This document shows positions 1 to 64,000 of a stretch of DNA of 64,000 nt, piece by piece. Origin of the DNA: a bacterium. GTDB lineage: Bacteria; Armatimonadota; Fimbriimonadia; Fimbriimonadales; Fimbriimonadaceae. The notes under the pieces are model-generated. The model was not told the DNA's origin and made no database searches. It saw nothing but the letters and a program-made list of their open reading frames with translations. The DNA lies in the NCBI GenBank assembly GCA_027483535.1, contig JAIXUN010000002.1:1736001-1800000 (forward strand). Direction: 5' to 3'. Position numbers and translations under genes: made by a program. Every line of letters begins with the position of its first letter. Position 1 is the stretch's first letter.

Positions 1-65
1 AAATTGACGGCTATGCGCCAACGTTGCCGCGTGGTTGCCAGATCTTTCAGACAGAGCAGCAGTCT

Positions 66-2771
66 ATGAGCAATAAGCGAGTCTACATTTTCGGCGAAGG
101 CGACGCCTCGATGCGCGACCTTCTCGGCGGGAAAGGCGCAAACCTTTCCGAAATGACCAACATCGGTCTTCCTGTCCCCCCCGGATTTACGGTCACCACC
201 GAAGTCTGCACCGAGTACTACAACAGTGGCAAGCAACTGCCAACCGGCTTGGTCGACGACATGAAGGCCGCCATGAGCGCCGTTGAGCAGAAAATGGATC
301 GAGTGTTTGGTGGCAGCGAAAAGCCCCTGCTCGTTTCTGTTCGATCTGGCTCCAAGTTCTCCATGCCAGGCATGATGGACACCGTTCTCAACCTCGGTTT
401 GAACGATGTCACCATCAAAGCTCTCATCGCCGAAACGGGCAACCCCCGGTTCGTTTACGACAGCTATCGCCGCTTCATCATGATGCTTGCCGACGTGGCA
501 TTTGGCCTCAGCAAGCACCACTTCGACAACCACATCTTCGCGGAGTACAAGAAGAAGGTTGGCGCGGCGCAAGACCTCGACCTGAACGCCGAGCATCTTG
601 AAGAAGTATCCAATTTGTTCCTTTCCTTCTTTAAGGAAAAGACCGGCCGAGACTTCCCTTCCGATCCTTGGGAGCAGCTTGAGCTTTCGGTAGAAGCCGT
701 CTTCCGCAGCTGGAACAACGATCGAGCCATCGTTTACCGACGAATGGAGAAGATTCCGGACGAGATCGGAACCGCCGTTAACATCCAATCGATGGTTTAC
801 GGAAACATGGGCGACGAATCCGGAACGGGCGTTGCCTTCACCCGCGACCCATCGACCGGTGAAAAGGTTCTCTTCGGCGAGTATCTGATGAACGCCCAAG
901 GCGAGGACGTTGTTGCAGGCGTTCGAACTCCGGTGCCGATCAGCGAGCTTGAGAAGCAGAACAAGGCCGTTTACGACGAGTTCGTCGCGGTCTGCGACAA
1001 GCTCGAAGCGCACTACAAGGAGATGCAAGACCTTGAGTTCACCATTCAAAACGGTCGACTCTTCATGCTCCAGTGCCGAACCGGAAAGCGAACCGGACCT
1101 GCTGCGGTTAACATCGCCGTCGACATGGTCCACGAGGGTCTGATTTCCCGAGAAGAAGCCGTGAACCGAGTTTCCGGTGCGCACGTCGACCAACTTCTCC
1201 ACCCGCGAATCGACCCGGTCAGCCTAGAGACCGCTAAGGTCATCGCCGCAGGTCTGCCTGCTTCCCCCGGCGCTGCCGTTGGAAAGGCCGTATTTGATGC
1301 GAAGACCGCAACGGCCGAAGGTCGAAACGGTGGACGCGGCGAGCGCGTCATCCTTATCCGCGAAGAGACCAACCCAGACGACGTGAGCGGAATGCTCGCG
1401 GCCCAGGGCGTCCTTACCGCACGAGGCGGAAAGACCTCTCACGCAGCAGTCGTTGCCCGAGGCTTTGGTATCCCATGCGTTGCAGGCGCTGAGTCTCTCC
1501 ACGTGGACGTCCACGCCAAGGTGCTCAAGGTCGACGATGTTGTTCTTCACGAAGGCGACATGCTCACCATCGACGGATCTTCTGGAAAGATCTATGTCGG
1601 CGAGCTGAAGCTGATCGCTCCTGAAGTTACGGGCAAATTCGGCGAGCTCATGACCTGGGCGGACGAGTTCCGAACCATGAAGGTGCGAGCGAACGCTGAC
1701 AATCCTCGCGACGCTAAGCAAGCAATTGAGTTTGGTGCAGAGGGTATCGGTCTTTGCCGAACCGAGCACATGTTCTTCGAGACCGATCGACTTCCGATCG
1801 TTCAAGAGATGATCCTCACCAAGGATGCAGCGGTTCGACAAGCATGCCTGAACAAGCTCGAAGTGGTTCAACAACACGACTTTGAGGGCATCTTCGAAGC
1901 CATGGCAGGCAAGCCTGTCACGATTCGACTAATCGACCCGCCTCTCCACGAGTTCCTTCCTTCGCACGAGACTCTCGTTCGCGAAACCACGGAGCTCAAG
2001 ACGCGCCTTCAACTTCAACCCGCCAACGACGCTGACAAGGCGAAGTACGAAGAGAAGACGAAGATGCTCGCTGAGGTTGAGGCGATGAAGGAAGCCAACC
2101 CGATGCTCGGTCTTCGAGGCGTTCGACTTTCGATCATCCTCCCCGGCATCGTCGTGATGCAAACCCGTGCGATCCTCAAGGCCGCCGCGAAGCTCACGAA
2201 GGCAGGCGTTAGCGTTCTTCCCGAGATCATGATCCCGCTCGTTTCCACTGTGAACGAGTTGAAGGTGGTTCAAAGCCAACTCGAAGCCGCCGCTAAGGAT
2301 GTTATCGCTGAAGAAGGCGTCGACATTCCTTACCAGTTCGGAACGATGATCGAGCTTCCGCGAGCCGCTCTGACCGCAGGCGAACTCGCCGAGTACGCCG
2401 AGTTCTTCTCGTTCGGAACGAACGACCTTACTCAAACGACGTTCGGATACTCGCGAGACGACGCAGAGGGCAAGTTCTTGACCCAGTACGTTGATCAGAA
2501 GATCCTTCCGCGCAACCCGTTCGAGACGCTCGACACCGTCGGTGTCGGTCGGTTGGTTCGCATTGCGGTCGAAGAGGGTCGCAAGACTCGCGAAGGCATG
2601 AAGTGTGGCATCTGCGGTGAGCACGGTGGAGATCCGGAGTCCATCGCGTTCTGCCAAGAGGTCGGCCTCAACTACGTGTCCTGCTCGCCGTTCCGAGTCC
2701 CAATTGCTCGCCTCGCCTCTGCGCAAGCGGCGATTCGGTCTCGCAGCAAAGTCGGCGCCATCGATAAGTAA
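66..2771 (+). CDS. ppdK: Pyruvate, phosphate dikinase
   Basis: Interconverts pyruvate, ATP and phosphate with PEP, AMP and pyrophosphate in the cytosol (PEP synthesis or a PPi-linked glycolytic step). The protein is about 901 residues, the usual family length. An N-terminal ATP-grasp part begins with GKGANLSEM; the central phosphohistidine domain carries GGKTSHAAVVARGFGIPC near residue 455-475, holding the catalytic His; the C-terminal TIM barrel ends with the CGICGEHGGDP active-site segment near residue 845. I chose the ATG at 66 because the family starts at this point (MSNKRVYIFGEG); an in-frame ATG at 24 would add 14 unrelated residues. No strong Shine-Dalgarno sequence is visible. A clear terminator follows, so it is probably monocistronic. 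Identification is secure. Confidence 0.97.
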   Translation: MSNKRVYIFGEGDASMRDLLGGKGANLSEMTNIGLPVPPGFTVTTEVCTEYYNSGKQLPTGLVDDMKAAMSAVEQKMDRVFGGSEKPLLVSVRSGSKFSMPGMMDTVLNLGLNDVTIKALIAETGNPRFVYDSYRRFIMMLADVAFGLSKHHFDNHIFAEYKKKVGAAQDLDLNAEHLEEVSNLFLSFFKEKTGRDFPSDPWEQLELSVEAVFRSWNNDRAIVYRRMEKIPDEIGTAVNIQSMVYGNMGDESGTGVAFTRDPSTGEKVLFGEYLMNAQGEDVVAGVRTPVPISELEKQNKAVYDEFVAVCDKLEAHYKEMQDLEFTIQNGRLFMLQCRTGKRTGPAAVNIAVDMVHEGLISREEAVNRVSGAHVDQLLHPRIDPVSLETAKVIAAGLPASPGAAVGKAVFDAKTATAEGRNGGRGERVILIREETNPDDVSGMLAAQGVLTARGGKTSHAAVVARGFGIPCVAGAESLHVDVHAKVLKVDDVVLHEGDMLTIDGSSGKIYVGELKLIAPEVTGKFGELMTWADEFRTMKVRANADNPRDAKQAIEFGAEGIGLCRTEHMFFETDRLPIVQEMILTKDAAVRQACLNKLEVVQQHDFEGIFEAMAGKPVTIRLIDPPLHEFLPSHETLVRETTELKTRLQLQPANDADKAKYEEKTKMLAEVEAMKEANPMLGLRGVRLSIILPGIVVMQTRAILKAAAKLTKAGVSVLPEIMIPLVSTVNELKVVQSQLEAAAKDVIAEEGVDIPYQFGTMIELPRAALTAGELAEYAEFFSFGTNDLTQTTFGYSRDDAEGKFLTQYVDQKILPRNPFETLDTVGVGRLVRIAVEEGRKTREGMKCGICGEHGGDPESIAFCQEVGLNYVSCSPFRVPIARLASAQAAIRSRSKVGAIDK

Positions 2772-2791
2772 GCCCGACAACGCAAACTGAG

Positions 2792-2832
2792 AACCGTCCC
2801 AGCCGATTCATCGGTTGGGACGGTTTTCTTTT
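2792..2832 (+). terminator. Intrinsic terminator of ppdK
   Basis: A 15-bp stem (AACCGTCCCAGCCGA pairing with TCGGTTGGGACGGTT, one G-U pair) with a 4-nt loop, followed by TTCTTTT. It starts about 20 bases after the ppdK stop. Confidence 0.9.
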
Positions 2833-2847
2833 AGCAAAATATGGGGC

Positions 2848-2880
2848 ATAAAAAGGCCCCTCGTGAATCACGAGGGGCAA
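2848..2880 (-). terminator. Intrinsic terminator of the pseudopilin gene
   Basis: On the minus strand a GCCCCTCGTG stem, ATT loop and CACGAGGGGC return arm are followed by a run of T (AAAAAGG on the plus strand). It lies about 25 bases past the stop of the minus-strand prepilin-like gene and faces the ppdK terminator, so the convergent pair is separated by two hairpins. Confidence 0.85.
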
Positions 2881-2903
2881 TGCACTAAGTCAGATTAGAA
2901 AAC

Positions 2904-3755
2904 TTAGTTGGCAGGGCAGTCTGCGCTTGCGCCGCTGTTGGACCAGGTTTGACCGATGAACTGGTTGGTCTCAGGCATGGTCGGAACCATCCACATGTTT
3001 CGACCGGTCCAGGTGTAGATCGTGCATCGGGGGCCGTTTCCGCTACCCGGTCGTCCGCCTGCACCGTTGTTAGCAGCGTCAGCAGGACCTGCGGTGTAGA
3101 ACTTCGCGTGCGTGTCGGCAAAAGCGAGGTTTCCACCGTCTCGGTGAATCGCGCGGAATCGAATCTTGTTGATGAAGTCAGAAGACTCGAGGGTCGTGTA
3201 GATGCAACCCCAGGTTCGACCGTAAGGAGGAAGCGAGTTGGAGAGCAGGAACTGAATCGTGTTCGCCGGAGTGGAAACTGCGGTTTGCGAAAGAGGAATC
3301 GTAGGACCGTAGCTGCCGTACGTGTTGTCTCCACCAAGAAGGTAGTTCATCGAGTACGTGTTGGTCATGGTCATGCCTGCGCTGGAAGCACAGCCTCCGG
3401 TGAAGCCACCGGTCTTGTCCAACATCGGCGACTGGAAGATTTCTCGATTCTTCGCATACTGAGCGAGCTTAAGACCCCAGCCGTTCCACTGGAATCCAGC
3501 CGGAGGAACCGGCGTGTTGAACGGAGTTTGGTTTCCGCTGTTCCAAGGATCCGATGCACCGACGCCAACGAAAAGATCGTCGTAGTCTGCGGAATAGATG
3601 GTCGAAACCGTTCCCAACTGCTTCATGTTGGAAAGATCTTGGGTGTTCTTTGCAGACGCCTTGGCCTGAGCAAAAACGGGGAAAAGGATTGCAGCAAGGA
3701 TTGCGATGATCGCAATCACGACGAGCAGCTCAATAAGGGTAAATGCCTTTCGCAT
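2904..3755 (-). CDS. Prepilin-type N-terminal cleavage/methylation protein (pseudopilin)
   Basis: A type IV pilin/type II secretion-like protein of 283 residues. It starts [11 protein letters not shown], so there is a short basic leader, then a prepilin peptidase site before the Phe with Glu five residues on, then a long hydrophobic helix ending [11 protein letters not shown]. The rest is a globular domain with a Cys-rich loop (GGCASS) and an [16 protein letters not shown] segment of the kind found in DUF1559-like proteins. I chose the ATG at 3755 because GGAGTT precedes it at good spacing and the leader then fits; an upstream ATG at 3767 adds only four residues. A second paralogue lies at 61732-62553. 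Its partners (prepilin peptidase, secretion ATPase) are not in the window, so whether it forms a pilus, a pseudopilus or an envelope protein is unknown. Confidence 0.9.
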
Positions 3756-3787
3756 GGATAACTCCACCGCAGAGGTTCGCTCACAAC

Positions 3788-3827
3788 TGTTAAGGAACGT
3801 TCAAGGTACGGTTAAGCCCCGGTTAAG
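3788..3827. promoter_or_regulatory. Pho-box-like array: four 7-mers at exact 11-bp period
   Basis: Plus-strand 7-mers TGTTAAG (3788), GTTCAAG (3799), GGTTAAG (3810) and GGTTAAG (3821) are each separated by exactly 4 bases. On the minus strand they read CTTAACC, CTTAACC, CTTGAAC, CTTAACA. Direct repeats of about 7 bases with an 11-bp period are the architecture bound by PhoB/PhoP response regulators, and CTTAACC matches the cyanobacterial Pho-box repeat. An A/T-rich -10-like stretch (TTCTAAAAAT, about 3833-3842) follows on the plus strand toward the phosphoesterase gene; a divergent role toward the pseudopilin at 3755 is also possible. The regulator itself is not in the window. Confidence 0.6.
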
Positions 3828-3868
3828 CTATTTCTAAAAATCTGGGAACCGGGCATGATTCTAGGGCC

Positions 3869-6388
3869 ATGCGCGGACGATCGAAGATTTCTGGGCTTTC
3901 AAGTAGCCTCACTGCAATCCTGATGGGATCCGCCGTATTGAATGGCTGCACCACTCCGTTGAAAGTTGGAGACCGGAGTGTTCAGGGTGTTCTCCTTGAA
4001 AACGGAGTTTTTTCCGATCCCGTTGGGCGACTCCAAGACCTCAAGTCGAAGCCCGTCTCGATTTTAGCATCGAGCGATCAGAAGTTCGTTTACGTGAAGT
4101 CGAACAAGGGGCTTCACGTTTTTGACTCATCGAAAGAGTCAGAAATCGGATTCCTCGCCGCATCCGGCGGCGCCTCATGGCACGGTCTGGGCTATCTCGA
4201 TAAAGAGAATTTGGTGCTCTTCACCAACAGTCAGAGTGCGCTACTAGTAGCGGATGCTTCCAAACCGACAACCTGGAAGAAGACGGTTTCGCTCTCTCCT
4301 TCGCAAGCAGCCTTGCCGAACGCTCCTGGCGGAGCTTCCTTCCCGACGGGAGTCGCCGTATCTCGCAACCGAGTTTATGTCGCCTTGAATCGCAAGAATG
4401 CGATCGCGGAACTGGATCGAAATCTCAACGTCATTCGCTACATTCCGGTTGGTATTGCTCCATACGATGTTCAGATTTCTTCGAAGGGCGTGCTCGCCGT
4501 CTCCTGCTGGGCCCGAGCCGCAACGGCTGGAGAACTGGCGGGAACCTCCTCAGGTTCTTCCGTTGCCGTCGACAAGGTTGGAGGATCGAAACAAGCAGAG
4601 GTGCGATTCGTCTCCCCAGACGGAAAGCAGTTCTCGGTTGCGGTTTCCAATCAACCCACGCAGATCAGCTGGTCCAACGACAAAGACCTGCTTGTCACAT
4701 GTGCAAATGGTGGAACAACCGAACGCGTTCGCTTTGAGGGTGCTCGCTCTCGGCGACTGGAAGCGGTTAAGGTCAACGGCTTACCCATTGATCCCGTTTC
4801 CAATCAACCAAGCGCCCTCTCGCAAGGACCTAACAGTGTCGTTGCCGTGGCGCTATCGGGTCGAAACGGTCTGGTGCTTTACCGAAACGCGAACGATAAA
4901 CTGGTCCAACTGGGGGTGATTCCAACGGGATCGTTCCCAACCGGAGTCATCGACCTCGGTTCAAAGTATGCCGTCGTCACATCGAAGGGAATCGGACGTT
5001 CTGGCAGACCCTTGCCCAAAGAGGGATCGGCCGTTTACCAGTTCGCCGGGACTCTCGAATTCATCGACAAGCCGAGTCAGCCAAAACTCGCCGAGTGGAC
5101 TAAGCGCTACTTTGCTTCGGTAAAGCCGGTTCAATCTCAGCAAGATGTGCCGTTTGCGACCGAAGGGACAGCACCTGCCATCGAGCACGTGGTCTACATC
5201 CTCAAAGAGAATCGAACCTACGACCAAATCTTTGGTGACATGGCCGTCGGAGACGGAGACCCTCGCTTCTGTGTTTTTCCTAGAGAAGTCACGCCGAACC
5301 ACCACGCCCTGGCCGAAGAGTTCGTGTTGTTGGACAACTTCTACTGCAACGGAGTCAACAGTGCCGATGGACACTCTTGGGCTACTGAAGGCAACGTAAC
5401 GGCTCACCAGGAGCGAAGTCATGGCGGATGGACGCGCAGCTACCCGTACGGCGATGATCCGGTTGCGATCACCAAAACCGGACACGTCTGGGATGCCGTG
5501 CTAGACGCGAAGAAGACCTTCCGAAACTTTGGAGAGTACGACTACGCCACGCCCGTCCCGGGCAACGCGACCTTCAAGCAGATTTACGACGACTTCGTCA
5601 CCAAAAAGAACGCCATCAAGTTTTCGCAAAACGTGGGCGTCAAGAGACTGCGGGATCACACCCAGGCAGACTTCCCCGGCTGGAACATGAGAATCCCAGA
5701 TGTTCTGCGTGCGGACCGATTCCTGACCCAAGTCAAGGAGTGGGAAGCATCGGGCACGATGCCGAATTTCACGTTCCTCTATCTGCCTCAGGATCACGGT
5801 TCTGGGTCGAGCGCAGGCATGCCTACCCCGGCGGCACACATGGCCGAAAACGATCTCGCGCTTGGTCGAGTTGTCGAAGGGCTCTCAAAATCCAAGTTCT
5901 GGGCGAAGACGGTTGTGTTTGTTGTCGAGGACGACCCCCAAGACGGCTTTGACCATGTGGACGGTCACCGTTCGATTTGCTTAGTCGCTGGACCGATGGT
6001 GAAACGTGGGGCGGTAGTTTCCAACTTCTACAACCAGACATCCGTCATTCGAACGATGCTCCATCTGCTTGGGATCAAGCCACCGCACGACAACGTCGGT
6101 CGATCCCCGCTCATGGCCGAAGTGTTTGCCGACAAACCAGACTTGAAACCCTTCGTCGCATTGCCGAATCGGATCCCGTTGGATCGACTCAACGGCTCTG
6201 GAAACGCAAAACTCGACCTCTCCAAACCGGACTCAAACAGCGACGATCATATGAACCGAATGCTCTGGGCGTCGGTCTTCCCGGATCGACCCTACCCGGC
6301 AGAATGGGCGGGCGCTCACGGGCGAGGGCTCGCGGCGAGAGGTCTCAGTTTCGATCCGAAATCAGCAGAGTCTGAAGACGAGGATTAA
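3869..6388 (+). CDS. Secreted lipoprotein: beta-propeller plus phosphoesterase (PF04185-like)
   Basis: A probable exported phosphohydrolase of 839 residues. The N-terminus has a signal peptide with a lipobox (VLNGC, Cys about residue 27), so it is likely membrane-anchored outside the cytoplasm. Residues about 45-420 show repeated short strands with YncE-like phrases (FVYVKSNKGLHVFD, NRVYVALNRKNAIAELD), consistent with a beta-propeller. The C-terminal half starts at HVVYILKENRTYDQIFGD, the hallmark of the phosphoesterase/phospholipase C-acid phosphatase family, with NGVNSADGHSW, LPQDHG and VVEDDPQDGFDHVDGHRS as likely metal-site segments. The substrate cannot be told from sequence. A Pho-box-like array sits just upstream, suggesting induction under phosphate starvation. 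Its TAA overlaps the stop of the next, convergent gene. Confidence 0.88.
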   Translation: MRGRSKISGLSSSLTAILMGSAVLNGCTTPLKVGDRSVQGVLLENGVFSDPVGRLQDLKSKPVSILASSDQKFVYVKSNKGLHVFDSSKESEIGFLAASGGASWHGLGYLDKENLVLFTNSQSALLVADASKPTTWKKTVSLSPSQAALPNAPGGASFPTGVAVSRNRVYVALNRKNAIAELDRNLNVIRYIPVGIAPYDVQISSKGVLAVSCWARAATAGELAGTSSGSSVAVDKVGGSKQAEVRFVSPDGKQFSVAVSNQPTQISWSNDKDLLVTCANGGTTERVRFEGARSRRLEAVKVNGLPIDPVSNQPSALSQGPNSVVAVALSGRNGLVLYRNANDKLVQLGVIPTGSFPTGVIDLGSKYAVVTSKGIGRSGRPLPKEGSAVYQFAGTLEFIDKPSQPKLAEWTKRYFASVKPVQSQQDVPFATEGTAPAIEHVVYILKENRTYDQIFGDMAVGDGDPRFCVFPREVTPNHHALAEEFVLLDNFYCNGVNSADGHSWATEGNVTAHQERSHGGWTRSYPYGDDPVAITKTGHVWDAVLDAKKTFRNFGEYDYATPVPGNATFKQIYDDFVTKKNAIKFSQNVGVKRLRDHTQADFPGWNMRIPDVLRADRFLTQVKEWEASGTMPNFTFLYLPQDHGSGSSAGMPTPAAHMAENDLALGRVVEGLSKSKFWAKTVVFVVEDDPQDGFDHVDGHRSICLVAGPMVKRGAVVSNFYNQTSVIRTMLHLLGIKPPHDNVGRSPLMAEVFADKPDLKPFVALPNRIPLDRLNGSGNAKLDLSKPDSNSDDHMNRMLWASVFPDRPYPAEWAGAHGRGLAARGLSFDPKSAESEDED

Positions 6389-7107
6389 CCATCGATCTTC
6401 TTCAAAGACAACTTTAGGCCCTCAACGGAGAGTTGCTGATTCTTGTCGATCGGGAGGTCGGTCATCTCGACATCGGTTTGAAGGACTTCGCCGGTCTTCG
6501 CATCGTAGGTTGTAAGCGCCTTCATCTTCGCCTTCCCTTTCGGCTGCTCGGAGATAACGTCGTACTTTGCCTCGATGATTGCCTGCGTGTCAGTGACCCG
6601 AATAAGCTTCTGCACGCCTTCAAACTTCGTTTTCTTAGTCACGGGGTCCTTGGCGCTGACCTTCGAATCTTTCCCGACTTCCAGCTTGGGAGCAAGAACG
6701 CTAACGTATCGGAGAATGGCTAGGCTCACGAACCCGGAATCAGCTTCCTTGGCGGCAAGGTCCCTGATGATCTGTCCCTTGGCGTCCATGACGAACTGAG
6801 CCGGAGGCATCGCAGGCAACGGCGACTTGTTTTTGCCGTCCGTCATCATCATTTGCAGAAGTTCGTTCTCGACGATCGCGGTTCCATCGGCTTCGGCGCT
6901 GTTGACTTTCTGCTTAAGAACACCCTCCACAAGGATTCGACCCAGGCTTGTGTCAATGGCGCCCGTGAGTTGGTATGTCGTCACTTTGTTCGCTTCATAC
7001 GTCCGCGATAGGTTCACCGCTTGCCCACCGCTTGCCCCGGAAATTGCTCCTAGAACAACCAAACTCGCCGTGATTGCCGACCTTCTCAACCGAAACGAAC
7101 CGCTCAT
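6385..7107 (-). CDS. Secreted protein of unknown function
   Basis: 240 residues. The N-terminus has two Arg, a hydrophobic stretch and small residues (ITASLVVLGAISGASGGQA), so it is probably exported with cleavage near residue 29. The rest is rich in beta-strand-like segments and Lys, without Cys, membrane helices or motifs I recognise. The phrases TYEANKVTTYQLTG and TYDAKTGEVLQTDVEM resemble lipid-binding or DUF6263-type envelope proteins, but I do not assign a family. Its stop codon overlaps the stop of the phosphoesterase by four bases (TTAA), with no room for a separate terminator. ATG 7107 is the only good start in front of the signal peptide. Confidence 0.75.
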   Translation of the reverse strand: MSGSFRLRRSAITASLVVLGAISGASGGQAVNLSRTYEANKVTTYQLTGAIDTSLGRILVEGVLKQKVNSAEADGTAIVENELLQMMMTDGKNKSPLPAMPPAQFVMDAKGQIIRDLAAKEADSGFVSLAILRYVSVLAPKLEVGKDSKVSAKDPVTKKTKFEGVQKLIRVTDTQAIIEAKYDVISEQPKGKAKMKALTTYDAKTGEVLQTDVEMTDLPIDKNQQLSVEGLKLSLKKIDG

Positions 7108-7261
7108 TACGCGAGTTTAGACGTTCAAGGCCGTCTAATGGATTGCGACAACGTTGCCGAATGGTAAGTTGAGCCGAATTGAACGGTGGGGCAAATCCTA
7201 CGTTAGAATAGGTGTGCAGGCTCATCGGCGAGTCAACCCTCTTTGAAACCAACCGAGAACA

Positions 7262-8314
7262 ATGTCTGATCTTGACTCCAGAAAGCAGGCGATCCTTCGC
7301 GCAATTGTCATCGAGTACGTCTCGCAGGCAGAGCCGATCGCGAGCGAGGCGTTGGTTCAGAAATACGACCTCGGTGTTCGGTCCGCTACCGTTCGCAATG
7401 AAATGGCAGAGCTTTCCGAGTTGGGGATGCTGGAGCAGCCTCACACCTCGGCGGGAAGAGTGCCGAGTGATCTCGGCTACCGATTTTATGTCGACCGACT
7501 GGTGGAAGTCCGTGAGCCCGATTCCGCCTCCAAGAGCGCGATCGACGATGCCTCCGACGAAGGCGACGCCCTTCAAGAACTCTTACGAGAGACTATTCGC
7601 AGCCTATCGCGGATGACCCACCTTTTGGGAGTCGCGACGACGGCCCGAGATACTTCGATTGAAGTGAGGACCGCGATTGTCAGCGCTCTCGGACCGGCAC
7701 GCGCCTTACTCGTTGTTGCGTTTGGGAACGGTCACGTTGAAAACCGGATGATGGAATGTCCGACCAACCTTTCGCTCGAGGACGTTGGAAGACTGAATGA
7801 AACTCTTCAGCGGGAAGTGATCGGTCAAGACGTTTCGCAGTTGTCCCGCCTGAAACTTCCGATCTCGGAACTTGGCTCACCGCGAGAACTCCTTGCCCTG
7901 GCGGTTTGGAATCAACTGATCGCGATTGGACAGGAACTATCAAGAGGCAAGGTCTTTACCGAGGGTGAGGAATTCCTCCTTGGCCAGCCCGAGTTTCGTC
8001 GGGATCCGGGCGCGTTCGCGGAACTGTTGCGACAGCTTTACGATGGCGACGCCCTCTATCGAGCCGTATATCCAAATGCGGTTTCCCAAAATTCCACAAT
8101 CGCCGGGACAGGGACGGTCACGATCGGGAAAGAGAACGTTCAGAGCGAGCTCCAGAAGTTCTCGGTGGTTCGAAGCACCTACTTCGTTGGGAATAACGAG
8201 GCGGGCGTCATCGCTCTTGTCGGACCCACGCGAATGGCGTACGACAAGAGCATCCCGTTGGTGAACTTCACTGCGGAGGTTCTCAGCGAGAGCCTCACGA
8301 AGTTCTTTGGATAG
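7262..8314 (+). CDS. hrcA: Heat-inducible transcription repressor HrcA
   Basis: A cytosolic repressor that binds CIRCE operators and responds to chaperonin supply. 350 residues, normal for HrcA. The N-terminal winged helix (about 1-80) has the diagnostic YVSQAEPIASEALVQKYDLGVRSATVRN region (shown here only as a location; key pieces are EPIASEAL and SATVRNEMAELSELG) and HTSAGRVPSDLGYRFYVD. The C-terminal part has the GAF-like and inserted dimerisation regions, ending ALVGPTRMAYDKSIPLVNF. It is not in the usual hrcA-grpE-dnaK cluster: the next gene is convergent. A CIRCE-like operator stands in front of groES-groEL at 57 kb, which is its likely target. I see no CIRCE in front of hrcA itself. 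Confidence 0.95.
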   Translation: MSDLDSRKQAILRAIVIEYVSQAEPIASEALVQKYDLGVRSATVRNEMAELSELGMLEQPHTSAGRVPSDLGYRFYVDRLVEVREPDSASKSAIDDASDEGDALQELLRETIRSLSRMTHLLGVATTARDTSIEVRTAIVSALGPARALLVVAFGNGHVENRMMECPTNLSLEDVGRLNETLQREVIGQDVSQLSRLKLPISELGSPRELLALAVWNQLIAIGQELSRGKVFTEGEEFLLGQPEFRRDPGAFAELLRQLYDGDALYRAVYPNAVSQNSTIAGTGTVTIGKENVQSELQKFSVVRSTYFVGNNEAGVIALVGPTRMAYDKSIPLVNFTAEVLSESLTKFFG

Positions 8315-8317
8315 TCG

Positions 8318-9028
8318 CTACTCGATCGCAAAAATCGAATCGTTGATCCCAGCGTTCACCTTCGGATCCCCGTAGATCGTCCTCGCCGCAAACTTATCCT
8401 CGGCGTTGCGGACAGACATCGCCGACGGCACCCAGATACCGTTCACGAGCTTGTGCTTCTCGTAAAAGAAGGTCGCTTTGAGACGGCCTTTTTGGTCGTA
8501 CCACTCGCGCTTGGTTTGAACCTTCTTCTCTGGGTCCATCCAAACACGGTGACGGACATCGTCGTTGAGTTCTTCGATGTAGGTGAGATCGAACACGTAT
8601 TCCTTTGTCTCACGATCGACGCGAACGAACTTCGATTGGAAGAACTTCTCAAACAGAGACGGGGTGAGAAACCCAAAGTCGAGGAATGTTTGTCGTCGCC
8701 CAGGCGACTTCGAAACGTCGACCTTCGGATACTGCCTCAGCTTTGGGATTCGCCACTTTTGAATGCCACCGTTGATGATGTAGGTCACCTCGGTGTCGTC
8801 TGCGTACATCTCGACGCGCACTTTGAACGGGTCCTTGACAAAGATCTTCACCCTCTCGAAGTTGTAGCTTCTCGCGAAATCGTCGCTGATCTTTCGAAGC
8901 TCGGATCGCTTGTAAGACTCAAACTTGGCCGCAAAGCTGACATCTTTCAGCTTGGGTTGCCAGACGCTCTCAATGGTTGGAGTGGCTTGTAGCGCGAGTG
9001 TTGCGTTCAGTAACAGAGGAATAATCAT
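8318..9028 (-). CDS. Exported LolA-like protein, function unknown
   Basis: About 236 residues from the chosen start. MIIPLLLNATLALQA is a short signal peptide; the mature part has the pattern of outer-membrane lipoprotein sorting (LolA/LolB-like) folds: alternating strands with phrases such as NFERVKIFVKDPFKVRVEMY, VTYIINGGIQKWRIP, ETKEYVFDLTYIEEL and KLVNGIWVPSAMSV. No lipobox. I chose the ATG at 9028 because the longer reading from 9091 would put 21 charged residues in front of the signal peptide. It is convergent with hrcA (3-base gap). The LolA-like reading is a fold-level guess; such proteins occur in many envelope roles. Confidence 0.7.
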   Translation of the reverse strand: MIIPLLLNATLALQATPTIESVWQPKLKDVSFAAKFESYKRSELRKISDDFARSYNFERVKIFVKDPFKVRVEMYADDTEVTYIINGGIQKWRIPKLRQYPKVDVSKSPGRRQTFLDFGFLTPSLFEKFFQSKFVRVDRETKEYVFDLTYIEELNDDVRHRVWMDPEKKVQTKREWYDQKGRLKATFFYEKHKLVNGIWVPSAMSVRNAEDKFAARTIYGDPKVNAGINDSIFAIE

Positions 9029-9133
9029 TTGCCGTTGGCCCGAAATCCTACTAGATTCCCACGAAGACAGCCATTTTGACCAAAGACACATTTAAGCTCC
9101 TTTTGTCGTGGATGTCTCGTGTAAATTTACAGT

Positions 9134-10150
9134 ATGCCGACGAATGGGTCTGTGAAGGATTACGCTCTCTATGCGCAATCCGCTTCGGCCGTTCGTTTGC
9201 GACCTTACTCAGCCAACGAGCTTATTGAAACGGCTACCGCGCTCTTTCGAGAATACGGCGCAAAGCTCCTCGCCCGCACCTTTCTTAGCTCGGTCTACTT
9301 TTCCGGAGCGATTCTCTTTCTCTACTCCTTTCTCGTGCCTCGGTCGTTCCAAACCGTGAACCCGAAATCGGTTGGAGACCAGATGCTCGAGTTCGTTTTG
9401 GTGGCCGTTCTTGGCACCGCCGCGGCCGTGCCCCTGATTGCGTTCGGTCTTTCCGGGGTCATGACAACCTGCGCGGTCCTCGTCTCGTCTTGGGTCCACG
9501 CGGAGGAAGTTCAATGGAACCGCATCGAGGCCACCGTATCAAAGCACGTTCTGAAGGTCGTTCTCTTGATCATTCGCGTGGGACTTACCGTTCTTGGGGC
9601 AACCTTACTCGGGCTCGGTCTGGTCGCACTTTCAGGAGCTCTTGTGAAAGCTCTAGGAACGGATTCCCCTTGGCCGGGAATCTTGACTTTCTTCGGGATT
9701 CTGTTCGCTGCATTCGGCTTCGTTTACGCCATCACCGCACTCAGTCCTCGGGCTCTAGCCGTCTCGGCTATGGTGGCGGAAGACCTCGGCACGAAGGCGG
9801 CCGTCGAGCGGAGCAAATTCTTGGGAAAGTCGAGAAACCGGCTTGAGCCCGGCGTTCCGGTGGGAACGGCCCTCAACGTTTTTATCGTCGTAACCTTCTT
9901 CGTCTACCTCGGGTCAGGCACGATTGTCGGCGTGTTCCCCGTCCAGTCGTACATCGAGCAGGTTGCTCCCACGTTAGTTCTCAAGCGTCTTCTCTCTTCG
10001 CTTATCGAGATTGGACCGCTGGTGCTGGGTGTTTGGATTACGCTCCCCTTCGCCGGAATACTCCTTGCGCTTTCCTACTTCGATCGACGATCTAGGCTGG
10101 AGGGGTACGACATCGTGGAAGTCGGCAAAAGGCTCGGTGGAAGACGGTGA
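9134..10150 (+). CDS. Polytopic membrane protein, first gene of DUF4129/DUF4350 operon
   Basis: 338 residues with about six membrane helices (roughly 45-70, 85-115, 140-170, 180-205, 240-265, 285-315) and short loops. It resembles the glycerophosphoryl diester phosphodiesterase membrane-domain and related families often placed beside DUF4129 genes, but no catalytic motif is visible. The hydrophilic C-terminus ends in EVGKRLGGRR. Its TGA overlaps the GTG start of the next gene (GTGA), so the two are translationally coupled, and the third gene is coupled the same way. A role in envelope biology is inferred only from this context. Confidence 0.7.
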   Translation: MPTNGSVKDYALYAQSASAVRLRPYSANELIETATALFREYGAKLLARTFLSSVYFSGAILFLYSFLVPRSFQTVNPKSVGDQMLEFVLVAVLGTAAAVPLIAFGLSGVMTTCAVLVSSWVHAEEVQWNRIEATVSKHVLKVVLLIIRVGLTVLGATLLGLGLVALSGALVKALGTDSPWPGILTFFGILFAAFGFVYAITALSPRALAVSAMVAEDLGTKAAVERSKFLGKSRNRLEPGVPVGTALNVFIVVTFFVYLGSGTIVGVFPVQSYIEQVAPTLVLKRLLSSLIEIGPLVLGVWITLPFAGILLALSYFDRRSRLEGYDIVEVGKRLGGRR

Positions 10151-11100
10151 GTAAACAATTCGCAAAGGCGGCGCTATGGCTCCTTGTCGCCATCCTTCTA
10201 TGCGCGCCGACATCCGCTTGGGCAGGCTATTGGGGCGATCTAGCGACTCGAGCAGAAGGAGCGGGTTCGACAAAAGAGTGCGTTTCAATCATCGAAAAGA
10301 GCATCGAGGATTATGAGGGTTCCCACCTTGGCAACGCCTTGCAAGAGCTGCGAGCAGAACAAGGAGAAGCAACCGAATCACGGAAGAAAGTGATCACCAT
10401 CCTCCGCTTGATGGATTCTGCCGAGAGCTTCTCCGTGAAAGCAGAGGCAGGAAAGAAATCCCCTTCAGCCCTTGCCGCATCCATCTTAAATCGGCCCGAG
10501 TTCAAACCAAAGGAACAAGCAAAGAACAGCAACTGGCTCTCGGAAGTTTTCCAGGGCTTATCTGATTGGCTAAAAAATCTCTTCAAAGCCAATGAGCCAG
10601 AACGCAGTTCGAGTTCCCTGAACATGCCGAACCTCCCCGACTGGCTAGGGGGGGTGCTGATGTTCTTCCGGGGAGTTCTCGTTGTAATCACGATCCTGGC
10701 TCTTGCGGCGGCGATCTTCTTCGCATGGAAGTTTGCTCGGGCACACTCCCGCACCTTGCTCGATGATGTGGAGGAAGTCCGGACCCGATCCGAGTACCTG
10801 GACCTTGCTGAACAACTTGTACAGTCTGGCGACCTTCGACAAGCGATCCGCGCCCTTTACGTAGCGTCGCTCCTCCGGTTGGATGAGCTTAAAATCGCTC
10901 GGTTCGATCGATCGGACACGAACTGGGAACATCTGGCGCGCTTTGAATCCAGCACCCGGCGACCGGAAGGACTCGATTTTCGAGCGGTCACGAAGAACTT
11001 CGACCGCTTCTGGTACGGCCGAGCCGCCGTGCGGATCGAAGACGTCGAAGCCTTCCGTCAAGTGCACGACTACCTGGCCCAGATGGAGGTGCCCAAGTGA
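10147..11100 (+). CDS. DUF4129 domain-containing membrane protein
   Basis: 317 residues, GTG start overlapping the upstream stop. An N-terminal signal or anchor helix (about 6-26) is followed by a periplasmic helical region, a second membrane helix near 175-198 (FFRGVLVVITILALAAAIFF) and a cytosolic C-terminal domain with EYLDLAEQLVQSGDLRQAIRALYVASLLRLDE and FDRFWYGRAAV, the typical DUF4129 signature. In other bacteria DUF4129, DUF4350, DUF58 and MoxR-type AAA genes cluster; here only the DUF4350 partner follows. Exact role unknown; probably part of a membrane complex controlled by a MoxR ATPase encoded elsewhere. Confidence 0.85.
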   Translation: MSKQFAKAALWLLVAILLCAPTSAWAGYWGDLATRAEGAGSTKECVSIIEKSIEDYEGSHLGNALQELRAEQGEATESRKKVITILRLMDSAESFSVKAEAGKKSPSALAASILNRPEFKPKEQAKNSNWLSEVFQGLSDWLKNLFKANEPERSSSSLNMPNLPDWLGGVLMFFRGVLVVITILALAAAIFFAWKFARAHSRTLLDDVEEVRTRSEYLDLAEQLVQSGDLRQAIRALYVASLLRLDELKIARFDRSDTNWEHLARFESSTRRPEGLDFRAVTKNFDRFWYGRAAVRIEDVEAFRQVHDYLAQMEVPK

Positions 11101-12161
11101 AGGTTGGGCTCGTTCGAAGGCTGATATCAATCGCTACGGGGGTGATCGCGGTCTTTGTCTTGGCCGCCCTCATGAGCGAGAAGAACGGCGAAGGGAACGC
11201 TCTAACGACGGATTCAACGCAGAAAGGCGGAACACTCGCTTTTCTCCAATTGCTCCGAGAGTCTGGGTTCAACGTCCGCGTGGATTCCAACACCGTTGAG
11301 TTCGCCGAAGAAGGCGACCTGGTGATCCTCCCCTACGTTGCCTCAGCCGACGTTTCTTCCAGAGTCCGCCGTTCGGCGAAACGCGGAAGCCATCTTCTCC
11401 TATTGCCTTTGTCGCAAGACCTGTCTGACAACGCCCCCGCAGGTATCAAAGAGACGGAGGCCAGCGAAGTCACCAATCTTTACTCTGGGGAAAAGCTCAA
11501 GGTATCGATGGACCTAACGCTTGAAGGGCCCTTTAAAGTTTTTGAACGTCGAGCCGCGCAACTCGACCTGTTCATCGACGAGAAGTCCGAAGACGGCCTC
11601 GTCGCAGTCTCCATTGCCAAGATCGATACTAGTAAGGTTTTCGCCATTGCGGATGGTTCCATCGCTCAGAACGCAAAGCTCAACCAAGTTCAAAATGCAG
11701 AGTTGCTGGTGGGGCTTGTCGGAAGCCTGAAGCCCAAACGGATCGTGTTTAGCGAGGCGCTGATCGCTCCTTCTGCTCAGAGCCTCATTAGGGCGCTAGG
11801 ACCGGGAACGGAGAGTGCGTGGTTCCAAATCTGGGTATTGCTCTTCGTTGGGTTTTCGGCGATGAGCATTCGGTTCGGGTTACCACCGGACGGGCGCGTT
11901 TACCAATCGGGTGGTAAATCCGCCGTGTTCGCCATTGCGAACGCTCTCAAAACAAAGGGCCGAGTGCAAGAGTTGAAAGATGCGGTCCGCAGCCAGTTCT
12001 TCGACAAACAAGCTCTGCGCCACCGAACTTCTCGCCAGAACTTGGAGACAAAGCCCGAAAAGTTCCTATCTTCTGCAGCCACGAGCTTGCTCCTCGAAAT
12101 TCGAACCACTGAGAGTCCAGATCGATTAGCAAATATCGCCAAAAAGCTGTCGGAAGAGTAG
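11097..12161 (+). CDS. DUF4350 domain-containing protein
   Basis: 354 residues with a GTG start that overlaps the upstream TGA. A membrane anchor at about 8-25 is followed by an extracytoplasmic domain containing NALTTDSTQKGGTLAFLQLL and GDLVILPYVASADVSSRVRR, the GATase-like fold of DUF4350; a second membrane helix lies near 240-262 (WFQIWVLLFVGFSAMSI). The C-terminal 90 residues are cytosolic and helical. It ends the three-gene coupled operon that begins at 9134. MoxR and DUF58 genes that normally accompany this pair are not seen nearby. Confidence 0.85.
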   Translation: MKVGLVRRLISIATGVIAVFVLAALMSEKNGEGNALTTDSTQKGGTLAFLQLLRESGFNVRVDSNTVEFAEEGDLVILPYVASADVSSRVRRSAKRGSHLLLLPLSQDLSDNAPAGIKETEASEVTNLYSGEKLKVSMDLTLEGPFKVFERRAAQLDLFIDEKSEDGLVAVSIAKIDTSKVFAIADGSIAQNAKLNQVQNAELLVGLVGSLKPKRIVFSEALIAPSAQSLIRALGPGTESAWFQIWVLLFVGFSAMSIRFGLPPDGRVYQSGGKSAVFAIANALKTKGRVQELKDAVRSQFFDKQALRHRTSRQNLETKPEKFLSSAATSLLLEIRTTESPDRLANIAKKLSEE

Positions 12162-12202
12162 GACAATCCCATTCCCAACGTGATCCGGGATACACTTTTG
12201 GA

Positions 12203-12592
12203 ATGCGAAACGCCCTACGTGTCGTAGTCGCCTTCTGCTTAGCCGTCGTCGTTTCGATGACCGCCTTCGGGCAGGGCTACGCCAATCGACCCAAGATCAC
12301 CAAGAGTGACTTGACCAAGCTAGAGAAGGAGTACAAGACCAGCAAGGCCACTTACCAAAAGAAGGGAGTCAAGAGCGACTCTAAGGTCAAGAAGGAGTAC
12401 ACCACTGCAACCTATGCCTTCGGCTATGCCTGCATGGTTTCGGACGTGCTTGATCAAAAGGTGAAGTACAAGAAGGCTCTCGGGCTCTACAGAGAGGTCC
12501 TCAAGGTCGATCCGAATCACAAAGAGGCTAAGTCTCAGTCTCAGATGATCATCGATATTTACAAGTCGATGGGCAGACCCGTTCCGAACTAA
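12203..12592 (+). CDS. Small exported Lys-rich protein with TPR-like segment
   Basis: 129 residues. A clear signal peptide (RVVVAFCLAVVVSMTAFGQG) is followed by a very lysine-rich region and one TPR-like helix pair, YKKALGLYREVLKVDPNHKEA (key residues A, L, Y, D-P-N-H, A). Not recognised as a named family. It sits between the DUF4350 operon and a polytopic membrane protein on the same strand, 26 bases from the latter, so they may be co-transcribed. Confidence 0.7.
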   Translation: MRNALRVVVAFCLAVVVSMTAFGQGYANRPKITKSDLTKLEKEYKTSKATYQKKGVKSDSKVKKEYTTATYAFGYACMVSDVLDQKVKYKKALGLYREVLKVDPNHKEAKSQSQMIIDIYKSMGRPVPN

Positions 12593-12617
12593 GCCCTCCA
12601 AGGACGCCTACGAGAAA

Positions 12618-14495
12618 TTGGACACCGCAGTCCGTTCGAATTACTTTCAACCGTACACCCGTTGGCTTAGCTGGCTGACGGGTGTCGTTGTGCTGCTTCC
12701 CTTCCTGTTCGGCTTGGGCCTTGCGTCAAACGGAGATATCTATCTTGGATATCAATACAACCTAGACGACCACATGGTCTACTCGGCTTGGATTCAACAA
12801 GCCCTGGAAGGTCGGTTCTTGTTCTCGAACCGCTTCACCACCGACCCGCAACCCGGTCTTACGATCCATCTCTACTTTCTTGTTCTAGGGTGGGTCGCAA
12901 AAATTGTTGGCATCCCAATCGCCACCGCCATAGCTAGGTTCGCAACAACGGTTCTTTCCGTTCACCTGCTTGCAAGGCTCATTGATAAGAGCGACGTTTC
13001 CATCCATGCCAAGAAGGCAGCTTTAACCTTAGCCGTCGTTGGTGGAGGCGTTGGGTTTCTTGTTTGGCATAGTTTTGGGATCGCCATTGTCAAATCCCCA
13101 CCACCTGTCCTGACGGATTTTCTGTTAGGACGTCTGCCCGTGGACGTGTGGCAACCGGAGTTCACTTTCTTTTCCAGCGCACTCACGAACGGACTTTTCA
13201 CCTTCAGCTTTGTCCTCATCCTCCTCACGCTGCTCGCCGTTGTCGAGAGCAAAGAGGACCCGAAAGCTTGGATTCGTGGGTTCTTCGCTTTCGGCGTGCT
13301 GATGAATGTGCACAGCTACGATTCGCTGTTGCTCTTCCTTGTATGTCTGGGCTTTATAGCCATGCAGGTTGTTGCGGGCAACATGACCCCAATATGGTTT
13401 GGACGCATCGCCCTTATCGGAGCAGGTGCGCTCATCCCTGCCGCGTGGTTCCTTTACGTTTTGCGAGAGGACGTCGTGTTCCAGGCACGAGCCGCAACTC
13501 CGACGTTCACTCCAAACTTCCGGCAGATATTGGGCGGAGTGTTTTTAGCCTTCGTCGGAGCGATCCCATTTTTGATCGGGATTGGAGAGGAGGCCTCTAA
13601 AGACCGGAAGCGAGTGCTGGCGGGCCTTGGTCTCACCGTGCTTGCAATCGGTTATCTGGCTATCCAAGCTCCGAGGCACGACGGCAACAGTTACTTCCTC
13701 AGCGGTCCCGAATTTTGGGGAGTCTTCCTCCTGGCCGGAGCAGGCGTGGCGCTCATGGCACGGGGCATCCCCAGCATCGACTTCGTTCTTGCGTGGGCGA
13801 TCCTTGGGCTGGTGATTCCCTACTTCCCCGCCTTGTTCCAGCGCAAACTGGAAATGGGGCTTTTCATCCCGTGGACGATTCTCGCGGGCTTTGGAATTCA
13901 TGCCGCCCTCAAGAAGTCAGACCGCTCCCTTCGGAATCTGGCAACGGTCTTGGCAGTGGTCCTTTTTGGCGGAACCTCTTTGCAGTGGCTTATCCGAGAG
14001 TTTGGGTTTATTCGTGATGACGTCTCGAACACGACTCTCCACGCGATCTACCTTCCGAATGAAGTCGCCGAAATTAGAAAGAAGCTTCTCGAAGAGAAAA
14101 ACCCAGTGGTCATCGCGCCTCCTGGCGCTCCGGTGGCGCCTACCGATGAGGAAGGCAAACCCGTTCCAGATCGGTTCCTTTCGCCAATCGTGCCCGACCT
14201 CAACCCCGTATTGGTGGGATTTGCTGGGGCTCGCGGATATGCCGCCCATTGGTCAGAAACGCCCAAGTACCAAGAAAAGCGCTCCGAGTTGACCAGGCTG
14301 TTCTTTACTCCGCTCAGCTCAGACGAACAGAAGGCTATCGTCGAAAGGTCTGGTGCGGACTACATTGTCGCCCTTAACCCTGATCTTGGCAAAGATGACG
14401 GAGAGAGCAACTCGTCCACCCTACCGGACCTTTCCGCACTCGGCGATGTTCAGTACAGTGGCAAGAAATGGTTGCTGATCAAGGTCAGAAGGTAA
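12618..14495 (+). CDS. Polytopic membrane protein, possible GT-C-fold glycosyltransferase
   Basis: 625 residues and about 11-13 membrane helices. The first extracytoplasmic loop has YNLDDHMVYSAWI; an acidic pair in this loop is the catalytic hallmark of GT-C glycosyltransferases (lipid-phosphate sugar users). The C-terminal 140 residues are soluble, ending GADYIVALNPDLGKDD and KKWLLIKVRR. This layout (helices, then an exported C-terminal domain) fits GT-C/PMT-like or hypothetical membrane glycosyltransferases, but no family signature beyond the acidic pair is certain. The start is TTG at 12618 with AAGGA about 14 bases upstream; there is no ATG before the first helix, so the start is uncertain by some residues. 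Confidence 0.65.
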   Translation: MDTAVRSNYFQPYTRWLSWLTGVVVLLPFLFGLGLASNGDIYLGYQYNLDDHMVYSAWIQQALEGRFLFSNRFTTDPQPGLTIHLYFLVLGWVAKIVGIPIATAIARFATTVLSVHLLARLIDKSDVSIHAKKAALTLAVVGGGVGFLVWHSFGIAIVKSPPPVLTDFLLGRLPVDVWQPEFTFFSSALTNGLFTFSFVLILLTLLAVVESKEDPKAWIRGFFAFGVLMNVHSYDSLLLFLVCLGFIAMQVVAGNMTPIWFGRIALIGAGALIPAAWFLYVLREDVVFQARAATPTFTPNFRQILGGVFLAFVGAIPFLIGIGEEASKDRKRVLAGLGLTVLAIGYLAIQAPRHDGNSYFLSGPEFWGVFLLAGAGVALMARGIPSIDFVLAWAILGLVIPYFPALFQRKLEMGLFIPWTILAGFGIHAALKKSDRSLRNLATVLAVVLFGGTSLQWLIREFGFIRDDVSNTTLHAIYLPNEVAEIRKKLLEEKNPVVIAPPGAPVAPTDEEGKPVPDRFLSPIVPDLNPVLVGFAGARGYAAHWSETPKYQEKRSELTRLFFTPLSSDEQKAIVERSGADYIVALNPDLGKDDGESNSSTLPDLSALGDVQYSGKKWLLIKVRR

Positions 14496-14508
14496 ACGAC
14501 TAGCCTTC

Positions 14509-15918
14509 TTACTCCGGCTGACCCGGTTCTGCTTGTGGTTCTGTCTGGGGCTCCGTCTCGGGAACTTGAGTGCCACCGGCTGAAGGCGGCATCGCAGGAG
14601 CCGGAGTCGCCGCGGCCGGAGGACCTACTTCAATGATGCGGACCGCGCCATTGTAGTAGCTTCGACCAAGTGGCTCGCGCTTGACGATCGTGCCGTTTTC
14701 GTAAACCAATCGGTAGGTGTTGCACGAGTGGCCCATAGAGCCCTTCTCCACGACTTTTCGCGAACCAGGCGCGAGTGATCGATTCAGCGAAACCTTTTCT
14801 CCGCGACCCCAAGACTTGTGCCCGTCGGAAACGATCTTAATCTCTCGCCCTTCCACCTTCTTTCCAAGGACTCGGAATGTGAGCATGCCGGGCGTGTACT
14901 GGCTGGAGATGGCAATCAGACCATCGGTGTTGTTTTCAATGACAAGATCGATGTTGCCGTAGTCCACCGTTGCGTCCCGACCAAGCGGAACGTACGGAAC
15001 GGGCATGGAGTGGTTCTGCCGTTGGACGATCTTTAAATTGCTGAGCAACGCCGCGTTGTAGAGAGTTGTGCTGACCTGGCAAATTCCTCCACCGACACCC
15101 GTATCGTGGCGGCCGTTCAGATAGACACCCGCCTCTTTGAATCCGGCGGCAAGGGTTCTTCGACCGACCGTTTCGTTGTAACTGACTCGTTCGCCCGGCA
15201 GTAGCAGGACTCCATCGAGTTTGCTCGCGGCCAATTTGATATTGGAGCTTCTTGGCCGATTGCCCGCGGAGAAGGTCGTTGAGTAAGAAACGACCACATC
15301 GGTGACGCTTTTCAGCATCTCGTCCGGGATCTTCTTGGGAGCTTCTTCAACATCGAGCCTTGCGACGCGATCATCGGCCAAGGATTCGACAACGCGGTCG
15401 AAGACGGTGCTGTCGTCCACTTTGAAACCAACTTGCTCAGGCGTTCGGAAGATGGTGCCTTTCTCAAATCGAATTCTTGCGGGCGCAGGCTTTGGCTGAT
15501 TAGCCTCTAAGCGCTTAAGGATCGGTCGTAGATTGACCTCAAGCTTTTTGAACTTGGGCGCGTAGGTCGTTTTGGTCTCTTCCTGAGGCATCATTTGCCC
15601 AAACAGGTTGACGGTCTGCATCTGCTCAACCGTCGCAACGTCATCTACACCAACGCCCAACTGACCGGGCGTGAGTTCTTCGGTAGCCGAACGATCACCA
15701 AGCTGAACTTGAACCTTTTCTAGCCGAGCGGACTCCCACCAAATTCTGACCGTTCGCTGAGCTTCTTCTTTCGTCTTACCGCCCAGGTCGATCCCGTTAA
15801 ACAGGCTTCCCGGACGAATGCGTACATCTTGCGTGCCGTAGGCCGCAAAAACACCAGATGCAGCCAAGGCGCATCCCCCAAATACAATTGCCAATCGCTT
15901 CATTCGCGAACCGCTCAT
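14509..15918 (-). CDS. VanW family protein
   Basis: About 469 residues from the chosen start. A signal/anchor helix (RLAIVFGGCALAASGVFAAYG) is followed by a peptidoglycan-binding-like (YoaR-type) domain from about residue 35 to 215, then the VanW domain with SSNIKLAASKLDGVLLLPGE and the diagnostic GVGGGICQVSTTLYNAALLSN near residue 280-300, and a Pro/Gln/Glu-rich tail. VanW proteins occur in vancomycin clusters but are widespread envelope proteins; no resistance genes are nearby, so a general cell-wall role is more likely. I chose ATG 15918 (MSGSRMKRLAIVF) because AAGGAA lies 10 bases upstream; MKRL at 15903 is an alternative and 15981 is unlikely. Confidence 0.88.
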   Translation of the reverse strand: MSGSRMKRLAIVFGGCALAASGVFAAYGTQDVRIRPGSLFNGIDLGGKTKEEAQRTVRIWWESARLEKVQVQLGDRSATEELTPGQLGVGVDDVATVEQMQTVNLFGQMMPQEETKTTYAPKFKKLEVNLRPILKRLEANQPKPAPARIRFEKGTIFRTPEQVGFKVDDSTVFDRVVESLADDRVARLDVEEAPKKIPDEMLKSVTDVVVSYSTTFSAGNRPRSSNIKLAASKLDGVLLLPGERVSYNETVGRRTLAAGFKEAGVYLNGRHDTGVGGGICQVSTTLYNAALLSNLKIVQRQNHSMPVPYVPLGRDATVDYGNIDLVIENNTDGLIAISSQYTPGMLTFRVLGKKVEGREIKIVSDGHKSWGRGEKVSLNRSLAPGSRKVVEKGSMGHSCNTYRLVYENGTIVKREPLGRSYYNGAVRIIEVGPPAAATPAPAMPPSAGGTQVPETEPQTEPQAEPGQPE

Positions 15919-16046
15919 CCCGCTTGCTTCCTTATTCGATGCTAATTCACATTCGGGTGTTCCCAAAGGAATTTTCTTCAATAAAACGCGGACTTTTCAT
16001 TATGACGATCAAAAGGTTCCGTAAGGATCGTTTGGTGACCCTCATT

Positions 16047-16071
16047 ACAATCTCCCTTGTCTACAATCTCC
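16047..16071 (+). promoter_or_regulatory. Direct repeat ACAATCTCC x2 upstream of ilvE
   Basis: ACAATCTCC occurs at 16047-16055 and again at 16063-16071, a 16-base period, in the 180-base gap before ilvE (ATG 16101). Each copy sits in a TACAAT-like context, which could be a pair of -10 elements or an operator. I see no T-box or leader-peptide structure in this gap. Confidence 0.3.
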
Positions 16072-16100
16072 ATTCTCCGTTTGCTGAGTAAAATTCCCGC

Positions 16101-16973
16101 ATGCCGAAACTTGTCTGGCTCAACGGGCAAATCTCACCGCTTGAATCGGCGACGACAAGCGTTGCCGACCACGCCCACCTCTACGGAGATGGCATCTTTG
16201 AGGGCATTCGGTTTTACGACCGAAAAGTCTTCAAGCTCGACGAGCACCTGGAACGGCTCTACCACGGAATCAACTTCCTGCACTACGAAATGCCTTACTC
16301 GATTACTGAGTTAAAGGCGATCGTGGTGGATCTTTGCAAGCAAGCGGACCTTCCGGATGGCTATATCCGACTGAACGTTACTCGTGGAACCGGCCTTGGG
16401 CTGGACCCGAAGAACATCGATCGCCGAGCCAACGTCATGGTCATGGCGTCGACGCTTGCTCTCTATCCGCCCGAAGCTTTCGAGACCGGTTTGGAAGTGG
16501 TTACCTGTTCGTATCGCGTAATCCCACCCGACTCGTTGGACCCTCGCCTGAAGTGCATTGGTCGATACGCCAGCAACATCATGGCGAAGATGGAAGCAAA
16601 CCGACGTGGAGCAGGCGAAGGCCTGATGCTCAACCACCAGGGCGAGGTCGCCGAGTGTACGGGCGACAACATCTTCTTGATCTTCGGAAAGACCATCAAG
16701 ACTCCGGATCCGGCGAGCGGCATCCTCAAGGGAATCACTCGAGATACGGTGATCGACCTAGCCCGCGGCGCGGGGTATGTCGTTGAGGAAACTCGTTTGA
16801 CGCCGTTTGACGTCGTTTCCGCAGACGAGGCGTTCCTCACCGGAACTGCCGCCGAAGTGATTCCGATGGTGAAACTGGACGAGCGAGAAATCGGAACGGG
16901 CAAGCCGGGCGAGGTAACCAAGCACGTGATGCAACTGTTCCGAGCCGAAACGAAGAACGGAACTCCGTTCTAA
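16101..16973 (+). CDS. ilvE: Branched-chain amino acid aminotransferase (class IV PLP)
   Basis: Transfers the amino group between glutamate and the keto acids of Leu, Ile and Val. 290 residues, normal for bacterial IlvE. It begins VWLNGQISPLESATTSVADH with HLYGDGIFEGIRFY, typical of the family; the PLP lysine is in PRLKCIGRYASNIMAKMEA near residue 153; EVAECTGDNIFLIF and GILKGITRDTVIDLA near 185-220 complete the class IV signature, and EAFLTGTAAEVIPM is near 243. D-amino-acid transaminase or ADC lyase would be the close alternatives, but the start and the GTAAEVIP block favour IlvE. The next gene follows after 8 bases, so they are likely co-transcribed. Confidence 0.93.
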   Translation: MPKLVWLNGQISPLESATTSVADHAHLYGDGIFEGIRFYDRKVFKLDEHLERLYHGINFLHYEMPYSITELKAIVVDLCKQADLPDGYIRLNVTRGTGLGLDPKNIDRRANVMVMASTLALYPPEAFETGLEVVTCSYRVIPPDSLDPRLKCIGRYASNIMAKMEANRRGAGEGLMLNHQGEVAECTGDNIFLIFGKTIKTPDPASGILKGITRDTVIDLARGAGYVVEETRLTPFDVVSADEAFLTGTAAEVIPMVKLDEREIGTGKPGEVTKHVMQLFRAETKNGTPF

Positions 16974-16981
16974 ATTCGATC

Positions 16982-17230
16982 ATGCAGTGCAACTCCTGCA
17001 CCGCCGACAAGTCGATTCGAGTAACCGTTGGATCGGAGAGTCGAAACGTGTGCGGGAGTTGCGCTTACAATCCTCTGCGAGGATTTTTCTTTGGGAGCGA
17101 ACCCAAGAACGGTGGCAAGTGTCCACATTGCGGAACAACGCATTTGGACGTGCAAACCACCGGCTTCGTGGGATGCCCTGTTTGTTACGAAGTTTTTGAC
17201 GACAATATCCTAAGGCACAGGGCGGTTTGA
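16982..17230 (+). CDS. Short McsA-like zinc-binding protein (four CxxC)
   Basis: 82 residues. Four Cys pairs: CNSC at 3-6, CGSC near 25, CPHCG near 45 and CPVCYEVF near 63. The last two blocks (CPHCGTTHLDVQTTGFVGC, CYEVF) match the zinc region of McsA, the adaptor of the McsB arginine kinase/ClpC system. The C-terminal UVR motif of McsA is absent and no mcsB is nearby, so it may be a trimmed relative with an unknown partner. It is 8 bases after ilvE. ATG 16982 is the only reasonable start. Confidence 0.75.
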   Translation: MQCNSCTADKSIRVTVGSESRNVCGSCAYNPLRGFFFGSEPKNGGKCPHCGTTHLDVQTTGFVGCPVCYEVFDDNILRHRAV

Positions 17231-17272
17231 CAAATGCGGCTGAACCTGAGCATCCTATTCATTCGGGAGTAA

Positions 17273-18004
17273 ATGGTGAATCGAGTTAAGTTTCTGGGAT
17301 TGGCAACGTTAGCAGTAGGGGTCCTTGCCGGATGCGGTGGATCCTCTGGATCGATTACAGCTCTTCCGGATCCTCGGCTGAGGTTCTTCAACCTCTCGCC
17401 AGACTCCACGCTCGACCTGTTCTTGAACGACGACACTCGTGCAACGAACATCGCTTACGGTGCGTCGGCAGCAAATTTCTTCTCGCTGGATATTGACGAG
17501 GAGACCGAATACGACTTAGCCCTTCGAGCAACGGGTTCGACGATCGATCTGACTTCTGAATTCCGCACGTTCCCTCGTGACACCAACTGGCTTGTCGTCG
17601 CCTTTGGTCTTCAGACCTTTGGCACCGAAAACTCCAAGCGACTGCAGGCTTCACTCGTGAACGTCGATCGCACACGACCCAACGGAACCAGGTCGCGAGT
17701 GGTGGCTTTTCACGGCTATGTCCCGGCAACCGGGAACGATAACTTCCCGATCGTCCTGAAGAACGACCTGACCATCCCAACGATCTCCTTCCCCGCCCTC
17801 AACTTCGGTGGGTTCACGTCTCAGGAGATCGACGCCGGTCCGCAAACCTTTATTGCTCAGCGGTCGAGCACAGATGGCGAAATCACTCGCGTAACGAAGA
17901 TTTTCGAATCTGGAAAGATTTATCTCATGTACATCGGTGGCGTTGAAGGCGCTGTCGGTGCAACCGCTCCCAAAATCGATTTCTTTGAGATCCAGCCCAA
18001 GTAG
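17273..18004 (+). CDS. DUF4397 domain lipoprotein
   Basis: 243 residues. Signal peptide with lipobox VLAGC (Cys about residue 22) followed by GGSSGS, so it is an outer or inner membrane lipoprotein. The mature part, from LRFFNLSPDSTLDLFLNDDTRATN, matches the DUF4397 pattern (short N-terminal strand, then an asparagine-rich turn), two copies of the beta-sandwich being likely. GGGAG precedes the ATG at good spacing, and the start is well supported. Function unknown; DUF4397 proteins are usually surface or adhesion-associated. Confidence 0.85.
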   Translation: MVNRVKFLGLATLAVGVLAGCGGSSGSITALPDPRLRFFNLSPDSTLDLFLNDDTRATNIAYGASAANFFSLDIDEETEYDLALRATGSTIDLTSEFRTFPRDTNWLVVAFGLQTFGTENSKRLQASLVNVDRTRPNGTRSRVVAFHGYVPATGNDNFPIVLKNDLTIPTISFPALNFGGFTSQEIDAGPQTFIAQRSSTDGEITRVTKIFESGKIYLMYIGGVEGAVGATAPKIDFFEIQPK

Positions 18005-18132
18005 GGCCGTTTCGTCAGCAAAGAGGCCCTACCCGGTTTTCTCGGGTCTATTCAAGCCTAGGTTTTATTGCCTGGTTAGTGTTACAATTCGGTTCCGCGC
18101 ATCATTTCCCATGGTGCCTCCGTCTGTAACCT

Positions 18133-18678
18133 ATGCCTGGTGAGAACTCTCAGGAATCTCTGCAAGAGAAGCGTTGGCTTACCGCCCTCAACGAGGGCGA
18201 TACCAAGGCTTTGGGCGGGATTTATGAGATGTACGGAGAAAGGATTTTCCGTTACACGTTTCGCATGCTAGGCAACCGTATGGATGCTGAAGATATCACC
18301 GCAGAAACGTTCCTTCGCGTGTTGCGTCGCAGTGGCGAGCTACGCGCGGATGGCGCGTTCCGAACGTGGCTCTTTCGTATCGCGCGGAATTTATGCATCG
18401 ACAAAATGCGGCAACAAAAGCTTATGGAGTTGCCGCCCGACGCTCAGCACCCAGGTTCTGAAGAAAAGACTGCTTTACGGATCACCGTTCAGCAAGCTTT
18501 GGCGGAACTGCCGGTTGAGTATCGGGAGCCCCTCGTTCTCTGCGATTTGGAGGACATGGCGGCTCGCGAGGCAGCGGAGGTTCTGAAAATCAGCGTTCCA
18601 GCGCTGAAATCTCGACTCTACAGAGGACGTAGAGCGCTCCGCGACAAGCTAGGAAGCACCTTGGAGAAAACGTCATGA
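18133..18678 (+). CDS. ECF-type RNA polymerase sigma factor
   Basis: 181 residues. Region 2 spans about 20-90 (IYEMYGERIFRYTFRMLGNRMDAEDITAETFLRV, with AEDITAETF, and FRTWLFRIARNLCIDKMRQQ), and region 4 spans about 120-175 (ALAELPVEYREPLVLCDLEDMAAREAAEVLKISVPALKSRLYRGRRAL). There is no region 1 or 3. Its TGA overlaps the ATG of the next gene by four bases, the common coupling of a sigma factor to its anti-sigma factor. The upstream gap holds TACAAT at about 18085, a possible -10 element. The regulon is unknown. Confidence 0.93.
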   Translation: MPGENSQESLQEKRWLTALNEGDTKALGGIYEMYGERIFRYTFRMLGNRMDAEDITAETFLRVLRRSGELRADGAFRTWLFRIARNLCIDKMRQQKLMELPPDAQHPGSEEKTALRITVQQALAELPVEYREPLVLCDLEDMAAREAAEVLKISVPALKSRLYRGRRALRDKLGSTLEKTS

Positions 18679-18959
18679 ACACGGAACTGTACCGAAAGCT
18701 AGTCGACATGTACGCGGAGAGAGAACTCCCCGCCGAACTAGAGGACCAAATGGATTTGGTCGCTGAAACCGACGCTGAACTCAAGCGAGACATGCACTCG
18801 CTGCGCAACACTGTAGATGCCCTGAAGGCAGTCCCTTCGGAATTTACCGAAGAGTCTTACCAGCGCATTCTCATCAAGCTTTACGCTCACGCGGGGGCCA
18901 TCGACACTCAGGCGCCCACGCCAAAGCATTTCCAATATCAACTGCCTATTCAAGGCTAA
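18675..18959 (+). CDS. Putative anti-sigma factor (no zinc motif, no membrane helix)
   Basis: 94 residues, acidic and helical. It begins NTELYRKLVDMYAERELPAELEDQMDLVAETDAELKRDMHSL, similar to the zinc-binding-less N-terminus of anti-sigma domains. There is no HxxxCxxC (ZAS) motif and no transmembrane segment. The assignment rests on its 4-base overlap with the ECF sigma gene and its size. A dedicated co-regulator of the sigma factor is likely, but the mechanism cannot be read here. It is followed by dnaN after 12 bases. Confidence 0.6.
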   Translation: MNTELYRKLVDMYAERELPAELEDQMDLVAETDAELKRDMHSLRNTVDALKAVPSEFTEESYQRILIKLYAHAGAIDTQAPTPKHFQYQLPIQG

Positions 18960-18971
18960 GTAGCACCCAGT

Positions 18972-20075
18972 ATGAAGTTAACCTGTCCGAAGAAAGAGTT
19001 CCACGAGGCCGTTAGCGCAGCTGCGGCGGCTTCAAGTGTCCGAACATCGGTACACATCCTTCAATCGGTGAAAATCGATGCGACGGGTGACCGAGTACGA
19101 ATCGTAGGCTGCGACGGCGAAATGTGGGCCGAGCGACGACTTCCCTGCATCATCGAAGAGCCGGGGCAAATCTGCCTCCCTGCGAAGATGCTCACCGAAT
19201 TGGTCGCTTCCCTTGCCGAGGGCGATGTGACGCTGCAAACCATTGATGGTTCCAGCGTTTTGGTCACCCAGAAGAATTCGGAGTACCGGGTTCCTTCGCT
19301 GGATGCCGCAGACTTCCCTGAGCCTCCGGAATACGGCGGAGACGCCAACCTGAGCCTGCCGATGGGTGAGCTCAAGAACGCGGTCGATTCGGTGATCTTT
19401 GCCGTCTCGGCAGACCCTCACCGGCAGCAGTTGCAAGGTGTACTCTTGAACTACAACGGAGAGGTTCTCACCTTGGTGGCAACCGACACCCACCGATTGG
19501 CGGTTCGCAAACTTGAGAAGGGCGGCATCGGCGACAACGTGAACGCGGTTGTCCCGGAGAAAGCGCTGAAGGCCATTAAGAGCCTTCCGCTGGCCGAAGG
19601 TGACGTGGTCACCGTGAAGTTCGGCGGCGGTCGAGCCGGAGTCGAATCCGACTCAGCACTCGTCGTGACTCAGCTTCTGGCAGGCACCTATCCTAACTGG
19701 GAGCGAGTGGTCCCCAACGAGACCACCCGAAGCTGGTCGGTGGAATCTGATCAACTTGAGGACCGCGTGAAACGAGCCCTTATCGTTGCTCGCGAAAGTG
19801 CTTTCCGAATTCGCTTCAAGGGCGAATCCGACCAACTCCTCATCTCGGCGAAGGGGGAAGAGCGAGGCGAGGCGAAAGAAGAGTTGTTGATGGTGGGTGC
19901 GAACGGAGACGTAGAGATTGCCTTCAACGGCAAGTACGTCCTGGACGCGCTTTCTCCAATCAAGGGTCCGGGGGTTCGTGTCGAGATGACCGAGTCCATG
20001 CGGCCTGCCGTCTTCCGACCTGCAGACGATGAGCAGAACTACTTCTGCGTCATCATGCCGATGTCGCTCAACTAA
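18972..20075 (+). CDS. dnaN: DNA polymerase III beta subunit (sliding clamp)
   Basis: The ring clamp that keeps DNA polymerase on the template. 367 residues, the normal length, with the three clamp domains. It begins MKLTCPKKEFHEAVSAAAAAS and has the family phrases VRIVGCDGEMWAER, LPAKMLTELVASL, PHRQQLQGVLLNY and VATDTHRLAVRKLE. The C-terminus EQNYFCVIMPMSLN is the normal end. It lies 12 bases after the putative anti-sigma gene rather than in a dnaA-dnaN-recF block, and no dnaA, recF or DnaA boxes are visible, which is unusual. A terminator follows. Confidence 0.96.
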   Translation: MKLTCPKKEFHEAVSAAAAASSVRTSVHILQSVKIDATGDRVRIVGCDGEMWAERRLPCIIEEPGQICLPAKMLTELVASLAEGDVTLQTIDGSSVLVTQKNSEYRVPSLDAADFPEPPEYGGDANLSLPMGELKNAVDSVIFAVSADPHRQQLQGVLLNYNGEVLTLVATDTHRLAVRKLEKGGIGDNVNAVVPEKALKAIKSLPLAEGDVVTVKFGGGRAGVESDSALVVTQLLAGTYPNWERVVPNETTRSWSVESDQLEDRVKRALIVARESAFRIRFKGESDQLLISAKGEERGEAKEELLMVGANGDVEIAFNGKYVLDALSPIKGPGVRVEMTESMRPAVFRPADDEQNYFCVIMPMSLN

Positions 20076-20088
20076 GGGCAACCAAGCA

Positions 20089-20127
20089 AAAGGGCTGACC
20101 GATGTAAGTCGGTCAGCCCTTTTTTGT
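20089..20127 (+). terminator. Intrinsic terminator of dnaN
   Basis: AAGGGCTGACCGA, a short loop, TCGGTCAGCCCTT, then TTTTTGTTT. 11-13 bp stem and a U-rich tail, about 15 bases after the dnaN stop. Confidence 0.93.
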
Positions 20128-20175
20128 TTCTGGATAAAGACGAAATCTAATCTCCCGCGCAACTCGCCGGGGAAA

Positions 20176-20607
20176 TCAATCGACGGTGCAGGCCGGATTC
20201 GTGCACGAGCACTTGTGCGAAAGTCGCTTGTTGAGAATGTGGAAGACCACCATCGAAGAAGCGCCCGCGACGGAGAGCATCCAAGAGAGCGGATTCGCGT
20301 GAGAGTGACCGCCGTGGTCGTGCCCGCCTCCCGCCTGGTGACGCAGCACGATGAAGAAAAGTCCGACCACGAAAAGAACCGTTGGCCAGAACGATCGGTG
20401 TTTTCGGAATCCTTGAACGACGGCGAACGATCCAAGCGAGAGTGTAACGGTCAGGAAAACCACTTCGCTCGTCTCAGAGGCAAGGAATCCCATGCCGACG
20501 GTCGAAAGCAGACCGAGCGCGACGCCAGATAAGGCGCAATGGATCGCGCATGCCGTTCCGGCAATTGCTCCAAGCCTATCGACGTTCACTCGCGACATCC
20601 TCAACAT
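20176..20607 (-). CDS. MerC-like membrane protein
   Basis: About 143 residues from the chosen start. Four membrane helices and the N-terminal signature DRLGAIAGTACAIHCALSGVALG (Cys and His-Cys pair in helix 1), typical of the MerC domain family of metal or mercury transport-like proteins. A His-rich loop (GGGHDHGGHSH) lies between helices 3 and 4 and the C-terminus is KCSCTNPAC. No mer operon genes flank it, so the substrate is unknown; heavy-metal or zinc handling is possible. AGGGG lies 5 bases before ATG 20607; 20598 is an alternative start. Confidence 0.75.
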   Translation of the reverse strand: MLRMSRVNVDRLGAIAGTACAIHCALSGVALGLLSTVGMGFLASETSEVVFLTVTLSLGSFAVVQGFRKHRSFWPTVLFVVGLFFIVLRHQAGGGHDHGGHSHANPLSWMLSVAGASSMVVFHILNKRLSHKCSCTNPACTVD

Positions 20608-20660
20608 TCTACCCCTACTGGGTATCGGATGTTGCCTCGCAAACACTAGAGGCGCTTTTG

Positions 20661-23600
20661 TTACCCGCTCAAGTTCTCATCTGCCTTGTAGCCGGCCCAG
20701 TCCTCTCCCGTACGCTTGACTTTCTGTAACCGTCTATAAACCTCGGCTGCCAACCATTCGTTAACGACGCTCTGGAACGTCGGATCTGCCATGTACTTCC
20801 CGAAGATGTCCTCGTTTTGCTCCATCCGCTCTACCATGAGGTTCTCTACATGCCCCCCAAACAGTAGGGCGAATTTGTCAGCTGGGTTGGCGTTCGCCGC
20901 TTGCGCCAGGGCGGAGTCTGCCGTTGCATCCTCAACGATCTGATCAAAGAACAGCTGGTCCGCCTCAGTGAAATCTGTTCCGAACCGGTCATTTACGACG
21001 TCGATCAATTTTGAAAGTCGAACCCGCTCTTCGCGCACCAGCCCTGTACCCGTTGCCGATGGACCATCCAGCGGTCGTGCTTGCCCCTCGCCGAGGCTTA
21101 TCGAGCCCTCGCTGATTTTTTGAATTCGATAGTACTTTAGACGCACTTCATCGTCAAACGTGTAGGTTGGGCCTGTCCCACGACGTGGTAGCTTCGCACC
21201 CAAGAATCGTAGAAACGTATAGAGGCGCTCTAAGTCGCTGTCCTGATAAGGAATGATCTGGCTCAAGAAGCCATACAGATTCCGAAAAGCGACCAGTTTG
21301 CCTCGCCAAAGCTCAGCCTCATCCTCGTCTTGCTGACGCCACTTGGTGAAGCGATCCACCGCCATATCCAGAACAGCGTTCATTTTTTGGTGGTCGCTTG
21401 GACTCTGCCTTTCCTTTGGAGCGAAGTACACCTCGGCAAATCGGTCAACTTCTTCGTGGCGGTAAACATCCGCCTGGTCTAATTCGCCCTTCAGTTCATA
21501 GAGCCGAGCCGGATCCGGTTCCTCTCCCATCACCGCCCCCTCGTAATACTGCTTAAAGGCCTCCCGAATCTCTTCCCGGTCATTGACGAAGTCGAGGACG
21601 AATGTGTCTTCCTTCAGCGACTGCGTACGGTTCAGCCTTGAGAGGGTCTGGACGGCCTGGATGCCTGCCAAGCGCTTGTCAACGTACATCGTGTGCAGCA
21701 ACGGTTGATCAAAACCGGTCTGGTATTTCTCGGCGACCAATAAGACCTGATACTCAGGCGTGGCAAACAGCTCTGGAACTTCGGACTCTTTGATTCCGCC
21801 GTTCATCCCGACCTCGGTGTAAGTCTTGTCCGACACCTTATCGTCTTGTACGACGCCGGAAAACGCAACAAGAGACTTGATGTGCTTGTAACCCTTCTCC
21901 CGTAGATACTTGTCAAAGCTGTGCTTGTATCGCACCGCACTCAGCCGTGAGTCCGTCACCACCATCGCCTTGGCCTTGCCGCCAATCTTGTGGCGAGTCA
22001 CAGCGTTGAAGTGCTCTATCATCACCTCCGTTTTCTGGGCGATATTGTGCGGGTGCAGCTTCATGAACCTAGCGAGTGCCCGTGCCGCTTTCTTTCGCTC
22101 AACTTCGGGATCATCTTCTGCCTTCTGAAGCAGCTTGTAGTACACGCCGTAGGTCGTGTAGTTCTGTAAGACGTCGAGGATGAAGCCTTCCTCGATAGCC
22201 TGCCTCATGGTGTACCGGTGGAACGGCTGACCGTCCCTGCCAAACACGGCAACCGTCTTATGCTTCGGAGTGGCTGTGAAGGCGAAGAAGCTGAGGTTGT
22301 CCTGCCTGCCACGCTTGGCAAGGGATCGGAACATTTCGGCAAGCTTTTCTTCTCCCTCTTCAGCAGCTTGGGCCTTGGCCTTCTCCAACAGATCCTCACC
22401 ACCAAGAACGCCTTTCAGTTCCGTAGCCGACTCACCCGACTGCGAACTATGTGCTTCGTCAACAATGACCGCGTACCGCTTGGTAGCCAGCTGGCCGGAT
22501 GACTTCTCCCCCCTCTCCTCCGCCATCTTGAGGATCTGCCCCGTCACGAACGGGAACTTCTGAAGCGTCGTGATGATGATCGGGACACCGCCTTGAAGAG
22601 CAAGCGTCAACTGCTTCGAATCTTCGTCGATCTTCTGAACGACGCCCTGCCTGTGCTCAAACTGGTAGATCGTGTCTTGCAGTTGCTGGTCAAGGACTCG
22701 CCTGTCGGTGATCACGATAACGCTATCAAAAACCTTACGGTCTTGAGGGTCATGGAGTGAGGCCAACCGATGGGCAACCCAAGCAATTGTATTGCTCTTT
22801 CCACTACCGGCGGAGTGCTCGATCAAGTAGTTATGCCCCGGCCCTTCCGCCTTCGCCGCCGCTTCAATCTGCCGTACCGCCAGCAACTGGTGGTAGCGGG
22901 GGAAGATCATTGTCTCTTTCTTGACCTTTTGTCCGGTGTCGGTACGCTTCTCTTCGATCTGCAGGTGAAGGAAGCGGCCCAAAAGGTCTAAGAGGCTGTC
23001 TCTTTGCAGCACCTCTTCCCACAGGTACGCAGTCTTATAGCTTCGCCCTTCGGGATCCGGTGGGTTACCTTTACCGCCCTGATTTCCCTTGTTAAAGGGC
23101 AGAAAGAACGTGCTCTTGCCCGCCAGCCGGGTCGTCATCCACACTTCGTCGGGATCAGCCGCAAAGTGAACCAGTGTCCGCTTCTTGTACTCGAAGATCG
23201 TCTCTCGAGGATCTCGGTCGTTCATGTACTGGTGGATGGCGTTGCGAACAGTCTGCCCCGTGATCGGATTCTTGAGTTCGACCGTCGCCACCGGGATGCC
23301 ATTGACGCTGATCGTCATGTCCAGTGAGTTTCCGTGCTTCTCTGAGTAGACCAACTGCCGAGTGACTCCGACCCGATTCGACCGGTAGCGCTCCTCAAGT
23401 TCGGGATTCAGACCGTGAGCGGCCCGAAAGAAGGCGACTCGGAGCGTCCGACCGTAGCACTTGAAACCGTGCCGAAGGGTAGCTAATGATCCGTAGGTGT
23501 CCATCCAGGCCACCAGGTCTCGGAGAACCTGAGCCTCGGTCTTTTCGCCCAAGAAAGCTTCGATCTTTGCCCACTCTTTAGGTTGGGTCACCCGGATGAA

Positions 23601-23726
23601 TCCGATGACTTCCGCCGGAAAGATCGCCCGTTCTGGGTCGAATCCCGCCTTGTCCACGCTGAGGTAACCACTCTTAAGAAGGGTGGTCTGACAGACGGAT
23701 TCAAAGGCGGTCTCGGTGTGGATCAT
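20661..23726 (-). CDS. hsdR: Type I restriction enzyme HsdR subunit
   Basis: The motor and nuclease of the type I R-M system: translocates DNA and cuts it distantly from the recognition site. 1021 residues, normal. The N-terminal PD-(D/E)XK nuclease is near residue 135-155 (DMTISVNGIPVATVELKNP); Walker A EHSAGSGKSNTIAW is near 307; the DEAH box VDEAHSSQSG is near 424; SF2 motifs continue through VAEKYQTGFDQP and QTLSRLNRTQ. The C-terminal region is the HsdM-binding part. It is the last gene of the operon, 3 bases after ptuB. All expected catalytic motifs look intact. Confidence 0.96.
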   Translation of the reverse strand: MIHTETAFESVCQTTLLKSGYLSVDKAGFDPERAIFPAEVIGFIRVTQPKEWAKIEAFLGEKTEAQVLRDLVAWMDTYGSLATLRHGFKCYGRTLRVAFFRAAHGLNPELEERYRSNRVGVTRQLVYSEKHGNSLDMTISVNGIPVATVELKNPITGQTVRNAIHQYMNDRDPRETIFEYKKRTLVHFAADPDEVWMTTRLAGKSTFFLPFNKGNQGGKGNPPDPEGRSYKTAYLWEEVLQRDSLLDLLGRFLHLQIEEKRTDTGQKVKKETMIFPRYHQLLAVRQIEAAAKAEGPGHNYLIEHSAGSGKSNTIAWVAHRLASLHDPQDRKVFDSVIVITDRRVLDQQLQDTIYQFEHRQGVVQKIDEDSKQLTLALQGGVPIIITTLQKFPFVTGQILKMAEERGEKSSGQLATKRYAVIVDEAHSSQSGESATELKGVLGGEDLLEKAKAQAAEEGEEKLAEMFRSLAKRGRQDNLSFFAFTATPKHKTVAVFGRDGQPFHRYTMRQAIEEGFILDVLQNYTTYGVYYKLLQKAEDDPEVERKKAARALARFMKLHPHNIAQKTEVMIEHFNAVTRHKIGGKAKAMVVTDSRLSAVRYKHSFDKYLREKGYKHIKSLVAFSGVVQDDKVSDKTYTEVGMNGGIKESEVPELFATPEYQVLLVAEKYQTGFDQPLLHTMYVDKRLAGIQAVQTLSRLNRTQSLKEDTFVLDFVNDREEIREAFKQYYEGAVMGEEPDPARLYELKGELDQADVYRHEEVDRFAEVYFAPKERQSPSDHQKMNAVLDMAVDRFTKWRQQDEDEAELWRGKLVAFRNLYGFLSQIIPYQDSDLERLYTFLRFLGAKLPRRGTGPTYTFDDEVRLKYYRIQKISEGSISLGEGQARPLDGPSATGTGLVREERVRLSKLIDVVNDRFGTDFTEADQLFFDQIVEDATADSALAQAANANPADKFALLFGGHVENLMVERMEQNEDIFGKYMADPTFQSVVNEWLAAEVYRRLQKVKRTGEDWAGYKADENLSG

Positions 23727-23729
23727 GGC

Positions 23730-24368
23730 TTACGTAAACTGCGGCAATGCCGACTCAAGAACAAAGCTAAACGATGGAAGTTTATCCGCCACTACCGCAC
23801 ATGCTTTCTCCAAGAAGGATGCGACCGATCCTCCACCATCTATCTCAGCTATAAGGCCCTCTAACGTTGCGTTGATCGCCGCATATCTGTCCTCTGTCAA
23901 TCTTGAGTTGTCGAGCCGGAGGTTTCTCACCATTGCCGATCCTCTGTCGGATGTTGACCCGATGCACCCGTTCAAGTCGAAGGTGAAGTGGGAACCGCAA
24001 GTTGGCTCCAGCGGGCTGATGTAGCGGTCGTCAAACCAATCTTTGCGAACCGATTCACCGTAGTGGGGATCCTCGTAGGTTTTGTGAGCACCGACGAGAT
24101 TTGACCAGTTCACATCCTCGCCCGCAAGCTCGTCATCCCTCCATTGTTCACGACAAATCGAGTAAGGCTTGACATGCTCCAAAGTGCATTCAGTAATCGC
24201 ACGTCCCGTGTAAACACATAGACCCAACTGCTCCTTCAGAGCAGCTTGGCGGATGCTCGATGAATTAGGAATACCAACTCTAAAGTCAGCCCGCTCTCCC
24301 ATGCTCTTCTTTTCGCTCACCCATTCGGACAGAGCAGGCGGCGGTTGCCCCTTCACAACCGGCCTCAC
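23730..24368 (-). CDS. ptuB: HNH protein, PtuB-like (TIGR02646-type), Septu component
   Basis: 212 residues, GTG start overlapping the ptuA stop (GTGA). It begins RPVVKGQPPPALSEW, the characteristic start of the TIGR02646/PtuB family. The HNH region is at about 50-95: CVYTGRAI, then LEHVKPYS, then NWSNLVGAHKTYED. In relatives the first Cys pair is CxxC and the second near NLLxxC..C; here the second member of each pair is missing (CVYT; LVGAHK), while the EH and N residues of the catalytic site remain. It is immediately downstream of an ATPase gene that looks like PtuA. Septu restricts phage in B. thuringiensis and others through an ATPase/HNH complex. The zinc-knuckle loss is a feature worth checking. 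Confidence 0.8.
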   Translation of the reverse strand: MRPVVKGQPPPALSEWVSEKKSMGERADFRVGIPNSSSIRQAALKEQLGLCVYTGRAITECTLEHVKPYSICREQWRDDELAGEDVNWSNLVGAHKTYEDPHYGESVRKDWFDDRYISPLEPTCGSHFTFDLNGCIGSTSDRGSAMVRNLRLDNSRLTEDRYAAINATLEGLIAEIDGGGSVASFLEKACAVVADKLPSFSFVLESALPQFT

Positions 24369-25687
24369 TTTCTCAACCTCAGCATCAACTCGGCTTTCGT
24401 TCGAAGGGCCTGCAACTGGTCAAACTCGCCGTACTCAGTCGTTATCTTCTCAACGAGTCGTAATGCCTCTTCAGGCCGCCTTTCTTTGATCGCCTTGTCG
24501 ACCTCGGCCAGTTCTTTTCGGGATTGCTCCGACCGATCAGGGGTATCCATGACGTTACGAAGAATCCAAGCCGAATCCATCCCCAAGGTTTGGTCTAGCG
24601 GTTCTTTCCCGATCAGATGAACCCGGTCATGGCTGACCTCCCCGATCACCTGCGGGCTATGGGTCGTCACGATGAACTGGCACTTCGGAAAGGTTCGTTC
24701 TAGCCGGTGCAAGACCTCACGCTGCCACTGAGGGTGAAGGTGAAGCTCGATCTCGTCGATCAGAATGCAAGCCGCTCCATCCTTCGTCGGGTCGTCAAGT
24801 TGTGGATATGCCATTGAAAGCCTGCGTGTAATTTCCAACACCAGGGCTAGAATCCCTCTCTCACCGTCGGACAAATCGAAAAGATCGAACCTTCGATGAG
24901 CTTTGACTGCAGTTAGTGTTGGTTCGAGGTCTCCCCTCCGAGGCCTTGGGCATACAGCTTGGATTGACGCTGGCAAGAATTCCAAGATTGCTTTGTCCAA
25001 TGCATCAGCCCGCCGCTTGGCTCCACCGCCTTCCGTGGCAAGGGCCCTTTGAGCTAGCCACCATTCAGCCGCCTGGAGCAAATTGAATCGCCTGTCCGAT
25101 AGCGCCTGTGCTGACGCCAAAAAGGTGGCCTGTGCCGAGCTTGTTTCAGTCGTCAGAAGCGACCTGTGTGCCGAGAAGAAAATGGTGAATCCTGACGCAC
25201 TCCCCCGGGATGGTTCGTCGGAAGCAAATCTGAATGCTTTTGGACGTTCAACTGAAGAGTAGTTGCGAATAAGTCGCTCAATATCCTCCGGTGAGTGACC
25301 TTCTTTGTGAAGCTGTTTCCGGAATCTTTTGCGCCAGACTTCGGTTGTCTCGCCCATAGAGCGGCGAAACTGCGAGGAATCGCCAACGGCTGTCTCGTGG
25401 CGATCCAGATGCGCTAGATATTCATATTCCTTCTGCCCAAGTGTGAACTTAGCGGATAAATCATAAGCCCCAGCACCTTTTCGAATGTCGGAGGTCTCAC
25501 CGCCTAAAACGGCGCCTGCCCCATGCAGTTGACGATGTACTCTTGACATGATAATTCGCAGAGCGTATAGAGCGGTGGATTTTCCGGCCCCGTTGACGCC
25601 TGCGATGAGGTTGATACCTGGCTTGAAGGTAAATATTGCCGACTCGTGGCCCCGGAAGTTGGTGAGTTCGAGCTGGTTGATGATCAT
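24365..25687 (-). CDS. ptuA: AAA/ABC ATPase, PtuA-like (Septu)
   Basis: 440 residues. An N-terminal ABC/RecF-like ATPase begins MIINQLELTNFRGHESAIFTFKPGINLIAGVNGAGKST (Walker A near residue 30-38); the signature LSDGERGILALVLEI is near 273; Walker B plus D-loop ILIDEIELHLHPQW is near 309, followed by the switch histidine TTHSPQVIGEV. The C-terminal 80 residues are helical. It overlaps hsdS upstream and ptuB downstream by four bases each. Paired with a TIGR02646-type HNH gene and no toprim domain, it is best called Septu PtuA; OLD-like or retron-associated ATPases are the alternatives, but no reverse transcriptase is present. Confidence 0.82.
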   Translation of the reverse strand: MIINQLELTNFRGHESAIFTFKPGINLIAGVNGAGKSTALYALRIIMSRVHRQLHGAGAVLGGETSDIRKGAGAYDLSAKFTLGQKEYEYLAHLDRHETAVGDSSQFRRSMGETTEVWRKRFRKQLHKEGHSPEDIERLIRNYSSVERPKAFRFASDEPSRGSASGFTIFFSAHRSLLTTETSSAQATFLASAQALSDRRFNLLQAAEWWLAQRALATEGGGAKRRADALDKAILEFLPASIQAVCPRPRRGDLEPTLTAVKAHRRFDLFDLSDGERGILALVLEITRRLSMAYPQLDDPTKDGAACILIDEIELHLHPQWQREVLHRLERTFPKCQFIVTTHSPQVIGEVSHDRVHLIGKEPLDQTLGMDSAWILRNVMDTPDRSEQSRKELAEVDKAIKERRPEEALRLVEKITTEYGEFDQLQALRTKAELMLRLRK

Positions 25688-26382
25688 GCCGATCCCCCAA
25701 TGTCTAGTTGGCCGCTGACGGCTTCGTGGATCAGGGACCGACGGCGCTCTCTAAGCAGAGTGACATACCGACTTAGAATAGACTCGTCGCCGGACTGGGC
25801 TTGAATCGAGCCAATCAGCGCATCGATCTTCGCCGTCTCCCGGTCGAGGAAGTCCGTAAGTCGTCTTTGAACGACCAGTGGAGGAACGGCGAACGCCGTG
25901 TTCGCCATGTCTTCGGACTCCAAGCTCTCGACGGTTGCACCCGCTTTGCGCCATTGCGCAAGCAGACGGTCTTGGCTGCCTTCGATCACATACCGAAGAA
26001 ACTCTGGACGGCAGTCCTCTCGCAACAGGAGTGCCCGCATGTCCTGGTTCAAGGTGACCGGAACCTGGTTAATGGCGACCGGGATCGTATGCTTCAGGAT
26101 TCCAGAACGACAAACGATCAAGACGGCCCGGTCCTTGATCAGCTGTGTCGTGCTTCCATCAAGGGCAAGCTCGCTGATGTGATCTTCCGTGTCGAGCACT
26201 TGCGGTGACTTCATGTCCTTGGGTGAGACCCAAGGAATGTCGCCAGACCAAAACTCTGGCTTTTCTTTAGAAGGCGTCCCGCCACCGACACTTCTTGCGA
26301 GATAGCGAAGTGGAACTCGCTTCCAGGTGCTTGGCGCATCTGGTGTTGCTTCAAGTCGAATGCTCAGCTTAGCCGCCATCAT
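25684..26382 (-). CDS. hsdS: Type I R-M specificity subunit HsdS, half-size with one TRD
   Basis: About 233 residues, roughly half the usual length of 400-450. It has one target-recognition domain (WKRVPLRYLARSVGGGTPSKE... and the block FWSGDIPWVSPKDM) and one conserved spacer (RETAKIDALIGSIQAQ and LLRERRRSLIHEAVSGQLDI), the second TRD being absent. Two such half subunits could dimerise and recognise a palindromic site, as known for truncated HsdS forms. GGAGGG lies 3 bases before ATG 26382 and 6 before the next ATG (26379), so the start could be either; 26424 would add unrelated residues. It overlaps the DUF5655 gene by 14 bases. Confidence 0.85.
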   Translation of the reverse strand: MMAAKLSIRLEATPDAPSTWKRVPLRYLARSVGGGTPSKEKPEFWSGDIPWVSPKDMKSPQVLDTEDHISELALDGSTTQLIKDRAVLIVCRSGILKHTIPVAINQVPVTLNQDMRALLLREDCRPEFLRYVIEGSQDRLLAQWRKAGATVESLESEDMANTAFAVPPLVVQRRLTDFLDRETAKIDALIGSIQAQSGDESILSRYVTLLRERRRSLIHEAVSGQLDIGGSA

Positions 26383-27280
26383 ACGCCCTCCGAATGAGCG
26401 GCTTCGCCTTCTCCAAGTCCTCATAAGTCCGAAGCGCCAATTCCAGATCGCCCGTGCCCCAATGGCCGATCTGCCGCACGTCCCGGCTGAATCCCGGCTC
26501 TAGCGCAACAGAATCTGGATTCAGCTTCAGCGTCAAGGTCAGCGTTCCCTTGTTGGCGACAACACATACAAAGTTCTTGAGTCGCTTGAAGGCCACGTAC
26601 AGCTTGAGTTCCTTAAGCTGAACATCGTCGCCGAGGGTGAAGATAAAGTCTTTGAGGGTGGCGTAAACCTCCTGAACCGTCGGCAAAGCATCATGAATCG
26701 CTTGTGAGAACGGCTTGTCCGTGCCGGTCTGAGTTGCACCCGTCGCCTTCAGAGGTGCTGTAGCTGCCGGGCTGACCGAGACGGCGTTCACCAACTCCAG
26801 CAACAACAGGTCCGGCCCGAACTTGCGATAGCGAAGCAGTTCGATGTTCCGGTTGATCTGCAGAACGGCGTGCTCGTCGTACTTGGTGAAGTCGGCGGCG
26901 ATGCAAATGAGCCGGGGGGCGGACCAGTCGATGGCGTCCGCCGTCGGCTTGTTGAACCGTTCCAAGGCGAGCAGCTTGAACTCCGCCTTGTGATCCAGCA
27001 GCCAGTCTAGATAGTACAGCCCCTGGTTGATCACGTTCTCGTTGATGGACCGCTTGTATTCCAGGATCACCGGGCAGTTATTCTCGTCGAGCCCCAGGGT
27101 ATCGATCCGCCCGCCGTGGGTCTTTCCGGTAGAGTATTCGGACGCCAAGAACCGCACCCCAAGGAGCGGTTCCAGGTTGTTCTCGATGAGGGTCTGGAGC
27201 GGCTTCTCAAGATCTGACGCCGCCCCTTTGATCTCATCGGCCTTCCCATCGCTGAGCCGAAAGAGCTTGAGGTCACTCAC
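26369..27280 (-). CDS. DUF5655-like protein with PD-(D/E)XK-type N-terminus
   Basis: 303 residues. The N-terminal half has GGRIDTLGLDENNCPVILEYKRS near residue 55-80, the D...ExK pattern of PD-(D/E)XK nucleases or NucS-like domains; the C-terminal half (about 205-300) has the DUF5655 pattern (DALPTVQEVYATLKDFIFTL, VANKGTLTLTLKLN). Similar proteins travel with type I R-M loci. It overlaps the HNH gene upstream by 8 bases and hsdS downstream by 14. Whether it is an effector, an accessory to R-M or a transport-like protein cannot be told; no toxin homology is visible. Confidence 0.75.
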   Translation of the reverse strand: MSDLKLFRLSDGKADEIKGAASDLEKPLQTLIENNLEPLLGVRFLASEYSTGKTHGGRIDTLGLDENNCPVILEYKRSINENVINQGLYYLDWLLDHKAEFKLLALERFNKPTADAIDWSAPRLICIAADFTKYDEHAVLQINRNIELLRYRKFGPDLLLLELVNAVSVSPAATAPLKATGATQTGTDKPFSQAIHDALPTVQEVYATLKDFIFTLGDDVQLKELKLYVAFKRLKNFVCVVANKGTLTLTLKLNPDSVALEPGFSRDVRQIGHWGTGDLELALRTYEDLEKAKPLIRRAYDGG

Positions 27281-27893
27281 TAGGCACCTCGGGTATCCGG
27301 CCCTCTATGTAGAGATCCAGCTCACCGTAGAATTTCAGCTTGTACCTGGGCGTGCCTTGGTCATTATTTGACCACCACTGAAAGCACTCGTGATTAGGAG
27401 AATCTTCCTCAATCCAAACGAGGCCGGATAGCCTTTGAACGTGAGCCCCTGGATCGTCAGGATCGGGCAATACAATGCGCCAACGCCCTTTCCAAGGCAC
27501 CTCTTTTTGGTAGTAATAGAGCCCGTAACCAATGGCGGCAAGCACCTTAACAAAGCGCTGAGGCGTGATGGACACCTCTCCGGTTTCGTCCCGCCCTACC
27601 TGGACCGTCGTCGTTTGGCTCATTACGGTAGCGAAGGGGCCACGCCGCCTGTCAACGTTGCGCTTGATGGCTCCGCTCCAAAGCTCATTGCTACCTTTAC
27701 CTGTAGTTGCTGCCGCTAAGATAAACCCGACGTATTCGACGTCACTACTGTTTGATTCGTTATGAATGGCACAACTGGGCACCGTCATTAGATTCTGCCG
27801 GTAGCTCTTAGCAAACCATGACTTTGGCGGAACATGTTCCTTGCTTGTCTTCGGGGCACCACAGACGTAGCAGGTCTCAACAGCTTTCTTCAT
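27273..27893 (-). CDS. HNH_5-like zinc-finger protein
   Basis: 206 residues. CYVCG near residue 8-12, KEHVPPKSWF near 18-27 and MTVPSCAIHNESN near 36-48 match the HNH_5 family arrangement: a Cys pair, E-H, then Cys-x2-His-Asn. The rest (to the C-terminus YIEGRIPEVPSE) has no recognised domain. It is located between hsdM and the DUF5655 gene and overlaps both, so it is probably part of the same defence unit. A second effector nuclease is the simplest reading; this is inference. Confidence 0.7.
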   Translation of the reverse strand: MKKAVETCYVCGAPKTSKEHVPPKSWFAKSYRQNLMTVPSCAIHNESNSSDVEYVGFILAAATTGKGSNELWSGAIKRNVDRRRGPFATVMSQTTTVQVGRDETGEVSITPQRFVKVLAAIGYGLYYYQKEVPWKGRWRIVLPDPDDPGAHVQRLSGLVWIEEDSPNHECFQWWSNNDQGTPRYKLKFYGELDLYIEGRIPEVPSE

Positions 27894-29908
27894 GATGTAC
27901 CCCCTAGGAGATCCCGCAACCCCTTCACGATCAGGCCCTCAAGCTCCCGGAGTTCAGCGTCGATCTCCTTGAGAGGGCGGGGAGGGGTGTAGACGTAGAA
28001 CAGCCGATTGAAGTTGATCTCGTAGCCGATCTTGTCTTTCGTTCGGTCCATCCACGCATCCGGCACGTGCGGCTTGACCTCGGTGCGGAAGAACTCGTCG
28101 ATGTCCACCTTGAGCGGGATGTTCTCGAAGTCTCGAAGCTCGGAATCAGGCTCGTATTCGATCCGCTTACCTTGGCTCTTGATGACCGGTTTAGCTTCGG
28201 GGGCTCGTTCGGTAAAGACCTCCCGGAACACCTTGGCTTCGGGTGCCCGCCATTTCCGTTTACAGATGCCTTGGATGCGCTCCCGGGTCTCGTTCCAATC
28301 GAGGTAAGGCTCTCGACCCAATGACTTGTCGATGGCCTGAATGTCGTCCAGCAGGTGAGAAGCGGCATTCAGGAATCGCTCTTTGCCTTCGGTGCTCATC
28401 TGGTAACGGAGACGAAGGGGGCGCTCGACCGTAACTCTGGTGTAGCCGAAGTCGCTATTGTCGAGGATCTTGCAGGTGGGGCCCTCCTCGAAGTTGCCGT
28501 ACTCCCGGACGATCTCGAAAATGTCGTCCCGAGCGTCGTTTGATTCGACCTCGCCCGTGAATTCATTCACCTTCCGGCCCTCGCCGAGCTTCCGCCGCTT
28601 TTGACCCAAGCTCTTGCGCATGGGTACCCACCGCTCCCGAGCATCAATGAGTTGAATCTTGCCCTTTCGCTCGGGGGTCTTGCGGTTGCTGAGGACCCAG
28701 ACGTAGGTGGCGATGCCCGTGTTATAGAACATCTGCTCCGGGAGGGCCACGATGGCCTCAAGCCAATCGTTCTCGATGATCCACTTGCGGATGTTGCTCT
28801 CACCGGATTCCGCCCCGCCAGAGAAAAGGGGAGAGCCGTTGAAGACGATGGCGAGCCGAGACCCAAGGGCGTTGGTGTCTTGCCGCTTGCTCCACATGTG
28901 CTGGAGGAAGAGCAGTGCGCCGTCGCTGACACGTGGGACCCCCGCCCCAAATCGCCCCTTAAAGCGTAGCTGTTCACTCTCTCGTTTGATATCTTTCTCT
29001 TGGCGTTTCCAATCGACACCGAAGGGCGGATTGGCGAGGAAGTAGTCAAAATGCTTTTCGCTGTAACGGTCTTCGAGAAAGCTATCACCATGCTCTACCT
29101 GGCTCTCGGTCCCGCCCGAACTCACCTGTTCTTTCATTAGGAGGTCCGAGGCCGCAATGGCGTACGCCCTTGGGTTGAAGTCTTGCCCGTAAACGAAAAG
29201 TCTAGCTTGAGGATTTAACTCCCGCACGTGGTTTTGCGCTTCGCTGAGCATTCCACCTGTTCCACACGCCGGATCAAACAGAGTCCGAATGGTGCCAGGG
29301 GTTCGGAGTGCATCATCGTCTCCCAGGAAGAGAAGGTCCACCATTAGCCTAATGACTTCACGCGGGGTGAAATAGTCACCCGCGGTCTCGTTCGCTTGCT
29401 CGTTAAACTTGCGAATGAGCTCTTCAAATAGGAGTCCCATCCGAATGTTGTCAACCGTTTCTGGGTGGAGATCGACCTCGGCAAAGCGCCGAGTTACCAG
29501 AAAGAGGATATTGTTTCGATGGAGTTCGGCTATCTCTTCACGAAACTTGAAGAAGTCGAAAATCTCTCTGACATTCTTTGAGAATCCCTGAATGTAGCTT
29601 TCAAGGTGTTGCGCTAGGTTGTCAGGGTCTCCGAGAAGGCGTTTGAAGTCGAACTTTGAATGGTTGTGGAATCGGTATCCGGTCTTTTTCTGCAGCAACC
29701 GCTCAATGGTGGCTTCGTCTCTCCCGGCTGCGGTAAGGCGTTCATACTCGGCAACGACGTCCTCTTTCGTGTCGGAAAGAACACAGTCAAAACGCCTTAG
29801 GACGGTCATGGGGAGCATAACCCGCTCGTACTGCGGTGGCCGATATGGCCCCCGAAGAAGCTCAGCTATGTCCCAAATGAGTTTAACGGCTTCTTCATGC
29901 GTGCGCAT
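27890..29908 (-). CDS. hsdM: Type I restriction-modification methyltransferase HsdM
   Basis: Adds methyl groups to adenine-N6 in the recognition site with HsdS. 672 residues. The N-terminal HsdM_N helical domain is about residues 5-150; SAM motif I FDPACGTGGMLSEA is near 213 and the catalytic NPPFG is near 293, both intact. A longer-than-usual C-terminus continues to 672 and ends GLIVKGLRDLLGGTS. It starts the operon and is 110 bases from the tRNA-Arg 3' end. Four-base overlap with the HNH_5 gene downstream. Arginine codons at the start (e.g. CGG repeats) look different from the CGA-rich core genes. Confidence 0.96.
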   Translation of the reverse strand: MRTHEEAVKLIWDIAELLRGPYRPPQYERVMLPMTVLRRFDCVLSDTKEDVVAEYERLTAAGRDEATIERLLQKKTGYRFHNHSKFDFKRLLGDPDNLAQHLESYIQGFSKNVREIFDFFKFREEIAELHRNNILFLVTRRFAEVDLHPETVDNIRMGLLFEELIRKFNEQANETAGDYFTPREVIRLMVDLLFLGDDDALRTPGTIRTLFDPACGTGGMLSEAQNHVRELNPQARLFVYGQDFNPRAYAIAASDLLMKEQVSSGGTESQVEHGDSFLEDRYSEKHFDYFLANPPFGVDWKRQEKDIKRESEQLRFKGRFGAGVPRVSDGALLFLQHMWSKRQDTNALGSRLAIVFNGSPLFSGGAESGESNIRKWIIENDWLEAIVALPEQMFYNTGIATYVWVLSNRKTPERKGKIQLIDARERWVPMRKSLGQKRRKLGEGRKVNEFTGEVESNDARDDIFEIVREYGNFEEGPTCKILDNSDFGYTRVTVERPLRLRYQMSTEGKERFLNAASHLLDDIQAIDKSLGREPYLDWNETRERIQGICKRKWRAPEAKVFREVFTERAPEAKPVIKSQGKRIEYEPDSELRDFENIPLKVDIDEFFRTEVKPHVPDAWMDRTKDKIGYEINFNRLFYVYTPPRPLKEIDAELRELEGLIVKGLRDLLGGTS

Positions 29909-30017
29909 GATCCAAGTCTACCGGGGGAGTCCCTTAATGTCCAACTAAAGATTGATCATGACCAATTGAAGTTGGGAAAGGTAACAAAGAAGTTCGAAAG
30001 GAACTTTCGAGCGAATT

Positions 30018-30093
30018 TGGCGCGCTCGAGAGGACTCGAACCTCCGACCCTCAGCTCCGCAAGCTGATGCTCTATCCACTGAGCTACGAGCGC
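30018..30093 (-). tRNA. tRNA-Arg (anticodon GCG)
   Basis: A complete cloverleaf on the minus strand: acceptor GCGCTCG pairs with CGAGCGC, D-stem GCTC/GAGC, anticodon stem TCAGC/GCTGA with loop TTGCGGA (anticodon GCG, reading CGC), T-loop TTCGAGT, discriminator G and an encoded CCA (30018-30020). The defence operon starts about 110 bases beyond its 3' end, on the same strand. Confidence 0.96.
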
Positions 30094-30218
30094 GTAGGCT
30101 TAAAAGGATACCCGAATCACCGCCGACGTGCCACACCCCGAGATTCTGGAAACCGACACTTTAGATCTGCGGGTTTGATGCCGATACATCCAATTGCGGG
30201 GTCCTATTCCTCGCATTT

Positions 30219-32285
30219 ATGCAGGCCTTTCAGAAGATCTTAAAGCACACGGATGTGATGGCAGGCGTCGGTCTATTGATCGTCGTCTCCATGCTGATCC
30301 TGCCCCTGCCACATGAGCTCATCGACCTTGGTCTGGTGATAGCCATCGGCTCGTCGGTGGTCATTCTGTTGACTTCGGTCAACGCCAAAGACCCGCTCGA
30401 ATTCAGCGTCTTCCCGAGCCTTTTGGTTGTCACCACGCTCTTCCGACTGGCTCTCTCAATCGCAGCGACAAAAGCCATTCTCGGTTCAGGATCAGCCGGA
30501 AACGTCATTGAGACCTTCGGTAAGTTCGTGATGGGCGGCGACTTCGTTGTCGGCTTCGTGGCGTTCTTGATCCTCGTCATCGTGCAGTTTGTGGTCATCA
30601 CAAACGGTGCGGGCCGGGTCTCGGAAGTCGTTGCCCGATTCACCTTGGACGCGATGCCCGGTAAGCAGATGGCTATCGACGCCGACCTCGCAGCGGGTCT
30701 CATCGATGAAGACCAAGCGCGAGATCGCCGAAAGCAAGTCAAGCGAGAGGCGGATTTCTACGGTGCGATGGACGGTGCATCAAAGTTCGTTAAAGGAGAC
30801 GCCGTTGCTTCAATCCTCATCATCGTCGTCAACATCATTGGCGGTTTCGCGGTCGGAATGTTCAAAGGCCAAAGCGATGCCCTCACGATTCTGAAGACCT
30901 ACTCTCTGCTTTCGGTTGGTGAAGGTCTCACCTCACAGCTTCCGGCTTTGCTCATCTCGGCGGCGAGCGGTCTTTTGGTCACCCGTGCGGGTCAAGACCG
31001 ATCGATGGGCAACGAGGTTGCCAGTCAGCTTTTCAACCAACCTAAGGCCATTGGCGTTGCCGGAATGGCGCTCTGCGCTTTCGCGTTGGTGCCGGGCTTC
31101 CCTCCGCTCATCTTCCTTGGAGCGGGTGGTGCGATGCTTGCCCTGTTCCGATATCTGAACAACAATCCCAACGCCGGCAAGGTGTTCGATACTCCCGTGC
31201 CTCCGAAGCCAAAGCAAGAGGCTCCCCCCGCACCTACCGGACCTGAAGCGGTTCTTCCCCTCCTTGCCGTGGATCCCATTGAGATCGAAGTTGGCTACGG
31301 CCTAGCAAGGCTCGCCGATGCACGGGTTGGAGGCGATTTGCCCGAGCGAATCACCGCCACTCGTCGACAAATTGCGATGGAACTTGGCTTTGTGATGCCA
31401 ACCGTCCGCGTTCGAGACTCGATTCACCTCGACACCAACGAGTACCTCATCAAGGTTCGGGGCGAAGAAATCGGAAAAGCGGGACTCTTCCCCAACATGC
31501 TTCTCGCCGTCGATAGCGGCGCCGCGATGGACGTCATCCCCGGCATTCCTGGCAAAGACCCCGTATTTGGTCTTGAAGCACTCTGGATCGAACCAGATTT
31601 CCGGGAGCAGGCAGAAAGGCTCGGTTACACCGTGATTGAGCCCAGCGCCGTGATTTCCACGCACCTCTCCGAATTGGTCAAGCAGCACGCCCCAGAACTT
31701 CTTTCTCGACAAGATGTGAACATGCTCGTTGAAGAAGCCAAGAAGCACAACGAAGCCGCGGTTACCGAACTGGTGCCGAACGTTCTCGGACTCTCCGAGA
31801 TTCAGAAAGTGCTCCAACACCTGTTGAGAGAGAAGGTGCCGATCCGGGATATGGTGACGATTCTGGAAACGATGGCCGATTTCGGTACTCGCACCAAGGA
31901 TCCCGAGCAACTCGGCGAACTCGTCCGCTCGGCGATCTCAAGGACGATCACCCGGCAATATGTCGATCATGACAACAAGCTGTGCTGCATCACGATGGAT
32001 CCGCCCCTGGAGCGTCAGCTCCTGGAGAAGGTGAACGTTTCGTCGATGGGATCGGTGCTCGCGATCGAGAACGACCTCACCACTCAGTTGGTCAGTTCGC
32101 TCAAGATGCAGTACGACAACACCATTGGTCAGGGATATCAACCCGTGTTGCTCTGCAGCACCCAACTTCGACTTCCCCTCCGGCGCTTCTTAGATCGCCA
32201 CCTGCATCAGCTCCCCGTGCTTGCCTACAACGAAGTTTCGGCGAAGGCAGATGTCGAGTTTGTCGGCCAGGTTCGAGTCGCTTAA
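30219..32285 (+). CDS. flhA: Flagellar export gate protein FlhA
   Basis: The membrane gate of the flagellar type III export apparatus. 688 residues. The N-terminal third has seven or eight membrane helices; the FHIPEP signature is present as GRVSEVVARFTLDAMPGKQMAID near residue 125-148; the C-terminal cytosolic part (about 350-688) shows the FlhA substrate-docking domain ending LPVLAYNEVSAKADVEFVGQVRVA. No other flagellar gene is in the window, and a clear terminator follows it. Flagellar genes elsewhere would be expected if this is functional. Divergent from the tRNA-Arg. Confidence 0.95.
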   Translation: MQAFQKILKHTDVMAGVGLLIVVSMLILPLPHELIDLGLVIAIGSSVVILLTSVNAKDPLEFSVFPSLLVVTTLFRLALSIAATKAILGSGSAGNVIETFGKFVMGGDFVVGFVAFLILVIVQFVVITNGAGRVSEVVARFTLDAMPGKQMAIDADLAAGLIDEDQARDRRKQVKREADFYGAMDGASKFVKGDAVASILIIVVNIIGGFAVGMFKGQSDALTILKTYSLLSVGEGLTSQLPALLISAASGLLVTRAGQDRSMGNEVASQLFNQPKAIGVAGMALCAFALVPGFPPLIFLGAGGAMLALFRYLNNNPNAGKVFDTPVPPKPKQEAPPAPTGPEAVLPLLAVDPIEIEVGYGLARLADARVGGDLPERITATRRQIAMELGFVMPTVRVRDSIHLDTNEYLIKVRGEEIGKAGLFPNMLLAVDSGAAMDVIPGIPGKDPVFGLEALWIEPDFREQAERLGYTVIEPSAVISTHLSELVKQHAPELLSRQDVNMLVEEAKKHNEAAVTELVPNVLGLSEIQKVLQHLLREKVPIRDMVTILETMADFGTRTKDPEQLGELVRSAISRTITRQYVDHDNKLCCITMDPPLERQLLEKVNVSSMGSVLAIENDLTTQLVSSLKMQYDNTIGQGYQPVLLCSTQLRLPLRRFLDRHLHQLPVLAYNEVSAKADVEFVGQVRVA

Positions 32286-32335
32286 TCCGAAGGCGCCCGC
32301 CGGGGTCTGCGAAAGACTTAACGGCGACTATACTT

Positions 32336-32371
32336 AAAGGAGCGAGTTCTAAGAAGAGCTCGCTCCTTTTT
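32336..32371 (+). terminator. Intrinsic terminator after flhA, abutting the next start codon
   Basis: A perfect 11-bp stem (AAAGGAGCGAG with CTCGCTCCTTT, 12-nt loop) followed by TT. Its last T is the base before the A or just two before the ATG at 32373 of the small zinc-finger gene. It would terminate flhA transcription; the same structure could bury the ribosome-binding region of the next gene. Confidence 0.88.
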
Positions 32372-32372
32372 C

Positions 32373-32588
32373 ATGGCCCGGCTGAACTCGGAAGGTATCT
32401 GGCGAGAAGATCTGCTTCTTACCCTTCGCACACCTCACCTAGTAGAGGATGCGCGGCGAAAGAAGCGTTGCTTCGTGTGCCAAAGAACCGGAATCAATCG
32501 GGCGGGCCTTTGCGACGTCTGTTACTCCCAGCTTGATGGAGAGGAACTGAGAGAGGCAAATCGCTACATCGATGGGTTGAATCCTTGA
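32373..32588 (+). CDS. Small zinc-finger-like protein (two CxxC)
   Basis: 71 residues with CFVCQRTGINRAGLCDVCYSQL near residue 33-54, two Cys pairs 11 residues apart, likely zinc-binding. No other motif. It starts directly after the flhA terminator hairpin with no Shine-Dalgarno sequence and overlaps the next gene by four bases (TTGA), which overlaps hisF in turn. Three-gene coupling to hisF suggests one transcript. Function unknown. Confidence 0.6.
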   Translation: MARLNSEGIWREDLLLTLRTPHLVEDARRKKRCFVCQRTGINRAGLCDVCYSQLDGEELREANRYIDGLNP

Positions 32589-33421
32589 TCCCTGTCCTTT
32601 TCCTAGCCTTGATGGTTGGAATTCTTTCGTTGGCCTTCTACCTACGAGCCACGAAGCCCAAGTTCTACTCACGCGCTGAATATTGGGTTTACACCTCACA
32701 GGATCGTCTTCCTCAGCAGGAGGAGATCATGACCCGAATCATCGGAAGGAACCCCTATTCTAAGCCGAGGTTTGAACCCATTGGTCCGGCTGATGGTCTG
32801 TTCATGTCCGACGTTCGATTATCGATTGCGCTGGTGAGGAAAGAGAAAAATCCGCACCTTTTCGACCCGACCGATCTGGTGGCAACCGAATTCGCCGACC
32901 AAGAGCTGAGCGCCACCATGGTGGAAGCGAAAACCCTTGTCAGACTCTCCTACATCAGCGAACAACCTCTCCGAGACCGACGACATCTGCAGTTTCTCGC
33001 TCATGCAGCAGATGCATACGCATCGCTAACGGGGTCGAACCTCGTACTTGATCCCATTGCGGGCATTCCTCGGTTCAAAGCCCAGATGGAGAGTTGGCTC
33101 AGCCAGGAGCTGGATCTAACCACGCCCAATCGACACGTCTTGTGGGAACCCGTTACGACGGATCAAACCATCAAGTGGCGATCCAAAGGGTTTGTGAAGC
33201 TCGGATACCCTGAGATCGAAACGTACGACGTTAGTTCGGACCAGGCGATGCTGACACAGGAGTTGCTCGAACTTCTGACGAAAGCCCACTGGACCGGGCC
33301 GTTAACCCCCGATGAAAACTTTGAAGCCGAGCTTTACGGCGACCGGTTCGTCTTTTTGCTCGAAAAGACAAAATCGCCTCGGCTTTTGAACTTGCGGATT
33401 CTCCGGATACAGAAAAAATGA
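32585..33421 (+). CDS. Membrane-anchored protein of unknown function
   Basis: 278 residues, TTG start inside the upstream stop codon overlap. One N-terminal membrane helix ([19 protein letters not shown]) is followed by a soluble region with no recognised domain. The phrases [10 protein letters not shown]-like ([15 protein letters not shown]), [36 protein letters not shown] and [19 protein letters not shown] show a mixed alpha/beta fold. It overlaps hisF by four bases (ATGA), so they are translationally coupled, but I see no histidine-pathway motif in it. Confidence 0.65.
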
Positions 33422-34191
33422 CCACCGTTCGACTCATTCCCTGCCTCGACATCAAAGACGGTCGGGTTGTTAAAGGAACTAACTTCGTCAACATTCGCGA
33501 CGCGGGCGACCCAGTCGAGCTTGCCGCCTTTTACGATTCTGAAGGTGCGGATGAGTTGGTCTTCTTGGACATCACCGCTAGTTCCGACGAGCGTGCCCCG
33601 GTCATTGCCCTGGCCGAGCGGGTCGCGGAGAAGGTCTTTATCCCATTCACGGTTGGCGGAGGGATTCGAACCGTGGATGCGATCCGCGAGGCCCTCGCAG
33701 CGGGGGCCGATAAGGTGAGCTTGAACACAGCCGCCATAAAAGACCCTACTCTGATTGCGCGTGGAGCTGAAAAGTTTGGCTCCCAGTGCATTGTCTTGGC
33801 CATCGATGCCAAGCGGCGCGATCCTCATGATCCGGCAAAAGGATGGGAGGTCTACACGCACGGAGGTCGCAACAACACTGGGTTAGATGCGCTTGAATGG
33901 GCCCTAGAGGGCACCAAGCTTGGCGCAGGCGAAATACTGCTGACGTCTATGGATGGAGACGGCACCCGAGCGGGTTACGATAATGCGCTCAACGCGGCGG
34001 TGAGCCGCTCCACGAGGGTGCCGTTGATCGCCAGTGGCGGTGCTGGCAATGCACAGCATCTAGTCGATGCCGTGGTGGATGGCAAGGCCGACGCCGTCCT
34101 TGTCGCGGGTATCGTGCACGACCGCGTCGCGACCATTCACGAGCTAAAGACGGCGATGCACGAAGCGGGGCTACCCGTACGTCTGCGATAG
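33418..34191 (+). CDS. hisF: Imidazole glycerol phosphate synthase subunit HisF
   Basis: The cyclase subunit that closes the imidazole ring with ammonia from HisH in histidine synthesis. 257 residues, the normal length. TIM-barrel motifs: [16 protein letters not shown] (catalytic Asp near residue 11), [51 protein letters not shown] (catalytic Asp near residue 130), [30 protein letters not shown]. Other his genes are not in the window. It overlaps its upstream gene and is convergent with xth three bases away. Confidence 0.96.
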
Positions 34192-34194
34192 CGC

Positions 34195-34968
34195 TTACAG
34201 ATCAAACTCGGCGACCATGAACGTGTGGTCGCTTGGCTTCTCTAAAGTGCGCGCATCGTAGTCGATCCAGGCATGCTTCACCAACGGCAGAAGGGGCTGA
34301 GTTGCGTACACATGGTCGATTCGCCACCCGACTCCCCGCTTGAGGGCGTTGGGAATGGTGAATTCCCAGAACGTGTAGTGCCCACCTTCAGGAACCACCT
34401 GCCGAAAGACATCGGTTAAACCGAACTCAAGGATCTTTCTGAGCCGAACAAACTCCTCTGGGTGGTGCCCAACTCCGCCTAGGACCTTCGCAGAATCGTA
34501 GACGTCCCTCGGCTCGGGCGCAATGTTAACGTCGCCGAGCCAGATAAGAGGTTGGTCCGATTTGTAACGTTCGTCCAGGAGCCTCCGGAATCGAAGGAGC
34601 CACTCCATCTTGTAAGCAAACTTGTCCGAGCCAACCGACGATCCGTTGGGAACATAGGTGTTGATCACCTCGATTCCTTCTATGTCGGCAGAGATGATTC
34701 GGCAATCGTTTGGCCAGAGATCATCCCCAAAGCCGTACCTGACGTTAGAAATCGGGCGGCGACTGAGAATCGCGACTCCGTTATAAGACTTCTGACCGTG
34801 AATGGCGCATTCGTAGCCTAAATTCTCAAACTCGTCTCGCGGGAAAAGGTCGTCTACAACCTTGGTTTCCTGGATCGCAATCACATCGGGCTCGTGCTCT
34901 CCCATCCATTCGAGCAATCTTGGGAGCCGTGCCCGGATCGAAGCCGCGTTGTAGGTGACGATTCGCAC
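34195..34968 (-). CDS. xth: Exodeoxyribonuclease III (AP endonuclease)
   Basis: Base-excision repair enzyme that nicks at abasic sites and removes 3' blocks. 257 residues. RIVTYNAASIRARLPRLLEWM (Asn near 6), AIQETKV (catalytic Glu near 34), GDVNIAPEPRDVYD (Asp-Asn pair near 150), WRIDHVYATQPL (near 228) and KPSDHTFMVAEFDL at the end (catalytic His). All catalytic segments of the ExoIII family are intact. Convergent with hisF. Confidence 0.96.
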   Translation of the reverse strand: MRIVTYNAASIRARLPRLLEWMGEHEPDVIAIQETKVVDDLFPRDEFENLGYECAIHGQKSYNGVAILSRRPISNVRYGFGDDLWPNDCRIISADIEGIEVINTYVPNGSSVGSDKFAYKMEWLLRFRRLLDERYKSDQPLIWLGDVNIAPEPRDVYDSAKVLGGVGHHPEEFVRLRKILEFGLTDVFRQVVPEGGHYTFWEFTIPNALKRGVGWRIDHVYATQPLLPLVKHAWIDYDARTLEKPSDHTFMVAEFDL

Positions 34969-35009
34969 CCGATCAGAATAATCGATTCAAGTTGGCTCGT
35001 GCCCTTCTT

Positions 35010-35759
35010 CTAAGCGCTCGGTGCAAATTTTGCCCGCAACGTTTTTTCACCCTTTCGAATCACGATCGTGAAGCCCTCTTTAGGGTTCCAGGCGCTTGAT
35101 GGGCTTTTGACTTCGACGGTCATCATGCGATTTCCGCCACGTCGAAGCCCGTCCCACAGATCCGTTCGAGAAGGCTCCGGTGCCCACTCCGCAAAGTCAT
35201 CGATTGCTTGATACCAGGGGAACCGAACCAGCGTATCGGGAGTTGTGGCCCATCGGTCCTCGAGGACGGTCAGATCGGCCTCTACGATCCGCTGTTTACC
35301 ATCCGGACCAGGCGTATCGGGAATCACTCTTACACTGACTTCGTCGAGAACTTCAGGGGTTGTTCGAACAACGTCCGCCCAGTCGAGCGGGTCGCGCCGC
35401 TCAAGGATGGCCAGTCGCACGAGCACCCGCGCCCGACCTTGCAAGCTATCCATCAATGCCAAAAGCCGTTCATCGTGCTCGGCAAGCGTCCATTTGTTCT
35501 TGTGCTGGAGGTAACCGCACCACCTTTCGGCGACCGTCGGCGTGAGCAAAATGGCTTCTTCGACGTCGCGGATTTTGGCGCCGTCTGCCCATCTTCCCAG
35601 CACCTGTCGCTCAGAACCCAGCACCCGCTCGATTCCCTTTTTCTGAGCGGCAACTTGCGCCCCAAACTCGCGATTGGAAATGGAAGGGTCTGTCCCGGTG
35701 GTTAGCGTTGTCTCGCAGGTGACCGCAAGGAGGCACGCGACAGAACTTAGCAGACTCAC
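35010..35759 (-). CDS. Exported protein of unknown function
   Basis: 249 residues. A short hydrophobic N-terminus (LLSSVACLLAVTCETTL) looks like a signal peptide or lipobox (LLAVTC); the mature part is charged, with no recognised domain or repeated motif. WADVVRTTPEVLDEVSVRVIP, LEDRWATTPDTLVRFPWYQAIDDFAEW and a late block GGNRMMTVEVKSPSSAWNPKEGF may reflect a beta-rich tail. Stop is close to the xth end. I cannot assign a function. Confidence 0.65.
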   Translation of the reverse strand: MSLLSSVACLLAVTCETTLTTGTDPSISNREFGAQVAAQKKGIERVLGSERQVLGRWADGAKIRDVEEAILLTPTVAERWCGYLQHKNKWTLAEHDERLLALMDSLQGRARVLVRLAILERRDPLDWADVVRTTPEVLDEVSVRVIPDTPGPDGKQRIVEADLTVLEDRWATTPDTLVRFPWYQAIDDFAEWAPEPSRTDLWDGLRRGGNRMMTVEVKSPSSAWNPKEGFTIVIRKGEKTLRAKFAPSA

Positions 35760-35847
35760 ACTTTACTTTTCGGAAAGTTTAGAAATGGCGTTAGGGTCTC
35801 ACGGCTTGGAAGTTCATTCCAACGGGTAGCTGTAGTCAGAATAAGGA

Positions 35848-37173
35848 GTGCGTTTCGACACTTTGATTCGACAAGCAACGGTAACAACTTCGACTCATCA
35901 GGAAGTCGCCGATGTCGGCATCGTCAACGGGAAGATCGCTTCCATTGGCAATCTTGGGGATGCATCCGCCGAGCGTGTAATTGAAGCAGAGCATCTGCAC
36001 CTTCTCCCAGGAGGAATCGACTCTCAAGTCCACTTTCGTGAACCGGGCTTAACGCACAAAGAAGATATCGAGTCGGGCACACGTGCGGCCATTCATGGAG
36101 GGATCACAAGCATTCTTGAGATGCCCAACACCAACCCCAACACAACATCCGCTGAACGTCTGCAAGAGAAGCTGGACAGCGGTGCAAAAACGGCTTGGTG
36201 CCATTACGGGTTCTTCATCGGAGCATCGACGGAGAATGCAGAGGACCTTGCTGACCTTGAAAAGCTTCCTGGAACGCCCGGAGTAAAGATTTTCATGGGA
36301 AGCTCCACCGGGTCCTTGCTCGTCTCTGACGACGACGATCTGCGGAGAGTGCTGCGCTCGGGACGAAAGCGCTGTCCGATCCACGCGGAAGACGAGCCGC
36401 GTAACAAGGAACGGAAAGCCCTTCTTTCCGACAATCCCCACCCGAGAGAGCACCCCTACCTAAGAGATGCCACGAGCGCATTGATTGCCACTCAGAGAAT
36501 TCTTCGCCTTAGCGAGGAAACGGGTCGACCCGTTCACGTTTTGCACATCTCGACTGCCGATGAAATCCCTGTGATCGAGGACGCCAAAAAGAGAGGGATC
36601 GGGACGACCATGGAGGTTCTCCCGCAGCACATCTACTTCTCTGCCCCCGAGTGTTACGATCGCCTCGGATCGCTTGCCCAGATGAACCCACCCATCCGAT
36701 CTGAGGAGCACCGACAAGCCATTCTTGCCGCGGTGCAACGCGGCTCGTTTGACATCTTTGGCAGCGATCACGCACCGCACACTCTTGAGGAGAAATCCCA
36801 AACATATCCCGCCTCTCCCAGTGGAATGCCAGGGGTGCAAACGCTTTTGCCTGTTCTCCTCACGATGGTGCACCGGGGCTGGTTCCCGCTTTCAACCGTC
36901 GTAAGGATGCTTTGCGAGAATCCGGCCAAGCTGTACGGCATTCGAGGCAAAGGACACCTAGAAGTCGGTTACGACGCAGACTTGGTTCTCGTAGACCTGA
37001 AGCAGGAGAAGGTGGTGGCCAAGCCGATGCTTCAAACCAAGTGCGGTTGGAGCCCTTACGAAGGAGACACCTTGACCGGGTGGCCTACCCATGTGTTTTT
37101 GAACGGGACTCTCGTGGTTGAAAACGACGAGAGAATTCCGCAACGACACGCTGAACAGTTGGAGTTTGCATAA
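35848..37173 (+). CDS. pyrC: Dihydroorotase, class with QVHFREPG motif
   Basis: Closes the ring of carbamoyl aspartate in pyrimidine synthesis. 441 residues, amidohydrolase fold. The metal segment is GGIDSQVHFREPGLTHKEDI near 54-73, where the usual His-x-His is Gln-x-His; the same Q-V-H form is seen in a well-known dihydroorotase subfamily, so it is not a lesion. Further blocks: NTNPNTTSAERL, KIFMGSSTGSLLV (near 147), HAEDE, HILHIST-like VHVLHIST (near 230), DHAPHTLEEK (near 308). GTG start with a weak upstream sequence; a 6-5-6 inverted repeat TTGGAA/TTCCAA lies at 35806-35822. TAATG overlap with the next gene. Confidence 0.92.
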   Translation: MRFDTLIRQATVTTSTHQEVADVGIVNGKIASIGNLGDASAERVIEAEHLHLLPGGIDSQVHFREPGLTHKEDIESGTRAAIHGGITSILEMPNTNPNTTSAERLQEKLDSGAKTAWCHYGFFIGASTENAEDLADLEKLPGTPGVKIFMGSSTGSLLVSDDDDLRRVLRSGRKRCPIHAEDEPRNKERKALLSDNPHPREHPYLRDATSALIATQRILRLSEETGRPVHVLHISTADEIPVIEDAKKRGIGTTMEVLPQHIYFSAPECYDRLGSLAQMNPPIRSEEHRQAILAAVQRGSFDIFGSDHAPHTLEEKSQTYPASPSGMPGVQTLLPVLLTMVHRGWFPLSTVVRMLCENPAKLYGIRGKGHLEVGYDADLVLVDLKQEKVVAKPMLQTKCGWSPYEGDTLTGWPTHVFLNGTLVVENDERIPQRHAEQLEFA

Positions 37174-37649
37174 TGCGCGAAGTTCTTTTGAGTCTGAAAC
37201 AGTACGACGCCTGGGCAACCCAGGTTTGGTTGGACTACTTGGCCAACGTTGCCACTCAATCAAACGGTTCTCAACTTTCAGCCAAGGCGGAAAAGTGGGT
37301 TCGACACAGTTTGGTGGCTCAAGTCACGTGGTACGAACGCGTCTGCCCCGAGTTCCTTGCCGACTCCGTAAACATGGAGGACTTCGCCGCACTTAACGCC
37401 CGGATGAACGACTTGTGGGTGGCTCTGATCGAGAGTCGCGACCTCACCAGTGTCCTTCGATACAACCGTTTGAATGGTGAGCCGCAGCAGAAATCGCTTG
37501 CCCAAATAGTTCTGCACGTCTGCAATCACGGCACCTACCACCGAGGTCAACTCCGTGCCTTGTGCGAAGAACTGGGAATATCTGGTTGGCCGGATACGGA
37601 CGTTATCTATTTCGAAAAAATGGATGCGATTCTTGGAATAGACAACTAA
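37173..37649 (+). CDS. DinB family protein
   Basis: 158 residues, four-helix DinB/YfiT-like fold. Metal triad His likely are in VRHSLVAQVTWYERV (near 47) and HVCNHGTYHRGQL (near 113-123). No thiol-transferase partner is nearby. Its start overlaps the pyrC stop by one base (TAATG), so the two are coupled. The biochemical role is not decided; DinB relatives act as mycothiol or bacillithiol transferases or damage-response proteins. Confidence 0.85.
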   Translation: MREVLLSLKQYDAWATQVWLDYLANVATQSNGSQLSAKAEKWVRHSLVAQVTWYERVCPEFLADSVNMEDFAALNARMNDLWVALIESRDLTSVLRYNRLNGEPQQKSLAQIVLHVCNHGTYHRGQLRALCEELGISGWPDTDVIYFEKMDAILGIDN

Positions 37650-37685
37650 GCCCGTTATGGCATGGCATCGGTAAACTCCAAACCG

Positions 37686-38291
37686 ATGCCTAAGCTCATT
37701 CTTGTTCGCCACGGCCAGTCTCTGTGGAACCTCGAAGATCGATTCACCGGATGGGTGGATGTGCCTTTGACCGCGAAAGGCGAGGAAGAAGCCCGCAACG
37801 CAGGTCTGAAGCTCAAGGGTATTTCGATTGATGTTGCATACACCAGCAACCTTCAGCGTGCCCAGAACACCCTGCGACTCATCACCGAGTCTATGGGAGT
37901 TCAGATTCCTACCATTCGCGACGAGGCCCTTAACGAGCGCCACTACGGAGAACTCCAGGGTCTCAACAAGGCTCGCACCGCAGAGAAGTACGGCGCGGAA
38001 CAAGTCCACATTTGGCGACGCAGCTACGACGTCCCTCCTCCCGGCGGCGAATCTCTTAAGATGACCGCAGAGAGAACCCTTCCGTTCTTTGAGCGATCCA
38101 TTCTTGGCGATATCGCCCAAAACAAAGACGTTCTCGTGGTTGCTCACGGAAACTCCAACCGATCTATCGTGATGAAGCTCGACGGCCTCACCGAGGAGCA
38201 GGTCTTGCAACTGAACTTGGCAACGGGCGTGCCCGTGGTTTACGACATGGATACCGACGGAAACGTCCTTGGTAAATCCATTCTCGATTAG
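37686..38291 (+). CDS. gpmA: 2,3-bisphosphoglycerate-dependent phosphoglycerate mutase
   Basis: Converts 3-phosphoglycerate to 2-phosphoglycerate. 201 residues. LILVRHGQSLWNLEDRFTGW holds the catalytic phosphohistidine (RHG near residue 9-11); EALNERHYGELQGLNK and WRRSYDVPPPGGESL follow, and VVAHGNSNRSIV (second His) is near 155. I prefer the ATG at 37686 (MPKLILVRHG) because it is the usual family start; ATG 37662 would add eight residues. The next gene is convergent and a palindrome lies in its tail. Confidence 0.92.
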   Translation: MPKLILVRHGQSLWNLEDRFTGWVDVPLTAKGEEEARNAGLKLKGISIDVAYTSNLQRAQNTLRLITESMGVQIPTIRDEALNERHYGELQGLNKARTAEKYGAEQVHIWRRSYDVPPPGGESLKMTAERTLPFFERSILGDIAQNKDVLVVAHGNSNRSIVMKLDGLTEEQVLQLNLATGVPVVYDMDTDGNVLGKSILD

Positions 38292-38298
38292 TCCCCCT

Positions 38299-39729
38299 TT
38301 ACAGACTCTCAGCGACAAATTTGCCGCTGAGAGTCACCATCGGAAGGCCCGCGCCAGGTTGCACCGCGCCTCCGCAGTATCGAACGTTCTTTAGCGCGGA
38401 GTCTCGGTTCGACCAGGGGAAAAGGCCAAAAAGTCGATACTGTTCATCGGCGCCGTACAGCGTCCCTTTGAAGTTGCCGTGTTCGGCCTCAAAGTAGAGC
38501 GGCGACTGAATCCTTTCAAAGTCAGCCGACTTGCGATCGATTTCTATGCCTGCTTCGGCGAGAGTTTGAAGGGTCGCATCGGCGTATTCTTCAAGTCGCC
38601 CCTCCCAGTTAAGCTGTTCTTCTTTAGCCGGACAAGTGACAACCGCGAAAAGGTTTGACTTCCCGGCGGGAGCAACATCGGGATCGACGGCAGAAGTGTG
38701 GTTGAGATAGACGATCGGTTTCTTGGGGAACGCCCGGTCACGATAAAGATCATCGAACCCAGACTGAAAATCGTTCGGCACCACAAGCGTGTGATGTTTG
38801 AGTTCGGTTCGGACTTCGGGAAGTCCCCAGTGCATGGTGAAGTAGCTGTAACTGGGCTTTTCAGGTACGGGCCGACCAAACCACTTCTCCACCGACACTC
38901 GATCCCAATTGAATGCGTACCGATCGGCCGAGTGCCTCCTGCCGTGCTGATCGGTCACTGAAGCGAGCTCCGACCCACGCTGATCGAATCCGACGATTTC
39001 GGTGTCCTGAACAAAGTTCACTCCAAGCTCGTCGGCAAGTCTGCGGAAGGCAGCCGGGATTGCCCTCACGCCACCTTTGGGATAGAACACTCCCTCGCTA
39101 AACATGTAGTAAGGAATCAGGAGCGCGCCTGCCGCTTTGCTCTCATAACTCTGCCCGCCGTAGCTTGGAAACCCGTAGAAGAAGGCCTTGAGCAGAGGAT
39201 GCGAGAACCAACCATCAACCAGTTCCCGGTAGGTTTTTCGAAGATCGAACGGAAGCGCGAACCGGACTAGGTTTGGGTCGGCCAACTGCCAAGGCTTCTC
39301 GTAAGGCTTCGCGAAGACGCTATGGTCGATGAACGGGGCCACTCGATCTAGCTTCTCTAGGAGCTCTCGAAACGAACGCCCATCGCTGCTGCTGAGCGAA
39401 TCGACAAACTTGCACGCCTCTTCTCGATTCGAGGGAATATCGAACTGCTCACCTTGGAAGAAGACGCGCGTAATCGGGTCGAGCCTCTCGAACTGAAGGT
39501 AATCGTCTAGATTGCGACCAAGGCTCTTAAAGACTCGCTCGTAAATGGACTTGAGAATGATGATGCTCGGACCAGGGTCCAAGCGATAACCATCGATGTC
39601 TATCCCGGCTGCCTTTCCACCGATCCGCCCTTTCTCAACAACGGTGACGTCCCACCCTTTTGCTCTTGCGTGGACAGCCGTAGAAAGACCCCCTACGCCC
39701 GCCCCAATCACCAAAAGAGTTTTCGCCAT
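38299..39729 (-). CDS. Phytoene desaturase-like (CrtI family) FAD-dependent oxidoreductase
   Basis: 476 residues. Rossmann-fold FAD site at the N-terminus (LLVIGAGVGGLSTAVHARAKGWDVTVVEKG, key GxGxxG near residue 9-14), GRIGGKAAGIDIDGYRLDPGPSIII as the CrtI substrate-binding start, PYYMFSEGVFYPKGGVRAIPAAFRRLADE near 220, and the C-terminal CGGAVQPGAGLPMVTLSGKFVAESL block. Probably a carotenoid desaturase or isomerase-like enzyme; no phytoene synthase or cyclase is nearby, so the substrate is uncertain. The last 32 bases form a near-perfect palindrome. A small coiled-coil gene sits 9 bases upstream of its start. Confidence 0.88.
   Translation of the reverse strand: MAKTLLVIGAGVGGLSTAVHARAKGWDVTVVEKGRIGGKAAGIDIDGYRLDPGPSIIILKSIYERVFKSLGRNLDDYLQFERLDPITRVFFQGEQFDIPSNREEACKFVDSLSSSDGRSFRELLEKLDRVAPFIDHSVFAKPYEKPWQLADPNLVRFALPFDLRKTYRELVDGWFSHPLLKAFFYGFPSYGGQSYESKAAGALLIPYYMFSEGVFYPKGGVRAIPAAFRRLADELGVNFVQDTEIVGFDQRGSELASVTDQHGRRHSADRYAFNWDRVSVEKWFGRPVPEKPSYSYFTMHWGLPEVRTELKHHTLVVPNDFQSGFDDLYRDRAFPKKPIVYLNHTSAVDPDVAPAGKSNLFAVVTCPAKEEQLNWEGRLEEYADATLQTLAEAGIEIDRKSADFERIQSPLYFEAEHGNFKGTLYGADEQYRLFGLFPWSNRDSALKNVRYCGGAVQPGAGLPMVTLSGKFVAESL
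38304..38335. repeat. 32-bp near-perfect palindrome in the convergent gpmA/crtI junction
   Basis: GACTCTCAGCG, one base, CAAATTTG, one base, CGCTGAGAGTC: a palindrome with a single mismatched pair, lying inside the last codons of the CrtI-like gene and 13 bases after the gpmA stop. No clear T-run on either side. It may act as a bidirectional terminator or a protein-binding site. Confidence 0.7.
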
Positions 39730-39738
39730 GGGCTGATA

Positions 39739-39924
39739 CTACGAGCGATTGCCTAACTCTAGCTCTAGCTCACCCGTTCTTTCTTCGAGCTCCTTTAGGC
39801 GCTTCGCCAGTTCATCTGGGAGTTCCTTCAAATCGAACTTGTTGTTCTCTTCTAGTTTCTTATAGACAACAACGGCTGCCGAGACGCACGACACGACAAA
39901 AACCAGCCATCCTAGCGATTTCAT
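39739..39924 (-). CDS. Small membrane-anchored coiled-coil protein
   Basis: 61 residues. One membrane helix (LGWLVFVVSCVSAAVVVY) followed by a charged coiled coil (ELPDELAKRLKELEERTGELELELG). Unknown. It sits 9 bases before the CrtI-like start on the same strand. The size and simple composition make a real gene likely but not certain. Confidence 0.55.
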   Translation of the reverse strand: MKSLGWLVFVVSCVSAAVVVYKKLEENNKFDLKELPDELAKRLKELEERTGELELELGNRS

Positions 39925-39942
39925 GACTAGGCAGGCTACCCA

Positions 39943-39978
39943 AAAAGAAAGCCCCCCAGGGATATCCCTGAGGGGCTT
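39943..39978 (-). terminator. Intrinsic terminator of the giant SBBP/Ig-like gene
   Basis: On the minus strand GCCCCTCAGGGATATCCCTGGGGGGC forms a strong stem, followed by TTTCTTTTT. About 20 bases beyond the stop at 39999. Confidence 0.88.
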
Positions 39979-39998
39979 GTCGTATCAACCTTTCCGGC

Positions 39999-42900
39999 TT
40001 ACCGTCGAACGGTTAGCGTGGTGCTGGGCGAGGAAGCGGTCGGCGCAGATCCCGTGAAGGCGGTGATCGTCGTCGAGAGCGTTCGCGGCACGCGTCGGGT
40101 TCGTACTTCAATGGTTCGCGAGGTTTCGCCGACAGGAATCACGATCGGCGGAATTGCTTCCAGCAGAGACGCGTTCGAGAGTCGGAGCGAAACGGTTGTC
40201 GCCGCCCGGACCGGAGCATTGGTTCGAACCGTGATTCGAACTCGTTGCAACTGCCGGATCGTGGTTCGACTCAGCTCGATCTCGTTGACCGTGATTGCTC
40301 GAACGAGCAGCGGTACCGAGATCGGTCCGAGAGAACCAACCGTCGCCGTGATCGTTGCAGTGGTATCCGTTCCAACAGTCGTTGTATTGACGGTGAAAGG
40401 AATCTCCTGCTGACCAAGTGCGAAGTTGAACGTGGTCGGAGTAACGGTGGCTGCACCGTTGTTGCTTGCGAGCGTTCCAGGTAGCGAAGCTACGTTGGAG
40501 GCTGCTTGCAGTCGGACGACACCCGTAACCGAATCTCCACCGAACACGCTGCTGTTGTTCAGGCTGACCGAGTAGGTCGCGGCTTGAATTGTCAGCGGTT
40601 GCGTTCGTTGCAGCAGCGGATCAACCGGCGTTGGACCACGGTACACCGTGATGTTCACGACCGAGTTACCCACGAGGCTGAAACCACCCGTAATCGGGAA
40701 CGTTACCGTCGTTTGACCCTGCGGCACGGTAACCGTCGCGGGAACCGTTGCGAGCGTAGGATCGCTGGAGCTGACGGTCACGATCGCACCACCCACCGGG
40801 GCAGGTTGGTTCATCGTAATCGTTCCAGTTGCAGTTCCACCACTTGGGATCGACGCCGGGCTCAGCACGAAGTTCGTGACCGATAGCGCCTGAACCGTGA
40901 AGGTGCCCGTGATTGGTCCGTCAACAACCACTAGGCCGTTGCGAATCTCGGCGGAAACCGTTCGGATTCGGGTCGTCGCTTCAAACGCTGTGCCAACCGT
41001 AAAGGTTTGCGACGTTGCGTTCGCAGGGATCGTGACCGTGGCCGGAATGGTGTAGCCGGCTGGGCTACCAACAATGCTCAGATTGACAACCGTGTCCGCC
41101 GGTGCCGGACCATCGAGTTCAACCGTACCGGTTGTCGTCGAGAGACCCGCAATGGTTCCAGGGTTGAACGTGACTCGTAGGAGCTTCGGCGGGTTGATCG
41201 TCAGCGAAGCAGGTCGCGTGACACCCAAGAGGCTCGCGTTGATTTGAGCAATCTTGCTCGTGGCTGTTGCCCGAGTAAGGATTCGGAAGGTTGCCGTGGT
41301 ACCGCCTTGAGCGATAACAACGTTTTGACCATCCGGGAAGGAGACGTCGTCAACGGAGTCCGTCGAAACAACTACCGTCACCGGTGCAGGAGCGTTCTCC
41401 GCAAGGGTGATCGAACCAAGGATCTCGTTGCCACCCACGATGGAGTTTTGCGAGAGCGTAAGGCTGGTCAGCCACGGTCGGACGTTGAACGATCCAACTC
41501 GGATGTTGCCGGCGTAGTCTGCCCGAACTTCAACACGCGTGGTGTTGGTAACGGGTCGGCTGAAGACCGGAACGTTGACTTGCGTCTGTCCGGCCGGGAC
41601 GTTGACTTGAATAGTCGACTGCGACGTTGTCGCGTTGAAGCTTGCTGCTCCAGGCGTGTCAAGCGAAAGCTCAATTCGAGCTCCGCCCGGAAGCGCCGGC
41701 GTACCAAGCGTAACCGTACAAGTGGTCGTCGTAGGAGCGTTTCCGCCAGTGGGGTCGCCACCGGAGATCAGCGTTGGAGCGAAGGTCACTCCGGTCAGGA
41801 CCGGAAGAGCCTCGCGGAATCGAAGGACCCAACCGTCTCGTCGGAACGAGATACCCGAATCATCGCCCGTGTTATCGGTCGTGGTCAGGATTGCAGTAGC
41901 GCCACCAAGAGGCGAACGAGGTTGAGCTCCGTAGCCATATCCGATGTCACCGAAGAGGACGCCGAGGAAGAGAGACCCGTCGAAGTCAAACGGAGTGATT
42001 GCTTCCGTTACAGCACCCACCGCATCCGGTGTGGCCTTGAAGGCGAGCGGAGTGATGAACCCTGCAGGGAAACCTTCTTGACCTCCTCCGGGCGGATAGA
42101 ATCGATCGGTTCGCGTTCCAGTAGAGCTGTATCGAGCGTAGTCTCGTCGAACGTCGATCCATCCGTAAACCCAAACGTCGCCGTTTCGGTCTGCGTAAGG
42201 CTGGAAGATTCCTTCGTCGAGCGGTCCACCGATGTACGTCGAGCTCACGAGACCGGTTGCATTCTCATTGAGAATGACCAACCAGGCTTCACAAGTCCGC
42301 ATGAAGTTAGCACCGAGAACCTGAGGCGCTGCTTTTACAGCGTTAACGATCGGGATTCCGCCAGGCAGGGTGTTCCCATCTGGCTCTTCAGGGTCGCCGG
42401 GCGTCGTTGGGAAGGTGTTGCTTCCGGGCGAAACGCCGGTGATGTACGCATTGCCTCGAACGTCCACGGCGATACCGCAGGCGCTGAGCTGAGAACCGTT
42501 GTTAAGGTGCGTCGAGTAAAGGACAGATGTTCCGTCTGCGGCAATCTTAGTTACCGTCATCCAGGCGTTGCTGCCCGAGAAGGACTCTCCGAAAACTCCC
42601 CGTGTTCTTGGGAAGTCGAACGAGTTCGTTCGACCCAGAACGTAGATGTTTCCGTCGTTGTCTGTCGTAACGGTCGAGCCCGCGTTGTCTTCCAGGTAGG
42701 CGGGAACGCCACCAAGGAAGCTAAGGAGCGAGGTCGGGTAGGCACCTTCGGTGAAGTCGCTAAGAGATCCACCCACCAGCGACGAGAAGATCACTGCGCC
42801 CTGTGGAGAGAATTTGCGAACCCAGATTTCGGCTCCGCGCTGAAGTCGACCACCAGGATAAACGTTATCCGTAGTGACGAAGACAGGGTCCGGATTGCTC

Positions 42901-44402
42901 GGATCACCCGTGTCAGAGTTTCCATCAGCGACAAGCGTTCCAGACAGAACAAAGTTGCCCTGTCGGTCCAGCGAAAGACCCGTCAAGCTCAGCGAGGCAC
43001 CGGGGCCTCCGCTCACGTAGCCGCTTTGCGCACCGACGACCGAAAAACCACCCGTCTCCGTGAAGTTCAGGGTCATGTACCATCCGTCGCCGAATGCACC
43101 CGAAACCTCATCGAGAGGATTGGTTGCTTCACCTGCGAAAAGAATTCGCGCCGGGGTTCCCGAAGCAACGTTTTCCCGCTTCTCAACCTGCATGGTCACG
43201 ATCTTGTCGATGTTGTTACCGCCGAATCGGAAGACAACCGGGTTGCCTGCGAAGAACGGAGTAAGCGGCGGAATGCCGACGGCAGGTGCAAATCGCATCA
43301 ACCAGCCGCGATTCTCGGGGTCGCCAGGAGCGGAACCCGGGAAGTCGAGCGAGTTTGTGTAGCCCGAAACCCAGATGTTGTCAAAGGAGTCCGTTCCAAG
43401 AAAGTTAGCTTGGTCGTCTCCCGAACCACCGATCAGCGCCGAGTAGTCGTGGCTGTAAGCATCGCCTTGAAGTAGCGAGATGAATGCATCTCGACCACCG
43501 CTCAAGTTGAGGCTGTATGGTCCGTAGAGGACCGGATAGTTTGCCGACTTGGTGAAACCTGCGAGGAAAACTCGACCGCGCGAGTCGGTGGTAACCGCTC
43601 GCACTTCGTCAACGCCGCCGTCTCCACCGTAGTAGGTGCCATAGACGATCGGGTCGATGACCAACTCTTTCGAAGAGTCGTACGCACCAAGCTCGAAACC
43701 GACCTTGTTGCCACCAAACGACTTGAACGCTGCCGAAACCTTTTGCTTTCGGCCGTTCACCATCTGGTAGGCGAAGAGATTTGCTTGGCGCTTGGTTCCA
43801 ACAGCGGTTCCAAACTCCATCTGATCGCCGCGCACACGTACGTTGCTAGCTCCCTTCAGATCAAATTTGATCTTGGATGCGTCTGCGCCCGGTGCAACAA
43901 CAAAGTCGTACCGCGGCTGATCCGCATCGAAATAAGTCACGACATCGATACCGCGGTAGACCTCATCAAGCACGACGCTGTCAAATCTTGACGCGCGCTT
44001 TTGAGAAATTCCCGGTCGAACGAAGTCTTGGACACCTCGGTATCGTTTGCCTGTCGCCTTGAACGAGTTCGCTCCTAAGAACTTCATTCCGACCACGTGA
44101 CCGGCTGCCGATGATTTCGCATCTGCCTCCCGCCCGTAGTAGTCGAGACGAATCTCATCCTTGGTGATCCAGACGTCGACACCGTTTGCACGGCCCATGA
44201 ACTCAGCTCGGGAATCCCACTGTCCAACGTTTTTGACGAAAGCCTTCTTGACATCTTTTTGAGAGAAGTCAGAAGGTTTCAACTTGTCAGCAGGATTCGC
44301 CCAAGCAGAAAGCGCAATGGCCGCACCGGCTACCGTTAGCCCTAAACGGTCCAAGCGCAGTTTTGTTAATTTAGAAGTCACTAGCAAGACACCTCTTCGC
44401 AT
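39999..44402 (-). CDS. Giant secreted protein: DUF7948/SBBP-type propeller plus six Ig-like repeats
   Basis: About 1467 residues from the chosen start. A signal peptide ends near ALSAWANP. KAFVKNVGQWDSRAEFMGRANGVDVWITKDEIRLDYYGRE is the DUF7948 domain; then a propeller-like region with SBBP-like phrases (YGTYYGGDGGVDEVRAVTTDSRGRVFLAGFTKSANYP; GNAYITGVSPGSN). The C-terminal 550 residues have six beta-sandwich repeats of about 95-110 residues, each starting like LTSLTLSQNSIVGGN, LLRVTFNPGTIAGLS, NFVLSPASIPSGGTATGTITM, YSVSLNNSSVFGGDSV and NEIELSRTTIRQLQ. Likely surface adhesin or matrix protein. Start at ATG 44402 (MRRGVLL) has AGGA closely upstream; 44459 is an alternative, and 44537 is unlikely. 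Confidence 0.85.
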   Translation of the reverse strand: MRRGVLLVTSKLTKLRLDRLGLTVAGAAIALSAWANPADKLKPSDFSQKDVKKAFVKNVGQWDSRAEFMGRANGVDVWITKDEIRLDYYGREADAKSSAAGHVVGMKFLGANSFKATGKRYRGVQDFVRPGISQKRASRFDSVVLDEVYRGIDVVTYFDADQPRYDFVVAPGADASKIKFDLKGASNVRVRGDQMEFGTAVGTKRQANLFAYQMVNGRKQKVSAAFKSFGGNKVGFELGAYDSSKELVIDPIVYGTYYGGDGGVDEVRAVTTDSRGRVFLAGFTKSANYPVLYGPYSLNLSGGRDAFISLLQGDAYSHDYSALIGGSGDDQANFLGTDSFDNIWVSGYTNSLDFPGSAPGDPENRGWLMRFAPAVGIPPLTPFFAGNPVVFRFGGNNIDKIVTMQVEKRENVASGTPARILFAGEATNPLDEVSGAFGDGWYMTLNFTETGGFSVVGAQSGYVSGGPGASLSLTGLSLDRQGNFVLSGTLVADGNSDTGDPSNPDPVFVTTDNVYPGGRLQRGAEIWVRKFSPQGAVIFSSLVGGSLSDFTEGAYPTSLLSFLGGVPAYLEDNAGSTVTTDNDGNIYVLGRTNSFDFPRTRGVFGESFSGSNAWMTVTKIAADGTSVLYSTHLNNGSQLSACGIAVDVRGNAYITGVSPGSNTFPTTPGDPEEPDGNTLPGGIPIVNAVKAAPQVLGANFMRTCEAWLVILNENATGLVSSTYIGGPLDEGIFQPYADRNGDVWVYGWIDVRRDYARYSSTGTRTDRFYPPGGGQEGFPAGFITPLAFKATPDAVGAVTEAITPFDFDGSLFLGVLFGDIGYGYGAQPRSPLGGATAILTTTDNTGDDSGISFRRDGWVLRFREALPVLTGVTFAPTLISGGDPTGGNAPTTTTCTVTLGTPALPGGARIELSLDTPGAASFNATTSQSTIQVNVPAGQTQVNVPVFSRPVTNTTRVEVRADYAGNIRVGSFNVRPWLTSLTLSQNSIVGGNEILGSITLAENAPAPVTVVVSTDSVDDVSFPDGQNVVIAQGGTTATFRILTRATATSKIAQINASLLGVTRPASLTINPPKLLRVTFNPGTIAGLSTTTGTVELDGPAPADTVVNLSIVGSPAGYTIPATVTIPANATSQTFTVGTAFEATTRIRTVSAEIRNGLVVVDGPITGTFTVQALSVTNFVLSPASIPSGGTATGTITMNQPAPVGGAIVTVSSSDPTLATVPATVTVPQGQTTVTFPITGGFSLVGNSVVNITVYRGPTPVDPLLQRTQPLTIQAATYSVSLNNSSVFGGDSVTGVVRLQAASNVASLPGTLASNNGAATVTPTTFNFALGQQEIPFTVNTTTVGTDTTATITATVGSLGPISVPLLVRAITVNEIELSRTTIRQLQRVRITVRTNAPVRAATTVSLRLSNASLLEAIPPIVIPVGETSRTIEVRTRRVPRTLSTTITAFTGSAPTASSPSTTLTVRR

Positions 44403-44674
44403 CCTTCCTGGTCGAAACGACGTTACCCCAAGGCTCATTCGAGCCATGGGCTGAGACATTATAGTTCTTCTCGTCGCAAGTTGCGAGTCCTTGCGCGAGA
44501 TTGCTATCAATGCTTCAACGGTAGCCAGACGATTCAACCTGTCAAAAGGATGCCCAGTCGCAACATTGGACTGCGGAACCCGTGTTCTTTGTTCACGGAA
44601 ACGGTTCGGTATCCCCTTTTATCCGCAAAATTGCCGGTGAGCGGCAAGGTCGCTTCATGGAAGCCAAGCTTTAG

Positions 44675-45775
44675 ATGTTTTGGAAGGGCAAATCGGGTGA
44701 AAATGCGTCGAGGTCTCAATCTCAGCCATCAGGGGGTCCTTCAGGAGGCACTGAACTCAGCGCGATTCTTGTCGCCTCGCAGCGTTTGCTCGGTTCCCTT
44801 AGGCATCTGATCGTTCTTCCGCAAGATCCTAGCTCGATTGATTTTGAGAAGCGACTTCAACAGTACGAAACCGAATTCGTAAAAATGGAGGACAATCCGT
44901 TCTTCATCGAGCGGTCTTCGGTGCGGGTCGTGGAATCCGTCGAAGAGTTTGGTCGCTGCCAACGCGAGTCGGTTGATCGATCACTGCATGTTCTGGATGA
45001 AGGGATCCGATCGATCACTTCTTCCCTGGATTCGGCCATGCGCGCCGGAAACGAGTTGCAGAGCGCATCCTCGGCGACACGTGCAAGATTGAGCGTGCTC
45101 CACAAGGTTCCCTCCTACGAGGCCCTTGTAGACGCCCTCAAAAAGGAAGTGGATCATCTAACTGCGGCTGTAGCCCGACACCAGACCCATCTGGCCGAAA
45201 TTCAGCAAGTGCACAGCAACGAGCTTTCCAACCTTCATGAAAAGTTGGCAGAAGCTCAGCAGGTCGCCACAACCGATTACCTGACGGGCCTTGGAAACCG
45301 GGCTTCGTTCGATGAGGCCATTGTAGGCGGAGTAAAGCGCGCAAACATCGGAGAGACCCTCTCCTTCGCCATGATCGACCTGGACGGATTTAAGGCGGTC
45401 AACGACACTTACGGTCATGCTGCAGGAGACAGGGTGCTGACCGAGATCGCTCGGCGCCTCCTGCAAACCTTCCCGAAAGGAGTTCAACTTTTCCGGATCG
45501 GCGGTGATGAATTCGCGGTCCTTGCCAAAGGAAACAAAGAGAACCTCTCCACGCGACTACAGGTTCTGAACACGACCTTCGAGGGCGATCCGCTCACGGA
45601 ATCCGGTCGGCGGCTGAACATTGGACTCAGCTTCGGAGTGATTCAGATCAGTTCTGGTGACGACGCCGACCAAATTGTTAAGATCGCCGACAAACTGATG
45701 TACGACCACAAGCAAAGCCGAAAGGGCATGAAATCACTCGCTTCCGACTTTGCTAATGGACATCAGGCGGCTTGA
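44675..45775 (+). CDS. GGDEF-domain protein (diguanylate cyclase)
   Basis: 366 residues. A helical N-terminal part with coiled coils (about 130-200, LVDALKKEVDHLTAAVARHQTHLAEIQQVHSNEL) precedes the GGDEF domain: TTDYLTGLGNRASFDEAI near 207, MIDLDGFKAVNDTYGHAAGD near 237 and the active GGDEF near 275. The Asp and Glu of the GGDEF loop are intact; the RxxD inhibitory site five residues before it is not present (KGVQLFRIGGDEF). No membrane helix or recognised sensor domain. Divergent from the giant gene, separated by about 270 bases that hold only weak promoter-like elements and the short inverted repeat CCGTG/CACGG near 44578. Confidence 0.92.
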   Translation: MFWKGKSGENASRSQSQPSGGPSGGTELSAILVASQRLLGSLRHLIVLPQDPSSIDFEKRLQQYETEFVKMEDNPFFIERSSVRVVESVEEFGRCQRESVDRSLHVLDEGIRSITSSLDSAMRAGNELQSASSATRARLSVLHKVPSYEALVDALKKEVDHLTAAVARHQTHLAEIQQVHSNELSNLHEKLAEAQQVATTDYLTGLGNRASFDEAIVGGVKRANIGETLSFAMIDLDGFKAVNDTYGHAAGDRVLTEIARRLLQTFPKGVQLFRIGGDEFAVLAKGNKENLSTRLQVLNTTFEGDPLTESGRRLNIGLSFGVIQISSGDDADQIVKIADKLMYDHKQSRKGMKSLASDFANGHQAA

Positions 45776-45800
45776 AGCCTCGCCTGATCAGCCTCTCCGA

Positions 45801-46259
45801 TTAACCTCGGGAAGCTTCTTCAAGCGCTTGCAGAGCCGCAATCTGCTTTGTCGCCCGGCGGATCCGGTGGCAAAGCACTCGACTCAAGTTAAGCAGGGCT
45901 CGAAGCGCATTCTCATGATCGTTCCGCAAGACCTGTCGAAGAGGATCTTCCGGCAGGACCAGAACCTCGCAGTTGGTTTTCGCCAAAACGGTCCCTGATC
46001 GAGGTTTCCCGTCCAAGAAAGCAATTTCGCCAAAGGGCATGCCCGACTGAATGGAACCAAGCCACTCTTCGGCGACCGAAAACACTTCGGCGTCACCCGT
46101 TACAAGAAGCATCAAGTCGTGATTCGGGTCTTCCTCTCGAACAATCACTTCCCCAGCCGAAAATTGCCTCATCTCAGCGATCTCACCGATCTTCTCCAAG
46201 AACGCGTCCGATAACCCTTCTGCTAGATAGCTAGCCCTTAAAGCTTCTTTAATTTCCAT
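45801..46259 (-). CDS. Cyclic-nucleotide-binding domain protein
   Basis: About 152 residues: a single CNB domain (about 20-125) with GEVIVREEDPNHDLMLLVTGDAEVF, MPFGEIAFLDGKPRSGTVLAKTNCEVLVLP (phosphate-binding cassette) and no DNA-binding helix-turn-helix. The Arg of the binding cassette is retained (KPRSGT). Start ATG 46259 is supported by GGGAGGG 4 bases before it; the longer reading from 46397 has no ribosome site. Ligand and partner unknown; the neighbouring GGDEF protein makes a nucleotide-signalling role tempting but unproven. Confidence 0.85.
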   Translation of the reverse strand: MEIKEALRASYLAEGLSDAFLEKIGEIAEMRQFSAGEVIVREEDPNHDLMLLVTGDAEVFSVAEEWLGSIQSGMPFGEIAFLDGKPRSGTVLAKTNCEVLVLPEDPLRQVLRNDHENALRALLNLSRVLCHRIRRATKQIAALQALEEASRG

Positions 46260-46440
46260 ACAACCCTCCCCGGTTTTCCTCTCTGATCCGCGTCTGCTCA
46301 CTCCCCCGAGAAAAGCTTCTGTGGATGTCCCCGACCATAAGTCGTTTTCGCGAGTGAACATGAAAGTAAGACCGATGCGCCTTACCGTCAAGTTCACTCT
46401 GAACGGATTTTACATCCACAACTGGACTAAAGACCCGCTT

Positions 46441-47259
46441 TTAACGGCCTTCCAGCCAGCGCAAAAGCGAGGGTCCCCAGGGATGAACGTTATCAAACGG
46501 ATACTTTGCTTGCAGTCCAATGCCGTGGGGACCCTTCTCATACAAGTGACATTCACAGAGGACACCCTTTGCGAGCAAAGCTTCGGCAAGTCTCAGGCTG
46601 TGGTAGGCAGGCACGCCTTTGTCTTCTGCGGTGTGCCAAAGAAATGCCGGAGGCGAGTTATCTCGCAGCGATCGATTTGCACTGAGCTCGGTGAGAATTG
46701 ACTTTGTGGGAGTCTTTCCAACCAAGTTCTCCGCTTTCCAACCTCCCAGGTCAGGATCAATCTCAATCACGGGGTAGCACAGGATTGCGAAATCGGGACG
46801 AGAAGAGATCCACCGGTGTGGATCACCGTCTGGGGAATCGCCTTGATCAAAGTGGGTCATGAGTGTGCTGCAAAGGTGGCCACCCGCCGAAGACCCCATC
46901 ACACCGATCTTGTCTTTTTTAATTTGATACTTCTCGGCGTCTTTTCGCACCAATCGAACCGCCCTGGCGATATCGAACAACATGGCTGGATGTCTGTAGC
47001 CGTGCTGCCCCAAACGGTAATTCAGGACAAAGCAGGTGTAACCGTGCAGGGCCAGATATTCGGCGTAGTCGTTGCCCTCGTGATCGGCGAGCATCCAATA
47101 TCCGCCTCCCGGCGCGATAACAACCGCCTTGCCATTGGGCTTTTCTGGAAGATAGGGTCGCAAAGTCGGAACGTCGTGCTCAGCCGTTCCGAGTGAAAAC
47201 GGAGGCGTTGACTCCCATATGGGAAAAGCATCTAGTTTCCGAATTTTGTCTGCGTTCAT
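46441..47259 (-). CDS. Alpha/beta hydrolase, esterase-like (BD-FAE type)
   Basis: 272 residues. AVVIAPGGGYWMLADHEGNDYAEYLALHGYTCFVLNYRL is the oxyanion region of BD-FAE/acetylesterase-like enzymes, GVMGSSAGGHLCSTLMTHF holds the nucleophile Ser near 126-130, TAEDKGVPAYHSLRLAEAL the likely Asp near 212-220, and KGPHGIGLQ the catalytic His near 245. No signal peptide. Probably a polysaccharide or ester deacetylase; substrate unknown. Confidence 0.87.
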   Translation of the reverse strand: MNADKIRKLDAFPIWESTPPFSLGTAEHDVPTLRPYLPEKPNGKAVVIAPGGGYWMLADHEGNDYAEYLALHGYTCFVLNYRLGQHGYRHPAMLFDIARAVRLVRKDAEKYQIKKDKIGVMGSSAGGHLCSTLMTHFDQGDSPDGDPHRWISSRPDFAILCYPVIEIDPDLGGWKAENLVGKTPTKSILTELSANRSLRDNSPPAFLWHTAEDKGVPAYHSLRLAEALLAKGVLCECHLYEKGPHGIGLQAKYPFDNVHPWGPSLLRWLEGR

Positions 47260-47303
47260 AGCCTATTCTAACTAGGTAGGCATTGCCCTTAGGCCAAGTA
47301 GAA

Positions 47304-47771
47304 ATGGAAGAGTCCTCACAACCGGAGCAAAAACCGATCGACTCGGTTCCAGAAAGTCGTTCTGAACCTTTGGAAGTCGTTCTTCTCCAGCTCAGCTCTC
47401 GGATAAACGAGCAAAACGATCTCCTTCGTGAACAACTTGCCTACCATCGGAGCATTCGCGAGAGGATCGTTGCCGGAATGTGGATGGGTCTCGGAACGGT
47501 TTTAGGAGCAACCGTACTCTTCACTCTCCTTGCCGTCGCCGTTCGACCCTTGCTGAAGCCGCTGAGCAACTTCAGTTGGGTGGGACCGATCGTCGACCGC
47601 GTTCTTGAAGACATGGAATCGCGCCAGCGACGGGCGCCTTACTATCGGCAAGATGCTCCGGCACCCGATCCCAAACCTGCCGCTAACCCGTCGAATCCGG
47701 CAGTACCCGTTCAGGAAGAAAGCGTCGACGAAAACGCTCCCAAACGGTCCCTGCCGGGCGACAACAAATAG
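47304..47771 (+). CDS. DUF5665-like single-helix membrane protein
   Basis: 155 residues. A Pro/Glu-rich N-terminus leads to an amphipathic region (LQLSSRINEQNDLLREQLAYHRSI) and one membrane helix (WMGLGTVLGATVLFTLLAVAVRPL) resembling DUF5665 (GLGTVLGATVLF...VGPIVDRVL). The C-terminus is Pro/Asp-rich. I prefer ATG 47304 (MEESSQPEQ); TTG 47283 would add seven residues. Function unknown. Confidence 0.7.
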   Translation: MEESSQPEQKPIDSVPESRSEPLEVVLLQLSSRINEQNDLLREQLAYHRSIRERIVAGMWMGLGTVLGATVLFTLLAVAVRPLLKPLSNFSWVGPIVDRVLEDMESRQRRAPYYRQDAPAPDPKPAANPSNPAVPVQEESVDENAPKRSLPGDNK

Positions 47772-47781
47772 TTGCGATTCC

Positions 47782-48183
47782 TTAGGAAACGGCTGCGATC
47801 CAGTTTTTGAGGTTGTAGTACGACGTCACGCGCGAGAGCAAACCGTCTTTCTCTTCAAAGAACGCAGCCGCGGGGATGGAATAAGTTTGTCCCTTGGCTT
47901 CCGGAAGGTTGCCATCGGTCTTCAAGTATTCGCCCGAGCAGGTGAACTCGACAGCTCCTCGATTGCCATTCGAAAAAATCACCAAGTCGGTGATTTGCTC
48001 TTTGTAGCAAGTGTCCATATGCGCCTTGAACTTCTCGAAAGCCGCTTTTCCGATCTCTGATCCCGACTCGTTGATGTCGTGTTGAATATCAGGGTGGAGC
48101 GTCGCGAGCATCCCCTCCAGGTCGTGCCTGTTGAAGGCATCGAAGTAGGAAGCGATCAGGGATTCAATGTTAGATTGAGACAC
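47782..48183 (-). CDS. SnoaL/NTF2-like protein
   Basis: 133 residues: SYFDAFNRHDLEGMLATLHPDIQHDI with a cone-shaped NTF2 fold pattern and YSIPAAAFFEEKDGLLSRVTSYYNLKNW near the end. The family includes isomerases and many proteins without known activity. It is convergent with the DUF5665-like gene and 15 bases before the DUF2237 gene stop. Confidence 0.8.
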   Translation of the reverse strand: MSQSNIESLIASYFDAFNRHDLEGMLATLHPDIQHDINESGSEIGKAAFEKFKAHMDTCYKEQITDLVIFSNGNRGAVEFTCSGEYLKTDGNLPEAKGQTYSIPAAAFFEEKDGLLSRVTSYYNLKNWIAAVS

Positions 48184-48198
48184 GACGCTATTTTGACT

Positions 48199-48567
48199 TC
48201 AACTTTCCACCTGGAACTTCTTCAGCTCTTCGAACGGCAGAAATTCTAAGACAAGTTGGTGGGTGGCTTCTAGGATGACCTTGGGCGCCATTCCATTTTC
48301 ATAGGCTTCTAGCCATCGCAGCGCGCACAGACACCATCGATCACCCGCCTGGAGACCCGGAAATCCGTATTGAGGCATGGGGGTGGAAAGGTCGTTCCCC
48401 ATTTCCCGACTGAAGGAGAGGAATTCTTCCGTCATCACCGCACAAACGGTGTGCAGTCCCCGGTCATTGGGTCCCGTATCGCAGCATCCGTTTCTGTAGA
48501 ATCCGGTGAGCGGACTGGTTGAACAAGCGATCAAAGGTTCGCCAAATACATTCAGTGAAGCTCTCAT
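48199..48567 (-). CDS. DUF2237 family protein
   Basis: 122 residues. NVFGEPLIACSTSPLTGFYRNGCCDTGPNDRGLHTVCAVMTEEFLSFS...GNDLSTPMPQYGFPGLQAGDRWCLCALRWLEAYENG is a full match to the DUF2237 pattern, with conserved Cys, Gly and GNDLSTP. Function unknown. Start ATG 48567 overlaps the mutM TGA by four bases (ATGA), showing translational coupling; the longer reading to 48684 overlaps mutM too far. Confidence 0.9.
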   Translation of the reverse strand: MRASLNVFGEPLIACSTSPLTGFYRNGCCDTGPNDRGLHTVCAVMTEEFLSFSREMGNDLSTPMPQYGFPGLQAGDRWCLCALRWLEAYENGMAPKVILEATHQLVLEFLPFEELKKFQVES

Positions 48568-49406
48568 TTCTGCTTTTCCGGGCACCAAGCCGTGGTTCGT
48601 CCACCAATATCCTCTCGGATGATGGCATAGGGACCGATCCGGTCGGCTCCGCTTCCGCCACCCCACCGATGATGAAACATCCATTCGGACGGAAACTTTT
48701 CGGAGTCTGCACCCACCTCGACTGCAAGAGTCAAAATCCCCTCAAGGCTCTTCAGCATTCGGTCAATTTCTTCGGTAGAAAGCTCTTTACAGGGTCGAGA
48801 AGGGGCGATCTCTGCGTGAAAGAGAACCTCGTCGGCAATCCAGTTACCGATTCCGCTCACAAACTGCTGCTGCATGAGAGCCGTCTTGATGGCGATGCTG
48901 CGCTTCTTCAAGTGCCCTCGCCAAAACTCGAGCGGCTGGGGATCGAGGAAGCAGTCGGGACCCAGTGCCGAAACCCGGGAATCAGCGGCAGGAGACTCTC
49001 CGAGCCACACTCGGCTGAACCTTCGCCCATCCGTCATCACAAATCTTTCGCCCGCTTGATTGGTGAGGATCCACTTCCAAAACCGAGGAACGCCCTCCTC
49101 ATCTTCAAACGGCGCGTTCCCGTGCTCTTTGAGCCGGATCGACTCGGCTCCGATTTGCCTTACCCATCCCGCCATGCCAAGGTGTGCAAAAACGGTTGGT
49201 CCGCTCTCCATTTCGAACCAGAAATACTTCCCTTTGCGACCAACCGCATTCACTGTTCCCGAGCTAAACGCTTCTCGGTAAGCATCGGCTGGCGCGGAAC
49301 CAAAAACGATGTTGTCGTCGGCAATCTCGACTTTCAACGGTTTCTGACCAACAAGACCGTTTGCCAACAATCGACGAACAGTTTCAACTTCGGGAAGTTC
49401 CGGCAC
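48564..49406 (-). CDS. mutM: Formamidopyrimidine-DNA glycosylase, zincless variant
   Basis: Removes oxidised purines (8-oxoguanine, Fapy) from DNA. 280 residues, N-terminal Pro-Glu-Leu-Pro-Glu intact (catalytic Pro2, Glu3), lysine K58 region VGRKGKYFWFEM, H2TH region FVSGIGNWIADEVLFHAEI near 195-215. The normal C-terminal zinc finger CxxC...CxxC is degenerate: the loop WGGGSGADRIGPYAIIREDIGGRTTAWCPEKQK keeps only one Cys. Zincless Fpg-type fingers exist (plant FPG, NEIL1-like), so this may be a functional variant. Coupled to DUF2237. Confidence 0.92.
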   Translation of the reverse strand: MPELPEVETVRRLLANGLVGQKPLKVEIADDNIVFGSAPADAYREAFSSGTVNAVGRKGKYFWFEMESGPTVFAHLGMAGWVRQIGAESIRLKEHGNAPFEDEEGVPRFWKWILTNQAGERFVMTDGRRFSRVWLGESPAADSRVSALGPDCFLDPQPLEFWRGHLKKRSIAIKTALMQQQFVSGIGNWIADEVLFHAEIAPSRPCKELSTEEIDRMLKSLEGILTLAVEVGADSEKFPSEWMFHHRWGGGSGADRIGPYAIIREDIGGRTTAWCPEKQK

Positions 49407-49482
49407 GTCAAGAATCTACGCAATCCCTGGATGTGTTTGCACGGATACCAACTGCGAAAGGGACCCGTAGAATCAGGCTGAC

Positions 49483-50109
49483 ATGGATATCCATCGTTAC
49501 GAGTACACAAAGGGCCGACTGTTTGAATCGGAGATCCCAGATCAACCGATGGATCTTTTGAAGCAGTGGCTTGAAGAGGCGGTTGGCGCGGGCGTAACCG
49601 AGCCGACGGCGATGTGCCTCTCTACGGTGGATGAGGATGGTCGACCAAGCGCGCGGATGGTCTTGCTTCGAGGAATTTCAGCCTCGGGGCTGCGCTTTTT
49701 CACCAACTACCTAAGTCGCAAAGGATCGGAGATTGAGAGCAACCCGCATGTTGCGCTGACGTTTTGGTGGGGTGCCCTTGAAAGACAGATAAGAATCGAG
49801 GGTCAGGCGGTGAAAATCTCTTCCGAAGAGTCAGATCTCTACTTCTACTCAAGGCCTCTCGATTCTCAAATAGCTTCGGCCGTGAGTCCCCAAAGCCAAA
49901 CGCTCTCTTCACCATCACAAATTGATGAGATGTTCCTTGCCGCCAAGAAAGAGTGGGGCGAAAGCGTCACAAGACCGGAGCACTGGGGCGGTTACGATGT
50001 GAGCATCTCCCGCATAGAATTCTGGCAAGGACGTCCGTCTCGACTGCACGATCGCATCGTATTTGAAGCGACCGAGGATGGCTTTTTGCGAAGTCGAATC
50101 GCACCTTAA
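49483..50109 (+). CDS. pdxH: Pyridoxamine 5'-phosphate oxidase
   Basis: FMN enzyme that makes pyridoxal phosphate. 208 residues. MCLSTVDEDGRPSARMVLLRG near residue 44-64, FFTNYLSRKGSEIESNPHVALTFWW near 72, RQIRIEGQAVKISSEESDLYFYSRPLDSQIASAVSPQSQ and the C-terminal SISRIEFWQGRPSRLHDRIVFE with the WxGxxxRLHDR signature. All hallmark pieces are present, so this is a secure call. Confidence 0.96.
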   Translation: MDIHRYEYTKGRLFESEIPDQPMDLLKQWLEEAVGAGVTEPTAMCLSTVDEDGRPSARMVLLRGISASGLRFFTNYLSRKGSEIESNPHVALTFWWGALERQIRIEGQAVKISSEESDLYFYSRPLDSQIASAVSPQSQTLSSPSQIDEMFLAAKKEWGESVTRPEHWGGYDVSISRIEFWQGRPSRLHDRIVFEATEDGFLRSRIAP

Positions 50110-50139
50110 ACCCGGAGGGTAGACGGCATAGCCTGATTC

Positions 50140-51423
50140 CTATTTGAACGGCCGATTATGGATCGCATCATCGAACACGCCTTCGATCGCGCTCATTGTT
50201 GCATCCATAGAAAAGACCTTCCGAACGCGCTCTAGTCCACCCTCTGCCAGTCTTTGCGCCAGATCCTTATCGTTCATGACTCTCTTCATGCACGTTACAA
50301 GGGCGGGAACATCTTGGCGATCATACATCAGACCCGAAACCTCGTTTTCGATGATTTCTGGCATCGCTCCAGCTCGGGCACCTATAAGAGGAGTCCCTGA
50401 ACCAAGAGCTTCTAAGTTGCTGTTTCCAAGGGGCTCGTCGTAGATAATCGGACTCAAAACGGCGGTCGCACTGCGCATGTGACCTAGCACTTCGCTGCGA
50501 TCGATTCTCCCGAGAAATTCGATGCGATGACCAAGATTCAGATCGCGCACCATTTGGTGATATTCCTCGACAACATTGGTGTCACCACCTCCTGCAATCC
50601 TCATCTGCCACTGCTTATCCGGATCTTCTTCGTCTAAAAGCTTCGCGGCCTGAATGGCCTGCGGAATCCCCTTGAAGTGAGCAAGACGGCTCCCGATAAA
50701 GAAGGTTGGCGGCTCGCGACGTTCGCGAGTGATATCCGTTCCAAGTTCAAATTCAACACCACGGGGAATCACTCTCAAGGAATTCGGGGCGAACCCTTTC
50801 GAGAGGAACATTTCCTCCAGCAAGCGCGAAATCAAAACGACTCGATCAAATGGGATGGAAACTTCAGACTGAAAAGAGCGCCCGACAAGAAGCTTCAACA
50901 GGGTTCTCTTAAGTCTTCCCGGCCGCGTGTAACCCGCTAACCATTCATCACCAAGATGATAGACAACCGGGATACCTTTGTTTCTTGCCGCGTGGATAAC
51001 CGAGGTGCCAATCAGGTGTAGCCCAAAAACATAGGCGACATCGTATTGTTTATTGTCGAGAAACTTATCGAGTTTCGCCTGGTTCTTTGGACCAAGAGTC
51101 ATCGTCTCCGCGAGATTACGCAGATTTTTGAATCGCAAGGGGAACTCCCGAGGCAAGTTCCACAAGCTGAAAGCTTGCTGAGATTTCCCTTCAAGGAAAT
51201 TGCCGGCATTGTTCCAACCTTCTCGGTGGGCTACCACTTCAAAAATCCGGTGAACCCAATCGGGGTCGGTTCTTTCTCCCAAGTAAGTTTTACGGTACTG
51301 AGACGTGACAATATCGACTTCATGCCCACGCTTTCGAAGCGCTTGAGCACTTCGAAAAGCAGCAAGTTCAAATCCACCTTCGTAGTCCGGTGGGCAGAGG
51401 TTAGAAATTAAAAGAATCTTCAC
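50140..51423 (-). CDS. Glycosyltransferase family 4 protein
   Basis: 427 residues, GT-B fold. VKILLISNLCPPDYEGGFELAAFRSAQALRKRGHEVDIVTSQ at the N-terminus with the Gly-rich loop, FFIGSRLAHFKGIPQAIQAAKLL near 275, and VLSPIIYDEPLGNSNLEALGSGTPLIGARAGAMPEII near 350 (catalytic E-x7-E). I prefer the GTG at 51423, seven bases after the previous stop, because a TTG at 51459 has no better support. With its upstream neighbour it likely builds a surface polysaccharide. Confidence 0.88.
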   Translation of the reverse strand: MKILLISNLCPPDYEGGFELAAFRSAQALRKRGHEVDIVTSQYRKTYLGERTDPDWVHRIFEVVAHREGWNNAGNFLEGKSQQAFSLWNLPREFPLRFKNLRNLAETMTLGPKNQAKLDKFLDNKQYDVAYVFGLHLIGTSVIHAARNKGIPVVYHLGDEWLAGYTRPGRLKRTLLKLLVGRSFQSEVSIPFDRVVLISRLLEEMFLSKGFAPNSLRVIPRGVEFELGTDITRERREPPTFFIGSRLAHFKGIPQAIQAAKLLDEEDPDKQWQMRIAGGGDTNVVEEYHQMVRDLNLGHRIEFLGRIDRSEVLGHMRSATAVLSPIIYDEPLGNSNLEALGSGTPLIGARAGAMPEIIENEVSGLMYDRQDVPALVTCMKRVMNDKDLAQRLAEGGLERVRKVFSMDATMSAIEGVFDDAIHNRPFK

Positions 51424-51430
51424 TGGTTGT

Positions 51431-52663
51431 TCAGGCCGAAAGAGCGAACGGCTTTCCAAGAATCTCTTCGTAAGCCTTTAGTAGCTTTTCAACGTGATTC
51501 TCTTCAGTGGGAGGGTTCGCCCAAAATCGGTCGAATGCGGCGCGGCTCATTCGTTCAGTAACGGCATCGTCAAGGAAGTGCCCCATCTTTTCCGCAAGAT
51601 CGTTGACGTTCTTGCTCTGGAAAGGAAAACCGGTCACGCCGTCAACGATTTCACCGACCGTGCTCGTATCGTCACTTGCGATAACGGGAATTCCACGACC
51701 TAATGCTTCCACGGGAGCCAATGGATTCACCTCGTACCAAATCGAGGTGATGGCGAGAGCGCGCGCTAAGCTGAGCTCTTCAAAGAGTTGATCTCCGTTT
51801 AGCCAGCCACTGATGCTGCACTTTTCGTAGCCGACTGCTTCCACCGCCGAGCGCATTGGACCTTCCCCAAGGAATCGAACTTCGGCCCCAATCTTCTTTG
51901 CCGCCTCAACCAGCACCACCGGATTCTTCTCGCTGCTCAGCCGTCCGGAGAATACGAATCGGCTGTTCTTCTCAGCCTCAACGCGCGGGCTTTGACTCAC
52001 CTGAATCGGATATGGCATCAGGTGCAACTTTGCATCTGACGGAAGGAATGGTTTGAGGATGCCCACCGCTTTCTGCGAAAACATGCCGTAGTGCTTCACT
52101 CGGTCTGGGAGTCCGCCGCGAGATTTTTGAACTTTAAGTCGGTAGACCTCGGCCCATTTCGAAGCAATCGTTCGTGACCTTGTGCAGTGCGTAGTGAGGC
52201 ACTTGGCGCCCATCGGATCGAGGGTGCAAATCGAGTTTAAATTGGCGTTGAAGAACTGACCTTGAGGGCAAGCGGCGTGATAGTCGTGCAGCGACACCAT
52301 CACATGTGCCCCTGCGTCGCGAGCCGCCTGAAGGATCGAGGGTGAAAGATAAACCTTCCAGAGGTGAAGGTGGAGAATGGTCTCAGCAGGATTGCCCTTC
52401 GCAATCTCAGCGCGCATCGCATCGTAGGCGGTTTGATTCCAACTGTTTCGAATCAGCCTTCCGAAGCTCGCCGCTTCAGTCTCCCTGTCCAGCAAGTTGT
52501 AATCAAGGTTTTCGAACCCATCGAAAGCCGGATCAATTGGACCTCTTGCCGCAAAAAACGTCGTTCGTACGCCCCGTTTCGCCAGTCCCCGTGCGCTCAT
52601 GAGGGCACACTTCCCAGCGCCGCCCTGAACGAACGCCTCATCGTTTGCTACAATTACTCTCAC
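51431..52663 (-). CDS. Glycosyltransferase family 4 protein
   Basis: 410 residues, GT-B fold, GTG start with GAGGGAAG upstream. MRVIVANDEAFVQGGAGKCALMSARGLAKRGVRTTFF, HVMVSLHDYHAACPQGQFF with a Cys-rich acceptor loop (CTLDPMGAKCLTTHC), FVFSGRLSSEKNPVVLVEAAKKI near 228 and ITSIWYEVNPLAPVEALGRGIPVIASDD near 305. It is 7 bases upstream of the second transferase on the minus strand, so they are one operon. Divergent from a third transferase at 52744. Confidence 0.9.
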   Translation of the reverse strand: MRVIVANDEAFVQGGAGKCALMSARGLAKRGVRTTFFAARGPIDPAFDGFENLDYNLLDRETEAASFGRLIRNSWNQTAYDAMRAEIAKGNPAETILHLHLWKVYLSPSILQAARDAGAHVMVSLHDYHAACPQGQFFNANLNSICTLDPMGAKCLTTHCTRSRTIASKWAEVYRLKVQKSRGGLPDRVKHYGMFSQKAVGILKPFLPSDAKLHLMPYPIQVSQSPRVEAEKNSRFVFSGRLSSEKNPVVLVEAAKKIGAEVRFLGEGPMRSAVEAVGYEKCSISGWLNGDQLFEELSLARALAITSIWYEVNPLAPVEALGRGIPVIASDDTSTVGEIVDGVTGFPFQSKNVNDLAEKMGHFLDDAVTERMSRAAFDRFWANPPTEENHVEKLLKAYEEILGKPFALSA

Positions 52664-52743
52664 CAGACTTCCCTCTCGTCAATTATCGGAAACCAACGCT
52701 TCCGAACTTACAAGCAAACGCCGAATTGACGACCACCCCCATT

Positions 52744-53967
52744 ATGGACATCGTTCTCATCTTAGAAACCGGCGGTGTGAAAGGTGGGGCGGAAAAGGTC
52801 GCTTTTCAATCGGCCCAAGTGCTTCAAAAACTGGGCCACAAAGTTTGGTTGATTACGGCCGCTAAGGAAGTGGAAGCGGACTTTGCGGGGGTTTTGGAAG
52901 GTTGGTTAGCCCTCGACGAAAAGAGCTTCTACTCAGAAACAGACCGCTCTAGGAAGGTTAAGAAGTTATTCGGCAATCCGTTTGTGGTCGGCCCAGTCTC
53001 CGAGTTTCTCGCAAAGTTCGACCCGGCCAACACAATCGTTCATGCCCACACCTACCGCCTTAATTTGTCCGGGTTGGTGATGAAAACCGTTCAGGACCTT
53101 GGGTTCAAGACCGTCCAGACTTGCCACGAGTATTCCATCGCCTGCCCAACCAGTCTTTTTTATGACTACCGACTCGAGCAGATTTGCGAGCGCAAGCCGC
53201 TCTCAGTCCAGTGCGTCACTTGCGAGTGCACGGGAACTCCCTACCGATACAAACTCCCGCGGCTCGCCAGTGCTTGGGCTAACAAAAATCTTTACCGAAT
53301 TCCAAACAAGGTCGATGGCTATATCCACGTCAGTCAGTTGGCTAAGGATCGACTAGAAGGCACCATTGGACAGTACGGTGAACACGTCATCATCCCCAAC
53401 CCTCAGGAGATCAGCGATGCTGGACCCGCTGAGGTTGGCCGCTTTGACCGATTCATATACATCGGCAGACTCACCAAAGAAAAAGCTCCCGACGTGTTTT
53501 GTGAAGCTTGCACGAGGGCACAGATCCCCGGAGTCGTCGTCGGCGATGGCCCGCTGCTGAAGGAGTTAAAAGAGAAATACCCGTCGATCGAGTTCAAGGG
53601 TTGGATGTCGCCAAGTGGCGTGATCAGCAACCTGCGTGAGTCAAGAGCCTACGTGATGCCGAGCGCTTGGGAAGAAACCTTTGGTTTGTCCGTGGTCGAC
53701 GCGATGGCAAACGGTGTTCCTGCAATCGTTTCGAGAAACATCGGCGCCGCATCGTGGATCGAGGACGGCAAAGACGGACTCGTGCTCGACGGGAACGATG
53801 TCGACGCGTTTGCCGAAGCGATGCGTTCACTCTCCGCCGAGAAGGCAGTTGACCTTGGTAGAGCAGCTTATGACAAAGTGCAGCTCAATCCACCTACGGC
53901 AGAGCGGCACGTCGACGCATTATTGCAGTTCTACAACTCGCTGTTAAATACAGAAAGGCGCATCTAA
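52744..53967 (+). CDS. Glycosyltransferase family 4 protein
   Basis: 407 residues, GT-B fold. MDIVLILETGGVKGGAEKVAFQSAQVLQKLGHKVWLIT, TCHEYSIACPTSLFYDYRLEQICERKPLSVQCVTCECTG (Cys-rich loop like that of the transferase at 51431), FDRFIYIGRLTKEKAPDVFCEAC near 237, and VMPSAWEETFGLSVVDAMANGVPAIVSRNIGAASWI near 300. I chose the ATG at 52744; an upstream ORF start at 52645 runs into the divergent gene's control region. It is closer to the 51431 enzyme than to the 50140 one. Confidence 0.9.
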   Translation: MDIVLILETGGVKGGAEKVAFQSAQVLQKLGHKVWLITAAKEVEADFAGVLEGWLALDEKSFYSETDRSRKVKKLFGNPFVVGPVSEFLAKFDPANTIVHAHTYRLNLSGLVMKTVQDLGFKTVQTCHEYSIACPTSLFYDYRLEQICERKPLSVQCVTCECTGTPYRYKLPRLASAWANKNLYRIPNKVDGYIHVSQLAKDRLEGTIGQYGEHVIIPNPQEISDAGPAEVGRFDRFIYIGRLTKEKAPDVFCEACTRAQIPGVVVGDGPLLKELKEKYPSIEFKGWMSPSGVISNLRESRAYVMPSAWEETFGLSVVDAMANGVPAIVSRNIGAASWIEDGKDGLVLDGNDVDAFAEAMRSLSAEKAVDLGRAAYDKVQLNPPTAERHVDALLQFYNSLLNTERRI

Positions 53968-54063
53968 CGCCAAGTAACCGTGAATGCCCGTGAATTCACA
54001 CAGGATTCCTCACCTGGGAGTCGCAGGCCGTGATAGTTTGTAAGGACTCTAGGGAGTTTTCCT

Positions 54064-54921
54064 ATGCGATACCTTGCAATTTCGGCTCTTTCGTTACTCA
54101 CCGTCGCTGCCCATGCCCAAACTTGGTCGCAAGGGGAGGCCATGTTCAGCATGCTGAACGTCTCCGGGACAGCCAGTCCCGATCTGAATTTCACCAACGA
54201 CTCGTCTGATGAGATTTTCATCAACTCGTTTGGAGTTAATCCAAGTTCGTCGGGTGCCGGGCTTTTCACAGTGAACCAGGGTCGGATCTTCGGACCGTCT
54301 GGAGCCTTCAACTTCGGAGACTCCTTGCAACCCGGTGAGGAGCTTTTTGCCGGAGGATCCGATGGTTTCTTCGATGTAACCTTGGACGCACCCGTATCGA
54401 GCGGACTCTATGGTTTAGACATCGATATCTTTGGCGGAACTTCCTCGAGTGCGGCTGACTTCCTTTACACCCTTTCGATATCGATTGAAACGATTGAGGA
54501 CTTTGGCCTGACCTACAGTGCCCCAAATCCTGTTCGGAACCTGGGACCAGGCGAGAGCACCGTTCTTTCGCTCGACTCCGTAAACACCTCTAACCGAGAC
54601 TTCCGGGTCAATTCTCAGTATTTCTCTTGGAACAGCACAGGCAGAGACGCCTTTGACATCTCGTTCCTCGCGAACCCGGGAACGATCGCGGCAGGTAGCT
54701 CGGAGTCGAATGATCACCTTCTGGCGAAACCGATTCCTGGATTTGAAGGCGGCTCGTTCACCTTCAGAATGGGCTACTACGGAGGCTACTACTCGGATGA
54801 CTTTAACTTCCTCCCCGGGTCGAACCAAGTAACGCTCAACTCAGTCGTTCCTGAGCCAGCTTCCATGATCGCTCTTTCGATGGCGGCAGGCGGCCTTCTC
54901 CTGCGCCGACGGAAGCGCTGA
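54064..54921 (+). CDS. PEP-CTERM sorting-domain protein
   Basis: 285 residues. Signal peptide (RYLAISALSLLTVAAHAQ) and C-terminal tag VVPEPASMIALSMAAGGLLLRRRKR: PEP motif, membrane helix, Arg cluster. The exosortase system would cut here and anchor or release the protein; exosortase is not in the window. The mature part is beta-rich, Asn/Ser/Gly-rich, with no other known domain. GGGAG-like sequence lies before ATG 54064. Confidence 0.88.
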   Translation: MRYLAISALSLLTVAAHAQTWSQGEAMFSMLNVSGTASPDLNFTNDSSDEIFINSFGVNPSSSGAGLFTVNQGRIFGPSGAFNFGDSLQPGEELFAGGSDGFFDVTLDAPVSSGLYGLDIDIFGGTSSSAADFLYTLSISIETIEDFGLTYSAPNPVRNLGPGESTVLSLDSVNTSNRDFRVNSQYFSWNSTGRDAFDISFLANPGTIAAGSSESNDHLLAKPIPGFEGGSFTFRMGYYGGYYSDDFNFLPGSNQVTLNSVVPEPASMIALSMAAGGLLLRRRKR

Positions 54922-54971
54922 TTCCGGCCTCTGGGATGCCTCACTCACAAAGTGATTGATTGAAATAAATT

Positions 54972-55005
54972 GAAGCCCTCTCGAGAATCTCGAGAGGGCT
55001 TCGTT
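54972..55005. terminator. Shared terminator between the PEP-CTERM gene and groEL
   Basis: AAGCCCTCTCGAG, AAT loop, CTCGAGAGGGCTT: a perfect 13-bp stem between two convergent genes, with T-rich sequence on both sides (TTCGTTGTTT, and TTCAATTTATTT on the minus strand). Likely acts on both transcripts. Confidence 0.8.
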
Positions 55006-55023
55006 GTTTCCCGGAACTTAGAC

Positions 55024-56951
<1,928 letters not shown>

Positions 56952-57002
56952 TGTTTATTTCCTTGGTCTCTAAACCCCATGAGCGAAACCCGGCAAACCG
57001 CG

Positions 57003-57029
57003 TTAGCACTCACTCGTCCAGATTGCCAA
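57003..57029 (-). promoter_or_regulatory. CIRCE-like operator of groES-groEL
   Basis: Plus-strand TTAGCACTC, 9 bases, GATTGCCAA against the consensus TTAGCACTC-N9-GAGTGCTAA: one arm is exact and the other keeps 7 of 9 bases. On the minus strand it reads TTGGCAATC-N9-GAGTGCTAA. It lies 51 bases before the groES start. HrcA (7262-8314) is the expected binding protein. Confidence 0.85.
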
Positions 57030-57031
57030 AT

Positions 57032-57060
57032 TTTACATTGCCTTCTACTCCCAGGGTCAA
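57032..57060 (-). promoter_or_regulatory. Sigma-70-like promoter of groES-groEL
   Basis: On the minus strand TTGACC (57055-57060), a 17-base spacer, then TGTAAA (57032-57037). The CIRCE-like operator begins 3 bases downstream, so it would overlap the transcription start. Confidence 0.65.
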
Positions 57061-57110
57061 GGGATCGTGGCACTCTCGGCCAAGGACTGCTAAGAAACTT
57101 GATCAAAACC

Positions 57111-57141
57111 AAAAAAGCCCGATCCATTTCTTGGATCGGGC
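57111..57141 (-). terminator. Intrinsic terminator after the 103-residue protein gene
   Basis: GCCCGATCCA stem with TGGATCGGGC, 5-nt loop, flanked on the minus strand by TTTTTT (AAAAAA at 57111-57116). About 25 bases past the stop at 57167. Confidence 0.88.
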
Positions 57142-57166
57142 CCTTCTTACCGCTGGTTCCGAGGTT

Positions 57167-57475
57167 TCAGCGGACGTAGTGGATGACAGGATGACGCATG
57201 TCGTCGAGAAGCATCATTGCAACAACAGGCATCGGTCGATCTTTGGCAACCTCACGCGCTTCGTCAAAGGAAAGAGACTCAACGGTGAGACCGCTCAGGT
57301 CGATAAATTCCCCGAACCGAGTTGCTCCGATATCGGTTGAAAAGCACGCCAGCCCGTGGACACCTTCGTGACAGAAACATCCATACCGCCCAGATGGGGC
57401 GTGATGGAGGACGTGTACAACGTCCGGGAACTCTGTATCGAGTCCCAAAAGCGGTTTTTCTAGCGTCTGTGCCAT
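57167..57475 (-). CDS. Small protein of unknown function
   Basis: 103 residues from ATG 57475, which has AAGGAAGC immediately upstream. The protein is soluble, with GLDTEFPDVVHVLHHAPSGRYGCFCHEGVHGLACFS and DEAREVAKDRPMPVVAMMLLDDMRHPVIHYVR; Cys and His are frequent but not in a known metal motif. The longer reading to 57535 has no ribosome site. No function assigned. Confidence 0.65.
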   Translation of the reverse strand: MAQTLEKPLLGLDTEFPDVVHVLHHAPSGRYGCFCHEGVHGLACFSTDIGATRFGEFIDLSGLTVESLSFDEAREVAKDRPMPVVAMMLLDDMRHPVIHYVR

Positions 57476-57597
57476 GCTTCCTTCAACCTTTCTTATTGGC
57501 GAAGTTGAAGTGGTCTTTAGACTGCAACGAGTCATTGTCCCCGTATTTTTCTATGGGTCAGAAACGGGCCATCCTCACGAATCGTGTGCTGAACGGG

Positions 57598-57625
57598 TTG
57601 ACATCCGACCGAATCGGGGTAATAT
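57598..57625 (+). promoter_or_regulatory. Promoter of tRNA-Arg(TCG)
   Basis: TTGACA (57598-57603), 16-base spacer, TAATAT (57620-57625). Start site would be about 6 bases before the tRNA 5' end. Confidence 0.7.
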
Positions 57626-57637
57626 CTCAGTCCCAAA

Positions 57638-57713
57638 CCGTCCGTAGCTCAGTGGATAGAGCATCGGTCTTCGGAACCGAGGGTCGGGAGTTCGAATCTC
57701 TCCGGGCGGGCCA
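57638..57713 (+). tRNA. tRNA-Arg (anticodon TCG)
   Basis: Complete cloverleaf: acceptor CCGTCCG with CGGGCGG, D-stem GCTC/GAGC, anticodon stem TCGGT/ACCGA with loop CTTCGGA (anticodon TCG, reading CGA), T-loop TTCGAAT, discriminator G and encoded CCA. A run of T follows at 57714 on. It reads CGA, the arginine codon that the surrounding core genes use heavily. Confidence 0.96.
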
Positions 57714-57752
57714 TTTTTTTGCTCCGACACTGTCGTTGAGCTACTCCGAAAA

Positions 57753-58415
57753 CTACTCCATTTCAAAGGAGCATCCGGATGTTTTCGCTTCTGGTGCGTA
57801 GGCCGTATCGAACGGTTTCTCTTTCGCTCCGGCTGCTTTAGCCATCAGGGTGTTCATTTCCTTCATCATCGAGCGGCTGTATCCGGGCCATTGCTTGACG
57901 ATAGAACCGTCCGTTGCGACGAGCGTGCAATAGACCGACGCAGGGGACGAGTAGGCCTTCATCAACTCGAAGGTTGGGTTCGAAACGAGCGGATAAGGGA
58001 CAAGCATGTCGAAGTCCCACTTCTCTGCCGCCTTCCCTTTTGCGTCGGTAACGCTGATGAACTCAATCTGTCCTTCGTGGTGCTTAAATAGGCGCTGGAA
58101 CATCGGCTCAGCATCAAAACTGCAGGGGCAACCCTCTTTGACAAAGTAGACAAAAAGCGGCTTCTGCCCTTTTCCACCGATGACCACCTGCTTTCCATCC
58201 GTGTCCGGGAGCTTGAAAAACGGGGCGATCTTCTTCGACTCAAGCTTGGCCTGATCGAGCATCTCCTGAGTCACCGGGTGTCTCGGTTGGCCAAAGGAGT
58301 AGCCTGGCACGACCTTCGCTCCATTGGAAACATAAGTCATGAGTGCGATTCCACCCCCGGCAAGCACCAGGGCCATCGGAACCACTACATATCCGGGATG
58401 AAAAGATCGCGCCAT
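57753..58415 (-). CDS. Membrane-anchored redoxin-like protein
   Basis: 220 residues. One N-terminal membrane helix (VVVPMALVLAGGGIALMTYV) then a thioredoxin fold (residues about 60-200): FVYFVKEGCPCSFDAEPMFQRL with a CPC motif, VPYPLVSNPTFELMKAYSSPASVYCTLVATDGSIV. It is AhpC/Sco-like; CPC instead of CxxC suggests a metal- or peroxide-related redox function. No partner in the window. Confidence 0.82.
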   Translation of the reverse strand: MARSFHPGYVVVPMALVLAGGGIALMTYVSNGAKVVPGYSFGQPRHPVTQEMLDQAKLESKKIAPFFKLPDTDGKQVVIGGKGQKPLFVYFVKEGCPCSFDAEPMFQRLFKHHEGQIEFISVTDAKGKAAEKWDFDMLVPYPLVSNPTFELMKAYSSPASVYCTLVATDGSIVKQWPGYSRSMMKEMNTLMAKAAGAKEKPFDTAYAPEAKTSGCSFEME

Positions 58416-58661
58416 CTCTTATGATTCTGACGCTACGGAGTCGGAGACCGTGCCCTGTTAAATGACGACCTTCTGTAATTGGGCCGTATTCTCGTGAAGG
58501 CATCCGAGGGAGAATCGCTCGCGGATTAGCGTTGAATCGCCTCTGGAACACTCCGCTCAAGGTAACTTTCTCAAGCTCTGGGAAAAGAAGGCGAATGTGA
58601 CCGATCGGTGCGATTCTCAACCCTTCTCTCTTTCGGGGCGTAAGTAGAAAAGGAGCATCTC

Positions 58662-59444
58662 GTGGCAAAACGAATTCTTGTCGTTGACGACGAACCTAGC
58701 TATCGAACCCTTATAAGCGTCGCTTTGCGAACGGTTGGCTACGAGATTGTTGAGGTGTCCTCCGGAGAAGATGCCCTTCGCCTCCTGCGAAGAAACGAGC
58801 CGTTCGACTTGGTGGTTCTGGACTACCGAATGCCTACTCTGGACGGTTTAGACGTCCTTCGCGAAATGGTGTCGGTCGCACCAAACACCAAGGTTTTGAT
58901 GGTTTCGGCTTACGGATCGATCGACATGGCCATTGAAGCGATGTCGATAGGCGCACACGACTTTCTGCGCAAGCCCTTTGGCGGACAGTCGATTCGAGAT
59001 TCGGTTCAAAACGTTCTAGAACGCGAGGAGCCCAACGCTCCAATCGTCTCCGTTTGCCGAGAATTCCAGAAAACCTCCATCAACGGTTACACCTTCGAGG
59101 CGACCGAATACGAAGTTGATGAATCCTTCGGAGACATCACCGTTGGGTTTGACGTGATTGGTCAAGGCAACGTGAACCGACACATCAAGGTGGTTCTTCC
59201 TGCCTTCATGCAAGAACTCATCCTTGCCTACATTGACCTGGACCGCCCTCCCTGCGGAATGCGCTTGTGGGAAGCGGTTTGTGAAGAAAAACTTGCCTCG
59301 TTCATTTGGCAGAACGAGGGGCCGCCTGACACGGGCATCCTCTCAATCGAAGACCTAAGCAGCAATATTAAACTTTGGCTGGATTCGATACTTACCGTCG
59401 ATACCAGCCCTCAACTTCAATCAAGCTCAATACAAAATGCCTGA
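58662..59444 (+). CDS. Response regulator with uncharacterised C-terminal domain
   Basis: 260 residues, GTG start with AGGAG 7 bases upstream. The receiver domain (1-120) has VDDEPSYR, LVVLDYRMPTLDG (phospho-Asp near 53), MVSAYGSID and the LRKPFGG Lys near 107. Residues 130-260 contain no helix-turn-helix I recognise (TSINGYTFEATEYEVDESFGDITVGFDVIGQGN, FIWQNEGPPDTGIL). It overlaps the KdpD-like gene by 8 bases, so they are coupled. Output is unclear; DNA binding is not evident. Confidence 0.85.
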   Translation: MAKRILVVDDEPSYRTLISVALRTVGYEIVEVSSGEDALRLLRRNEPFDLVVLDYRMPTLDGLDVLREMVSVAPNTKVLMVSAYGSIDMAIEAMSIGAHDFLRKPFGGQSIRDSVQNVLEREEPNAPIVSVCREFQKTSINGYTFEATEYEVDESFGDITVGFDVIGQGNVNRHIKVVLPAFMQELILAYIDLDRPPCGMRLWEAVCEEKLASFIWQNEGPPDTGILSIEDLSSNIKLWLDSILTVDTSPQLQSSSIQNA

Positions 59445-60525
59445 GAATCGCGGCACACTCAAAATCTTCCTGGGCTACGCGCCCGGTGTTGGTAAAGCAA
59501 AAGTTATGGTGGACGAAGCAATCCGCCGTAAATCGCGTGGTCAAGATGTGGTGATCGCCATCATCACCCAGGAAGATCGACTCTTCAGCCAAGAGTTCTC
59601 GGCGGACATCACCGAACTCGAAATGATCCCGCCCGCAAAGTACAACTATGCAGGTGAGGAGCGGCTGGAGATGGACATCTCGGCCATCATTGCTCGAAAA
59701 CCAGATGTCGTCCTTGTCGACAACTTGAGCCACGTGAACCCATCCGGATCGGCAAGAGAGCGTCGATGGGAAGATGTTGAGGAGATTCTGAGAAACGGCA
59801 TCGATGTTCTTTCAACGATGAACGTCATGCACCTGGAAAGTCTCAACGATACGATCTTTGAGATCACTGGGAAGCGCATTCAGAATACGGTTCCGGATCG
59901 ACTCTTCCACGAGGCAGACGAGGTCGAAATGGTCGACCTTTCGCCCAAAGCACTCATGAACCGAGTGCGTCGAGGAGATGTTGTTGCCAAGGGCGATATT
60001 GATGGCGCCCTGAAGGGTCTCTACCGAGAAGTTACGCTCAACGCTTTACGGGAACTCGCCATGCGAGAGATCGCTGGGCGCGTAGACGAAGACCTCACCG
60101 CCTTTCGAAAGTCGAGCAACATCATTCGGCCCTGGCAGACCTCGGATCGAATGGTCATTTGTATCAGCCCGACACGGTCATCGCTACGCATGATTCGACG
60201 CGGTTGGCGCCTTGCTCAGAAGACTCACTCCGAAGTGAAGGCGATTTACGTGCCGGAGGAGATGAACGAGGTGAGCACGCGAATTCTTGCCGATGACAAG
60301 AAACTGTGCGAGCGTTTGGGCATCCCGGTTGTCCGCCTCGACGGCGAGGAACCCAGCGAGGCGATCATTAGCTACGTCCAAAAGAACAACGTCACCCAGA
60401 TCATCATCGGTCATACCGACCGAACTCGCGTCCAGGAGTTTCTCAGGGGATCGCTGCTTCTTGAATTGGCGAAGCAACTCAAGACGGTCGACATCATGGT
60501 GATTGCGACTGAGACGAACGACTAG
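59437..60525 (+). CDS. KdpD-like protein (sensor domain plus Usp) without histidine kinase
   Basis: 362 residues. The KdpD N-terminal domain begins GTLKIFLGYAPGVGKAKVMVDEAIRRKSRGQDVVIAII and has VLVDNLSHVNPSGSARERRWEDVEEILRNGIDVLSTMNVMHLESLND and DEVEMVDLSPKALMNRVRRGDV; a Usp-like domain follows from about 225 (RMVICISPTRSSLRMIRRGWRLAQKTHSEVKAIYV). In ordinary KdpD the P-loop is GKT; here it is GKA, and the histidine kinase and membrane parts are missing. Coupled to the response regulator upstream. Its role may be K+ or nucleotide sensing without its own kinase. Confidence 0.87.
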   Translation: MPENRGTLKIFLGYAPGVGKAKVMVDEAIRRKSRGQDVVIAIITQEDRLFSQEFSADITELEMIPPAKYNYAGEERLEMDISAIIARKPDVVLVDNLSHVNPSGSARERRWEDVEEILRNGIDVLSTMNVMHLESLNDTIFEITGKRIQNTVPDRLFHEADEVEMVDLSPKALMNRVRRGDVVAKGDIDGALKGLYREVTLNALRELAMREIAGRVDEDLTAFRKSSNIIRPWQTSDRMVICISPTRSSLRMIRRGWRLAQKTHSEVKAIYVPEEMNEVSTRILADDKKLCERLGIPVVRLDGEEPSEAIISYVQKNNVTQIIIGHTDRTRVQEFLRGSLLLELAKQLKTVDIMVIATETND

Positions 60526-60536
60526 TTCAGCCGATC

Positions 60537-60869
60537 TCAGCGCTTCCAGCCCGGCAGAAAAGGAGCAAAGTCTTCCAGCCTTCCGCCGGGTATCAGATCG
60601 ATGCCTGCCCAAGACTTGAGCATGTACAGACCGTAAACCGCTCCGATGGTCACTACAACAGACGAGCTGATTGTCATGAACCCTTCAGAGAAGGACCGGA
60701 CAATCCACGGCGTTCGCATCAGTCCAAGCCGCAGCCAAAGCAGGCTCATCCACTCCATCAACGTGAGCGGATCTGCCGATTGGATCACCGCTTGAGCAGG
60801 CGGCACGACAAGGTAGATCACCTCGGTCTCGGGCTGCAAATCCGGCTGCTGTTGTCGTAACGCGCTCAT
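60537..60869 (-). CDS. Small membrane protein of unknown function
   Basis: 110 residues from ATG 60869, with one or two membrane helices (about 60-85, FMTISSSVVVTIGAVYGLYML). The N-terminus is Gln/Pro-rich, the C-terminus short and charged. A hairpin sits directly before the ATG; a TTG start at 60896 is an alternative that would translate through it. It lies on the minus strand downstream of the GDPD gene. No family recognised. Confidence 0.55.
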   Translation of the reverse strand: MSALRQQQPDLQPETEVIYLVVPPAQAVIQSADPLTLMEWMSLLWLRLGLMRTPWIVRSFSEGFMTISSSVVVTIGAVYGLYMLKSWAGIDLIPGGRLEDFAPFLPGWKR

Positions 60870-60870
60870 C

Positions 60871-60895
60871 TGAGAGGGGTTTTCCACCCCTCTCA
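60871..60895 (-). promoter_or_regulatory. 10-bp hairpin covering the start region of the small membrane gene
   Basis: TGAGAGGGGT, 5-nt loop, ACCCCTCTCA, ending one base before the ATG at 60869 on the minus strand. A TACAAT -10-like element lies just upstream (60904-60909 on the plus strand, minus-oriented), so a transcript could begin almost at the hairpin. It may hide the ribosome site or stabilise the 5' end; terminator function for either strand is less likely, as T-runs are weak. Confidence 0.5.
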
Positions 60896-60947
60896 AGTTT
60901 CTTCATTGTAAAAATTGCCGGTTCGAGAGTTCCAGCCGGTCGTGACT

Positions 60948-61715
60948 CTACTTTGCGGCCAACTGGGCCTTCACATCGCCGGGGTGATCCGTGATGATGA
61001 AGTTCACTTTTAGTCCCTTGAGGCGGTCCACCTGCGGCCCGGGAGGAACCGTCCAAACGAACAGCGGAACCTTCAACGCGTGAACGCTTTGTACGAACTC
61101 GGCTGTGCAGTTGGTGTAACCAACTCCAACCGCGTTAGCCTTAGTGCGTCGGAAGATGGATTCGGTTGCTGCGAAGGACTCGGGAGTTTGCTTTGCCGCA
61201 ATCAGCCACACCGCAAAAAGGTTCGGGTTGAGGTTCTTTACTTCCTCGACGATCTTATCGTTGAACGAGAATACGATCGTTTGGTCGACCATGTCTTCTT
61301 TCGAAATGTGATCGACAACCGCCTTTGCGACCCCTTCCCCGCCCTTGATCTCGATGACGCTGATGATCCGGTTTTTCGTTATCCGAGTGTAGTCTGCCAG
61401 GTGCGGGACACCCGCTTCCTTCATCACCGACCAAGGAGTCTCTTTCACTTGGCCCTTGATCTTCGTCGTGCGATCGAGCGTGTAGTCGTGCATGATGACG
61501 GGCTCTCCGTCTTTGCTCATGTGAACGTCGCACTCGGCGGCAACAGCGCCGTCTTTCACGGCCCGCTCAAAAGCAGCGAGGGTGTTTTCTGGCTCGTAAG
61601 CGGCCGCACCGCGGTGCCCAACCACCAGCGTCCGAGTCCAAGACTCGGATACCGATTGCTTCACGTCCGGCTTCGCCACAACGAGAGTTAACCCAAAGAG
61701 TAATGTTGAGATCAT
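60948..61715 (-). CDS. Glycerophosphodiester phosphodiesterase
   Basis: Splits glycerophosphodiesters to glycerol 3-phosphate and alcohols. 255 residues. An N-terminal signal-like segment (ISTLLFGLTLVVAKP) then VVGHRGAAAYEPENTLAAFERAVKDGAVAAECDVHMSKDGEPVIMHDYTLDRTT with HRG, ENT, E-x-DVH and HD motifs, all catalytic residues intact. FAVWLIAAKQ and VFVWTVPPGPQVDRLKGLKVNFIITDHPG complete the fold. It follows the second pseudopilin by 16 bases on the minus strand. Confidence 0.93.
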   Translation of the reverse strand: MISTLLFGLTLVVAKPDVKQSVSESWTRTLVVGHRGAAAYEPENTLAAFERAVKDGAVAAECDVHMSKDGEPVIMHDYTLDRTTKIKGQVKETPWSVMKEAGVPHLADYTRITKNRIISVIEIKGGEGVAKAVVDHISKEDMVDQTIVFSFNDKIVEEVKNLNPNLFAVWLIAAKQTPESFAATESIFRRTKANAVGVGYTNCTAEFVQSVHALKVPLFVWTVPPGPQVDRLKGLKVNFIITDHPGDVKAQLAAK

Positions 61716-61731
61716 TGTCGTCCTGTATCCC

Positions 61732-62553
61732 CTATTCGTTAAAGGTGCAAGCTGCCGCCGACCATGCTTGCGTGTTCGGTAGCTGAGAGCAGGCGGGGTT
61801 CAACGCCAACTTTCCGGGGAGACTCTGCAGCCAAACCGCCTTTCGCCACTTCGCACTCCCGTCAAGCATCACGAACGGCGCACCTTCTTGGTGTCGGAAG
61901 GAGATCTGCTCAAAGATTTCGTTCCAGTTCGTGCCGCCTGGCTCGAAGTAGGGTGCGTTGTCGTTATCGAAGTCGTTTGCGTCGTTGTCTTCGCGACCAT
62001 CCTTAGCGAAGGAGAAAAAGATCTTGTCGGAAACGCTCTGCCAAGTGCTTGCGTTCGAACTCGAGTTGATCTGCCCGCCCAGTTGACCACCAAACCCGAA
62101 GTTGTGCAAGAGCTCATCGTTGCGGGAGTAGTGCCCGAAAATGGCGGGGCGGTTGCCTGCGCCTGATGCGGTGCCGACTGGGACGTTGGTCCACTCGGTG
62201 AAAGACGCGACTAAGGAAGTGTCGCCCGGCAGTCGATCTGTGAAGTTGAAATTGGTAAAGGTTCGCCGTTCCGGCCGGGGAGCGGTGGAAGCAGGATCGA
62301 GGAAGATGTCGATGGACTTGGCGTAGGGCAGAAGGTCCACGTGCATGTCCCACCACTTTCGGTTCACCCAGTCATCCCAATCCGACATGTACAGGAAAGA
62401 AGCGGTACCAAGTTGCTTCGCGTTGCTGAGCGCCTGGGTCTTCTTCGCAGCCGCCTTTGCTTGTGCAAACACGGGGAAGAGGATGGCGGCGAGGATTGCA
62501 ATGATGGCAATGACGACCAGTAACTCAATGAGGGTGAAGGCTCTGCGTGCCAT
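61732..62553 (-). CDS. Prepilin-type N-terminal cleavage/methylation protein (pseudopilin), paralogue
   Basis: 273 residues from ATG 62553, preceded by [19 protein letters not shown], hydrophobic helix, [28 protein letters not shown], then a globular domain ([51 protein letters not shown]). It is a paralogue of the one at 2904-3755, with the same leader and helix but a different body. GDPD is downstream on the same strand. Confidence 0.9.
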
Positions 62554-62641
62554 GGGGCTCCTACTGTCGCGCAAAAATGTTAAGCAAAAGATAAGGGAAC
62601 GCCACTCTTGACCTGATTCGTACGATAATTGCAAATAAGGA

Positions 62642-62670
62642 TTGACATATAGACGCTTGTCTACTATTCT
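62642..62670 (+). promoter_or_regulatory. Sigma-70-like promoter of the NTF2-like gene
   Basis: TTGACA (62642-62647), 17-base spacer, TATTCT (62665-62670), about 30 bases before ATG 62702. Confidence 0.65.
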
Positions 62671-62701
62671 ATCCGTGGGGCGATTGCCCAAGGATTACAA
62701 C

Positions 62702-63073
62702 ATGAACGCACATGCCATCGGCCAGCGACTCGCTGAACTCCTCAAAGAGGACAACTACGAAGCCATCTACTCCGAACTGTACAGCCCAGAAATCCTGAGC
62801 GTTGAGGCGGGTGGTCCTAATGCCGAATTCAAAGGAATTGAGGCAGTCAACGGAAAGAATGAGTGGTGGTATAGCACCTTCCAACTCGATAGCTTCAGCT
62901 TTGAGGGACCATTCCCCCACGGCGAAGACCAGTTCGCCATGATCTTCGACATGGCCACCACTCACAAAGAGTCGGGCGCGAAGAACGAAATGCGCGAAGT
63001 TGCGGTTTACAAGGTCGCAGGCGGAAAGATCGTTGAAGAGCGATTCTTTTACGTCGGCGGCGGCGATATGTAA
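62702..63073 (+). CDS. SnoaL-like NTF2-fold protein
   Basis: 123 residues. NAHAIGQRLAELLKEDNYEAIYSELYSPEILSVEAGG and the C-terminal VAVYKVAGGKIVEERFFYVGGGDM match the SnoaL/ketosteroid-isomerase pattern. Start ATG 62702 is preferred since the longer reading from 62642 would run through the promoter. Function unknown. Confidence 0.82.
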   Translation: MNAHAIGQRLAELLKEDNYEAIYSELYSPEILSVEAGGPNAEFKGIEAVNGKNEWWYSTFQLDSFSFEGPFPHGEDQFAMIFDMATTHKESGAKNEMREVAVYKVAGGKIVEERFFYVGGGDM

Positions 63074-63126
63074 GCATCAGAGCTTGAAACATTTTCGTGG
63101 GAGATCGGGTTACAATCCGGTCTCCC

Positions 63127-64000
63127 ATGAGCAAATTACGCGTCATCGGCGTCAACTTCGACCACATGCACTTGGGGGACTTGTTGCGGCAAGCCCACGA
63201 GAACCCAAACGTCGAAGTGGTCGGAGTTCAGGATGAAGATTCTGAGCGCGTCTTTCCCGTCCTGGACCGAATTGGACTCGACCGGTCCCTCTTGGTATCC
63301 GACCTTGACGTACTGATCGAAAAGACGAGACCAGATCTCGCGATCCTTTGTTCGTCTACCGCAACCCATGCCGATTGGGGATGTCGCATCCTGAATCTCG
63401 GCGTCCACTTAATGGTGGAGAAACCGTTCGCGGCCAGCTTGGAAGACGCCGATCGGCTGATTGCTGCAGCGAACTTAGCCAAGAAGGAACTCTCGATCAA
63501 CTGGCCGATCCGGTGGTCACCGATCTACCAGGAAGTGAAGCGCCTGATCGATTCCGGCAAGATTGGGACCGTAATCGAAGTTCACCACTACGGCGGAAAC
63601 CGAGGTCCACTGCGGCACCTAGCCGATAAGATCGAAGTCCCCGAAGTGGATAACGCTAAGAAGAGCCAATCCTGGTGGTACCAAAAGAGGCATGGTGGTG
63701 GCTCGATGCTGGACTACATGGGCTACGGAGTGACCTTCGCTACCTGGTTCATGGACGGTCGGAAGCCCCTTGAGGTGACCTCAACGGTCGATCAACCGGA
63801 TGGTCTCGAGGTCGATGAGCACTCGATCACGGTTGCCCGATACGAAACCGGACTCAGCAAATTTGAAACCCGTTGGGGCACCTTCACCGACCCCTGGGTC
63901 CACCAACCTCAACCCAAGTGCGGCTTCATCGTGGTCGGAACAGAGGGCACCTTATCGGCCTTTGACTACGAACCTACGATTCGGATTCAAGACCGCGACC
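63127..64000 (+). CDS. Gfo/Idh/MocA-family oxidoreductase, cut by the window end
   Basis: At least 291 residues from ATG 63127 without a stop before the end of the window. Rossmann start KLRVIGVNFDHMHLGDLLRQAHENPNVEVVGVQD, LAILCSSTATHADWGCRILNLGVHLMVEKPFAAS (EKP near residue 98-100), then the C-terminal domain (HHYGGNRGPLRHLADK, GGGSMLDYMGYGVTFATWFMDGRKP). Probably a sugar or inositol dehydrogenase-like enzyme using NAD(P). TACAAT lies about 15 bases before the ATG. The C-terminus is outside this window. Confidence 0.92.
   Translation, partial: MSKLRVIGVNFDHMHLGDLLRQAHENPNVEVVGVQDEDSERVFPVLDRIGLDRSLLVSDLDVLIEKTRPDLAILCSSTATHADWGCRILNLGVHLMVEKPFAASLEDADRLIAAANLAKKELSINWPIRWSPIYQEVKRLIDSGKIGTVIEVHHYGGNRGPLRHLADKIEVPEVDNAKKSQSWWYQKRHGGGSMLDYMGYGVTFATWFMDGRKPLEVTSTVDQPDGLEVDEHSITVARYETGLSKFETRWGTFTDPWVHQPQPKCGFIVVGTEGTLSAFDYEPTIRIQDRD

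Follow-up and report, generated by a model that had tools for sequence, protein, structure and literature searches.

A Pho-box-type array between a pseudopilin gene and a divergent phosphoesterase gene in a Fimbriimonadaceae genome and its probable link to phosphate starvation

The window analysed here, a 64,000-nucleotide stretch of a Fimbriimonadaceae genome, contains near its beginning two divergent genes separated by a short array of direct repeats. The minus-strand gene (2904–3755) encodes a pseudopilin with a prepilin cleavage/methylation motif and a hydrophobic helix (PF07963, E = 1.5e-7; TIGR02532, 30.7 bits, above the cut-off of 16.3); its likely ATG at 3755 lies about 33 bp from the array, and a GTG at 3767 is the alternative start. 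The plus-strand gene (3869–6388), with its ATG 41 bp from the array, encodes a secreted phosphoesterase matching PF04185 (E = 2.5e-14, 53.7 bits against a gathering cut-off of 23), in agreement with the first-pass annotation, which had placed it in a phosphatase-type family. The same protein also weakly resembles models of acid phosphatase and phospholipase C, with scores below cut-off.

The array (3788–3827) consists of four 7-mers, TGTTAAG (3788), GTTCAAG (3799), GGTTAAG (3810) and GGTTAAG (3821) on the plus strand, which stand at the positions and at the exact 11-bp period claimed for them earlier. Read on the minus strand, in the direction of the pseudopilin, it is CTTAACC(gggg)CTTAACC(gtac)CTTGAAC(gttc)CTTAACA. 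Such tandem direct repeats of about seven conserved bases at an 11-bp period are the form by which the Pho box is defined (PMC4415409). A motif-free scan of the window for four-copy 7-mer arrays at periods of 8 to 20 placed it at the top, with a score of 33 out of 42 in two adjacent registers that was reached nowhere else in the window at these periods and equalled in one of 60 shuffled windows. In the 3.77-Mb genome, CTTAACM-N4-CTTAACM is matched without a mismatch only once, by the pair CTTAACC-N4-CTTAACC of the array. We also scored the window with a weight matrix trained solely on pstS promoters from nine plus-strand loci of other species, and the array again ranked first in the 64 kb with a score of 17.1 (shuffle maxima, 11.3–15.4), which bears out its earlier reading as a Pho box. 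For the pseudopilin promoters discussed below, the motif was counted as present at a matrix score of at least 12; the score thresholds were picked after the data were seen.

The same element precedes phosphate-uptake genes. In this genome pstS (C4:508868) is followed by pstC- and pstA-like genes, and CTTAACG-atct-CTTAACA starts 51 nt before the pstS start. Across the order, where the start positions of pstS and phosphoesterase homologues were set by tblastn placement, the pattern recurs: 20 of the 30 examined loci for pstS or PBP have a forward pair between −42 and −68, 11 of these 20 lying outside the training set of the matrix. The motif thus stands before high-affinity phosphate transporter genes both in this genome and in its relatives, and GGTAnnTT is conserved about 8–11 bp past the pstS boxes in this genus. 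The pstB gene (L116:8337-9128) lies apart from pstSCA amid seemingly unrelated genes and has a weak pair of its own at −41; it was the only matrix match among 176 control ORFs. Boxes further precede the PhoB-like gene in two species (this genome and the relative G004), a MetallophosN/C phosphoesterase and an NAGPA phosphodiester glycosidase in this genome, and metallophosphoesterase-like (Metallophos) genes in the relatives G017 and G019; in this genome the boxes of pstS, the PhoB-like gene, the MetallophosN gene and the NAGPA gene are all forward. A three-copy CTTCAAC-CTTAACC-CTTAAGA was seen at L051:5462-5490 before a protein with an NAGPA domain and a signal-like N terminus. The window begins with a pyruvate phosphate dikinase gene, whose product shares 72–76% identity with its counterparts in the nearest MAGs, most of them Armatimonadota and Fimbriimonadaceae among them; a CTTAAC pair lies some 110 bp upstream of this gene (L052:11947-11964, corresponding to C1:1735946-1735963). 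Neither of the two phoU genes of the genome was found to have a box nearby. Because the motif precedes pstSCA, pstB, the PhoB-like gene and phosphoesterases, and because PhoB- and PhoR-like proteins are encoded, the assignment of 3788–3827 as a putative Pho-box array is well supported at the level of sequence.

With respect to the pseudopilin, the array is oriented as the pstS boxes are. This genome contains about 48 close paralogues of the pseudopilin, for which 45 distinct promoters were scored: nine carry the forward motif and none the reverse, with about 0.2 expected and a frequency of 1/176 among the control ORFs under the same matrix. In these promoters half-sites stand most often 11 or 33 bp apart, with four cases of each compared with 0.02 expected per spacing. 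Another motif, CTTATCT(tttg)CTTAACA at 62578–62595 on the minus strand, is the second-best matrix match of the 64 kb (score 14.8) and starts 42 nt upstream of a further minus-strand pseudopilin (start at about 62553). Six relatives contain 63 near-exact pairs, many of them just upstream of pseudopilins of the same orientation; by hand count, about 14 of the 35 pairs in G013 and G010 lie roughly 20–110 bp upstream of such a gene, with far fewer than one expected. At the score threshold about 36 of the 45 pseudopilins of this genome have no box, and Pho control is therefore not general to the family. Pho boxes typically stand about 10 bp upstream of a −10 element; between the array and the pseudopilin a clear GGTAnnTT-like −10 element was not identified, and TGAGCGAACCT occupies that place. 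Three further observations concern pseudopilin loci elsewhere: a pair scoring 19.1 precedes a pseudopilin in the opposite orientation (L309:5224-5241); small lipoprotein-like genes, possibly a recurrent partner, diverge from boxed pseudopilins in two relatives (L269:1073-1429 and L297:1125-1490); and boxed pseudopilins with phosphatase neighbours suggest a putative association. The first-pass annotation had mentioned only in passing that the array could serve the pseudopilin; its orientation and the distribution of nine forward against no reverse motifs make the divergent pseudopilin the better-supported candidate target of the two genes.

The phosphoesterase, for which the array had originally been proposed, is a plausible second target. 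Of 38 homologues in other species, 10 have a box no more than about 90 nt from their start, and seven of these ten boxes are reversed as in the window (p = 1e-7 by Fisher's test against control ORFs). This value, like the p-values generally, is optimistic, because the species are related and their sequences therefore not independent. Three of the six such phosphoesterases of this genome face a pseudopilin across the motif; in the other two such pairs the phosphoesterases lie at C1:2190882 and C4:612180 and the motifs score 17.1 and 11.1, respectively. Two divergent pairs of this kind, with a CTTAAC motif between the genes, are seen at L303:5777-5794 and L061:4769-4803. The remaining three phosphoesterases, which have no pseudopilin beside them, lack a comparable motif at the gene start. 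Since homologues carry boxes and paralogues in the same genome face pseudopilins across the motif, shared two-way control is plausible. A related arrangement was seen at L304:5900-7560, where a PhoA-like alkaline phosphatase gene immediately precedes the pseudopilin gene that most resembles that of the window; the gap between them holds several TTAAC repeats at 18- and 14-bp rather than 11-bp spacing, and a reversed box before the PhoA-like gene (L304:7543) scores 15.0, a single weak case.

These data bear on two narrower accounts of the locus. That the array serves the pseudopilin only, its position before the phosphoesterase being incidental, is a serious though less probable alternative: it would fit the one-sided orientation before pseudopilins, the forward orientation of pstS boxes in nearly all genomes and the majority of phosphoesterase homologues that have no box. 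Against it, reversed boxes recur at up to about 90 nt from phosphoesterase starts in other species, several such phosphoesterases, including one with a perfect pair in G010 (L280), have no adjoining pseudopilin, and half of those in this genome share the motif with a pseudopilin. The account first proposed, with the phosphoesterase as the main target of the array, appears unlikely. The 41-bp distance to the ATG, the boxes before homologues in relatives and the gene class, a usual Pho target, speak for this account, yet the array is reversed relative to the gene, unlike the uniformly forward boxes that pstS, the PhoB-like gene and the MetallophosN and NAGPA genes have in this genome, and the motif is strongly enriched before pseudopilins. 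The original proposal therefore stands in part: boxed homologues recur, but they are a minority, and the pseudopilin is better supported.

We next consider the protein that would bind the array. The genome encodes a PhoB-like response regulator (C1:635459), whose best NCBIfam model is PhoB and whose best PDB match is RegX3, and, 12 kb away rather than adjacent, a kinase (C1:647321) whose two best models are PnpS and PhoR. Both are below the respective equivalog cut-offs (244 bits against 296 for the regulator, 274 against 334 for the kinase), so that they are best regarded as PhoB-type and PhoR-type candidates; the absence of such a pair, which would have spoken against a Pho box, is not borne out. 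A published Fimbriimonas genome likewise reports PhoB and PhoR (PMC4072686).

Regulators of the OmpR family usually use direct repeats about one helical turn apart, and this genome has three OmpR-type response regulators. Another member of the family, for example an RpaB- or MtrA-like protein, might therefore bind the array and govern a regulon of its own that includes pst and pseudopilins. We consider this improbable: the regulator whose own gene is boxed, here and in a relative, scores highest of the three on the PhoB model (244 bits against 181 and 189), and further boxes stand before pstS, pstB and phosphatases.

A scan with CTTAACC alone at three mismatches returned largely background. 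The genome scan suggested by the first-pass annotation was positive, with boxes before pstSCA, pstB, the PhoB-like gene and secreted phosphoesterases. The raw counts of CTTAACM-N4-CTTAACM show no enrichment (63 in the whole genome against 69 for the reversed control); the signal therefore lies in the placement of the matches. Short degenerate repeats are common and the total counts do not exceed the control, yet a chance repeat without function is very improbable for an array that is the best of 64 kb, the best match in the window to an independently trained matrix and located in accordance with a genome-wide and genus-wide pattern.

Among described systems, the closest published motif is the SphR Pho box of cyanobacteria, with the consensus CTTAACCT in 8-bp repeats with 3-bp linkers (PMC1906773), so that the resemblance of CTTAACC to a cyanobacterial repeat noted at the outset holds, with the same period. 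The two share nearly the same half-site, the 11-bp period, at least three tandem copies and a position before pst and phosphatase genes. They differ in phylum, in the last base of the 7-mer, which is A or C in this genome, and in that the targets here include a pseudopilin family absent from the portion of that account considered (PMC1906773). The PhoB Pho box of Escherichia coli, built from 7-bp direct repeats with 4-bp spacers (PMC4415409), has the same geometry, a position before pst and a −10-like element shortly downstream of the pstS boxes, whereas its half-site is CTGTCAT instead of CTTAACA/C, and some boxes here are reversed. The Hxc type II secretion system of Pseudomonas resembles the present case as a pilin-like secretion machinery serving phosphate scavenging (PMC2225411); it is a dedicated T2SS gene cluster, in contrast to the scattered single pseudopilin genes with Pho boxes found here, and hxcR itself is not phosphate-regulated in P. 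fluorescens SBW25 (PMC2225411).

Taken together, the best explanation, and in our judgement a likely one, is that the array is a Pho operator that most likely activates the pseudopilin and plausibly also the divergent phosphoesterase. Under phosphate limitation the PhoR/PnpS-like kinase (C1:647321) would activate the PhoB-like regulator (C1:635459), which probably binds the CTTAAC(A/C) direct repeats head to tail, one helical turn apart. Transcription of the pseudopilin would most likely rise as a result, since the array has the orientation and the distance seen before pstS, and the phosphoesterase may also be activated from the reverse orientation. The pseudopilin might then act in export or surface attachment during phosphate scavenging; that pseudopilins deliver or anchor phosphatases is a guess prompted by the phosphatase genes next to them and by the example of Hxc in Pseudomonas (PMC2225411). 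Sequence evidence supports the putative operator and its resemblance to pstS promoters, the repeated occurrence of the motif before pseudopilins and phosphoesterases, and both regulator candidates.

Elements of this kind are known; the noteworthy part is the recurrent inclusion of pseudopilins. Our literature search found no description of a Pho regulon of Armatimonadota, and the present results sketch such a regulon, whose consensus closely resembles that of cyanobacteria. Because the array matches the switch before phosphate-uptake genes across this order of Armatimonadota, pilin-like surface proteins probably belong to the phosphate-starvation response of the order. More tentatively, and with rather less confidence than we attach to the operator, a subset of pseudopilins in Fimbriimonas-like Armatimonadota could be a conserved Pho-regulon module, often placed beside secreted phosphatases under a shared operator, which would form fibres specific to phosphate starvation, either for export or at the surface, with which these enzymes are deployed or anchored. 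The finding also offers a regulatory clue to a pseudopilin family that has dozens of copies in each genome: some of its members appear to be linked both to phosphate starvation and to secreted phosphatases.
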